Shown one piece after another: positions 1 through 45,691 of a stretch of 45,691 nt of DNA. The DNA is from an uncultured Ruminococcus sp. (lineage in GTDB: Bacteria > Bacillota > Clostridia > Monoglobales > Monoglobaceae). The stretch's first letter is position 1; each line of letters starts with the position of its first letter. Both the position numbers and the translations under genes were made by a program. Location: the NCBI GenBank assembly GCA_902791425.1, contig CADAVS010000002.1:1-45691 (forward strand), written 5' to 3'. The notes below the pieces were generated by a model that did not search any database, was not told the DNA's origin, and saw only the letters and a program-made list of their open reading frames with translations.

Positions 1-414
1 ATCCTCGTCGGGTTCGGTATCTCCCTGTGACAATCCCGTTGCACAATACACGTGGGTAACCTCATCCGTAAATCCCGGTGACGGATATAAAAAGCCATAA
101 TATTCAAAGTTTTCGGCTGTCATACCTGTTTCTTCTTTCAGTTCTCTTATTCCGCACAAGAAATGCTCCTCACCGTTGTCGAGCTTGCCTGCGGGAATTT
201 CATATATAGCTTTATCAATAGGCTTTCTGTACTGTTTTACAAGTATGATTTCATCATTATCCGTTACGGCAACTACACCTACACCGCCGGGATGCTTAAC
301 AAGCTCCCTTGTTGCAACCTTGCCACCCGGCATTACAACCTTGTCTACATTTAATGTGACTATCTTTCCTTTAAAAATTTCTTCAGTAGAAACTGTTTTT
401 TCTTCATATACCAT
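1..414 (-). CDS. Nudix hydrolase, ADP-ribose pyrophosphatase type (3' part cut by window edge)
   Basis: The reading frame begins at an ATG at 414 behind an AAGGGGTG Shine-Dalgarno and stays open for 138 codons to the window edge, so the C-terminus is missing. The protein has a complete Nudix box: G-K-L-D-N-G-E, seven residues, then RELKEETGM, which fits GX5EX7REUXEEXGU exactly. The N-terminal part (a beta-rich segment, then HPGGVGVVAV and an EIILVKQYRKP-like strand) is typical of the ADP-ribose pyrophosphatase (NudF/YqkG) branch, which hydrolyses ADP-ribose to AMP and ribose 5-phosphate in the cytoplasm. Substrate choice within the Nudix family is inferred from this resemblance only. It follows gdhA in the same direction, with two overlapping hairpins between them. 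Confidence 0.9.
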   Translation of the reverse strand, partial: MVYEEKTVSTEEIFKGKIVTLNVDKVVMPGGKVATRELVKHPGGVGVVAVTDNDEIILVKQYRKPIDKAIYEIPAGKLDNGEEHFLCGIRELKEETGMTAENFEYYGFLYPSPGFTDEVTHVYCATGLSQGDTEPDED

Positions 415-429
415 ATTAACACCCCTTTA

Positions 430-508
430 AATGTCAGATAAACAAACCTGATATACAGGTGTGTTTATCTGACATTTTTGCAGATACAGAAAATCCGTAT
501 CCGCAAAA
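430..508 (-). other. Two overlapping hairpins between gdhA and the Nudix gene
   Basis: Positions 430-476 form an inverted repeat with about 21-base arms (one mismatch) around a 5-base AT loop. A second imperfect hairpin lies at about 471-508, with arms GCGGATAC and GTATCTGC extended by AT pairs. The two share the AATGTC/GACATT segment near 471-476, so on the leftward transcript they cannot both form fully. Neither has a clean U-tract toward the Nudix gene. A terminator for gdhA, an attenuator or a processing site are all possible. Confidence 0.55.
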
Positions 509-533
509 TGTCAAAATTACTAATAAACAACGA

Positions 534-1880
<1,347 letters not shown>

Positions 1881-1947
1881 TTAAAACCTCTCCTTTTATT
1901 TAGATGTTGTGTCAACAGCATCATATATTATAATAAATTTAATTTTT

Positions 1948-3342
1948 TTACTTTGATTTAAGATACTCGTCAATGGCTTGTGCGGCTGACTTGCCTGCAC
2001 CCATTGCCAAGATAACCGTTGCGGCACCCGTAACAGCATCACCGCCTGCCCAGACACCCTCTTTTGAAGTCTCACCGGCTTCATTTTTAGCAACAATACA
2101 ACCTCTTTTGTTTGTTTCAAGGTCCGGTGTTGTTTCTCTGATAAGAGGATTTGGGCTCTGTCCTATAGCTATAATAACTACCTCTGCGTCTACTGTAAAC
2201 TCACTGCCCTCTACGGCTGACGGACGTCTTCTGCCCGACTCATCAGGCTCGCCAAGTTCCATACGGACACACTCAACCTTTTCTGCCCATCCGTCTTCGC
2301 TTCCGATAATTCTGACAGGATTACATAAAACCTTAAAGTCAATGCCCTCTTCCTTTGCGTGATGAATTTCCTCACGTCTTGCAGGCATTTCTTCTTCACT
2401 TCTTCTGTATACAATGCTTACATTTTCAGCACCCATACGCTTTGCTGAACGAGCGGCATCCATTGCAACATTACCTCCGCCGACAACTACTACATTTTTG
2501 CCCATATATATAGGAGTATCATATTCAGGGAAACGGTATGCCTTCATCAAATTAATCCTTGTCAAAACTTCATTTGCGGAATATACGCCATTTAAGCTTT
2601 CGCCCTCAATGTTCATAAAGCTCGGCAAGCCTGCACCTGTTCCTATGAACGCGGCATCAAAGCCTTCCTCATTCAAAAGCTCGTCAACTGACAAAACCTT
2701 ACCGATTACCATATCGGTATGTATTTCTACGCCAAGCTCCTTAAGCTTGTTTATCTCTGTCTGAACTATGCTTTTAGGAAGTCTGAACTCAGGAATACCA
2801 TACATAAGAACTCCGCCTGCAGTGTGAAATGCCTCGAAAACAGACACCTCATATCCCAGCTTTGCCAAGTCGCCTGCACAGGTAAGTCCTGACGGACCTG
2901 CACCGATTATTGCAACCTTTTTTCCGTTTGGCTCGGGCTTTTTCACTTCAGCCTTAACATTCTTCATATACCAATCCGCCGCAAACCTTTCGAGTCTGCC
3001 GATTGCGACAGGCTCACCCTTTATTCCTCTTACACAATATTTTTCGCATTGGCTCTCCTGAGGACAAACTCTGCCGCATACAGCAGGCAATGTACTTGTC
3101 TCGGATATTTTAAGGTATGCTTCTTCAAACTTACCCTCTGCGATTAATGCAATGAATTCAGGAATTTTAACATTTACGGGACAACCGCCCATACAAGGCT
3201 TATTTTTACAGTTTAAGCATCTCTGTGCCTCTTCAACTGCCATCTCCTCTGTATATCCGTAAGACACCTCTTGAAAGTTCTTATTTCTCACATTTGGGTC
3301 TTGTTCGGGCATAGGGACTTTTTGCTGTGACATATTAGGCAT
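1948..3342 (-). CDS. nfnB: NfnB / glutamate-synthase-small-subunit-like flavoprotein
   Basis: The 464-residue protein has the GltD-like layout. The N-terminal domain carries two cysteine groups (CLNCKNKPCMGGCP and CGRVCPQESQCEKYC) that bind [4Fe-4S] clusters. An FAD dinucleotide fold follows (VAIIGAGPSGLTCAGDLA), then a second NADP-type fold (VVVVGGGNVAMDAARSAKRMG) and the C-terminal GGDAVTGAATVILAMGAG motif. Automatic annotation usually calls such proteins gltA or glutamate synthase small subunit. Here no large subunit is nearby, and the gene overlaps the downstream end of nfnA by 8 bases. This points to the NADH-dependent reduced ferredoxin:NADP+ oxidoreductase, an electron-bifurcating complex. 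The start at 3342 has a GAGGG element inside nfnA. Confidence 0.93.
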   Translation of the reverse strand: MPNMSQQKVPMPEQDPNVRNKNFQEVSYGYTEEMAVEEAQRCLNCKNKPCMGGCPVNVKIPEFIALIAEGKFEEAYLKISETSTLPAVCGRVCPQESQCEKYCVRGIKGEPVAIGRLERFAADWYMKNVKAEVKKPEPNGKKVAIIGAGPSGLTCAGDLAKLGYEVSVFEAFHTAGGVLMYGIPEFRLPKSIVQTEINKLKELGVEIHTDMVIGKVLSVDELLNEEGFDAAFIGTGAGLPSFMNIEGESLNGVYSANEVLTRINLMKAYRFPEYDTPIYMGKNVVVVGGGNVAMDAARSAKRMGAENVSIVYRRSEEEMPARREEIHHAKEEGIDFKVLCNPVRIIGSEDGWAEKVECVRMELGEPDESGRRRPSAVEGSEFTVDAEVVIIAIGQSPNPLIRETTPDLETNKRGCIVAKNEAGETSKEGVWAGGDAVTGAATVILAMGAGKSAAQAIDEYLKSK

Positions 3343-4180
3343 TGCTCATTCCCTCCATTCTGCATTTGTGACCTTCTCTTGCCGTTCTCTCCTTTGCAGA
3401 AAACATCTTTGACCTGCGGATAGCCAAGTCAAAATCGACAAGATGTCCGTCAAAGTCAGGACCGTCAACACAGGCAAATTTTGTTTCTCCGCCCACTGTG
3501 ACGCGACAACCGCCGCACATACCTGTTCCGTCAATCATAACAGGATTCATACTTACAATGGTTTTTATGCCATACTTTTTGGTTAATTCGCAAACGGCTT
3601 TCATCATCACAAGAGGACCGATAGCGATAACCAAGTCATACTTTTCGCCGCCTTCGATTAACTCCTCAAGCTTAGCTGTAACAAAACCTTTGTTTCCGTT
3701 TGAGCCGTCATCTGTCATTGTATACAGATTTGTGCAAGCCGCTCTGCATTCATCCTCGATAATAATAATGTCCTTGTTTCTAAAGCCATTAATCATATCC
3801 ACGCGAACACCCATAGAGTTCAGCTTTTTAGCCTGAGGATATGCTATTGCGGTTCCCAATCCGCCGCCAATAACTGCAACATTCTTAACACCCTCAAATT
3901 CTGATGCCTTTCCGAGAGGTCCAACGAAATCCAAAAGGTAATCGCCTTCATTCAATTCGTTCAATCTCTCAGTTGTCATACCAACGATTTGGAAGATAAC
4001 AGTTACCGTTCCCTTCTCGCGATCATAGTCCGCAATGGTAAAAGGAACTCTCTCGCCCTCCTCGTCAATTCTCAAAATTATAAACTGTCCCGGCTCTGCC
4101 TTTTTGGCAATATACGGTGCTTCAACCTCTATCAGCGACACCGAGTCGTTCAGCCGTTCCTTTCTAAGTATTTTATACAA
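3335..4180 (-). CDS. nfnA: NfnA, FAD/NAD-binding [2Fe-2S] subunit
   Basis: About 281 residues in the ferredoxin-NADP reductase fold family (sulfide dehydrogenase beta / dihydroorotate-dehydrogenase electron-transfer-like). Visible features are the FAD-binding PGQFIILR segment, an NAD-binding GGGLGTAIAYPQAK segment and a C-terminal [2Fe-2S] motif (GMCGGCRVTVGGETKFACVDG). With NfnB it would couple NADH and reduced ferredoxin oxidation to NADP+ reduction. An ATG at 4198 opens the frame, but GGAGG at 4190-4194 lies inside that extension and is 9 bases from a TTG at 4180. The TTG gives the family-typical start MYKILRKE, so I chose it. A good promoter lies about 70 bases upstream. Gene order nfnA-nfnB-gdhA. 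Confidence 0.92.
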   Translation of the reverse strand: MYKILRKERLNDSVSLIEVEAPYIAKKAEPGQFIILRIDEEGERVPFTIADYDREKGTVTVIFQIVGMTTERLNELNEGDYLLDFVGPLGKASEFEGVKNVAVIGGGLGTAIAYPQAKKLNSMGVRVDMINGFRNKDIIIIEDECRAACTNLYTMTDDGSNGNKGFVTAKLEELIEGGEKYDLVIAIGPLVMMKAVCELTKKYGIKTIVSMNPVMIDGTGMCGGCRVTVGGETKFACVDGPDFDGHLVDFDLAIRRSKMFSAKERTAREGHKCRMEGMSNA

Positions 4181-4251
4181 TAAAATACACCTCCACATTT
4201 GTTAAGGGCCTTCTTATTTAATAATAAACCCACTTACCCATTATCTAAGTT

Positions 4252-4280
4252 ATTATATCACATTATTATATCTTACGCAA
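4252..4280 (-). promoter_or_regulatory. Sigma-A-type promoter for nfnA-nfnB(-gdhA)
   Basis: On the minus strand TTGCGT (4275-4280) and TATAAT (4252-4257) are separated by 17 bases. The predicted start site lies about 65 bases before the TTG of nfnA. Confidence 0.65.
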
Positions 4281-4330
4281 CTTTTTTATATAATTTTATA
4301 TAAAATTTCTGCATATCTTCTATATTTGTA

Positions 4331-4358
4331 TTGATTTTCTGTGTAAATCATTTATAAT
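4331..4358 (+). promoter_or_regulatory. Sigma-A-type promoter for the comEC-like gene
   Basis: TTGATT (4331-4336) and TATAAT (4353-4358) with 16-base spacing, about 58 bases before the ATG at 4417. It is divergent from the nfn promoter. Confidence 0.6.
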
Positions 4359-4416
4359 AGATGTATAATTATGTAAAATAATCAAGAAACGCAAATATTT
4401 GAGAGAGATTTAATCA

Positions 4417-6033
4417 ATGAATACAAATTATGCAATTTTCAACAAAAGATACTTTTTATTAGGTGCGATTATCTATGTTGTCGCTACATATATTGGATTG
4501 AAATTTGATACTTATTTAATAAAAGACAGCTTGAATGTTTATTACTATTCATTGTGCTATGTAACAGGCTTAACAATTGTATCCTGCACATTATATTTTC
4601 TTCTCCACAAAAACTCCCAAATAATAAGTATCTATTTGGCGGTGCTTATTTTCATTATCGGTTTTGTGAGAGTATACGCTGTCTGCTCAAGCTACAACAA
4701 AAACAATAAAATTATAAACGAAAACCCAAATGTGTGCGGAATTGTAGCGAGCGAGCCAAAGCTCAGCTCCTCAGGTCAAAGCTATGTCGTGGACACAGAT
4801 ATACTATACATTTACAACGGTGACGAAACCATCGCATTAGATAAGCCAATCAGAACTGTCACTTATATCTCAAAAGACTCGGTAAGCTCACCGCCATCTT
4901 TCGGAGATAAATTTAATTGCACATATAGATACGAGCTTAATATGAAGCCCTCCTTCAAGGGTGCATTTGACTATTCACGCTACCTAAAGCAAAACAAGGT
5001 TTGTTACTCAGGATATACATATAACTATAGTGAAACCGACATTCCGAATTACAAGCCCTCACCCTTTAAACGTCTGTGTAGTTTTGGATACAAACTCCGT
5101 TTTGCCGTAAAGGACTCTGTCAAGAGCAATATGTACAACGAAAACGAAGCCGCTCTGCTCAGCGGTATACTTTTGGGAGATGTCAGCGGCTTTTCGGATA
5201 AGTTATATGAATCATATACCGACTCGGGTCTTATTCACATTGCATCTGTTTCGGGAATGCACACCTCATATATTTTTCTTATCATATCAATTATTCTCAC
5301 GCTTATGCGTATACCAAAACGCCTGTTTGCGTTGTTTGCCATTCCTGTTATGACAATTTTTGCAGCTGTTGCCCTTTTTACACCATCAGTAAACAGAGCT
5401 GTTATGATGCTGTCCGTTATGCTATTGTCATACGTATTCAAAAGACAGCACGACAGTCTTACCGCCCTTGCGTTTTCGGCTGTGGCTATTGTATTCAACA
5501 ATCCATACTGCTTGGAAAGCTACAGCTTTATTTTATCATTCAGTGCAACCTTCGGCTTGTTAACATTTGCAGACCCACTTAAAAAAAGACTTTCGTTTGC
5601 AATTCTGTCACCTAAAAACAGGCTTTTGAACAAGCCCGTCACCTATCTTTCATCATATGTTGTAAACTCTGTCAGCTTATCTTTAAGCGGAATAATCGGA
5701 ATATCATATTTTACTGCCAACTTCTTTGGCAGGATAGCCTTCGGCGGAATAATAGGCAATATATTAATATTTCCGGCAGTGGCACTGATTTTAATATTCG
5801 GATTTATTAACAGCTTTGTTTTTCACATATGCAAACCATTGTCACATATAATCGCTGTGTTCGTTCTAAATCCAACGCTTAAATTTACCAACTGCATTGC
5901 AGAATTTTTCTCCAATGATATATTTTCCGTAAAGGCTTTGCGTTCAAACGCAGTATTCTTCATATTTTATATTGTAATATGTTATATAATTTATATATTA
6001 CTAATTCCAAGCAAAAAAGACAGCGAAAAATAA
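4417..6033 (+). CDS. comEC: ComEC/Rec2-family membrane protein lacking the MBL domain
   Basis: The 538-residue protein begins with two or three hydrophobic segments and a soluble beta-rich region (about 90-210, DUF4131-like). The ComEC core follows: ALLSGILLGDVSGFSDKLYES, then GLIHIASVSGMHTSYIF, matching the family motif around L-H-x-x-A-V-S-G-x-H. At least seven further transmembrane stretches run to the C-terminus. ComEC forms the channel that takes single-stranded DNA across the membrane during transformation. Full-length ComEC is usually 700-800 residues with a C-terminal metallo-beta-lactamase nuclease domain. This one ends right after the last membrane helix at a normal stop, with only intergenic repeats downstream, so that domain is absent. 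The Shine-Dalgarno (GAGAGAG) is weak. No comEA or other competence gene is adjacent. Confidence 0.88.
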   Translation: MNTNYAIFNKRYFLLGAIIYVVATYIGLKFDTYLIKDSLNVYYYSLCYVTGLTIVSCTLYFLLHKNSQIISIYLAVLIFIIGFVRVYAVCSSYNKNNKIINENPNVCGIVASEPKLSSSGQSYVVDTDILYIYNGDETIALDKPIRTVTYISKDSVSSPPSFGDKFNCTYRYELNMKPSFKGAFDYSRYLKQNKVCYSGYTYNYSETDIPNYKPSPFKRLCSFGYKLRFAVKDSVKSNMYNENEAALLSGILLGDVSGFSDKLYESYTDSGLIHIASVSGMHTSYIFLIISIILTLMRIPKRLFALFAIPVMTIFAAVALFTPSVNRAVMMLSVMLLSYVFKRQHDSLTALAFSAVAIVFNNPYCLESYSFILSFSATFGLLTFADPLKKRLSFAILSPKNRLLNKPVTYLSSYVVNSVSLSLSGIIGISYFTANFFGRIAFGGIIGNILIFPAVALILIFGFINSFVFHICKPLSHIIAVFVLNPTLKFTNCIAEFFSNDIFSVKALRSNAVFFIFYIVICYIIYILLIPSKKDSEK

Positions 6034-6080
6034 CGATATACACAACACAGTGAGCCTTCAACCAGCTATCGCTGACAAAC

Positions 6081-6132
6081 GGGACGATGTGGGCATCGTC
6101 CCTTACAAATTCGGCAGGAGCAAGCCCCTGCC
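6081..6132. repeat. Dispersed hairpin repeat, copy A, with a second GC-rich hairpin
   Basis: At 6081-6102 the 9-base arms GGGACGATG and CATCGTCCC flank a 4-base loop, followed by TTACAAA. At 6113-6132 a similar unit has arms GGCAGG and CCTGCC followed by CTACATAA. The first hairpin recurs at 22032-22053 and, inverted, at 45412-45433. It lies between the converging comEC and hydE genes and is far more GC-rich than its surroundings. No protein is encoded here. Confidence 0.8.
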
Positions 6133-6171
6133 CTACATAATATAATGAATATTGGATAATTATTAATCATC

Positions 6172-7203
6172 CTACTCAATGGCATCTCCGCGTTCCGATA
6201 CAATCTCGTACCCCACAGACTTGACACGTCTTTCCAAACAGCCTCTACATTCCGCCGCTTCCTCTCCCGTACAAATTTTGTTATCATACAAATCATATAA
6301 CTTTCTTGACTTCACAGGTGACAAATTAGGCATAACAACATTCGCACCTGCCTTCAAACCGAGTTCTCTGCCCTGTGGATGAATTGTTCCAAGTGCAGTG
6401 GTTGCAGGCAACAAAGCTTTAGGGAAGGTCAATCTCAAAACAGACAGCATACGCAAGGTCAGTTCACAGGTTCCCGACTCAAAATTTGCAAACGGGGTAT
6501 CCTTATGCTTTATAAAAGGACCTATCCCTATCATATCAGGCTTAAGCTCCTGCAAAAAACGAATATCGCTTACTAAGTTTTCCGGCTTTTGATAAGGCGA
6601 ACCGACCATAAAACCACTGCCCGTCTGATATCCGATTTTCTTTAAATTGAAAAGGCATTCCTTTCTTTCTCTCAAACTCATATTTTCAGGATGCAGTTTT
6701 TTATAATGTTCCTCCTCGCTTGTTTCGTGTCTTAACAAATATCTGTCCGCACCTGCATCAAACATCTTCTTATAGCTGTCGTAACTCCTCTCCCCAAGGG
6801 ACAATGTTATTGCACATTCGGGATATCTGTACTTAATCTCTTTTATTATTTCACACATTACATCATCTGTGTAATACGTGTCCTCTCCGCCCTGCAAAAC
6901 AAAAGTTCTGAACCCAAGCTCATATCCATTTTCACAGCAGGCATAGATATCTTCTTTTGACAAACGATATCGCTCTGCACACTTGTTCGACCTTCTTATT
7001 CCGCAATACAGACAATCGTTTTTGCAATAGTTTGAAATTTCAATCAATCCACGCAAAAAAACCTTCTTGCCATAATACTTTTGCCTTACCTCTTCTGCGG
7101 AATTATATAAATATTGTACATCTATATCCTCGGTAATCAATTTTAAATATTCTTTATCAGACAGATTGTTTTCATTTTTAAGCTTATCTATTATACTTCT
7201 CAT
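6172..7203 (-). CDS. hydE: [FeFe]-hydrogenase H-cluster maturase, radical SAM
   Basis: A 343-residue radical SAM enzyme. The [4Fe-4S]-binding CX3CX2C is at residues 60-67 (CKNDCLYC), positions close to those known in Thermotoga HydE. FVLQGGEDTYY, an SLGE segment and the C-terminal CX7CX2C of the optional second cluster (C-TGEEAAE-C-RG-C) are HydE-specific. HydE acts with HydG and HydF to build the diiron part of the H-cluster of [FeFe] hydrogenases. BioB and PylB are related, but the C-terminal cluster and motifs fit HydE best. The frame is open upstream to 7251, but AAAGGAGGA at 7207-7215 places the start at the ATG at 7203. HydF, HydG and the hydrogenase are not in this window. The ftsZ terminator separates it from the dcw cluster. 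Confidence 0.92.
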   Translation of the reverse strand: MRSIIDKLKNENNLSDKEYLKLITEDIDVQYLYNSAEEVRQKYYGKKVFLRGLIEISNYCKNDCLYCGIRRSNKCAERYRLSKEDIYACCENGYELGFRTFVLQGGEDTYYTDDVMCEIIKEIKYRYPECAITLSLGERSYDSYKKMFDAGADRYLLRHETSEEEHYKKLHPENMSLRERKECLFNLKKIGYQTGSGFMVGSPYQKPENLVSDIRFLQELKPDMIGIGPFIKHKDTPFANFESGTCELTLRMLSVLRLTFPKALLPATTALGTIHPQGRELGLKAGANVVMPNLSPVKSRKLYDLYDNKICTGEEAAECRGCLERRVKSVGYEIVSERGDAIE

Positions 7204-7231
7204 ATGTCCTCCTTTCACAAAAACGCAAGCA

Positions 7232-7265
7232 CAAAAATAACGCAGCCTCACACTGAAGCTGCGTT
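7232..7265 (-). terminator. Intrinsic terminator after ftsZ
   Basis: Minus-strand hairpin with arms AACGCAGC and GCTGCGTT (7239-7265), followed by a T-rich tail (ATTTTTG). It closes the dcw transcript before hydE. Confidence 0.8.
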
Positions 7266-7322
7266 AAATAGCTTACAACTGTAATTCACAGATAAATTTC
7301 CGACTATTCTTACAGCGAATGT

Positions 7323-8471
7323 CTATCTGTTTCGACGAAGGAACACAGGCACGTCAATACCGTCATCCTCACCAAACTTGTTAAAAGCACCTGTAGGCTT
7401 GTCCGCAGGAGTAGTATTCCCCTGAGCGTTAGGTGAAGCAGTTGCACCTGATGCACTCTTTCCGTTACCAAATCTGCTTAAAAAGCTGTCAAATGAAGAG
7501 TCATTATTTGACGGAACATTGCCTTTAAATCCTGTAGCGATAACCGTAATCTGAATTTCATCACCAAGACTCTCGTCAACGATAGCACCGATTATGATGT
7601 TTGCATCATCATCAGCAGCCTCCTCAACAAGCTCAGCCGCAGTCTTAACCTCAAGAATACCCAGGTCAGCACCGCCTGTAACATTGAGGATTACACCCTT
7701 TGCGCCTTCAATTGTTGTTTCAAGCAGCGGGCTATGTATAGCCTTTTTAGCAGCCTCTTCCGCACGGGTTTCGCCGCTTGCACGTCCGATACCCATATGA
7801 GCAAAGCCTGTGTCCTTCATAATGGTCTTGATATCAGCAAAGTCAAGACTGATAAGACCCGGGCGAGAAATAAGGTCAGATATACCCTGAACACCTTGTC
7901 TTAAAATATCGTCTGCCATACGGAATGACTCTGTAAGCGGAGTTCTGTTTTCAGCAACCTCAAGAAGCTTATCATTAGGGATTACAACCAAGGTGTCCAC
8001 TGCACCCATAAGGTTGTTAATACCTTCGTTACTGTTGGTCTGTCTAACCTTACCTTCAAACCAGAACGGCTTTGTAACTATACCTACTGTCAAAACTCCC
8101 ATTTCCTTTGCAATCTCTGCAACGATAGGAGCAGCACCTGTACCCGTACCGCCGCCCATACCGGCTGTAACAAATACCATATCGGCACCCTTGATAGCCT
8201 GTGCGATTTCGTCACGGCTTTCCTCTGCTGCCTTTCTTCCGATTTCGGGAACGGCACCTGCACCAAGCCCCTTTGTAATCTTTTCGCCTATCTGAATTTT
8301 CTGTGATGCAGCAGAAAGTGTCAAATCCTGCTTATCGGTATTTACCGCAATAAATTCAACACACTTAACGTCTGCCTCTATCATTCTGTTAACGGCATTA
8401 TTACCGCCGCCGCCTACACCTATAACCTTAATTTGTGCAGGATTAGTGTTTTCTGTATCAAATTGGAACAC
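7323..8471 (-). CDS. ftsZ: Cell division GTPase FtsZ
   Basis: 382 residues. The tubulin-like GTPase domain shows [15 protein letters not shown] near the N-terminus, the signature GGGTGTG at 106-112, and the T7 loop SLDFADI at about 208-214. A Ser/Asn/Thr-rich linker of about 50 residues follows, then the conserved C-terminal peptide [11 protein letters not shown], the docking site for FtsZ partners. FtsZ polymerises into the Z-ring that recruits the divisome. The T7-loop position that is usually Asn (E. coli N207) is Ser here, while both catalytic aspartates (D210, D213) are kept. The start is a GTG at 8471 behind AGGGGG. It is the last gene of the dcw cluster. No ftsA precedes it; a 208-base gap with its own promoter separates it from ftsQ. 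Confidence 0.98.
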
Positions 8472-8598
8472 TGTTTTTTCCCCCTATCTATATTGCAGTT
8501 TGAAGTCCTTTTAAATGCTTGTCCATATGCACACAGACTATTTAAGACCTCTCCGCTATAATTCCGACACTACTTGTCTATAACATACTTCTTTGTAT

Positions 8599-8626
8599 AT
8601 TATACCACGAAATTTTATTTTGTAAA
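8599..8626 (-). promoter_or_regulatory. Promoter for ftsZ
   Basis: Minus-strand TTTACA (8621-8626) and TATAAT (8599-8604) with 16-base spacing, about 125 bases before the GTG of ftsZ. It suggests that FtsZ is also made independently of the long dcw transcript. Confidence 0.6.
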
Positions 8627-8679
8627 GATAATTTTCAAACTTTTTAAAAAAATGTTACATTTTTGTTACACAGAGAATT

Positions 8680-9840
8680 CTATTCTTCGTCATCTATGTT
8701 TCTCACGCCATTTGATTGCACAACCGTTGTGTTGCTCTCATCCTCTGTATCTTCGTCTGCTTCATCACTTTCATCACTGCTATTGTTTTTTGATTTGCTG
8801 CTTTCGCTATTCTCTTCATCATCAGAAGAAGATGTGTTCGTTGTCTTTTTCTTTTCAGCAACACGCTGTTTGCCGTCCTCACGAGGTCTGACATATATGT
8901 CATCGCCTGTGTAGTCGAGTATTGCAACCTCATAAGCAGAAATCTTATTGTTTATAACCTCTGCCATAAATTTCGCACGATAATCTATATTGTCAGCATC
9001 TCCCAACATTATATCAAGTCTGTTTTCTATTATCAGCCTTATATTCATCAAATCGGTTACATCAATATATGTGGATTTTTGCAGCAAACCGCTGTTTTGA
9101 AGAGCAACGCAAATACTAATCAACTTATCCAGCTTTTCCTCGTCGCCGCATTTCACTTTTTTCCCCTCTGTTGCCTCAGACAGCTCTATTCCCGATATTA
9201 ACGGAATATTCATTATATTAACATCTGTTGCCTGCTCCCCGTTATCAGATTGATTTTCCTGTTCACCCTTTTCATCATTTGAACTATTGCCCTCTGTATC
9301 CTCAATATCTTTTGTACTATCATCAGAGTTCTTGTTCTCTGAACTGTTTTCCTCATTTTTTTGAACTTCGTCATCAAATTTCGGTGTGTAGGCTTGAATA
9401 ATTTTAGATACAACATCGTCATTTTCAATTTTAACCACAAGCTTTTCAGCATCTAACGCAATGATTTCATTATTAACAGGAATGTAAGCCAGAGGTGCTC
9501 TCTCCTCTACCGATATGCATATGCGATTAGGGAAAACCCTCTGTATCTTTACATCCTTAACCATAGGCATTTTATTTATGTTTCTGCTCGCCTTGCCGAT
9601 ATGTGTCAAAAATATATTTTTACCTGTCTGAAGTTGTGCGGTATTCATTATGTCCTCAGTCTTTACATTGACATTTCCCTCGCAGTATACTTCGGCAACA
9701 TTAAGTCCCGGTGCCATTAACACACCTGCCGCAACAACTGTCAGAACAAGAACCGTTATTAATATTCCAAGCCGTGCCGCAAACGGCATTCTTCCTTGCC
9801 TGCTTCTTTCAGCAGTTCTTCTTTTGTTGCTCCTGCTCAC
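8680..9840 (-). CDS. ftsQ: FtsQ/DivIB cell division protein with acidic inserts
   Basis: About 386 residues. A basic N-terminal tail is followed by one transmembrane helix (about 22-42) and a POTRA domain (VAEVYCEGNVNVKTEDI onward, about 45-115), then a beta domain. FtsQ/DivIB bridges FtsL and partners at the division site. Two low-complexity stretches rich in Asp, Glu, Ser and Asn interrupt or extend it: about 155-205 inside the extracellular domain and about 330-386 as the C-terminal tail. Both are very acidic, unlike most homologues of about 250-300 residues. A TTG at 9864 and an ATG at 9858 are possible starts, but GGAGG at 9849-9853 is placed 8 bases from a GTG at 9840, the likely start. 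The preceding murA ends 20 bases upstream. Confidence 0.9.
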   Translation of the reverse strand: MSRSNKRRTAERSRQGRMPFAARLGILITVLVLTVVAAGVLMAPGLNVAEVYCEGNVNVKTEDIMNTAQLQTGKNIFLTHIGKASRNINKMPMVKDVKIQRVFPNRICISVEERAPLAYIPVNNEIIALDAEKLVVKIENDDVVSKIIQAYTPKFDDEVQKNEENSSENKNSDDSTKDIEDTEGNSSNDEKGEQENQSDNGEQATDVNIMNIPLISGIELSEATEGKKVKCGDEEKLDKLISICVALQNSGLLQKSTYIDVTDLMNIRLIIENRLDIMLGDADNIDYRAKFMAEVINNKISAYEVAILDYTGDDIYVRPREDGKQRVAEKKKTTNTSSSDDEENSESSKSKNNSSDESDEADEDTEDESNTTVVQSNGVRNIDDEE

Positions 9841-9860
9841 TATTTTATCCTCCTGCATAC

Positions 9861-11111
9861 TCAAATTCTCCGCATATCAGCACCTACGCCTGATAACACA
9901 GTTTCTATATTTTCATAGCCTCGGTCTAAATATTCAACACCTTTTACTATTGTTTTTCCTTTTGCCGCAAGTGCCGCTGACACTAAGGCGGCCCCGCCTC
10001 TTAAATCTGCGGCTGCAACCTCTGCCCCGTGCAGATTGTTCACACCTTTTATTAAAACGGAACATTCGTCTTTTTTAATGTCCGCCCCCATTTTCAGCAA
10101 CTCGTCTGTAAATCCAAATCTGCTGTCAAATATTGTTTCGTTAATCTTAGAGCAACCATTTGCAACAGTCAACACAGATGTAAGAATGGGTTGCACATCT
10201 GTCGGGAACCCCGGATACGGCAAGGTCTTTAAGGATGGAATACACAAAATTTTTTTGTGGGCTGAAACTCTCATTCCATCATCACAAGTTGTTACATCAC
10301 ATCCCAACTTCCTGAGAACCGCAACAAAAACTCTCAAATGCTCCGCTTCCGCCTCTTTTAAAAAGACATTGCCGCCGCACATTGCAACTGCACAGCCGTA
10401 TGTTGCCGCAACAATTCTATCGGGCATAACCCTGTACTCACAGCCGCAGAGCTTGCCTCCCGGACATATTCTTATTGTGTCCGTACCTGCACCGCGTATA
10501 TCCGCACCCATTTTATTTAAAAAATTCTGCAAATCAACAATTTCAGGCTCTCTTGCAGAGTTTATTATCTTCACTTCCGCATTACCTGCGGCACACAAAA
10601 GCATAATGTTCTCAGTTGCACCTACGCTGGGATACAAAAGAGTTATATCATTTGACAACACCTTGTCTATTCTGCAACTTATAAATTCTCCGTCTTCGCG
10701 AATTTCAGCACCTAATCTTCTAAAGGCATCTATATGTATATCTATAGGTCTTTCGCCGAGCCTGCAACCTCCGGGACGGCATATGATCGCCTCTTTTTTC
10801 CTTGCCAGCATGGGTCCTAAGAACATAACCGAGGAACGCATTTTTTTCATTAACACATTTGGAATTTTGCAGTCATCTGCGTCTGCCGCACAGATAATTG
10901 CAGTTCCCTTTGAATACTGTGTTCTGCACCCCAAGCCGTCTAAGATTTCAAGTGCTGAAGCCACATCTGATATATCAGGACAATTATGTATTACACATTC
11001 TTTATCTGTCAGCAATGTTGCCGCCAAAATCGGGAGAACAGAGTTTTTACTTCCTTGTATGCGTATTTCACCGCACAAATGTTCTCCTCCGTTTATTTCA
11101 AATTTACACAC
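9861..11111 (-). CDS. murA: UDP-GlcNAc 1-carboxyvinyltransferase (MurA, dcw copy)
   Basis: It transfers enolpyruvate from PEP to UDP-GlcNAc, the first committed step of peptidoglycan synthesis, in the cytoplasm. The EPSP-synthase-like double-domain protein has 416 residues from the GTG at 11111. GGAGG lies 7 bases before that GTG, inside a longer frame opening at 11129. With this start the substrate-binding Lys (GSKNS) is residue 22 and the catalytic, fosfomycin-target Cys (RPGGCRLGERP) is residue 116, matching E. coli K22 and C115. It sits between murG and ftsQ, in place of the murB/murC seen in many dcw clusters. A second copy lies at 30887-32170; two MurA enzymes are usual in Firmicutes. 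Confidence 0.95.
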   Translation of the reverse strand: MCKFEINGGEHLCGEIRIQGSKNSVLPILAATLLTDKECVIHNCPDISDVASALEILDGLGCRTQYSKGTAIICAADADDCKIPNVLMKKMRSSVMFLGPMLARKKEAIICRPGGCRLGERPIDIHIDAFRRLGAEIREDGEFISCRIDKVLSNDITLLYPSVGATENIMLLCAAGNAEVKIINSAREPEIVDLQNFLNKMGADIRGAGTDTIRICPGGKLCGCEYRVMPDRIVAATYGCAVAMCGGNVFLKEAEAEHLRVFVAVLRKLGCDVTTCDDGMRVSAHKKILCIPSLKTLPYPGFPTDVQPILTSVLTVANGCSKINETIFDSRFGFTDELLKMGADIKKDECSVLIKGVNNLHGAEVAAADLRGGAALVSAALAAKGKTIVKGVEYLDRGYENIETVLSGVGADMRRI

Positions 11112-11188
11112 TATACTACCTCCGTTCACATCATACTGAGTATAAATCTCTGCATTATTGATATATGATGTAAAGGCGGTTTGTGTGA

Positions 11189-12295
11189 TTAAAGCAACCT
11201 CATAATTTCATTGTAAATTATTTCTGCCGAGTTAGGAACTCCCATCCTTGCGGATGCCTTTTTCATATCCGCAAGCTTTGCTGAACTTCCCACAATGTTT
11301 TCAACTTCTTTTTCAATTATATCGCTGTTTAGCTCATTCTCAAGAATAACCTTAGCACCGCCGCCGTTTTCAATGGCACGTGCATTGTGTTCCTGATGAT
11401 TGTCGGTAACATATGGTGACGGGACAAGAATTGCCGGCTTGCCTATGGCAGTCAACTCTGCCAAGGTGCTTGCCCCCGCCCTTGATATAACAAGGTCTGC
11501 CGCATTCATTGCTATGTCCATATCATATATGTATTCCGATATAGTGATATTTTTATATTTTTCAATATTAACCCCGTTGTTCTTCAATCTGTCTATTACT
11601 TTGTCGTACTGATTTAGCTTACCCGTACCCATAAGTATTTGATACTTTTCGCTGTCTGCGATTTTAGATATCCAATCCGCAACTGCCGCATTGAAATCTC
11701 TCGCACCCAAGCTGCCGCCGAATATAACTATAAACGGTCTGCTGTCCAAGCCCAGCTTTCTTCTTGCCGCAAAAGACTCCGACTCAAGTATAGACGGTCT
11801 TACGGGATTGCCCGTAAAGACAACATTTTTGCACTTAGGCAAATAATTTTTTGCCGCCTCTATTCCCACAGCAACTCTGTCAACATATTTAGATAATATT
11901 TTTGTGGTAATCCCGGGAAAGGCATTTGACTCGTGGACAAATGTAGGAATTTTCATTTTTGCCGCGGCATAAAGTACGGGTCCGCAAACATATCCGCCTG
12001 TGCCTACTACGATATCAGGCTTAAAGTCCATTATAATCCTTTTGGACTTAGCAACAGCCGCAGGAATTTCCATCAGCGTCTTTACAGTCCCCATACCCAG
12101 TTTTCTTTCAAAGCCGTGAACCTTTATCAGTTCCAATTCATAACCGCTGTGCGGTATCAGACTGACCTCAAGTCCCTCTTTTGTTCCCACAAACTTTATC
12201 TCTGTATCCCTATTCTCTTTGCAAATATAGTTAGCTATGGCAAGTGCAGGGTTTATATGTCCTGCCGTGCCCCCTCCTGCAAACAATATTTTCAA
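11189..12295 (-). CDS. murG: MurG, lipid II-forming GlcNAc transferase
   Basis: 368 residues, GT28 fold. The N-terminal GGGTAGHINPALA loop, the central GGSLGARDFNA motif and the C-terminal nucleotide-binding part with SRAGASTLAEL and NHQEHNA are all present. MurG adds GlcNAc from UDP-GlcNAc to lipid I on the inner face of the membrane, making lipid II. The start is a TTG at 12295 with AGGGGG seven bases before it. It follows ftsW by 11 bases, so translation is probably coupled. 77 bases separate it from murA. Confidence 0.97.
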   Translation of the reverse strand: MKILFAGGGTAGHINPALAIANYICKENRDTEIKFVGTKEGLEVSLIPHSGYELELIKVHGFERKLGMGTVKTLMEIPAAVAKSKRIIMDFKPDIVVGTGGYVCGPVLYAAAKMKIPTFVHESNAFPGITTKILSKYVDRVAVGIEAAKNYLPKCKNVVFTGNPVRPSILESESFAARRKLGLDSRPFIVIFGGSLGARDFNAAVADWISKIADSEKYQILMGTGKLNQYDKVIDRLKNNGVNIEKYKNITISEYIYDMDIAMNAADLVISRAGASTLAELTAIGKPAILVPSPYVTDNHQEHNARAIENGGGAKVILENELNSDIIEKEVENIVGSSAKLADMKKASARMGVPNSAEIIYNEIMRLL

Positions 12296-12306
12296 GATAA
12301 TACCCC

Positions 12307-13521
12307 CTATATCGGCAGTTTGGATTGCCGCGAAACATTCAACACTATACCCATCTCCGTCATCGTTATTGAAAGGGCTGTACTTCCGTAGCTGAAGAAC
12401 GGCAACGGCATACCGGTTACAGGTATAGATGCTGTAACAACAGCTATATTTATTAACGCTTGAAGCGTCACAATACCAACTATACCTACCACCAAAAGCA
12501 TTCCGAACATATCCGGTGCCTTTGCCGCTATTTTAATTCCGCGAACCAACAACAAAATAAATAAAAATATAAGCAATGTTGCTCCGATAAGTCCCAGCTC
12601 TTCACTCAAAACCGAGAAGATAAAGTCATTGTGCGGTTCGGGCAATGACAAGAATTTTTGTCGGCTTTGTCCAAGACCTACACCAAATATACCTCCTGAG
12701 CCAATGGCGTACAGAGATTGTGCAATCTGCCAACCGCTTCCCTGCATATCGGCAAACGGGTCAAAAAAGGTCATAACTCTCGCCATTCTGTACGGCTCAA
12801 TCATAATCAGCACTACTATTCCGATTACCGCAGGAACTGCAATTTCTATAAAATATTTCAAAGGTGCTCCCGCAACGAATAACAACAACATTGCGGTAAG
12901 TCCAATCAATATTATACAAGAAAAATGAGGCTCCAAGGCTAATAAAATAACATATATACCCAACAGCACAAGATACGGCAAAAAGCCCTTTTTAAATTTT
13001 TTTAGGTTTTTTTGCCCCGACGGTTGACTCAGCTTATATGAAAATAATATAATTATTGCAATCTTGGCTATCTCAGACGGCTGAAATCCAAAGAGCCATC
13101 TTGTTGCACCATTTACGGTGGTACCAAGTCCTACAACAACAAGAATAAGCAAAACAGTACAGCCACCATACAATAATTCTGCAATTTTTCCGCCGTATAT
13201 GTGATAGTCAATCTTAGATGCCAAATACATTCCCACCGCACCTATGCCTATTCCCAAGAGCTGGTTCTTGACAAAGTAAAGAACATCTCCGTAGTCAGAA
13301 TACGCTTTTGCACTTCCCGCACTGAACAGCATCATTATTCCGTAAGCAAGAAGTATTATAACTATTGCAAGAAAAAAATAGTCAGGGGTACCCTTAACAG
13401 ACCTCAAATACTTTATAAAAGAATTAACATTTTGAGTGCCGCCTTTTCTTTTATTGGTACTTGTTCTTTTAACGGCAGTTCTTTTGTGATTATTTCTGAT
13501 GTTATTTCTATTGCTTTCCAT
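12307..13521 (-). CDS. ftsW: FtsW, SEDS peptidoglycan glycosyltransferase
   Basis: 404 residues with a basic cytoplasmic N-terminus of about 45 residues followed by ten predicted membrane helices. Family motifs include GGATRW-like NGATRWL with FQPSEIAKI, the loop LYAIGSGGIFGVGLGQSRQK, and the C-terminal TGMPLPFFSYGST. FtsW polymerises lipid II into septal glycan together with its class B PBP partner, encoded at 17455-19725. RodA and SpoVE are paralogues; position in the dcw cluster favours FtsW. The ATG at 13521 has GGGGGAAG upstream. It begins 28 bases after mraY, with no murD between them. Confidence 0.96.
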   Translation of the reverse strand: MESNRNNIRNNHKRTAVKRTSTNKRKGGTQNVNSFIKYLRSVKGTPDYFFLAIVIILLAYGIMMLFSAGSAKAYSDYGDVLYFVKNQLLGIGIGAVGMYLASKIDYHIYGGKIAELLYGGCTVLLILVVVGLGTTVNGATRWLFGFQPSEIAKIAIIILFSYKLSQPSGQKNLKKFKKGFLPYLVLLGIYVILLALEPHFSCIILIGLTAMLLLFVAGAPLKYFIEIAVPAVIGIVVLIMIEPYRMARVMTFFDPFADMQGSGWQIAQSLYAIGSGGIFGVGLGQSRQKFLSLPEPHNDFIFSVLSEELGLIGATLLIFLFILLLVRGIKIAAKAPDMFGMLLVVGIVGIVTLQALINIAVVTASIPVTGMPLPFFSYGSTALSITMTEMGIVLNVSRQSKLPI

Positions 13522-13549
13522 ACAGCTTCCCCCGTTATATAATTATTTT

Positions 13550-14536
13550 CTATCCGAAGAAGTACATAAGAGCACACAAAACCACAGTGACCGCTGTAAA
13601 TACTGCGACAATCTTAGTTTCCTTCCAACCGCACATCTCAAAATGATGATGTATCGGACTCATTTTAAATACTCTCTTTCCCGTTGTTTTAAAGGATATA
13701 ACCTGAATTATAACCGACAGTGTTTCTATAAGGTACACTAAGCCTACGATAATAAGAGCCAATGGCTGTTCAAGAAGTATTGCCATTCCGCTGACAGCTC
13801 CTCCAAGAAACAGCGAACCCGTATCACCCATAAAAACATTTGCAGGATATTTGTTGTATATCAAAAAACCCAACAAGCTTCCAACCAGGATTGCGGCAAA
13901 CAGGGCAACTGTTTGATTTGGAAAGCTTCCAAACTCCGCAAACAACATAAAGAACGCCGCAACCACAATTGTAATACAGGTTGCCAAGCCGTCAAGTCCA
14001 TCTGTGAGATTTACGCTGTTTACCGTTGCAAGAATTACCAAAACAGCAAGGGGTATAAACGCAAATCCTATATCAAAAGCAAGGCTTGTAAACGGGATTC
14101 TGACCTCCGTGCTGATACCCTCGCCGTAAACAGCCCAACAGACAAACCCTATTGCCGCAACAAGCTGCATCAAAAACTTCTGCTTGGCGGTAAGACCTAA
14201 GTTTCTCTTAAGTATAACCTTGATATAGTCATCTATAAAACCGATAACTCCGTATAAAACCGATACACCTATCAGTAAAAACATTGTGGAATCGCAAGGC
14301 ATATCTACACCCGTCAGTACGCTGATGGTGTAGCACAAAGCAATTGTAATTATAACAGAGCCGATAAAAATAAGTCCACCCATTGTAGGTGTTCCTGATT
14401 TTTTGGCGTGCCACTTCGGTCCTTCCTCTCGTATTTCCTGACCGAATTTAAGCTGTCTAAGCACAGGGATTAATAAAATTCCCAATATTGCCGAGATAAT
14501 AAGCCCGCCAATTCCGCCTATTAATAATCCATACAT
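13550..14536 (-). CDS. mraY: MraY, phospho-MurNAc-pentapeptide transferase
   Basis: 328 residues with about ten transmembrane helices. The conserved cytoplasmic motifs are visible: GTPTMGGL, DDYIK, NLTDGLDGLA, MGDTGSLFLGG and the histidine-rich MSPIHHHFE. MraY links UDP-MurNAc-pentapeptide to undecaprenyl phosphate, forming lipid I. The start at 14536 has AAGGA about ten bases upstream. It lies between murF and ftsW. Confidence 0.98.
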   Translation of the reverse strand: MYGLLIGGIGGLIISAILGILLIPVLRQLKFGQEIREEGPKWHAKKSGTPTMGGLIFIGSVIITIALCYTISVLTGVDMPCDSTMFLLIGVSVLYGVIGFIDDYIKVILKRNLGLTAKQKFLMQLVAAIGFVCWAVYGEGISTEVRIPFTSLAFDIGFAFIPLAVLVILATVNSVNLTDGLDGLATCITIVVAAFFMLFAEFGSFPNQTVALFAAILVGSLLGFLIYNKYPANVFMGDTGSLFLGGAVSGMAILLEQPLALIIVGLVYLIETLSVIIQVISFKTTGKRVFKMSPIHHHFEMCGWKETKIVAVFTAVTVVLCALMYFFG

Positions 14537-14570
14537 AATGACACATTCCTTCCCTTGCGAATAAGTAAAT

Positions 14571-15956
14571 TTATTTCATATTGTCTTCCATAAAATATGC
14601 AATTTCCTCAAGATGCATACTCCTTGACGCTTTTAAAAGCATAACATCATTTTCCTTAAGTATATCAGGCAATGCACGGCAAGCTTCCTCAATGGTTGCA
14701 AACGAGAATATATTTTCCGCATCCATTCCTGCCTCAACTGCACCTTGGGCAATCAGCCTTGCTCTCTCTCCCACAGTTATCAGACAGTCAACATTAAAGC
14801 TTGGTATAATCTTTCCCGTGTTCAAATGTTCTCTCTCCGATATTGTGCCAAGTTCCATCATATCACCAAGACAAGCGATTTTTCTATCGCCTGCTTCACT
14901 GAGCTTCAATATCTCAAGTCCCGACTTCATAGATGTGGGATTTGCATTATAGCAATCCTTTATAACAGTATATTTACCGATTTTGATAGCCGCCTGTCTT
15001 AATCCCACAGGAATAAACTCACGAATACCATCAAGAATAGCACCGACGGGAACATTGTACTTCATACCTACCAAAATAGAGGATAAGGCATTGTATACGT
15101 GATGTCCCCCCGGAACACTTATTTCCGCCTTATATTCCGTTCCGTCAGAGGAGAAGGTAAACTCTGTATTTTCGGCATAAGTCTTAATATTTTCTGCCAC
15201 AAGGTCGCATTTCTCATTTTTTATTCCGCCGTACAGCGTTTCAAAATCAAGAGTTCCGTTTATGCCCCACAGCATATCATCATCGCCGTTTAATATAACC
15301 GTTCCGCCATCCGACAGGCCCTCAAGTGCTTCAAGCTTTGCCTTGAGTATACCCTCACGGCTGCCTAAGTTTTCAATATGCGAAACACCGATATTTGTTA
15401 TTACAACAGTATCAGGCTTCACTGCCGCAGTTATTCTTGACAGCTCACCAAAATGGTTCATACCCATTTCGATTACCGCCATCTCGTGTTCCTTATTTAA
15501 TCTGAATAAGGTGTGCGGAACTCCTATCTCATTATTGAAATTCCCCTCTGTTACAAGAGTATTATATTTTTGAGCAAGAACACAGCCTATCATAGAGCGT
15601 GTAGATGTTTTTCCCACACTGCCTGTAACCGCAACAATAGGAATTCTCATTTTACGTCTGTACTCACCTGCCAAATCAAGCAGTGCCTGCGATGTATTCT
15701 CCACAAGTATAAGAGGAAGTTCGTCTGTCACATTTGCTCCTCTTTCGGCAACACAGCAAACAGCACCTCTCTCTACTGCTGATGGGATAAATTTATGTCC
15801 GTCAGAATTTTCCCCCTTTAGAGCAAAGAATAATGCCCCGTTCTCGATAGTTCTTGTATCCGTTGAAACAGAACTAACCATCGTTTTAGCATCGCAATTT
15901 ACAAGCTCACCGTTTAGTACATCGGCAACCATTCCAAGATTAAATATACTTTCCAT
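14571..15956 (-). CDS. murF: MurF, UDP-MurNAc-tripeptide D-Ala-D-Ala ligase
   Basis: 461 residues of the Mur ligase family: an N-terminal UDP-binding domain, then the ATP-binding P-loop VTGSVGKTSTRSMIG, a central domain with EMGMNHFGELSRI, and a C-terminal domain with DCYNANPTSMKSGLEIL, the MurF signature. It adds D-Ala-D-Ala to complete the pentapeptide precursor. The frame opens upstream at 16028, but the ATG at 15956 is preceded by GGGAGGAG and gives the standard start MESIFNLG. It starts 22 bases after murE. Confidence 0.96.
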   Translation of the reverse strand: MESIFNLGMVADVLNGELVNCDAKTMVSSVSTDTRTIENGALFFALKGENSDGHKFIPSAVERGAVCCVAERGANVTDELPLILVENTSQALLDLAGEYRRKMRIPIVAVTGSVGKTSTRSMIGCVLAQKYNTLVTEGNFNNEIGVPHTLFRLNKEHEMAVIEMGMNHFGELSRITAAVKPDTVVITNIGVSHIENLGSREGILKAKLEALEGLSDGGTVILNGDDDMLWGINGTLDFETLYGGIKNEKCDLVAENIKTYAENTEFTFSSDGTEYKAEISVPGGHHVYNALSSILVGMKYNVPVGAILDGIREFIPVGLRQAAIKIGKYTVIKDCYNANPTSMKSGLEILKLSEAGDRKIACLGDMMELGTISEREHLNTGKIIPSFNVDCLITVGERARLIAQGAVEAGMDAENIFSFATIEEACRALPDILKENDVMLLKASRSMHLEEIAYFMEDNMK

Positions 15957-15978
15957 TCTTCTCCTCCCTTTTAACCCG

Positions 15979-17430
15979 TCAATCACATTGTATATCCAAT
16001 AGCTTTCTGACGATTTCTCTCTCGTCAAAGTCTATGGTTCTGTCCTCAAGAATTTGATATGTTTCGTGTCCTTTTCCCGCAAGCAACACAATATCGTTTT
16101 TCTTTGCGTGATCCAATGCGAACTCAATAGCCTCAAATCTATTTATAACAACAGTATATTCGCAGTTGCCGTCTTTTACGCCATCTACAACCTGTTCAAC
16201 TATTTTTTCGGGGTCCTCACTCCTCGGATTATCACTTGTAACAACACAGTAATCCGAAAGTGCCGCCGCAATCTTACCCATTTTAGGACGTTTTGTCTTG
16301 TCACGGTCGCCGCCACAGCCAAATACAGTAATAATTCTGCCCTTGCAAAAACCACGAATAGTGCTTATAACATTGTAAAGTCCGTCAGGCGTATGTGCAT
16401 AGTCTATTATAACGCTGAAGTCCTTGCCTGTTTCAACAACTTCAATTCTGCCTTTTACCCCTCTTGCACTCTTCAATCCCGCAACAGCATCCTCCATAGG
16501 TATGCCCACAGATACCAAACATGAAAGTGCAGTGAGTGCATTATATACAGAAAACTTGCCCGGGATTCCCAATTCAACACCATACTTTTTATTGTCATAT
16601 ACCACATCAAAGGAAATTCCTTTTTCTGACAAAGCAACATTTGATGCCCTCATATCACATTCTTTTTCTATACCATATGTCAGCATCTTATCACACTTTG
16701 AAACACCGAGCAAATAATCAGACGCTTCATCATCTGCATTTACAACGCCCGACTTGGAAATTGTATATAATATTCCCTTGGCGGCAATATATTTTTCCAT
16801 TGTTTCGTGGAAGTCAAGATGGTCCTGCGTAATATTTGTAAATGCTCCTACGTCAAATCTGCACGCGGCAACACGGTCAAGTGCCAATGAATGAGAGGAC
16901 ACCTCCATAACAACATAATCAGCACCCTTATCAGCCATCTGTGAAAACAACTGCATAAGCTCCAACGAATCAGGTGTTGTATGCTGAGACGGAATAACCT
17001 CTGCTCCTATCATATTCTGGTTTGTGCCTATCAAGCCTACACGTTTTCCCATAGATTCAAGAACTGATTTAATAAGGTACGTTGTTGTGGTCTTTCCGTT
17101 TGTTCCCGTAATTCCGATAAGCTTGAACTTTCTTTCGGGATGACCGTAAAATGTTGCTGAAATCAAGGCAAGGGCAAGTCTTGTGTTCTCACATATAACA
17201 CAGGTTACGCCAAGCTCACTCATATCGCGTTCCGCAACAACCGCAACGGCTCCTCTCGCAACAGCATCTGCCGCATATTTATGACCGTCTGTCTTAAAGC
17301 CCGTAATACAAACAAAAATATTTCCCGGTCTTACCTCCATAGAATTAAACGCCACGCCCGTAATATTGAGCTGTGTTCCTCCAATGATATCTTTCGACTC
17401 AACCTCTACAAGTAAATCTTCAAGTTTCAT
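15979..17430 (-). CDS. murE: MurE, UDP-MurNAc-dipeptide meso-diaminopimelate ligase
   Basis: About 483 residues with the three Mur ligase domains: P-loop GITGTNGKTTTTYLI, central TTPDSLELMQLF and EVSSHSLALDRV, and C-terminal IIDYAHTPDGLYNVI, FGCGGDRDKTKRPKMG and TSDNPRSEDP. The DNPR motif is diagnostic for enzymes that add meso-diaminopimelate rather than lysine, so the peptidoglycan is probably of meso-DAP type. A first ATG lies at 17448, but GAGGT eight bases before the ATG at 17430 makes that the better start (MKLEDL). Confidence 0.96.
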   Translation of the reverse strand: MKLEDLLVEVESKDIIGGTQLNITGVAFNSMEVRPGNIFVCITGFKTDGHKYAADAVARGAVAVVAERDMSELGVTCVICENTRLALALISATFYGHPERKFKLIGITGTNGKTTTTYLIKSVLESMGKRVGLIGTNQNMIGAEVIPSQHTTPDSLELMQLFSQMADKGADYVVMEVSSHSLALDRVAACRFDVGAFTNITQDHLDFHETMEKYIAAKGILYTISKSGVVNADDEASDYLLGVSKCDKMLTYGIEKECDMRASNVALSEKGISFDVVYDNKKYGVELGIPGKFSVYNALTALSCLVSVGIPMEDAVAGLKSARGVKGRIEVVETGKDFSVIIDYAHTPDGLYNVISTIRGFCKGRIITVFGCGGDRDKTKRPKMGKIAAALSDYCVVTSDNPRSEDPEKIVEQVVDGVKDGNCEYTVVINRFEAIEFALDHAKKNDIVLLAGKGHETYQILEDRTIDFDEREIVRKLLDIQCD

Positions 17431-17454
17431 CTTATTTACCTCTTTCATATATGA

Positions 17455-19725
17455 TTAATCAGCACCAACTTCTGAATAAGAAAAATCAAGTGTAACAACC
17501 GTTCCCGGCTCGACTATCGTTCCTGCCGCAGGATTTTGTGCCGAGCATATGGCTGTGCCTGAACCTGACACGCCTTTAACCCTGGCATTTAAGCCTGCAC
17601 TTACTATTGTTGCCGCAGCCTCAGAGGCACTCAAATTTTTGACATTGGGAATGGTTATATCGCGGGATATTTCCGTTCCGTCAAGATATGCCACAATGGT
17701 AGAGCCTGTTGTAAGCTTTGTATGAGCCTTGGGGATTTGGTCGGTAATAATTTTACCGCTTCCCTTTGTCCTTATTTCAAAGCCTGCTTCCTTAAATATC
17801 TTCTGAGCCTCCTCTACCGACTTGCCCGTAACATCAGGAACTTCAACCTCAACAAATTTCTTTTCATCTTCGTTATACTTAGGCTCAACGCCAATGTATT
17901 GCAGTGTTTCCTCTAAAATATTCTTTACTACCGGAGCCGCTATAACACCGCCGTAGTAAGGCATATCATCTGCCGGCTGGTCAAGGATTACAAGACACGC
18001 CACCTTTGGGTCGTCTGCGGGAGCAAAGCCTATAAATGACGCAATGTAATTGCCGTTTCCACGGGGAATTTTCTCTGATGTACCTGTTTTGCCGGCAATT
18101 CGATAACCTGCAATATATGCATTTTTACCACCGCCCTTAGATACAACAGATTCAAGTATCGAACACATCGTGCTGCTTGTTTCCTCTGATATAACCTGTC
18201 TTACCTTTTCAGGCTCCTTTTTCTCTATAACAATATTATCAGAATTGACTATTTCCTTTACCAAATGAGGCTTATACAAGGTTCCGCCGTTTGCGATTGC
18301 ACTTACAGCGGTTATCATCTGGAGAGGCGTTACGGTGATGGACTGACCAAACGAAGATGTCGCCAGGTCTACCTCTGTAAAATTACTTTCCGTAAAACCC
18401 ACACCTGCTGTTTCACCCGGAAGCTCTATTCCTGTTTCCTCAAAAAATCCAAATGCACGAACATTTTTCAAGAAATCATTTCTGCCGATTTTCTTTCCGA
18501 TAGATATAAATGCCGGGTTACACGAATTTTGTACCGCCTCGGCAAAAGTCTGATGCCCGTGTCCCGAACGATTTGCACAGTGAATTAAATGCGGTCCTAC
18601 CTGCACCGAGCCTCCGCAGTTGAATGTATCCTCCAAGGTGCAAGAGCCGGTTTCCAACGACGAGGATGCCACAACAGACTTAAACGTAGAACCCGGCTCA
18701 TAAGAATCAACAACCGCCTTGTTCCTTCTGACAGTCTGAATAGCTTGATTAAATTTTGTTACATACTCCATTCCGTTAAGGCTTTTAAGTTCTTCCTTGA
18801 TGTTTGGATTTTTTTCTTCTATTGCCTCTGTTATCTCAAACGGAGCATTCAAATCATAATCAGGTTTGGTCGCCATAGCCAAAACTTCGCCCGTATTAAC
18901 ATCCATAACAATTGCCGCCGCACCCTCTTCAAGCTTGTTGGATACACGTGCCTGCTCCAGATGCTTTTCTACATAGCTCTGTATAACTTCATCAATAGTC
19001 AGAACAACACTACTGCCGTCCTGTGCCTCGATATAGCTTTCGTAATCGTTTCCCGATTCTATTCCGGCTGTATCTCTGGTGGAAACAACTCTGCCCGGAA
19101 TACCGCTTAACTGATTATCAAAAACGCTCTCTATTCCTTCAAGTCCCTGATTATCGTCACCGACAAAACCAATAACGTGTGATGCAAGATTGTTATACGG
19201 ATAATATCTCTTCACATCATCCACAAAGCTTACACCCGACACCTTTTTTTGCTCTAAGTACGCTCTTACTTCATCCGTCTTGTCCTTGTCTACCTTCTTT
19301 TTGATATACTCAAAGCTACTTTGCTTATTCACCTTGTTTTCAACATCCTTACTGTCAAGCTCTAATATTCCGGCAATGTCGTTTGCAAAGGTTTGAACCG
19401 ATAGCGACTGCTTTTCAAGTGACGCTCTGAGATTTTTGGGGTCGATACTTATTGTTTCCACAGACGTGTTGCTGGCTAACACCTTATAATTTCTGTCATA
19501 AATTTTACCACGCTTTGCACGAACGGTATTGTCGCTTGTCTGTTGCTCCAAAGCGGCTCTCGATAGCTCCTCTCCCCTGATTATCTGATGCCAAGCTGTA
19601 CGCAGTATAAGAACTGCGAACAAAAATGTTGCCGCCGCCATTATAATTATTATTCTCCTTCTGTGAATAGGTCTGCTGCCTGACACAAAATTATCTGACA
19701 GTTTAGGTCTACGATTTTCGCTCAT
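17455..19725 (-). CDS. ftsI: Class B penicillin-binding protein with PASTA repeats (FtsI/SpoVD type)
   Basis: 756 residues. A short basic cytoplasmic tail and one membrane helix (about 25-45) precede a pedestal domain starting at RGKIYDRN. The transpeptidase domain has catalytic Ser in STFK (about 346), SCN (about 401) and KTGT (about 546). Two PASTA domains end the protein (about 635-755). It crosslinks septal peptidoglycan with FtsW. SpoVD and PBP2B share this layout; as the only class B PBP in the cluster, it is most likely the vegetative division enzyme, though a sporulation role cannot be excluded. GAGG eight bases before the ATG at 19725 makes that the start rather than the GTG at 19734. 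A hairpin precedes it. Confidence 0.93.
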   Translation of the reverse strand: MSENRRPKLSDNFVSGSRPIHRRRIIIIMAAATFLFAVLILRTAWHQIIRGEELSRAALEQQTSDNTVRAKRGKIYDRNYKVLASNTSVETISIDPKNLRASLEKQSLSVQTFANDIAGILELDSKDVENKVNKQSSFEYIKKKVDKDKTDEVRAYLEQKKVSGVSFVDDVKRYYPYNNLASHVIGFVGDDNQGLEGIESVFDNQLSGIPGRVVSTRDTAGIESGNDYESYIEAQDGSSVVLTIDEVIQSYVEKHLEQARVSNKLEEGAAAIVMDVNTGEVLAMATKPDYDLNAPFEITEAIEEKNPNIKEELKSLNGMEYVTKFNQAIQTVRRNKAVVDSYEPGSTFKSVVASSSLETGSCTLEDTFNCGGSVQVGPHLIHCANRSGHGHQTFAEAVQNSCNPAFISIGKKIGRNDFLKNVRAFGFFEETGIELPGETAGVGFTESNFTEVDLATSSFGQSITVTPLQMITAVSAIANGGTLYKPHLVKEIVNSDNIVIEKKEPEKVRQVISEETSSTMCSILESVVSKGGGKNAYIAGYRIAGKTGTSEKIPRGNGNYIASFIGFAPADDPKVACLVILDQPADDMPYYGGVIAAPVVKNILEETLQYIGVEPKYNEDEKKFVEVEVPDVTGKSVEEAQKIFKEAGFEIRTKGSGKIITDQIPKAHTKLTTGSTIVAYLDGTEISRDITIPNVKNLSASEAAATIVSAGLNARVKGVSGSGTAICSAQNPAAGTIVEPGTVVTLDFSYSEVGAD

Positions 19726-19748
19726 CCCTAACACCTCTTGTATAAATT

Positions 19749-19784
19749 CAAAATATGCCGTCCGAATTCACAAGGTCGGACGGC
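19749..19784 (-). terminator. GC-rich hairpin between ftsL and ftsI
   Basis: Perfect 9-base arms GCCGTCCGA and TCGGACGGC (19757-19784), followed on the minus strand by ATATTTTGAA. It may be a partial terminator or an RNA-processing/stability element that separates mraZ-rsmH-ftsL from the downstream mur genes. The U-tract is broken, so full termination is uncertain. Confidence 0.6.
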
Positions 19785-19811
19785 ACCCGTATTAGTATAT
19801 TCAAATAAATT

Positions 19812-20402
19812 CTATTTTAAAACCCGAAAAGCATTTACAAGGGTTCCCGACACACCCGTCAACGCACCTGGCGAGGTTTTTGATATCGTTCCCTCTCCGC
19901 TTTCGTCTCCCATATTCATATCTATGTAGAATATTTGATATGATTGAGGCTTCATCATTCCTAAATTTTCTTTTGCATATTTTTCTATTTCATTCATCTC
20001 AAACTGCTTATCTATTTTTGCCTGAGCCGCTTGATTTGATGCTAATATTTCATTTCTTTGAGCTTCTAACTCCTTTATCTGCTGATTACAGGTCAGTATT
20101 ATGCCATATCTGTATAATACTGTGATACACAAAATAAACAATACACCTACAAGCATCACAACCTTTGTCATCTTCGCTCTGCTCACACTTGCCTTTTTAT
20201 CAGACTTTGAGCGATTAGGCATCTTTTCAACTTCAGGCGTTGTCTTTGGGGTGACTCTCGTTCTTGGGTATCTGACAGGAATATCATAAGCCGTGCTGCT
20301 TGTTCCTGTGTACATTCTGTCACTATATACTCTGTCACTGCTGTATAGATTACGCGAATTATATGTATAGCTGTTGTTTTTGTATTTAGTAGGTGCAGGC
20401 AC
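19812..20402 (-). CDS. ftsL: FtsL-like divisome protein
   Basis: About 196 residues. A long cytoplasmic part rich in Tyr, Ser, Arg and Thr (about 75 residues) is followed by one transmembrane helix (about 80-102), a coiled coil (about 104-135, CNQQIKELEAQRNEILA) and an ENLGMMKP motif typical of FtsL/DivIC. The C-terminal 35 residues are low in charge and unusual. FtsL forms a complex with DivIC and FtsQ that activates FtsW-FtsI. The assignment rests on size, topology and position between rsmH and ftsI, since FtsL is poorly conserved. The ATG at 20411 lies directly against its AAAGG, whereas the GTG at 20402 has 9-base spacing and is preferred. Confidence 0.85.
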   Translation of the reverse strand: MPAPTKYKNNSYTYNSRNLYSSDRVYSDRMYTGTSSTAYDIPVRYPRTRVTPKTTPEVEKMPNRSKSDKKASVSRAKMTKVVMLVGVLFILCITVLYRYGIILTCNQQIKELEAQRNEILASNQAAQAKIDKQFEMNEIEKYAKENLGMMKPQSYQIFYIDMNMGDESGEGTISKTSPGALTGVSGTLVNAFRVLK

Positions 20403-20421
20403 AGCTTTCATCCTTTCATAT

Positions 20422-21357
20422 TTATAGTTTTTCTATCACTCTCAGCTTTGCACTGTGAGCTCTGAAGTTCTTATCCAATTCTTCATTAGTTGCAATTATC
20501 GGTTTGCGATTGACCAATTTTACAACAGGCTTTTTTCCGCACACACATATAGGGAAGTCCTTAGGACATACACACCCTGACGCAAGCTCTGAAAAAGCAT
20601 TTTTAACAATCCTGTCCTCAAGGGAGTGAAATGTTATAACTGCCAATCTGCCGCCCGATTTCAAGCAATCAACAAAATCCTTTACAGCCTCTCCAAGTCC
20701 GTCAAGTTCACTGTTGACCTCTATTCTGATTGCCTGAAAGGTTCTCTTTGCAGGATGCTTGTCCCCATATCTTTCAGATGGGGGAAACGCAGTTTTTATT
20801 ATCTCGGAAAGTTCAAGTGTTGTTTCTACGGGCTTTATGCTTCGTCTTTCGCATATTGCCCTTGCAATCCTTCTTGCATATCTTTCCTCGCCATACTTAA
20901 ATATTATATCCGCAAGCTTTGCTTCATCATATGTATTGACAACAAAATAAGCATCTTTATCAGCACTTTTATCCATACGCATATCAAGCCTTGCATTTGC
21001 GTTATAACTGAAACCTCTCTCAGCAGTATCTAACTGATATGAGGAAACCCCCAAATCAAGGATAGCTCCGTCAAGTGCCTCGATGTGCATCTCAGATAAA
21101 ATGCTTTTAATATTGAAAAAGTTATTGTGTGTAAGCACAATGTTGCACTTATAATCGGCAAGTCTTTCCTTTGCCGCAGACAAAGCGTCTTCGTCGCGGT
21201 CAATTCCGATAAGAGTACCTTTTTCAGATAACCTTGAGCAAACAAGTGAAGAATGTCCTCCACCGCCCAAGGTCCCGTCAGCATATGTTCCGTCAGGCAC
21301 AACCTTTAACAAATCAACACTTTCGTCAAGCAGAACAGATATATGTTTGAAATTCAT
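20422..21357 (-). CDS. rsmH: 16S rRNA (cytosine-1402-N4)-methyltransferase
   Basis: 311 residues, the usual length of RsmH/MraW. Family motifs are the N-terminal HISVLLDESVDLL, the SAM site DGTLGGGGHSSL, the segment ILDLGVSSYQLD followed by ERGFSY, then HPAKRTFQAIRIEVNSEL and the late ITFHSLEDRIVK. It methylates N4 of C1402 in the ribosomal P site. It lies 11 bases downstream of mraZ in the standard mraZ-rsmH-ftsL-ftsI order. Confidence 0.98.
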   Translation of the reverse strand: MNFKHISVLLDESVDLLKVVPDGTYADGTLGGGGHSSLVCSRLSEKGTLIGIDRDEDALSAAKERLADYKCNIVLTHNNFFNIKSILSEMHIEALDGAILDLGVSSYQLDTAERGFSYNANARLDMRMDKSADKDAYFVVNTYDEAKLADIIFKYGEERYARRIARAICERRSIKPVETTLELSEIIKTAFPPSERYGDKHPAKRTFQAIRIEVNSELDGLGEAVKDFVDCLKSGGRLAVITFHSLEDRIVKNAFSELASGCVCPKDFPICVCGKKPVVKLVNRKPIIATNEELDKNFRAHSAKLRVIEKL

Positions 21358-21368
21358 ATTCTGCCCTC

Positions 21369-21800
21369 CTATAACCCAATATTCTTTGCAATACTCGAAA
21401 TCTTGTCCATATCAAATTTATTATCAGAATATTTATTCCAATTATCAAGACTCCAAATCTCAACCTTTGTATGCTCACCGACAACGACAATTTCTTTTGT
21501 CAATCCCGCATCCTTGCGTATATCGGGAGGAATAACGGCACGTCCTTGTGTGTCAAGTGCACACTCAGCCGAATGGGACTGAATATATCTCATCATCATC
21601 GCCCTATCCTCCGAGTCAATCTGTGCAACACGTTCCATAAACACGTTCCATTGTTCTACGGGATATACGTTTACACAATTCTCATCAAACACTGCACCGA
21701 AAGCGACAACAAAGGTTTCACCAAGGGCAGACCTGAACTTAGAAGGTATGTTCACTCTGCCTTTCGCATCAATATTTTGTTCATATATGCCGGTTAACAC
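21369..21800 (-). CDS. mraZ: MraZ, transcriptional regulator of the dcw cluster
   Basis: 143 residues, the canonical length, made of two SpoVT-AbrB-like halves, each with a D-x-x-G-R motif (DAKGRVNIP and DTQGRAVIP). MraZ forms a ring-shaped oligomer that binds evenly spaced repeats at the dcw promoter and in studied species represses its own operon. The start is a GTG at 21800 behind AAAGGAGG; the ATG four bases earlier is out of frame and hits a stop at once. A promoter and phased repeats lie directly upstream. Confidence 0.98.
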   Translation of the reverse strand: MLTGIYEQNIDAKGRVNIPSKFRSALGETFVVAFGAVFDENCVNVYPVEQWNVFMERVAQIDSEDRAMMMRYIQSHSAECALDTQGRAVIPPDIRKDAGLTKEIVVVGEHTKVEIWSLDNWNKYSDNKFDMDKISSIAKNIGL

Positions 21801-21869
21801 ATTTGCCGCCTCCTTTCACAGCCGAATTTACAGATATAAATCAGACAAAGAGCCACACAGTTTATTTAA

Positions 21870-21905
21870 TGCATTTCGATACATTTCAATCCATTTCTCT
21901 CCACC
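21870..21905 (-). promoter_or_regulatory. Probable MraZ operator: four 10-bp-phased repeats
   Basis: On the minus strand the elements TGGAGAGAAA, TGGATTGAAA, TGTATCGAAA and TGCATTAAAT follow each other at exact 10-base intervals. They begin at the predicted mraZ start site. MraZ boxes in other bacteria are likewise TG-containing repeats phased by one helical turn. Binding here would block the promoter, consistent with autorepression. Confidence 0.7.
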
Positions 21906-21912
21906 TTTTATT

Positions 21913-21941
21913 ATTCTAATACATTTATATGAAAAAGGCAA
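21913..21941 (-). promoter_or_regulatory. Promoter of the mraZ/dcw operon
   Basis: Minus-strand TTGCCT (21936-21941) and TAGAAT (21913-21918) with 17-base spacing. The predicted start near 21906 coincides with the first phased repeat. Confidence 0.65.
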
Positions 21942-22031
21942 GACTTTTTTTGAATTTTTTTTAATTTTTTTTTACAATTTCCTTATAAATTATATATATT
22001 AAAACAATATTTTACATAAGAGATATTTTTC

Positions 22032-22053
22032 GGGACGATGTGGGCATCGTCCC
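22032..22053. repeat. Dispersed hairpin repeat, copy B
   Basis: Same 9-base arms (GGGACGATG, CATCGTCCC) and TGGG loop as copy A, followed by CCTACAAT. It lies in the 430-base gap between mraZ and accA. The AT-rich part of that gap, 21942-22031, shows nothing else. Confidence 0.85.
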
Positions 22054-22088
22054 CTACAATACGCAAGAGAGCTGAGGCACACAAAATT

Positions 22089-22145
22089 CAAAATAATTTT
22101 TCATTGCGGTTGGGCTTGGCAACTGTTTGGGCTATGGGCAATTTC
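22089..22145. repeat. Second dispersed repeat, shared with the right end of the window
   Basis: A stretch of about 55 bases centred on CGGTTGGGCTTGGCAAC is repeated at 45482-45538 with about four differences plus one length change in a T run. The association with the GGGACGATG hairpin also recurs there. No reading frame is conserved between the copies. Confidence 0.75.
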
Positions 22146-22173
22146 ACCATAGTCAAGAGAGCCTGATACGACA

Positions 22174-22207
22174 AAAGGCAGAAACGAAATTAATCGTTTC
22201 CGCCTTT
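22174..22207 (-). terminator. Terminator of the fab-acc operon
   Basis: Minus-strand hairpin with about 13-base arms and one mismatch (AAAGGCGGAAACGA against TCGTTTCTGCCTTT), followed by TTTTG. It lies 27 bases after the accA stop. Confidence 0.75.
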
Positions 22208-22233
22208 AAAGCTAATTTTATGATTATTCTTTA

Positions 22234-23010
22234 TTATAGCTTGCCTATATTTCTGTACTTTTGATATCTTTTTTCAAGCAGTTCCTCTATAGGCATCTCT
22301 TTTAATTCAGACAGTTTTGCCAATATCTCACACTTTAAGTTATCGCAGATTTCGTCATATGACATATTTTCTTCTTCAATGACCTTGTCCGCAACATCAA
22401 AGTTATACAAATCATTAGCCGTAAGCTTTAACGCCTCCGCAGCCTCATCTGCCTTGGCAGAGTCCTTCCAAAGAATACTTGCACAGCCCTCAGGTGAAAT
22501 AACAGAATATACTGCATTTTCAAGCATAAATATGGAGTCGGCAACCGACAAAGCAAGCGCACCGCCACTGCCGCCTTCACCTGTAACAACAGAGATTATC
22601 GGTGTTTTCAAGGTCATCATTTCCATCAGATTTTCTGCAATGGCAAGGCCTTGTCCTCTCTCCTCAGCACCTATTCCGCAGTACGCACCCGAGCTGTTAA
22701 TTATACAGATAACAGGTCTGTTAAACTTCTCTGCCTGTTTCATAAGTCTTAAGGCTTTTCTGTAACCCTCAGGACTTGGACAGCCGAAGTTCCTTTTTAT
22801 TCTTTCGTTTACATCGTCTCCGCGTTCCATAGCAATAATGGTAACAGGCATATCGTTCAGATATCCGATACCGCCGACAATGGCTCCGTCATCAGAAAAT
22901 CTTCTGTCGCCGTGGAACTCAACAAATTTAGTTATCATTCTGTTTACAAAAAACGCTCCCGACGGACGATTGCTATTCCTGGCTTTTAAAACTTTTTCAT
23001 ATGCACCCAT
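22234..23010 (-). CDS. accA: Acetyl-CoA carboxylase carboxyltransferase subunit alpha
   Basis: 258 residues, shorter than the about 315 of E. coli AccA because the N-terminal helical region is lacking; the carboxyltransferase core is intact. Visible motifs are FHGDRRFSDDGAIVGGIG, NFGCPSPEGYRKALRLM, EERGQGLAIA, VTGEGGSGGALAL and SVISPEGCASILWKD. With AccD it forms the carboxyltransferase that moves CO2 from carboxybiotin to acetyl-CoA, giving malonyl-CoA. AGGAGA precedes the ATG at 23010. It is the last gene of the fatty-acid operon, 16 bases after accD. Confidence 0.95.
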   Translation of the reverse strand: MGAYEKVLKARNSNRPSGAFFVNRMITKFVEFHGDRRFSDDGAIVGGIGYLNDMPVTIIAMERGDDVNERIKRNFGCPSPEGYRKALRLMKQAEKFNRPVICIINSSGAYCGIGAEERGQGLAIAENLMEMMTLKTPIISVVTGEGGSGGALALSVADSIFMLENAVYSVISPEGCASILWKDSAKADEAAEALKLTANDLYNFDVADKVIEEENMSYDEICDNLKCEILAKLSELKEMPIEELLEKRYQKYRNIGKL

Positions 23011-23026
23011 TGTAATCTCTCCTCCA

Positions 23027-23824
23027 TCAGCAACTGTGTAATTTGAGAATGTTGGAAATAGTATATTTTAACTTTTCTCTTTTCTCAATTACATCTACAA
23101 ATCCGTGTTCCTGCAAAAACTCCGCCCTCTGAAAGCCTTCAGGAAGCTTTTGTCCGATTGTCTGCTCAATAACCCTCGCACCTGCAAATCCCACAAGAGC
23201 ATTGGGTTCGGCAATAATTATATCACCCTCCATTGCAAAGCTGGCTGTAACACCGCCTGTCGTGGGGTCTGTGAGAACAGTTATATATAACAATCCTGCA
23301 TCACTATGTCGTTTTACTGCTCCGCTTACCTTTGCCATCTGCATAAGAGAGTATATTCCCTCTTGCATTCTCGCACCGCCTGAAGTCGTAAAACCAACTA
23401 CGGGCAGCTTCTTCTCAGTTGCCATCTCAAAGGCACGGGTAATCTTTTCGCCAACTACTCTGCCCATACTTCCCATCATAAACTCAGAGTTCATAACAAA
23501 AATAACAAACTTTTCGCCTGCAATTTCCGCAACACCACATACAACAGCCTCTTTAGAGCTGCTTGTCTTTGTAGCTGTCTTTAGCTTTTCATCATAGTTG
23601 GGGAAGTTCAAAACATTTTCACTTGTCAAATTTGCGTCTACTTCCTCAAATTTATCACATATCATCACCAAGCGTTCTCTCGGCGTCATTCTGAAATATT
23701 CGCCGCAGTTGGGGCATATCATAGAATGTTTAGCCAACTCTGAATATGTAAAGCTTCTTCCGCATTTTTTGCAGACTTTATTTTCTTTTTCACCATACAG
23801 TGACTTAAAAAAATTTCCAATCAT
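23027..23824 (-). CDS. accD: Acetyl-CoA carboxylase carboxyltransferase subunit beta
   Basis: 265 residues. An N-terminal C4 zinc finger (Cys 18, 21, 37, 40: CKKCG and CPNCG) precedes the crotonase-like carboxyltransferase domain with [30 protein letters not shown] and [20 protein letters not shown]. It pairs with AccA. It starts 6 bases after fabZ; accC, which often sits between them in Firmicutes, is missing. Confidence 0.97.
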
Positions 23825-23830
23825 ACCGAT

Positions 23831-24250
23831 TTACTCCTTATCAACAATAGCAAATGAAAACTCAGCCGAGATTGCCAACTTGCCGTTAACATAGCCCTTT
23901 CCCGATGCAAAATAGAAAGGCTTATATTCCCTTGTAATCTTACATTCAGTTTCAAGTACATCGCCCGGCTTCACAGGATTTTTGAACTTGACCTTGTCAA
24001 GACCCGTAAAAAACGGCAATGTGTCACCCTTTAGACCTTCCGAAAGGCATACACAAACCGATTGTGCAAGAATTTCGCACAAAATCACCCCAGGAACAAC
24101 AGGTTCACCGGGAAAATGTCCGTTTAAGAAGAATTCATCTCCCACTATTTTTTTCTTGCCGTGAGCAACGCCGTCAACAAGTTCAACCTCATCAATCAAA
24201 AGCATATCATCACGATGCGGAAGAATTTTCATAATTTCTTCTTTATTCAT
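23831..24250 (-). CDS. fabZ: (3R)-hydroxyacyl-ACP dehydratase
   Basis: 139 residues, the hot-dog fold dehydratase of fatty-acid elongation. The N-terminal LPHRDDMLLIDEV and the active-site FFLNGHFPGEPVVPGVILCE, with the catalytic His and the following Glu, are conserved. It removes water from 3-hydroxyacyl-ACP to give trans-2-enoyl-ACP for FabK. It starts 5 bases after the fabF stop with no accB in between. Confidence 0.97.
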   Translation of the reverse strand: MNKEEIMKILPHRDDMLLIDEVELVDGVAHGKKKIVGDEFFLNGHFPGEPVVPGVILCEILAQSVCVCLSEGLKGDTLPFFTGLDKVKFKNPVKPGDVLETECKITREYKPFYFASGKGYVNGKLAISAEFSFAIVDKE

Positions 24251-24255
24251 CGGCT

Positions 24256-25485
24256 CTATACCTCCTTAAAGGCAACACAGGCGTTATGTCCGCCAAAGCC
24301 CAAGGAAATCGAGAGAGCCAAATCAACGTCTGTTGCATTAGCCTTATTTGGTGTATAATCCAAATCGCATTCCTCGTCAGGGACTTTATATCCGATTGTC
24401 GGCGGAATAATATTGTTGTTCAAAGCAAGCACAGACGCTATTGCCTCAACAGCACCTGCGGCTCCCAACATATGTCCTGTCATAGACTTGGTTGAACTGA
24501 TGTGTACCTTGTATGCATCCTCGCCAAACACTTTCTTTATTGCGTTTGTTTCTGTCTTATCATTCAAAGGTGTGCTTGTTCCGTGTGCATTGATGTAAAC
24601 CCTTGACGGATTGTATTCACCGCTGCTGCTCAACGCCTGTTCTATGGCATTTGCACCGCCCACTCCGTCAGGAGCAGGAGCAGTTACGTGATATGCGTCA
24701 CAAGTGCTGCCATAGCCTGTGATTTCAGCAAGTATTTTTGCACCTCTGTTTACAGCGTGCTCATATTCCTCCAGAACAAGTGCACCTGCACCCTCACCCA
24801 TAACAAAACCGCAACGCTCTTTATCAAAGGGGATTGATGCTCTGTCCTTATCGTCTGACTCGCACAATGCCATACAGTTTATAAAGCCTGCAAATCCCAA
24901 AGGATTTATAGATGCTTCTGCACCGCCTGCGATTACTGCATCTGCATATCCATCTTTAATTGCACGATAGCCCTCTCCTATACAGTTTGAACCTGTTGCA
25001 CAAGCTGTCACGATTGACAGACACGGACCCTTTGCACCATATTTAATTGCGATATTTCCTGCCGCAATATTTGAAATCATCTTCGGAATCATCATAGGCG
25101 AAACACGCTTTGGTCCTCGGTTTAACAAATTATTATACTCGCTGATAATTGTGTCAAAACCGCCTATGCCCGAACCGAAGTATACACCTAATCTTTCGCT
25201 GTCAACAGCCTCTGTAATTCCGCTTTGTCTGACTGCCTGCTCCGCGGCACTAACCGCAAACTGAGAAAATCTGTCAAGCTTACGTGCCTCACCTTTTTCC
25301 ATATACTCGCTTGGGTCAAAGTCTTTAACCTCGCCTGCAAGCGTTGCCTTAAATTCAGAAGCATCAAACAAAGTAACCTTGTCAATTCCGTTCTTTCCTG
25401 AAACTAGTCCGTTCCAAAAGTTCTCAATATTATTTCCGACGGGAGAAATCACTCCCATTCCTGTAACTACAACCCTCTTGCCCAT
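24256..25485 (-). CDS. fabF: 3-oxoacyl-ACP synthase II
   Basis: 409 residues, a full-length thiolase-fold condensing enzyme with the catalytic triad Cys162 (TACATGSN), His301 (NAHGTSTPLND) and His338 (STKSMTGHMLGAAG). It condenses malonyl-ACP with acyl-ACP during elongation. The ATG at 25485 follows a GGAGG element. It lies between fabG and fabZ. Confidence 0.98.
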   Translation of the reverse strand: MGKRVVVTGMGVISPVGNNIENFWNGLVSGKNGIDKVTLFDASEFKATLAGEVKDFDPSEYMEKGEARKLDRFSQFAVSAAEQAVRQSGITEAVDSERLGVYFGSGIGGFDTIISEYNNLLNRGPKRVSPMMIPKMISNIAAGNIAIKYGAKGPCLSIVTACATGSNCIGEGYRAIKDGYADAVIAGGAEASINPLGFAGFINCMALCESDDKDRASIPFDKERCGFVMGEGAGALVLEEYEHAVNRGAKILAEITGYGSTCDAYHVTAPAPDGVGGANAIEQALSSSGEYNPSRVYINAHGTSTPLNDKTETNAIKKVFGEDAYKVHISSTKSMTGHMLGAAGAVEAIASVLALNNNIIPPTIGYKVPDEECDLDYTPNKANATDVDLALSISLGFGGHNACVAFKEV

Positions 25486-25506
25486 ACTTCTTTATCCTCC
25501 ATATAT

Positions 25507-26241
25507 TTATATGGCAAGTCCGCCGTCAACTCTGATAACCTCACCGGTTATGTAATCCGATGCAGAATCAGCTAAGAAAGCCGCTAAATTTGCAACATCC
25601 TCCGGACTGCCCATTTTTTTCATAGGAATATTATTTATAACAGTCTCATTTTCCTTAAATGCCTCTGTCATATCTGTTTCAATAAACCCGGGTGCAATGG
25701 CATTACAGCATACATTTCTGCCTGCCAGCTCCTTGGCAACCGTCTTTGTCAAGCCGATAACTCCCGACTTAGATGACGAATAATTCGCCTGACCCGGATT
25801 TCCGATAATGCCCGAAACAGAACTCAAGTTAATTATCTTTCCGTATTTCTTCTTCATAAAGTTTCTGTAACAGTGCTTAATCATATTGAAGGCACCCTTC
25901 AGATTTACGTCGAGAACGGAGTCAAAATCCTCTTCTGTCATTTGAAGGACAAGCTTATCACGGGTAATTCCGGCATTATTCACCAGAATATCAATTCCAC
26001 CAAACTCGTCTATAATCTGCTTAACGACAGTTTCGCTCTCGGCGTAATCCGAAACGTCACATCTGTACGACTCACACCGCACACCTAAACCTAATATATC
26101 TTGCTTTACAAGATTAGCTTTTTCTTCGCTGCCGCAATAAATAATTGCAACATCTGCACCCTCACGGGCAAGCTTTAAAGCAACAGCCTTGCCTATTCCT
26201 CTTGAGGCACCTGTCACAACTGCTGTTTTTCCACTAAGCAT
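25507..26241 (-). CDS. fabG: 3-oxoacyl-ACP reductase
   Basis: 244 residues, a classical short-chain dehydrogenase. It has the NADP(H) motif TGASRGIGKAV, the NNAG motif, and the catalytic Ser141, Tyr154 and Lys158 (YSSSK). It reduces 3-oxoacyl-ACP to 3-hydroxyacyl-ACP. The start overlaps the end of fabD by 8 bases, which indicates translational coupling. Confidence 0.97.
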   Translation of the reverse strand: MLSGKTAVVTGASRGIGKAVALKLAREGADVAIIYCGSEEKANLVKQDILGLGVRCESYRCDVSDYAESETVVKQIIDEFGGIDILVNNAGITRDKLVLQMTEEDFDSVLDVNLKGAFNMIKHCYRNFMKKKYGKIINLSSVSGIIGNPGQANYSSSKSGVIGLTKTVAKELAGRNVCCNAIAPGFIETDMTEAFKENETVINNIPMKKMGSPEDVANLAAFLADSASDYITGEVIRVDGGLAI

Positions 26242-27154
26242 TTGCCTTCACCGCCTCTACTGTCTTTTGCAAGGTTTCTGCATCTTCAACAGAATATATA
26301 TTTACATCTGTTGAAATCTTCTTTATAAGGCCGCATAGGGTCTTACCCGCTCCTGCCTCTATAAAATCGGTATAGCCATCAGCAATCATTTTTTCAATCG
26401 TGTCCTTCCATCTTACCGAATTGTTCATCTGCTTTGATAAAGTAGAATATACATCATCGCCGTAAGGTGACGCATCGTAATTGGAATACACAGGGACCTC
26501 AGGTGCCTTGATATCAATATCTCTTATGTAATCAGCAAATTCAGCCGCCGCGTCATTCATATACGGTGAGTGAAAAGCCGCACTTACAGCCAAGTCAATC
26601 ACTCTTGCGGAATATTCCTTTGCCTTTTCTTTAAATACCGCTACCGCCTCTTTAGAACCGGCAATTACTGTTTGAACAGGCGAGTTATAATTTACGGGAT
26701 AGAGGTCGTCTATCTGTTCGCAAATTTCCTCTATGGTCTTGCTGTCCAGCTTTAACACAGCCGCCATAGCTGTATCACACTTTTCGGCAGCCGCCTGCAT
26801 AAACATACCTCTGTTTGTCACTATCTCAAAGCCCTTTTCAGGTGTGTATGCACCTGCATATGCAAGTGCCGCAATTTCTCCCAAAGAAAAACCCGCAACA
26901 CCATCTGCTTCTATTCCTTGCTCACGCAATGCAAGAGCCGCACATAAGTCAACCAGGTATAAACAGGGCTGAGTATTCTTCGTTTTGTTAAGCTCCTCTG
27001 CCGCTCCGTTAAATGACAGCTCCAAGGTTCCCGGGCGGAACTTTTCAGCCTCATCATACAATTTCTTTGCAGCAGCACTGCTTTCATAAAGTGATTTACC
27101 CATTCCGGGATACTGTGCTCCCTGTCCCGAAAAAACAATAGCTAATTTACCCAT
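26234..27154 (-). CDS. fabD: Malonyl-CoA:ACP transacylase
   Basis: 306 residues. The alpha/beta-hydrolase-like core has the oxyanion motif SGQGAQYPGMG near the N-terminus, the nucleophile Ser90 in GFSLGE and the catalytic His in AAFHSPYM. It loads malonyl groups onto the acyl carrier protein encoded at 28090-28311. It overlaps fabK by 13 bases and fabG by 8. Confidence 0.97.
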   Translation of the reverse strand: MGKLAIVFSGQGAQYPGMGKSLYESSAAAKKLYDEAEKFRPGTLELSFNGAAEELNKTKNTQPCLYLVDLCAALALREQGIEADGVAGFSLGEIAALAYAGAYTPEKGFEIVTNRGMFMQAAAEKCDTAMAAVLKLDSKTIEEICEQIDDLYPVNYNSPVQTVIAGSKEAVAVFKEKAKEYSARVIDLAVSAAFHSPYMNDAAAEFADYIRDIDIKAPEVPVYSNYDASPYGDDVYSTLSKQMNNSVRWKDTIEKMIADGYTDFIEAGAGKTLCGLIKKISTDVNIYSVEDAETLQKTVEAVKANA

Positions 27155-28086
27155 TTGTATGCTCCTTTCAGAAGTTTCTCCGCTTCAACGCATACTTCCT
27201 CAATAATTTCTTTTGCAGGCTGTTCTTTTGTAACTAATCCGGCAACCTGGCCTGCAAGGAAGCATCCCTTTTCAGCGTCGCCCGATACAGCGGCAAGTCT
27301 TAATGTACCAACCGCCATCTGCTCTAAATCGTCATCAGAAATTGAACTGTACTCCGCCTTTGAATATGCTCTTGAAAACGGCGTCTTTATACTTCTGACG
27401 GGGTGTCCCAATCTCTTACCGGTTACAATTGTTGAAATATCCGAAGCCTTAATAATCTTTTCCTTATAGGTTTTATGAACATTACATTCCTCAGCGACTA
27501 AAAACCTTGTGCCCATCTGAACACCGCAAGCACCAAGCATAAAAGCCGCCGCCATTCCTCTGCCGTCAGCAATACCGCCTGCCGCAATAACAGGAATACT
27601 TACCGCGTCACAGACCTGGGGAACAAGGGCAATAGTAGTGGTATCACCAACGTGACCGCCCGACTCTCCGCCTTCTGCAATTATGGCAAATGCACCTGCT
27701 CTCTCAACCATTTTGGCAAGAGCAACTGATGCAACCACAGGAATAACTTTTATTCCTGCCCCAACCCAAAGCTTCATATACTTAGACGGATTGCCTGCAC
27801 CTGTCGTTATAACCGCCACGTGTTCATCAGCCAAAAGCTGTGCAACCTCATCTGTATAAGGGCTCATCAGCATAACATTTACACCAAATGGCTTGTCGGT
27901 CAGCTGACGTGCAATATTAATTTGTTCTTTCAGATATTCCGCATTCATATTCATCGCAGATATGATACCAAGTCCGCCTGCATTGGAAACAGCCGCCGCA
28001 AGTTCACCATCTGCAATATGCGCCATACCACCTTGAAACACGGGATATTGTATCCCGAGTTCTTCACACAATTTAGAAGATAGCAT
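27142..28086 (-). CDS. fabK: FMN-dependent enoyl-ACP reductase II
   Basis: 314 residues in the nitronate-monooxygenase/FabK TIM-barrel family. Visible motifs are the start YPVFQGGMAHIAD, NAGGLGIISA, AEGGESGGHVG, PVIAAGGIADGRGMAAAFMLGA and GTRFLVAEEC. It reduces enoyl-ACP with NAD(P)H and FMN, replacing FabI; such enzymes are naturally insensitive to triclosan. The position between acpP and fabD in a fatty-acid operon separates it from true nitronate monooxygenases. Confidence 0.95.
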   Translation of the reverse strand: MLSSKLCEELGIQYPVFQGGMAHIADGELAAAVSNAGGLGIISAMNMNAEYLKEQINIARQLTDKPFGVNVMLMSPYTDEVAQLLADEHVAVITTGAGNPSKYMKLWVGAGIKVIPVVASVALAKMVERAGAFAIIAEGGESGGHVGDTTTIALVPQVCDAVSIPVIAAGGIADGRGMAAAFMLGACGVQMGTRFLVAEECNVHKTYKEKIIKASDISTIVTGKRLGHPVRSIKTPFSRAYSKAEYSSISDDDLEQMAVGTLRLAAVSGDAEKGCFLAGQVAGLVTKEQPAKEIIEEVCVEAEKLLKGAYKWVN

Positions 28087-28089
28087 ATC

Positions 28090-28311
28090 TTACTCCTTAT
28101 TGCTCTCAATGTAAGCTACCAAAGAACCAACTGTGTTACCGATTTCAGCAACAGGAATTTCCATTCCAAATTCGTCCTCAAGCTCCATCATAACTTCAAC
28201 AGTTTCCAATGAGTCAATACCCAAATCTTCAAATGTTGTCTCCTCGTTGATAGAAGTTGTGTCCATATCCAAGTGTTCTCCAAGTACCTCTTTTACCTTT
28301 TCAATAATCAT
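28090..28311 (-). CDS. acpP: Acyl carrier protein
   Basis: 73 residues, acidic, with the phosphopantetheine attachment serine in LGIDSLETVEVMMELEDEFG. It carries the growing acyl chain for all enzymes of this operon. The frame is open to 28362, but TGGAGGAATTAAAATG puts the start at the ATG at 28311, giving a normal-length protein. It lies 44 bases after fabH and 3 bases before fabK. Confidence 0.97.
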   Translation of the reverse strand: MIIEKVKEVLGEHLDMDTTSINEETTFEDLGIDSLETVEVMMELEDEFGMEIPVAEIGNTVGSLVAYIESNKE

Positions 28312-28355
28312 TTTAATTCCTCCAAAATTTAATAATATAATAATAAAATAATTTT

Positions 28356-29309
28356 TTACCACTTAATAATACAGGTTGCACTTGAAAGTCCGCCGCCAAA
28401 TGCCGTCATAGCGATTATGTCGCCCCTTTTCAAGTCGCCCGTACGGTTTAACTCATCAAGAGCCATCGGTATGCTTGCCGCAGATGTGTTACCGTACTTT
28501 TCAATGTTCACAAAAAACTTTTCCATCGGCAAACCCAAACGCTTGCTTGCAAACTGAATAATTCTTATATTAGCCTGATGAGGAACAACATATTTAATAT
28601 CCTCAACCGACAAACCTGCTTTTTCTGTTATCTCCTGAATTTCAGAAGTAATAGTATTTACAGCGAACTTAAAGGTTTCCTGTCCGTCCATAAAGACGTG
28701 TGCCGCTCCTATCTCCTTGTCATAGTACGGCGACGCATCTGTTCCCGACGGGATTTTGATTACGTCGTCACCGCCATAGGTGGCAATCTTAGACTCTAAA
28801 TATCCGTCACCTTCCTCCAGCACTGCGGCACCTGCACCATCACCAAAGATTACGCAGGTTCCTCTATCCTTCCAATCTATAATTCGGCTCATTCTTTCAC
28901 TGCCGACAACCAAAGCCTTTTTCGCCTTTCCTCTGGCAAAGAAGCCTGCCGCCGTATCTATCGCAAATAAAAAACCGCTGCAGGCTGAGTTTACATCAAA
29001 GGCAGGACACTTTGCACCTAACAGCTTTTGAATGTTTCCTGCCGCAGTCGGACATATGGTGTCATTACTGATTGATGCAACTATAATCAAGTCCAATTCC
29101 TCAGGCTTGACATTGCTCATTTCAAGGGCGTTTAACGCCGCCTTATATCCCATCTCAGCCGCACTCTCATCAGTAGAAATATGCCTTTCGGATATTCCCA
29201 CACGCTGTTTTATCCATTCATCAGACGTGTCGATAACTTCCGCTAAATCAAAATTTGTTACCACTTTTTCAGGAACATAACTGCCTGTTCCAATAATTCT
29301 AAAACTCAT
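28356..29309 (-). CDS. fabH: 3-oxoacyl-ACP synthase III
   Basis: 317 residues with the catalytic triad Cys110 (NSACSGFLFAID), His244 (VPHQANIRII) and Asn274 (KYGNTSAASIP). It starts fatty-acid synthesis by condensing acyl-CoA with malonyl-ACP. It is the first enzyme gene after the MarR-type regulator. AAGGAAG lies upstream of the ATG at 29309. Confidence 0.98.
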   Translation of the reverse strand: MSFRIIGTGSYVPEKVVTNFDLAEVIDTSDEWIKQRVGISERHISTDESAAEMGYKAALNALEMSNVKPEELDLIIVASISNDTICPTAAGNIQKLLGAKCPAFDVNSACSGFLFAIDTAAGFFARGKAKKALVVGSERMSRIIDWKDRGTCVIFGDGAGAAVLEEGDGYLESKIATYGGDDVIKIPSGTDASPYYDKEIGAAHVFMDGQETFKFAVNTITSEIQEITEKAGLSVEDIKYVVPHQANIRIIQFASKRLGLPMEKFFVNIEKYGNTSAASIPMALDELNRTGDLKRGDIIAMTAFGGGLSSATCIIKW

Positions 29310-29365
29310 AACAACTTCTTCCTTCTACATATTTTAACTTTTGGCTTATAAACACAAGTTACAGC

Positions 29366-29824
29366 CTATTGTTTGTTCTTATCATTCAGATATGTGCTAA
29401 TATTATTGGCAATAGTCCTCAGAGAACGATACATCGTTGTTCTGTCCTCGTCCGCAATATTTGTCAAGCTGAACATATCTACGTATTTACAAATCGCATC
29501 TTCAATACGTGCAGCTTGCTCATTGCCCTTTTTTGTCAAAACCGCAGGCGTGTTATACTTCTTTCCGCCATCGTGATTGGGGTAGTGTATATAACCTTTT
29601 TCATACAAACCTGCGTAAATCCTGGACACAGCCGACTTGCTGACATTGTTAATCTCACTCATTTGAGAAACCGTCAAGCCCTCACTATACCGAGATAAAT
29701 AAAATAAGTACATTGAATCCCCGCCGTTTAGTCCGTGTGCATTCATCACTTCGTTTTTTATCTGCTCTATTCCCTTGCTGATTATAGTTATATTCTTCGT
29801 AAAATTTATAAACCGTTGTAACAT
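29366..29824 (-). CDS. fabT: MarR-family regulator of fatty-acid synthesis (FabT type)
   Basis: 152 residues from the ATG at 29824; a GTG three codons upstream is possible but less well placed. A winged-helix domain is visible: GLTVSQMSEINNVSKSAVSRI as the DNA-binding helices, then a wing with DGGKKYNTPAVLT, flanked by dimerisation helices. FabT regulators head fab operons in several Firmicutes and repress them when bound to long-chain acyl-ACP. The position as the first gene of the fab operon and a palindrome over its own promoter support that role. Direct ligand or operator evidence is lacking, so FabT is inferred from context; MarR family membership is clear. Confidence 0.85.
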   Translation of the reverse strand: MLQRFINFTKNITIISKGIEQIKNEVMNAHGLNGGDSMYLFYLSRYSEGLTVSQMSEINNVSKSAVSRIYAGLYEKGYIHYPNHDGGKKYNTPAVLTKKGNEQAARIEDAICKYVDMFSLTNIADEDRTTMYRSLRTIANNISTYLNDKNKQ

Positions 29825-29889
29825 AAAAAACACCCTAACACATCAACACAAATAATTCATTCCCTTAAACCCTATATCAACATATCACA

Positions 29890-29908
29890 GAAAATCTGAA
29901 AGATTTTC
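29890..29908 (-). other. Short hairpin in the fabT leader
   Basis: Perfect 8-base arms GAAAATCT and AGATTTTC with a 3-base loop. It lies in the roughly 120-base untranslated leader between the predicted start site and fabT. A weaker hairpin (AGCAC/GTGCT) follows at about 29924-29940. Confidence 0.5.
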
Positions 29909-29950
29909 TCTCCTCTGCAACATAGCACACCATAGGTGCTGCGTAGTGTT

Positions 29951-29979
29951 ATTATAACATACGCTTGTTGACAAGTCAA
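29951..29979 (-). promoter_or_regulatory. Consensus promoter of the fab operon
   Basis: Minus-strand TTGACT (29974-29979) and TATAAT (29951-29956) with 17-base spacing. Confidence 0.8.
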
Positions 29980-29983
29980 CAAG
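29964..29983. promoter_or_regulatory. Palindromic operator over the fab promoter
   Basis: Perfect 9-base half-sites CTTGTTGAC and GTCAACAAG separated by two bases, covering the -35 element and half of the spacer. The geometry suits a MarR-family dimer, most likely the FabT-type protein encoded just downstream. Confidence 0.75.
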
Positions 29984-30039
29984 TTTTTTTGTCATTTTTT
30001 GCATATTTACATCTTATTCACATTTCTGTACTAACCCGT

Positions 30040-30067
30040 AAAAAAATGCCTTAAATCAAGGCATTTT
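30040..30067 (-). terminator. Terminator of the murA2-yycJ operon
   Basis: Minus-strand arms AAAATGCCTT and AAGGCATTTT around a 5-base loop, followed by a run of T. It lies 13 bases after the stop of the metallo-hydrolase gene. Confidence 0.88.
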
Positions 30068-30079
30068 AATTTATCACAA

Positions 30080-30862
30080 TTAACGGCAACGGCCTATTGT
30101 ATTTCTGTCCGCAACACAAAGCGTCAAATCACGGCCAACCTTTATATCTGCTTCGTTGAGGGCAAGCTCAACAGTTTTGAGGGCAAGCTTCGGATAGTTA
30201 TTTTCCTCGCTCAAGTGACCAAGAAGAATATTCTCCGTTCCCAGCTTTACCAAAAATTCTGCCGCTTTTCCTGCTTCGTCATTTGAAAGATGCCCGTACC
30301 TTCCGCGTATTCTGCGTTTCAGCTGAATAGGATATCTTCCTATTTCCAACATATTGACATCGTGATTTGCCTCTAACAAAACAGTGTTGCTTTTTTTGAC
30401 AGCCTCGAATAGATCTTTTTTCAGTTCCCCAATATCAGTTGCAACCGAAACCTTTTCGCTGCCATTTATAAAACTGTAACCCACAGGGTCAGCCGCATCG
30501 TGCGGTATCGAAAAAGGGTTTACGCCTATATCACCGATTTCAAAATCTTTATCGGTGTCGAATATCCTTTGCAATCCGTTGCTGTATGTGCCTATCTGAC
30601 TTGACATTGCTTGCCACGTTTCTTCATTTGCCCAAACAGGAAGGTTATATCTCCTCATCATAACACCGACACCCATAATATGATCGTTGTGTTCGTGTGT
30701 TATAACAATTCCGTCAAGCTCATCGGGAGATATATTAATTGACTTCAGTGAATTTTCAATTGTTTTGCCGCTGACGCCGCAATCCACCAATATTTTTGTT
30801 TTCTCTGTAAAAACTAAAGCCGCGTTACCGCGGCTTCCGCTTCTTAACGAAACTATTTCCAT
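30080..30862 (-). CDS. yycJ: Metallo-beta-lactamase-fold hydrolase, YycJ/WalJ-like
   Basis: 260 residues. The metal-binding motif THEHNDH is at about 55-61, with further ligands in IPHDAADPVGY, ATDIGELK and GHLSEENN. The N-terminus SLRSGSRGNAALV is typical of the YycJ/WalJ branch, whose members are reported to act as DNA exonucleases and to influence cell-wall and division coordination. Usually this gene lies in the walRK operon; here it follows a second murA by 24 bases. The Shine-Dalgarno is weak (GGTGATATA), suggesting coupling to murA2. Exact substrate is not readable from sequence. Confidence 0.88.
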   Translation of the reverse strand: MEIVSLRSGSRGNAALVFTEKTKILVDCGVSGKTIENSLKSINISPDELDGIVITHEHNDHIMGVGVMMRRYNLPVWANEETWQAMSSQIGTYSNGLQRIFDTDKDFEIGDIGVNPFSIPHDAADPVGYSFINGSEKVSVATDIGELKKDLFEAVKKSNTVLLEANHDVNMLEIGRYPIQLKRRIRGRYGHLSNDEAGKAAEFLVKLGTENILLGHLSEENNYPKLALKTVELALNEADIKVGRDLTLCVADRNTIGRCR

Positions 30863-30886
30863 TATATCACCATTTTATATACGGCT

Positions 30887-32170
30887 TTACACCGCATTAC
30901 TTTTGTTGTCGTCAACAGTTCTTCTGGCAATCTGAGCCCCAAGACTTCTGAGCTTTGACTCTAAATTTTCATATCCTCTGTCAATATACTTGAGATTATA
31001 AATTTCAGTAACGCCATTTGCCATAAGTCCTGCAATTACAAGTGCCGCTCCTGCTCGCAAATCTGTTGCATATACAGGCGAACCCTGCAAATGCTCACAG
31101 CCCTCAACCGCAGCAACTCTGCCATCAACGCTCACCCTTGCACCCATACGATTTAGCTCATCCACATACTTAAACCTGTTGTCCCATACATTTTCAGTAA
31201 CAAAGCTTGTTCCCTTTGCAATGGTGAGCAATGTCAAAATCTGTGGCTGCAAATCAGTGGGAAATCCGGGATATGGCTGGGTTTTAACATTGGCACTTTT
31301 CAGCTTTCTGTCATCCATATGTATGCGAATAGCATCATCATATTCTTCAACGATAACTCCCATTTCCTCAAGCTTAGCACTTAAAGACTCCATATGCTTC
31401 GGAATAATATTGGTAATAGTTACATCACCGCGTGTAGCCGCAGCTGCAATCATAAAAGTGCCTGCTTCTATCTGGTCGGGAATTACACTGAACTCACCGC
31501 CGTGAAGCTCTTTAACGCCTCTGATTTTAATAATATCCGTACCTGCACCCTTGATATTTGCACCCATACAATTTAGAAAGTTTGCAACGTCAACAATATG
31601 CGGCTCCTTTGCGGCACTTTCTATTACCGTAAGTCCCTCTGCCAATGTTGCCGCAAGCATAATATTAATTGTAGCACCAACAGATACCACATCAAGATAA
31701 ACCGAATCGCCCACAAGCTTATCGGCTCTCAAATCAACAAAACCGTGGTCAACCTCAACCTCGGCACCTAAAGTCTTAAAGCCTTTAATATGCTGGTCGA
31801 TAGGCCGTACACCAAAGTCACATCCGCCGGGCATACCTACCCTTGCACGTGAAAATCTGCCGAGCAGAGCACCCATAAGATAAGAAGACGCTCTTATACG
31901 GCGGACAGTTTCGTAGTCCGCCTCATATTTATTAAGCTTGGTACAATCAATTTCAACAGTACCCTTATCTATGAAACAAGCACTTCCGCCGAGCCCCTGA
32001 ATTATGTCAAGCAATACATCTATGTCACTTACGTGAGGAACATTATCTATTATGCATTTTCCTTTTACAAGAATAGAAGCCGCCAAAATTGCAACAGCCG
32101 AATTTTTTGCTCCGCTTATTTCAACTTCGCCGCTAAGCTTTGCTCCTCCTAATATTACCATTTTTTCCAT
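30887..32170 (-). CDS. murA2: UDP-GlcNAc 1-carboxyvinyltransferase, second copy (MurZ-like)
   Basis: 427 residues, same reaction and fold as the dcw copy. Lys22 (ISGAKNSAV) and catalytic Cys117 ([12 protein letters not shown]) are present, so the enzyme should be active and fosfomycin-sensitive. The C-terminal [19 protein letters not shown] and [12 protein letters not shown] motifs are complete. It is clearly diverged from the copy at 9861-11111 and is not a recent duplicate. GGGAG lies seven bases before the ATG at 32170. It is the first gene of a two-gene operon with yycJ. Confidence 0.95.
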
Positions 32171-32241
32171 AGAGATACTCCCACCCTCGGATTTATTATA
32201 TATATAGTGTTTTCGTACAATAATCCATTCTAAATATAGTT

Positions 32242-32270
32242 ATTATACCAATAACACTGCAATAATGCAA
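32242..32270 (-). promoter_or_regulatory. Promoter of murA2
   Basis: Minus-strand TTGCAT (32265-32270) and TATAAT (32242-32247) with 17-base spacing, about 70 bases before the start codon. Confidence 0.7.
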
Positions 32271-32278
32271 GCATTATT
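32261..32278. promoter_or_regulatory. Palindrome over the murA2 -35 element
   Basis: Half-sites AATAATGC and GCATTATT separated by AA. It covers the -35 box, as the fab palindrome does, and could be a repressor site; no candidate regulator is evident. Confidence 0.45.
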
Positions 32279-32300
32279 TTAAAAATGTTGTCCACAAAGA

Positions 32301-32324
32301 ATGGTATTCCTTATGTAATACCAT
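32301..32324. other. Inverted repeat in the murA2/amidase divergent region
   Basis: Perfect 8-base arms ATGGTATT and AATACCAT around an 8-base centre. It may be a second operator between the two divergent promoters. The remainder of the 320-base gap is AT-rich and shows no reading frame. Confidence 0.4.
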
Positions 32325-32425
32325 ACAACACGCCGATTTTTAATATTATATGTTATATTGTACCATATTGATATTACATATGGGTTACCAAAATATTAAA
32401 TCTTATCAAAACATTTTGTCCGACC

Positions 32426-32453
32426 TTGCATATTATGTAAACAGGGGTAGAAT
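32426..32453 (+). promoter_or_regulatory. Possible promoter of the amidase gene
   Basis: TTGCAT (32426-32431) and TAGAAT (32448-32453) with 16-base spacing, 37 bases before the ATG. Confidence 0.45.
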
Positions 32454-32490
32454 TTTAAATTTAAAATAATCAAAAAAAGGAAGTGATTAG

Positions 32491-33048
32491 ATGGCAACCA
32501 AAATATTTGTTGATGCCGGTCACGGCGGCACAGACCCCGGTGCAGTCGGAAACGGCGTCACCGAAAGCTATGTCAACTTAAGCGTTGCGGTTCAATTGGC
32601 AGAGCTTTTAAGAGATGCAGGATATGAAGTTAAATTATATCGCAGTACCAACAGCGAAAATGTGTTACCCGGTAAGAGCGCGGACCTGACCAACAGAGCA
32701 AGAATGGCAAATGAGTGGGGTGCCGATTATTTTATCAGCATACACACCAACAGCTCACCCAACCCTGCTGCAAACGGCTTTGAAGCATATATATATCGTC
32801 TTGGCAACGCTGCTCAGCCTCTTGCCGAGTCCATTGTAAAATCTTTTGTAGCTCGTCTGGGTTCAAAGGATAACGGAGTCAAGGCGGCTAACTTTGCTGT
32901 CCTCCGTCAGACAGATATGCCCTCAGTTCTATTGGAGCTTGGCTATTTAAGCAATCCCACCGAAGCGTTGAACTTGAACAGCCCTGCCTGGCAAACAGCG
33001 GCGGCGGAAGCAATCTTTGCAGGTATATACAACTATGTAAAACCTTAA
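32491..33048 (+). CDS. N-acetylmuramoyl-L-alanine amidase (Amidase_3), leaderless
   Basis: 185 residues, a single zinc-dependent Amidase_3 domain that cleaves the bond between MurNAc and L-Ala. Zinc ligands and catalytic residues are visible: His in FVDAGHGGTDPG, Glu in VTESYVNLS, His in ISIHTNSS and the catalytic Glu in LLELGYLSN. The protein begins directly with the domain (MATKIFVDAGHGG), with no signal peptide, membrane anchor or cell-wall-binding domain. That is unlike CwlD (which has an N-terminal membrane segment) or LytC and recalls phage endolysins and some stand-alone clostridial amidases. No phage genes are near. AAGGAAG precedes the ATG. How it reaches the wall is unknown: lysis, another export route or cytoplasmic recycling are possible. 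Confidence 0.92.
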   Translation: MATKIFVDAGHGGTDPGAVGNGVTESYVNLSVAVQLAELLRDAGYEVKLYRSTNSENVLPGKSADLTNRARMANEWGADYFISIHTNSSPNPAANGFEAYIYRLGNAAQPLAESIVKSFVARLGSKDNGVKAANFAVLRQTDMPSVLLELGYLSNPTEALNLNSPAWQTAAAEAIFAGIYNYVKP

Positions 33049-33050
33049 AG

Positions 33051-33164
33051 ACAGCAAAAGGGCTGTTGCTTTTAGTGCAGACAGACGTATGACATAAAAC
33101 CATTCGTCTGCAAACAGAACACACCGCTTGGAGTACACAAAGTACACCGTTCGGGTGTGTTCTG
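33051..33164. terminator. Convergent, highly structured terminator region
   Basis: Between the amidase (plus) and the TSCPD gene (minus). A short hairpin ACAGC/GCTGT (33051-33065) is followed by TGCTTTT on the plus strand and CTTT on the minus strand, so it can work both ways. Next come GCAGAC/GTCTGC (about 33077-33112) and a larger hairpin with perfect 11-base arms CAGAACACACC and GGTGTGTTCTG (about 33115-33164) holding an inner GTAC/GTAC stem. Confidence 0.6.
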
Positions 33165-33225
33165 TCCGTTCTGCATCTAAAATCAATCAGCCCCAACGTG
33201 CTTATTAACGCAACAACCCTCAATA

Positions 33226-33471
33226 TTATAAAACTTCTTTAAGTGCCTGAGCAAGCTGAGCAGGACAAGAGGTTCCTCTGCCGTTGCAATCTATTCCGTC
33301 TAACAGAGTAATTACCTTTTCGACCTCCATACCCTCGACTAACTTTGAAATTCCCTGTGTATTTCCGTTGCAGCCACCATTAAAAACAACATTCTTAACT
33401 ATCTTTCCGTCTGTTTCAAAGGTTATATATCTTGAACAAGTCCCTCTTGTTTTATATTCATAGCTTTGCAT
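33226..33471 (-). CDS. Small TSCPD-domain protein (TIGR03905-like)
   Basis: 81 residues. It carries the SCP-x-Q-L-A-x-A-L motif (GTSCPAQLAQALKEV) of the TSCPD domain known from the C-terminus of vitamin-B12-dependent ribonucleotide reductases. Four cysteines (about 12, 34, 62, 69) could bind a metal or iron-sulfur cluster. Stand-alone proteins of this type are common in Clostridia, and I know of no established function. TTGGAGG lies before the ATG at 33471. It follows the phosphofructokinase by 16 bases and is probably co-transcribed. Confidence 0.85.
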   Translation of the reverse strand: MQSYEYKTRGTCSRYITFETDGKIVKNVVFNGGCNGNTQGISKLVEGMEVEKVITLLDGIDCNGRGTSCPAQLAQALKEVL

Positions 33472-33487
33472 AATTTTACCTCCAATA

Positions 33488-34708
33488 CTATTTTAACTTC
33501 ATATGAATCGGCAAACCATCTTTGACAACAGATGCAATCTCACCACAGATTAAAGGTTTGCAATATTTAACAAATTCATCAGAAACATAGGTACCATCAT
33601 TTATAATCCATTCCTGAGGAATTGTTTTCTCTAAGTTAGCAATACATTTAATATCCGCAGTTTCTATTCCGTATGAATACGGGTTGTCCGACTTTCTTAC
33701 AATAACAGCCATCTCGGCAGTTCTGTTATTCTTCGAAGCAGCAACCGCCACTGCACCTGCATCAAAAGATTCGTCTATATCCTGCTTTGACAGCAAGTGT
33801 GCCGCACATCTTTGAGGTGTGTTAAGCTCTATGCCTCTCGCTTTTACGCTTAAGCTTTCTCCAAGCCGTTTAGCCAAAAACTGTCCCATTCCCGACATAA
33901 TCTTATGTCCAAAGGCGTCAAGCCCTGCGTGAACAGAACCGCTGTTTGCAACATATTCACCGTTTTTATCACGCAATGCCTCTGACACCGCAATAACAAC
34001 TGTATTCTTTTTTTCTAACAGCTTCTTTGTCTTTTGGACACACTTATCTAAATCAAAGCTTCTTTCGGGCAGATAAATCATATCCACCCCACAGCAATCC
34101 TCACCTTTGGCAAGGGCACTTGCCGCCGTAAGCCAGCCGGCGTTTCTGCCCATTATCTCGATAACTGTTATTGACTTTATATCATATACAGAGCTGTCGC
34201 ATATTATTTCTTTAACAGTGGTGGCAATATATTTTGCGGCACTTCCAAATCCCGGAGTGTGGTCTGTAACTGCCAAATCATTGTCCACCGTCTTGGGAAC
34301 GCCCATAAAGCTGATATCGCTGTTTATCTCTTTGGCATATGCCGAAAGCTTTGCAACCGTATCCATTGAATCGTTACCGCCGATATAAATAAAATGTTTT
34401 ATATCAAGCTCTGCAAACAAATCAAACAACTTTTCATATACTGTTTTGTCATCAGCAACACTCGGCAATTTATACCTGCAACTGCCAAGGGCAGACGATG
34501 GAGTTTGCTTTAATATCTCAATATCCTTTTCTGTTTTGAGATATTCGCTTAAATCAAGATATTTGCCCTCAATCAATCCCTTTACGCCATCAATCATACC
34601 ATAGACCTTGGCATCCTTATATTTTATACCTTCACAATATGCACCTGCAAGGCTTGCATTTATTGCAGCCGTCGGTCCGCCTGATTGACCTATTATTATA
34701 TTTCCCAT
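33488..34708 (-). CDS. pfp: PPi-type 6-phosphofructokinase
   Basis: 406 residues of the PfkA fold. IIIGQSGGPTAAINAS opens the phosphoryl-donor site. IGGNDSMDT at about 109-117 has Asp at the position that is Gly104 in ATP-dependent E. coli PfkA, and PKTVDND at 138-144 has Lys in place of Gly124. Both exchanges are the known marks of pyrophosphate-dependent enzymes. MGRNAGWL and the fructose-6-phosphate-binding part follow. It would phosphorylate fructose 6-phosphate with PPi in a reversible glycolytic step, saving ATP. The Asn before the Asp (usually Asp) is a minor variant. It lies 69 bases after rpoC, behind the rpoC terminator. Confidence 0.9.
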   Translation of the reverse strand: MGNIIIGQSGGPTAAINASLAGAYCEGIKYKDAKVYGMIDGVKGLIEGKYLDLSEYLKTEKDIEILKQTPSSALGSCRYKLPSVADDKTVYEKLFDLFAELDIKHFIYIGGNDSMDTVAKLSAYAKEINSDISFMGVPKTVDNDLAVTDHTPGFGSAAKYIATTVKEIICDSSVYDIKSITVIEIMGRNAGWLTAASALAKGEDCCGVDMIYLPERSFDLDKCVQKTKKLLEKKNTVVIAVSEALRDKNGEYVANSGSVHAGLDAFGHKIMSGMGQFLAKRLGESLSVKARGIELNTPQRCAAHLLSKQDIDESFDAGAVAVAASKNNRTAEMAVIVRKSDNPYSYGIETADIKCIANLEKTIPQEWIINDGTYVSDEFVKYCKPLICGEIASVVKDGLPIHMKLK

Positions 34709-34727
34709 ATCATACCTCTTATAATCA

Positions 34728-34766
34728 AAAATCCATTTATGCTCTGATGATGCATAAATGGATTTT
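34728..34766 (-). terminator. Terminator of the rpoBC operon
   Basis: Perfect 15-base arms AAAATCCATTTATGC and GCATAAATGGATTTT around a 9-base loop, followed on the minus strand by TTGATT. It ends 19 bases upstream of the phosphofructokinase start codon. Confidence 0.88.
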
Positions 34767-34777
34767 AAAGATTTTAC

Positions 34778-37700
34778 TTAACCTATACTGCCAATTGAAT
34801 CTACATCAATCGAAGCATCCTCATTGCTGTCAACTCCGCCGTATGCAGGATAAACCTCTATATCATTATAAGTGCTTATGCCTGTTCCGGCAGGAATCAG
34901 CTTACCTATAAGAACATTCTCTTTAAGACCAATCAACGGATCCTTCTTGCCCTTAATAGCCGCATCAGTAAGAACACGTGTTGTTTCCTGGAAGGAAGCA
35001 GCCGACAGGAACGAATCGGTAGCAAGTGCCGCCTTGGTAATACCCATAAGCTGAACTGAAAATTCAGCAGGCTCTTTGCCCTCGGCAATCATTTGATTAT
35101 TGATAGCTTCAAGCTCATACATACTGATGAGCGAACCTGTAAGCAGTCCTGTATCTCCTGATTTTTCAATCTTAACCTTACGCATCATTTGACGAACGAT
35201 AACCTCGATATGTTTATCGTTAATATCAACACCCTGCAATCTGTACACACGCTGTACTTCCTGAATAAAGTAATTCTGAACAGCGGTAGAGCCCAATACT
35301 GCAAGGATATCGTGAGGATTGATAGAACCCTCTGTAAGCGGAGTACCTGCTTCGATTTCCTGGTCGTCACGAACCTTAATTCTCGCACCGAACGGAATCA
35401 TATATGTTGCAGACTCTCCTGTGGTTTCATTCATAACAACGATTTCACGTTTGTTAGATATCTCGGTAATACGAACCTTACCTGCAATCTCAGAAATAAT
35501 AGCAACACCCTTAGGTTTTCTTGCTTCAAACAACTCCTCGACACGGGGAAGACCCTGTGTGATATCGTCTCCTGCGACACCGCCGGCGTGGAATGTACGC
35601 ATTGTAAGCTGTGTACCCGGTTCACCTATAGACTGAGCGGCAATAATACCTACCGCCTCACCTACATTTACAGGTGTAGCATTTGAAAGGTTATGACCGT
35701 AACACTTAGCACATACACCAACCTTACTGCGACACTTAACAACAGAACGAATTTTAACTTCTTTAATTCCTGCTGCAACAATTTCGTGTGCCTTAACGGC
35801 ATTTATCGTTTCATTCTCCGCTATAATCAGCTCACCTGTTGCAGGGTTTACTATATCCTCTGTAACAGTTCTGCCCTCAAGACGATCCTCAAGTGGCTCG
35901 ATTATTTCGTTGCCATCTCTGATATCGCTGACAATGATGCCATCTCTTGTTCCGCAATCCTCTTCACGAACGATAACATCCTGAGATACATCAACCAAAC
36001 GACGTGTCAGATAACCTGAGTCAGCCGTTCTGAGTGCTGTATCGGTAAGACCTTTACGAGCACCGTGAGTAGAAATAAAGTACTCAAGTACGGTAAGACC
36101 TTCACGGAAGTTTGAACGGATAGGAATTTCAATTGTACGTCCCGATGTATCAGCCATAAGACCACGCATTGCGGCAAGCTGACGCATCTGGTTAACGCTA
36201 CCACGGGCACCGGAGTTAGCCATCATATAAATCGGGTTAAGCTGTCTGAGGTTATCCATCATCGCATCTGTTACCTGATTTGAAGTTTCACTCCAAATTG
36301 AAATAACGTGACGATGACGTTCTTCATCTGTAAGCATACCTCTGCGGTATTTCTTCATTACCTTGTCGACACGTTCTTCTGCCTGAGCAAGCAGTCCTGC
36401 TTTTTCATCAGGAATTTGCATATCGTCTACGCAGACAGTAACTGCACCAATTGTGGAATATTTGTAACCCATAGCCTTGATATCATCAAGGAGTGTTGCC
36501 GTGTCAGTAATACCGTGAATTTTTATAGCTGCATTAATTATTTTACCGAGTAACTTTTTGTCAACGCCCGGTTCAACATTATCGTTTATAGCAACCTTAG
36601 CGGCAGGCTTTTTGAGGACATTGTCACCAATCTCCAAATCAAGCTGATGCTCAGGGTCGCTTCTGTCAACAAAGCCCAAATCCTGCGGAATTTTCTCATT
36701 GAATATCAATCTTCCGACAGTTGCATCTATCATACCTGTCTTTTCGACACCGTTTACTGTTTTGGTGACACGAACCTTAATCGGAGCGTGAAGACCGACA
36801 GCCTTATTGTTATACGCAAGAACAGCTTCTTCAACGTCAGAAAATACCTTGCCTGTACCTTTTTCAGTGTCATCTTTAAGTGTCAGGTAATAGCTACCCA
36901 AAACCATATCCTGTGTAGGAACTGTTACAGGCTTTCCGTCCTGAGGCTTAATCAGATTGTTTGCAGAGAGCATAAGGAATCTCGCCTCTGCTTGAGCCTC
37001 GTTTGATAACGGAAGGTGAACAGCCATCTGGTCACCATCGAAGTCAGCATTGAACGCTGTACATACAAGCGGGTGTAGCTTGAGTGCCTTACCCTCTACA
37101 AGAACAGGCTCGAACGCCTGAATACCAAGTCTGTGAAGGGTTGGTGCACGGTTGAGCAAAACAGGATGGTCAACAATTACCTCCTCAAGAACGTCCCATA
37201 CCTCAGGGCGTACACGCTCTACCATACGTTTAGCGGATTTGATATTGTGTGCCAAGCCATCTGATACAAGCTTTTTCATAACAAACGGCTTGAACAATTC
37301 AAGTGCCATCTTCTTAGGCAATCCGCACTGATATATCTTAAGTTCGGGACCTACAACGATAACCGAACGTCCGGAATAGTCAACACGCTTACCCAGCAAG
37401 TTCTGACGGAAACGTCCCTGCTTACCCTTAAGCATATCGGAAAGAGATTTAAGCGGACGGTTTCCCGGCCCCGTGACAGGTCTGCCACGGCGGCCGTTAT
37501 CAATAAGTGCGTCAACAGCCTCCTGCAACATACGCTTCTCGTTTCTTACAATAATTTCAGGAGCGTCTAAGTCCAAAAGACGCTTTAATCTGTTGTTTCT
37601 GTTTATAACTCTGCGGTACAAATCATTTAAGTCAGATGTAGCAAAACGTCCGCCGTCGAGCTGTACCATAGGTCTGATTTCGGGAGGGATAACCGGCAAA

Positions 37701-38389
37701 ACAGTTAAAATCATCCATTCAGGCTTGTTACCTGAGTGCAAGAACGCCTCAACAACTTCAAGTCTGCGGACAGTACGGATTTTCTTCTGTCCCTTTGCAC
37801 CCTCCAAGTCTGCCTTGAGTTCTTCGTAAAGAGATTCAAGGTCTATGTTCTGGAGCATTTCAAGAACTGCTTCCGCACCCATACCTGCCTTGAACATATC
37901 TCCATACTTTTCATAGTATTCTCTATATTCCTTTTCAGACAAAATCTGATTTTTCTCAAGTGTTGTCTTTCCCGGATCAATTACAACATATGCAGCAAAA
38001 TAAAGGACCTTCTCAAGAGCACGGGGCGACATATCAAGGATAAGTCCAAGTCTGCTGGGTATACCCTTGAAATACCATATATGTGATACAGGAACAGCAA
38101 GCTCTATGTGTCCCATACGCTCACGACGAACCTTTGAACGTGTAACCTCAACGCCGCAACGGTCACATACTACGCCCTTATAACGTACTCTCTTGTACTT
38201 TCCGCAGTGACATTCCCAATCCTTCTGCGGTCCGAATATACGCTCACAGAACAAACCATCTCTCTCAGGCTTTAAAGTTCTGTAATTTATAGTTTCAGGT
38301 TTCTTAACTTCGCCTCTTGACCACTCCCGTATTTTTTCGGGAGAAGCAAGTCCGATTTGAATAGCATCAAAATTCTGATATTCACTCAT
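34778..38389 (-). CDS. rpoC: RNA polymerase subunit beta'
   Basis: 1203 residues, full length. The N-terminal zinc-binding [20 protein letters not shown], the active-site [12 protein letters not shown] that holds Mg2+, the rudder/clamp sequence [18 protein letters not shown], the bridge and trigger region around [17 protein letters not shown], and the second zinc site [13 protein letters not shown] are all present. With beta it forms the catalytic core of RNA polymerase. The last 20 residues are acidic. The ATG at 38389 has AAAGGT upstream. It follows rpoB by 89 bases, a gap containing a weak GCTCAC/GTGAGC hairpin. Confidence 0.99.
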
Positions 38390-38478
38390 ATTGAACTACC
38401 TTTCCGGCTCACAAATTCACATATCCGTCTGCCGTGAGCTTGACAGACAGTTATAATCAAAAACCTTAATTCAGCCGA

Positions 38479-41400
38479 TTAGAACATATCCTCATCATCA
38501 ATATCGTCAATGTCCTCTTCTTCGGCAATGGTATCAAGTGACTCAATTCCTTCAGCATCAAGATAATCAATATCTTCTTCATCACTGCCGAGAATTGAAC
38601 TTATAACACTGTCATCATCGCCGAGTATATCGTCGAGTTCATCAACTTCATCATCCTCGACAAGAATACTGTCGTCGTCTTCTTCAGAGAAGTCGTGCTT
38701 ATTAATTAATTCGTCATCCTCTACGCCTGCAATATTTACCTGCAAATCTGAATCTTCATCATCAATAGATTCACGGAGTTCAATTTCATTGCCTCCTTTA
38801 TCAAGGACCTTTATATCAAGCAACAAGCTCTGAAGCTCTTTAATAAGAACCTTAAATGACTCAGGAACGCCGGGTTCGGGAACGTTATCACCCTTGACAA
38901 TCGCCTCGTATGTCTTGACACGTCCTACAACATCATCGGATTTAACAGTAAGAATTTCCTGCAAGGTATAAGAAGCACCATAAGCCTCAAGAGCCCAAAC
39001 CTCCATCTCACCGAAACGCTGACCGCCGAACTGAGCTTTACCGCCGAGAGGCTGCTGCGTAACGAGAGAGTAAGGACCTGTTGACCTTGCGTGAATTTTA
39101 TCGTCTACAAGGTGGGCAAGTTTCAAGTAATGCATATATCCGACTGTTACAGGATTATCAAACGGCTCACCCGTACGTCCGTCATACAGAATAGTCTTAC
39201 CTGTTTTATCAAAGCCTGCCTGCTCGAGAGCCTCAACAATATCATCCTCGTTAGCACCATCAAAAACAGGTGTGGAAATCTTCCAATTAAGAGCCTTAGC
39301 CGCTCTTCCGAGATGCACCTCAAGTACCTGACCGATATTCATACGTGAAGGTACACCCAACGGATTCAATACAATCTGAAGGGGTGTACCGTCAGGCAGG
39401 AATGGCATATCTTCCTCAGGAAGAATTCTGGAAACGACACCCTTATTACCGTGACGTCCTGCCATCTTATCGCCGACAGATATCTTTCTCTTCTGTGCGA
39501 TATAACATCTTACAACCTGTGTAACCCCCGGCGGCAGCTCGTCGCCGTTAGCACGGGTAAACACTTTAACATCAACGATAATTCCGTATTCACCGTGAGG
39601 AACACGAAGTGAAGTATCACGAACCTCACGTGCTTTTTCACCGAAGATAGCTCTGAGCAATCTCTCCTCAGCGGTAAGCTCAGTTTCACCCTTAGGTGTA
39701 ACCTTACCTACAAGGATATCACCTGCTTTAACCTCTGCACCGATACGGATAATACCTCTCTCGTCCAAATCGCGGAGCGTATCTTCGCCCACATTCGGTA
39801 TATCTCTTGTGATTTCCTCAGGGCCGAGCTTTGTTTCTCTCGCTTCGCTTTCATATTCTTCTATATGGATAGATGTAAATACATCGTCTTTAACAAGCTG
39901 TTCGCTGATTAAAACAGCATCCTCGTAGTTATAACCCTCCCAGGTCATAAATCCGATAAGGATATTACGTCCGAGGCCGATTTCACCATTGTTTGTTGAT
40001 GGTCCGTCAGCAATTATATCGCCCTTGCAAACCTTTTCACCCTCTTTAACGATAGGTCTTTGGTTAATACAGGTTCCTTGGTTGGAACGGGCAAACTTGG
40101 TAAGCTTATATCTGTTTAACTGATGATTTTCGTCCTTGATAACGATTTCGGTAGCCGATACCTTATCGACAACACCATCTTGCTTAGCAAGGATACATAC
40201 ACCTGAATCCCTTGCCGCTTTGTACTCCATACCTGTTCCGACAATCGGAGACTCAGGCATAAGAAGCGGAACCGCCTGACGCTGCATATTAGAACCCATC
40301 AAGGCACGGTTAGCATCGTCGTTTTCAAGGAATGGTATCATAGCGGTAGCTATTGACATAACCTGTCTCGGAGATACGTCCATATAGTCTACGCGGTCAG
40401 GTGTTACCTCGATAAATTCATCCTTAAATCTTGTTACTATCTTTTTATTTATAAATCTGTCATTTTCGTCAAGAGGCTCATTAGCCTGTGCAACAAAGAA
40501 GCCGTCCTCCACATCAGCCGTCATATAGGTAACGTCTTTTGTTACAATGCCGTTTTCTTTGTCAACTCTGCGGTAGGGTGTTTCGATAAATCCGTATTCG
40601 TTCACCTTTGCAAATCCGCTGAGGGAGTTAATAAGACCAATGTTAGGTCCTTCAGGAGTCTCAATAGGACACATACGTCCGTAGTGAGAATGGTGAACGT
40701 CACGAACCTCAAAGCCTGCACGCTCACGGGATAGACCGCCGGGTCCCAAGGCAGATAATCTTCTCTTATGTGTCAACTCACCCAACGGGTTAATCTGATC
40801 CATAAACTGTGACAGCTGTGATGAGCCGAAGAACTCTTTTATGGCAGATGTAACAGGTCTGATATTAATTAAGTTCTGAGGTGTTACAACATCCATATCC
40901 TGTGTTGTCATACGCTCACGTACGGCACGTTCCATACGCGAAAGACCGATACGGAACTGATTTTGCAAAAGCTCACCAACACTTCTGATACGACGGTTAC
41001 CCAAATGGTCAATATCATCTACGTTGCCTACTCCCAATGCTAAGTTGCCTACATATGAGATAGATGCAATAATATCGTCAATCAATATATGTCTCGGAAT
41101 AAGCTCATCACGTTTATCATAGAGAGCCTGCTTAAATTCATCAGAATTCATATCAGGATATTCTTCCATAATTTCTTTGAGAACTATTCCGCGAACTCTC
41201 TCGTAAATTCCGTATTCACGAGGGTTGTAATCAACATAATCACGGAGGTCAACCATACCATTTGATATAACCTTTGTCTTTTTGCCGTCAACATCAAGAA
41301 CGATATCATTAACCCACGCCTTTTCAAGAGCGAGAGCTGTTTCCTTTGTAATAACGTCACCCTCGGCAACAATAAGCTCACCTGTTTCAGGGTCAGCAAT

Positions 41401-42276
41401 AGTCTGAGCCGAAACAAAACCGCAAATACGATTTGACAATCTCAGCTTCTTATTGAACTTAAATCTTCCGACTCTTGCCATATCATAACGCTTAGGGTCA
41501 AAGAAAAGGTTTGTAATAAGAGATTGAGCACTTTCAACCGTAGGCGGCTCACCCGGGCGAAGCTTTCTGTATATCTCAAGAAGACCGTCGTCTGTGCTCT
41601 TTGTCGTATCCTTTTCCATTGTTACCATAAGCCTTTCGTCTTCGCCGAAAAGTTCGGTAATCTGTGCATCTGTACCAAAGCCAAGGGCACGTATAAGAAC
41701 TGTGACAGGCATTTTTCTGTTACGGTCAATTCTTACGTAAAATATATCATTGCTGTCCGTCTCGTATTCGAGCCAAGCACCTCTGTTAGGAATAACCTGA
41801 GAAGAGAACAGCTTTTTGCCGACCTTATCATACTCCTGTGAATAATAAACGCTTGGTGCACGAACAAGCTGAGACACGATAACACGCTCAGCTCCGTTTA
41901 TGATAAATGTACCCGAAGGAGTCATAATAGGGAAATCACCCATAAAAATTTCCTGTTCCTTGATTTCTCCGGATTCCTTATTTATAAGGCGAACTTTAAC
42001 GCGAAGCGGTGCCGCATATGTCGCGTCTCTCTCCTTACATTCCTCTATGTCATACTTTGGATTATCATCCAGATGGTAATCAACAAACTCAAGAATAAGA
42101 TTTCCCGCATAGTCCGTAATGGGCGATACGTCGTGAAAAACTTCCTTAAGGCCCTCTTCCAAGAACCAATTATAAGAGTTTACCTGAATTTCAATCAGAT
42201 TGGGCATCTCCAGAACCTCATTAATTTTGCCGTAGCTCATACGAGTATTCTTACCCAGTTTCACAGGATGTACCAT
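38479..42276 (-). CDS. rpoB: RNA polymerase subunit beta
   Basis: About 1265 residues. The rifampicin-pocket region reads [47 protein letters not shown], given here in part only to show a sensitive-type sequence (key residues S, Q, D, H, R, S are wild type). [10 protein letters not shown] and [24 protein letters not shown] mark the catalytic and switch regions. After the family core an Asp/Glu-rich tail of about 80 residues ends the protein. The frame is open to 42387, but GAGGTGA eight bases before the ATG at 42276 fixes the start as MVHPVKLG. It forms an operon with rpoC. The genes rplJ and rplL do not precede it. Confidence 0.98.
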
Positions 42277-42529
42277 AAAACCGCTCACCTCATTAAAATA
42301 TTTTTCTGAATGCTGTGAAAAATTATTGCGCCGTATTTTTAATTGACAGAACACAAAGCCCTTCTCCGATAATACCCCGAATACCACGTTTTAAAGGTAT
42401 TTCAGGTACGGTAATCATTAACACTTGATTAAATTTAAACAATGTGTTAAAATAGGCAATGGGTTGTTAAAAACAATCGTTTTTTTCTGCCTAAAAAAGA
42501 AAATACGCAAACTTTCGCACTATAAACAG
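42277..42529 (-). other. Long untranslated leader of rpoB
   Basis: About 250 bases lie between the predicted start site and rpoB. It holds a hairpin with arms TTAACAC and GTGTTAA (42418-42450), a weaker AATACC/GGTATT stem near 42380-42405, and A/T-rich runs. No small reading frame with a good ribosome-binding site stands out. A regulatory role is possible but not shown. Confidence 0.45.
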
Positions 42530-42535
42530 ATATCA

Positions 42536-42564
42536 ATTATACCATTTAATTTTCTTCTTGTCAA
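42536..42564 (-). promoter_or_regulatory. Perfect-consensus promoter of rpoBC
   Basis: Minus-strand TTGACA (42559-42564) and TATAAT (42536-42541) with exactly 17 bases between them, the strongest promoter match in the window. Confidence 0.88.
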
Positions 42565-42632
42565 GAGCTTATTTTGCATTTTTTGCAATTTGAAAATTAA
42601 AATAGGTATGCTAAAAAAAGGAATGATTTTAA

Positions 42633-45218
42633 TTGAAAAAAATACTGTCTATTTTTCTTGTAACATTATTATTAGGAACAAATGCATATGCAGATGTCTT
42701 AGGCACACACATTTCATCATCACGTAAAGAGATTGCTCTCGGTACAACCTTTTACACAAATGTCTTTGACAATTCAAGCGTAGGCAAACAGACGGAGCAT
42801 TACTTTGAATACATACCAAACGATATGACAGTTCCTGCACTTACAAATGGCTGGACGGCTTACGGCAAACGTACTTTGACACAAGCCAACAACATACTTA
42901 TCCAACAGGGCTACAATCCCGTGGCAGGTATGAACGCCGACTTCTTCTCCTTTCAAACGGGAGTTCCTATGAGCAACACAATAATAGATGGCAGGATTTT
43001 TACTGCCGACTCTTCGTGGCTTCCTGCCATTGGTTTTAAAGATGACGGCACAGCCTTTATCGGAACTCTGCCTATCAGCACTACCGTTACCACCGATAAC
43101 GGCTCGTCATTTAAAGTGGAATGTATCAACAAATACCGCCAACCCTATGCCTTATACTTGTTCAACAAAGACTTTGCCGACAACACCCATTCACCCGGTT
43201 GGGGCAGAGATGTGGTTCTCGGCAATGTGTCAGGAGATTTTAAGCTTGGAGGAACAGTAACGGCAACCGTTGAAAGCATTTCCGACAACGACGGCTCTGT
43301 TCCAATTCCCGACGGCAAGCTGATACTCAGCGTATCGGCAGATGCCGCACAGGAACTAAAGGACAGATTAAACTGTCTTACCCCGGGCACCAACATCACA
43401 ATATCTACAACTGCAGAGCAAGACAGCGACATTTGGAATGGTATTCGCTACGCAGTAGGTGCAACGGGCGGGAAACTGCTTACAAACGGACAGCTTGATT
43501 ATATTGACGAAAGTGCCGCTCCCCGCAGTGCAGTGGGCGTGCGAGCAGACGGAAGTATAATTTTTTATACCATTGACGGCAGACAAACAAATTACAGCTA
43601 CGGAGCCAGAAAAGAAACCGTTGCAAGACGTCTGCTTGAATTGGGTTGCACTGATGCCATAAACTTAGACGGCGGCGGCTCAACCACCATTGGCTATGCA
43701 GAGCCGGGAAGCAAAGAATTTAAGGTTGCCAACTCCCCATCAGACGGAGCACAAAGAAGCTGTGCAAACTTTCTGTTTGTCCTAAACCTTTGTCAAGCTG
43801 ACGGAATTCCGTATTCACTTTCCCTTGACAACTACGGAACAGCACTTCTCTCAGGTGCAACAACAAAAATAAATGCAACCGCACTTGACCGCTCCTTTGG
43901 CTACGCAAGCTTAGAAAATGGTGTTACTTTTTATATAGAAGATGATGCCGATACTCCCGATATAAACGGAAGAAAATCTGTAATCACCGACGACGGATAT
44001 ATCACCGCATACGGAAACGGCGATATTTACATAGGTGCGTACAGCGATGATGCCTACGGCTCAACAATGATTGCAAGCGTTCAAACCCCCGAAAGCATAA
44101 CAATATATAATTCAGATGCGGGCTATCAATTAAACGAAATCGTACTCGGTCCCAAAGAGACCATACAATTAGATGCGGTAAGCACCTGGTACGGCACAAC
44201 CCTTATTTCCGACAGTTCCTGCTATAAATGGACAGTAGTCAGCGATAATGCGTCAGTAGGCAATGTAAATTCAGACGGATTTTTCTCAGCCTCAGACAAT
44301 GACGGTGCAACAGGAAAGCTGGTTGTCAACGCAGGTCTTTGCGTCACCGAAATTCCAATACGTATTTCAGGGGGAAACTCAGGGGATAATAGCATTTTAT
44401 ATCCTCAAATAAATGGTGAAGTTTATAATAATACATTTAAGGGAAATGTAAGCGGCGATAATATAAAGAAAGACAATATCTCCATAACCATAGACGGCGA
44501 GAGGACCGATTTTGAATATGAAAATGTTTCGGGCAATATCTCTTTTGATATAAAAAACGGCAAAAGCGACTATCATAAAATCGGCGTATTTGTAACCGCC
44601 GACAGCGGTGCCTCCTCTATGAAGTTTTTTGAAACAGCAAATATATCCTCGGTACAAAACAAATTCCGCGACACCGATAGTCATTGGGCAAAGGGATATA
44701 TTTCATATCTCTCTGATTGCGGAATAGTGAACGGGAGTTTGGAGGGGGATGAAATATTCTTCCGCCCCGAAAGGCATATGACGAGAACAGAATTTGCCAT
44801 AATGCTGTGCAATTATTTGAATTTAGATAAAGATTCTTATTCCGATGTTGAACTTCCGTTTATAGATAAAGACGAAATTCCTTGGTGGGCGGAGAACAGT
44901 GTCAAAGCAATATACAGCTTAAATATAATGCAAGGTCAGCTTGGTCAATATGGTGTTTCATTTAATCCAAACGCCAATATCAACAGAATGGAATTTGCCA
45001 TTGCCCTGAATCGTCTGTTGCCAAAAGGTCTTAAGTCAGAGCCTATATATTCAGTTGACAAAGACGATATCCCATTCTGGGCAGAGGACAGTATGCGTGT
45101 TATCTTCGCACAGGGTATTATGACAGGCTACCCCGACGGAACGCTCAGACCGACACAAAGTGTAACCCGTGCCGAAGGCGTTAAAATGCTGTTCAATATA
45201 ATCGGTGCAGGCAAATAA
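42633..45218 (+). CDS. Secreted phosphodiester-glycosidase (NAGPA) protein with three SLH domains
   Basis: 861 residues from a TTG at 42633 behind AAAAGGA. A signal peptide with cleavage after NAYA (about residue 20) is followed by a NAGPA/phosphodiester glycosidase domain (about 75-385) with NADFFSFQTG, RSAVGVRADGSIIFYTIDGRQ and DAINLDGGGSTT. Bacterial relatives hydrolyse sugar phosphodiesters, possibly in wall teichoic acids or other exopolysaccharides; the substrate here is not known. A beta-rich, Ig-like middle region (about 390-670) follows. Three SLH domains (about 678-728, 742-795, 808-858) anchor the protein to pyruvylated secondary wall polymer. It is transcribed away from rpoB and ends at a strong terminator. 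Confidence 0.92.
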   Translation: MKKILSIFLVTLLLGTNAYADVLGTHISSSRKEIALGTTFYTNVFDNSSVGKQTEHYFEYIPNDMTVPALTNGWTAYGKRTLTQANNILIQQGYNPVAGMNADFFSFQTGVPMSNTIIDGRIFTADSSWLPAIGFKDDGTAFIGTLPISTTVTTDNGSSFKVECINKYRQPYALYLFNKDFADNTHSPGWGRDVVLGNVSGDFKLGGTVTATVESISDNDGSVPIPDGKLILSVSADAAQELKDRLNCLTPGTNITISTTAEQDSDIWNGIRYAVGATGGKLLTNGQLDYIDESAAPRSAVGVRADGSIIFYTIDGRQTNYSYGARKETVARRLLELGCTDAINLDGGGSTTIGYAEPGSKEFKVANSPSDGAQRSCANFLFVLNLCQADGIPYSLSLDNYGTALLSGATTKINATALDRSFGYASLENGVTFYIEDDADTPDINGRKSVITDDGYITAYGNGDIYIGAYSDDAYGSTMIASVQTPESITIYNSDAGYQLNEIVLGPKETIQLDAVSTWYGTTLISDSSCYKWTVVSDNASVGNVNSDGFFSASDNDGATGKLVVNAGLCVTEIPIRISGGNSGDNSILYPQINGEVYNNTFKGNVSGDNIKKDNISITIDGERTDFEYENVSGNISFDIKNGKSDYHKIGVFVTADSGASSMKFFETANISSVQNKFRDTDSHWAKGYISYLSDCGIVNGSLEGDEIFFRPERHMTRTEFAIMLCNYLNLDKDSYSDVELPFIDKDEIPWWAENSVKAIYSLNIMQGQLGQYGVSFNPNANINRMEFAIALNRLLPKGLKSEPIYSVDKDDIPFWAEDSMRVIFAQGIMTGYPDGTLRPTQSVTRAEGVKMLFNIIGAGK

Positions 45219-45236
45219 ATAAATATGACTTCACAA

Positions 45237-45285
45237 GAGGCTGTTGCCAATGGGAATCTTAAAAATTCTCATTTGCAACAGCCTC
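45237..45285 (+). terminator. Terminator after the SLH protein gene
   Basis: Long hairpin with about 21-base arms and two mismatches, core GAGGCTGTTGC against GCAACAGCCTC, followed by ACGTTTTA. Confidence 0.85.
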
Positions 45286-45411
45286 ACGTTTTAATGTCCT
45301 TGAATTATATTAGATATTTTGAAACTTGCTATACAATTTTCCTGCTTGTTACTTTTATGTGAGGTGATATGTTACGGAAGATAAACTTATTATTATCAAA
45401 AATAATCGTAG

Positions 45412-45433
45412 GGGACGATGCCTACATCGTCCC
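45412..45433. repeat. Dispersed hairpin repeat, copy C (inverted)
   Basis: Same 9-base arms as copies A and B, here in the opposite orientation and with one change in the loop (TAGG in the A/B orientation). Confidence 0.85.
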
Positions 45434-45480
45434 GAAAAACAGATTAACCAAAATGGGTTTGGTATGTAAAAAACAAAAAT

Positions 45481-45558
45481 CCGAAATAATTTTTTCATTG
45501 CGGTTGGGCTTGGCAACCGTATGGGCTTTGGGCAAATTGATCAATAAAATTATTTCGG
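45481..45558. repeat. 78-bp element with perfect 13-bp terminal inverted repeats (MITE-like)
   Basis: Ends CCGAAATAATTTT and AAAATTATTTCGG are exact inverted repeats. The interior contains the CGGTTGGGCTTGGCAAC core found also at 22089-22145. It is too small to encode anything and no target-site duplication is obvious. Confidence 0.65.
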
Positions 45559-45633
45559 TTTTACAATCGTCTTATATAAGTATAATATAGCACAACAAAA
45601 TAATTTGTGCAAGGGTTTAGCAAATAAAAGTTT

Positions 45634-45691
45634 TTACATTTGTTTTTTTACAATGGTGTATTCATCACCACGCCGATAGTATGGACAGCCT
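45634..45691 (-). CDS. Possible 3' end of an unidentified gene running off the window
   Basis: On the minus strand an open frame enters at the window edge and gives GCPYYRRGDEYTIVKKQM before a TAA. The composition is coding-like, compared with the AT-rich repeats beside it, but 18 residues are too few to identify a family or to be sure that it is a gene. Confidence 0.3.
   Translation of the reverse strand, partial: GCPYYRRGDEYTIVKKQM

Follow-up and report, generated by a model that had tools for sequence, protein, structure and literature searches.

MraZ binding sites have been described as phased direct repeats in front of mraZ. A site from Mollicutes was already known (accessible text of PMC5138195), and the accessible text of PMC5282649 gives it as (AAAGTGKN3)3. 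Written generally as (AAAGTGKN3)n, this operator consists of TG-cored direct repeats that recur every 10 bp ahead of mraZ. In Burkholderia cenocepacia, the MraZ site comprises four 7-nt repeats with 3-nt spacers, located 3' of the -10 element and over the transcription start site (accessible text of PMC7761207). Escherichia coli K-12 carries AGTGGGAAAT TGTGGGGCAA AGTGGGAATA at the same 10-bp steps upstream of mraZ. As for the consequences of binding, transcripts of mraW, MG_223 and ftsZ were increased in M. genitalium without mraZ, whereas overexpression of MraZ in M. gallisepticum was accompanied by more FtsZ (both from the accessible part of PMC8475190); because of the latter result, the sign of MraZ regulation may differ between bacteria. 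The HsdC site of Mollicutes is also built from TG-centred direct repeats in a promoter, but its spacing differs by 1 nt and HsdC controls a restriction-modification operon (accessible text of PMC5282649). For Clostridia, our literature search, whose reach ended at subscription papers, recognised no description of an MraZ operator.

We analysed an array of four repeats in the window, that is, the whole stretch of 45,691 nucleotides from an uncultured Ruminococcus sp. Its sequence, phase, conservation and placement at a promoter, along with the identity and predicted fold of the adjacent MraZ, indicate that the array is almost certainly an autoregulatory MraZ operator of the known kind, with binding and repression expected by analogy. 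Most likely, it represents a form of this operator in which three repeats are altered at one base and which is common in one bacterial lineage. The array makes the architecture of the MraZ operator visible in uncultured bacteria of the Ruminococcus type; as a system it is nothing new in kind.

Results and Discussion

A phased array at the predicted mraZ promoter

Four TG-containing decamers were found at exact 10-bp steps on the minus strand (21907..21868), upstream of mraZ in the dcw cluster. Box 1, AAGGTGGAGA (21898..21907), lies at the predicted transcription start, and is followed on the same strand by box 2, GAAATGGATT (21888..21897), box 3, GAAATGTATC (21878..21887) and box 4, GAAATGCATT (21868..21877). 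This confirms what a sequence-only reading of the region had described, namely four decamers at exact 10-base steps by a predicted start site. The GAAATG-type unit that it had proposed holds for boxes 2 to 4; the first unit is AAGGTGGAGA, and only three boxes therefore carry GAAATG. The interval to which it had assigned the repeats, 21870-21941, also takes in a promoter-like site; the array proper is 21868..21907. Box 1 keeps GTG, as part of GTGG, and boxes 2 to 4 have ATG, a change of G to A, so that the GTG core of the published consensus AAAGTGK is present in box 1 and absent from the other three.

The promoter-like site consists of a -35-like element, TTGCCT (21936..21941, minus strand), and a -10-like element, TAGAAT (21913..21918, minus strand), with a 17-bp spacer. 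Five bases separate TAGAAT from box 1, and the array thus lies 3' of the predicted -10 element. From the position of this element, transcription is predicted to start at about 21906, at the first box. Taken alone the site is weak, with a match to 9 of 12 consensus positions, and the region held four promoter-like sites where shuffled sequence had 2.0 on average. A box-like TATAAATGT in the promoter spacer (21921..21929, minus strand) is in phase with the array, 20 bp upstream of box 1. We did not count it as a fifth box: in a by-eye reading its TG falls where relatives carry TRTAG before TAnnAT, and it is probably part of the region ahead of the -10 element. At the same offset, AAAGTGTAGT was seen in five relatives (L012, L014, L025, L028 and L042).

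The gene downstream of the array is identified as mraZ by its open reading frame, Pfam family and predicted fold (21369..21800, minus strand; 143 aa, GTG start). It is the first gene of the dcw cluster, ahead of rsmH (mraW; 20422..21357, minus strand; PF01795, 3.9e-120), a gene for a DivIC-domain (FtsL-like) septum protein (19812..20411, minus strand; PF04977, 3.3e-9) and a gene for a penicillin-binding protein with PASTA domains, assigned from its reading frame and a family match (17455..19734, minus strand); this is the usual dcw order. The protein matched PF02381 in two stretches (1.4e-30; 105.5 bits, cut-off 23). It contains two DXXXR motifs, D11-R15 and D83-R87, which we take to be the defining feature of the MraZ family and which are invariant in an alignment of five sequences from the genus. 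The second motif reads DTQGR in the window's genome (L001) and in L002 and L003, DSQGR in L004 and DAQGR in L005. A monomer structure predicted from five sequences (pLDDT 82.6, the best of five unequal models) matched solved MraZ entries with Z scores of 16.6-17.6, and the next entry scored 5.0. Among the matches were the M. genitalium PDB entries 9r4j, whose title names MraZ with its promoter, and 9sz7, a cryo-EM entry titled as MraZ with a 4 box promoter. In an alignment of 29 MraZ proteins, a three-residue insertion near residues 35-42 (GAVFDENC) was present in L001-L003 and missing from the remaining 26.

Conservation of the array and of its phase

Upstream regions were compared in 151 distinct mraZ loci, 50 from the order and 101 from the wider class, of which 148 had at least 150 bp upstream. 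The sequence-only reading had proposed a comparison of the phasing in relatives, and the phasing proved to be conserved: among the 143 regions from outside the genus, pairs of AAGTGG occurred 110 times at a lag of 10 bp, 60 times at 20 and 19 times at 30; lags 11, 21 and 31 had 6, 10 and 12 pairs, and no other lag up to 45 had more than 3. A 10-bp phased pair was absent from 10 of these 143 relatives in this first scan. Of 145 regions scanned loosely for RTG boxes, 97 carried a run of at least three spaced by exactly 10 bp and 48 did not; the opposite strand gave no such run in any of the 145 regions, and the plain complement gave a run in one. These two served as controls; regions read backward (73 with runs) are unsuitable for this purpose, since GTG reads the same when reversed. 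In 66 of 101 arrays, a TAnnAT element ended 4-8 bp ahead of the first box with GTG; the gap was different in 13, and 22 had no such element within 22 bp. In two genomes, L033 and L034, the MraZ boxes are 294 and 201 bp ahead of the start codon, and the leader holds inserted DNA that seems repetitive by eye; the leaders of L024 and L026 resemble these, also by eye.

Within the genus, the two nearest genomes, whose MraZ proteins are 93 and 95% identical to that of the window, have the same 40 array bases (0 of 40 positions vary), and 8 of 54 and 11 of 53 four-fold sites of mraZ differ. Across the three genomes, 11 of 42 positions vary in the leader (Fisher 0.0005 for array versus leader), 13 of 89 upstream of the -35 element and 2 of 34 in the promoter; none of the 25 bases next to the start codon varies. 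As variation is also low in the promoter and in these last 25 bases, constraint upstream of mraZ is not confined to the array.

Conserved phasing in relatives, the placement of the repeats, and the published and solved operators strongly support the earlier suggestion that the array is the putative operator of its own MraZ. The complex of M. genitalium MraZ has, by the title of 9sz7, the same number of boxes as the array. Like the B. cenocepacia site, the array has four repeats 3' of the -10 element and over the start, here both predicted. A point against this assignment is that three of the four boxes are without the GTG core of the published consensus: the Mollicutes operator has GTG (accessible text of PMC5282649) where boxes 2 to 4 of the window have ATG. 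By our choice, GTG throughout the boxes counts as a consensus and not as a defining feature of an MraZ operator, because 27 of 326 boxes in relatives also have ATG. The sequence-only reading had set the unit apart from the TGGG boxes of E. coli. This is correct for the ATG of boxes 2 to 4, and the E. coli boxes, with GTG in each, do have more G after TG than those of the window; the contrast was nevertheless overstated, as E. coli shares the 10-bp phase with a GTGGG core and box 1 keeps GTGG.

By analogy with other species, an octameric ring of MraZ would place neighbouring subunits on the four TG-centred boxes, whose 10-bp spacing turns them all to one side of the helix. Once bound, MraZ would cover about -1 to +39 and block the mraZ promoter, and mraZ, rsmH and the genes downstream would be expressed less. 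Since the boxes cover the predicted start site, the dcw cluster is expected to be autorepressed here. In boxes 2 to 4, the change to ATG leaves TG and phase intact and is likely to affect how strong each contact is.

ATG-containing boxes in the lineage

In 98 relatives with at least three boxes at exactly 10 bp, 292 of 326 boxes had GTG, 27 had ATG and 7 had another core. ATG was seen in 0 of 98 first boxes, 5 of 98 second boxes, 14 of 98 third boxes and 8 of 30 fourth boxes, counts that come from a box scorer favouring GTG over ATG. In the loose scan, which does not have this preference, A began the core in 3 of 97 first boxes, in 13 of 132 boxes in the middle and in 17 of the 97 last boxes; the three first boxes are ATATGT, located one step ahead of the GTG run, and we read them as a -10 element. 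GTG is kept in box 1 of nearly all relatives with arrays, and the pattern of the window (GTG, ATG, ATG, ATG) is an extreme case of this positional trend. When MraZ proteins were clustered at 70% identity, ATG occurred in 0 of 47 first boxes versus 10 of 47 last boxes (p 0.001), and at 60% identity in 0 of 23 versus 4 of 23 (p 0.11). The difference between first and last boxes is weaker once related proteins are collapsed, and is suggestive only.

GAAATG is fixed in boxes 2 to 4 of the three nearest genomes, and the other two genus members have mostly GTG (GTG, GTG, ATG, GTG in L004 and GTG, GTG, GTG, ATG in L005). The proposal that the repeats could define a clade-specific motif thus holds for the three genomes but not for the whole genus. 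ATG is much commoner in a wider lineage that includes the genus, and the motif is best restated as the mark of a lineage with frequent ATG in the boxes that follow box 1.

We then related MraZ residues to box cores in 129 of the 148 genomes, namely those with two or more boxes counted from the first that has GTG. Beyond box 1, ATG made up a mean share of 0.56 in 18 genomes whose MraZ has Q8, versus 0.07 in the other 111, most of which have H8. An ATG box occurred at least once after box 1 in 16 of 18 Q8 genomes versus 15 of 111 others, and half or more of these boxes were ATG in 11 of 18 versus 6 of 111. The share was likewise 0.49 with N17 (20 genomes) versus 0.08, and 0.55 with T84, in the second DXXXR motif (16 genomes), versus 0.08. 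The Q8 set includes the window's genus and two further genera (L007 and the members within L016-L034 in one; L006, L008 and L015 in the other), and ATG boxes in this lineage are mixed with GTG boxes and do not replace them. On a quick MraZ tree, built with columns 8, 14, 17, 33, 77 and 84 left out, Q8 and F14 each arose once, N17 five times and T84 three times. Sign tests had one or two independent pairs among those listed, which are too few to decide, and Q8 provided one pair. The association between Q8 and ATG boxes is real in this sample, and inheritance from one common ancestor could explain it; because Q8 arose once on the tree, relaxed recognition and shared ancestry are indistinguishable here.

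In nine genomes of a sister genus (L016, L018, L020, L022, L023, L027, L030, L033 and L034), DAKGR is changed to DAKFR (F14), and the later boxes carry TGT (rarely TGC, or one TGG) instead of TGG. The base after TG was not G in 0.96 of the boxes after box 1 in these genomes, versus 0.16 with G14. This is a possible co-change of protein and operator, with one event on the tree.

A broader proposal, which we put forward only tentatively and consider improbable as a whole, is that MraZ and its operator co-changed in one lineage. Replacement of H8 by Q, along with N17, partly T84 and the sister-genus change of G14 to F, all of them next to the two DXXXR motifs, would have loosened recognition, from GTGG to RTGN, after the first box. 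The box at the start site would have been held at GTG as a strong nucleation box, the weak boxes of such a graded array would set the threshold of autorepression, and the window's clade would be the extreme form.

A stronger version, in which MraZ recognition has shifted and ATG boxes are now favoured over GTG boxes or fully their equal, with GAAATG as the true motif of the lineage and not a weakened box, appears still less likely. The ATG shares with Q8, T84 and N17, the 16 of 18 Q8 genomes with at least one ATG box, and the unchanged boxes 2 to 4 of three genomes are as it would predict. However, the single change to Q8, with its one independent pair, is explained equally by shared ancestry, and box 1 stays GTG. 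The N-terminal loop YEQNIDAKGRVNIPSKFR is identical in L001 and L004 (L002 and L003 have S20A), although three of the four boxes of L004 have GTG, and T84 in combination with H8 (L014, L025 and L028) accompanies GTG only. The natural variants of the boxes (GTG or ATG, TGG or TGT) and of MraZ residues 8, 14, 17 and 84 could be used to test which bases and boxes the MraZ ring needs.

Alternative explanations and a search for further sites

In place of an MraZ operator, the repeats could have been kept for the leader RNA, as an upstream reading frame opening at their ATGs. The ATG of box 3 does open a frame of 18 codons in L001 and L003. The frame is only 9 codons long in L002, the L001 and L003 peptides differ at 4 of 18 residues, and most relatives have GTG boxes. 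We rejected a leader peptide on these grounds, and regard this explanation as very improbable. Chance, or a curvature-related periodicity of AT-rich intergenic DNA, deserves practically no credence even though the region is AT-rich with A-tracts, given that dinucleotide shuffling of the 433-bp intergenic region produced three identical 6-mers at a 10-bp step (each 6-mer having three or more different letters) in 1 of 5000 shuffles and that relatives show the same phase on a single strand. At any step from 7 to 15, three such 6-mers were obtained in 9 of 5000 shuffles of the same region.

Three RAARTG units at 10 bp had a sole perfect match in the window's own genome (1.8 Mb, 84% complete), which was the mraZ array. 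Allowing up to one mismatch gave three matches, of which two were the mraZ array and the third sits within a 423-aa ORF, and the reversed control gave 0. In the five genus genomes, 19 matches were obtained with up to one mismatch, of which 10 were at mraZ; the 9 in other places compare with 8 in the reversed control, and this pattern therefore indicated no second MraZ target or wider regulon in these five genomes.

Other repeats

A palindromic repeat, GGGACGATGTGGGCATCGTCCC, was seen near the array at 22032-22053 and again at 6081-6102 and 45412-45433 of the window. It is presumably REP- or MITE-like, with 25 copies in the window's own genome at up to two mismatches, and 0 for the reversed control. 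In a further sequence (L170:700-760), phased AAAGTGTTGC AAAGTGTCGC AAAGTATGAT directly precede a -10-like element that is followed by a small gene. This site may be MraZ- or C-protein-like, and its surroundings look phage-like, as far as we can judge.
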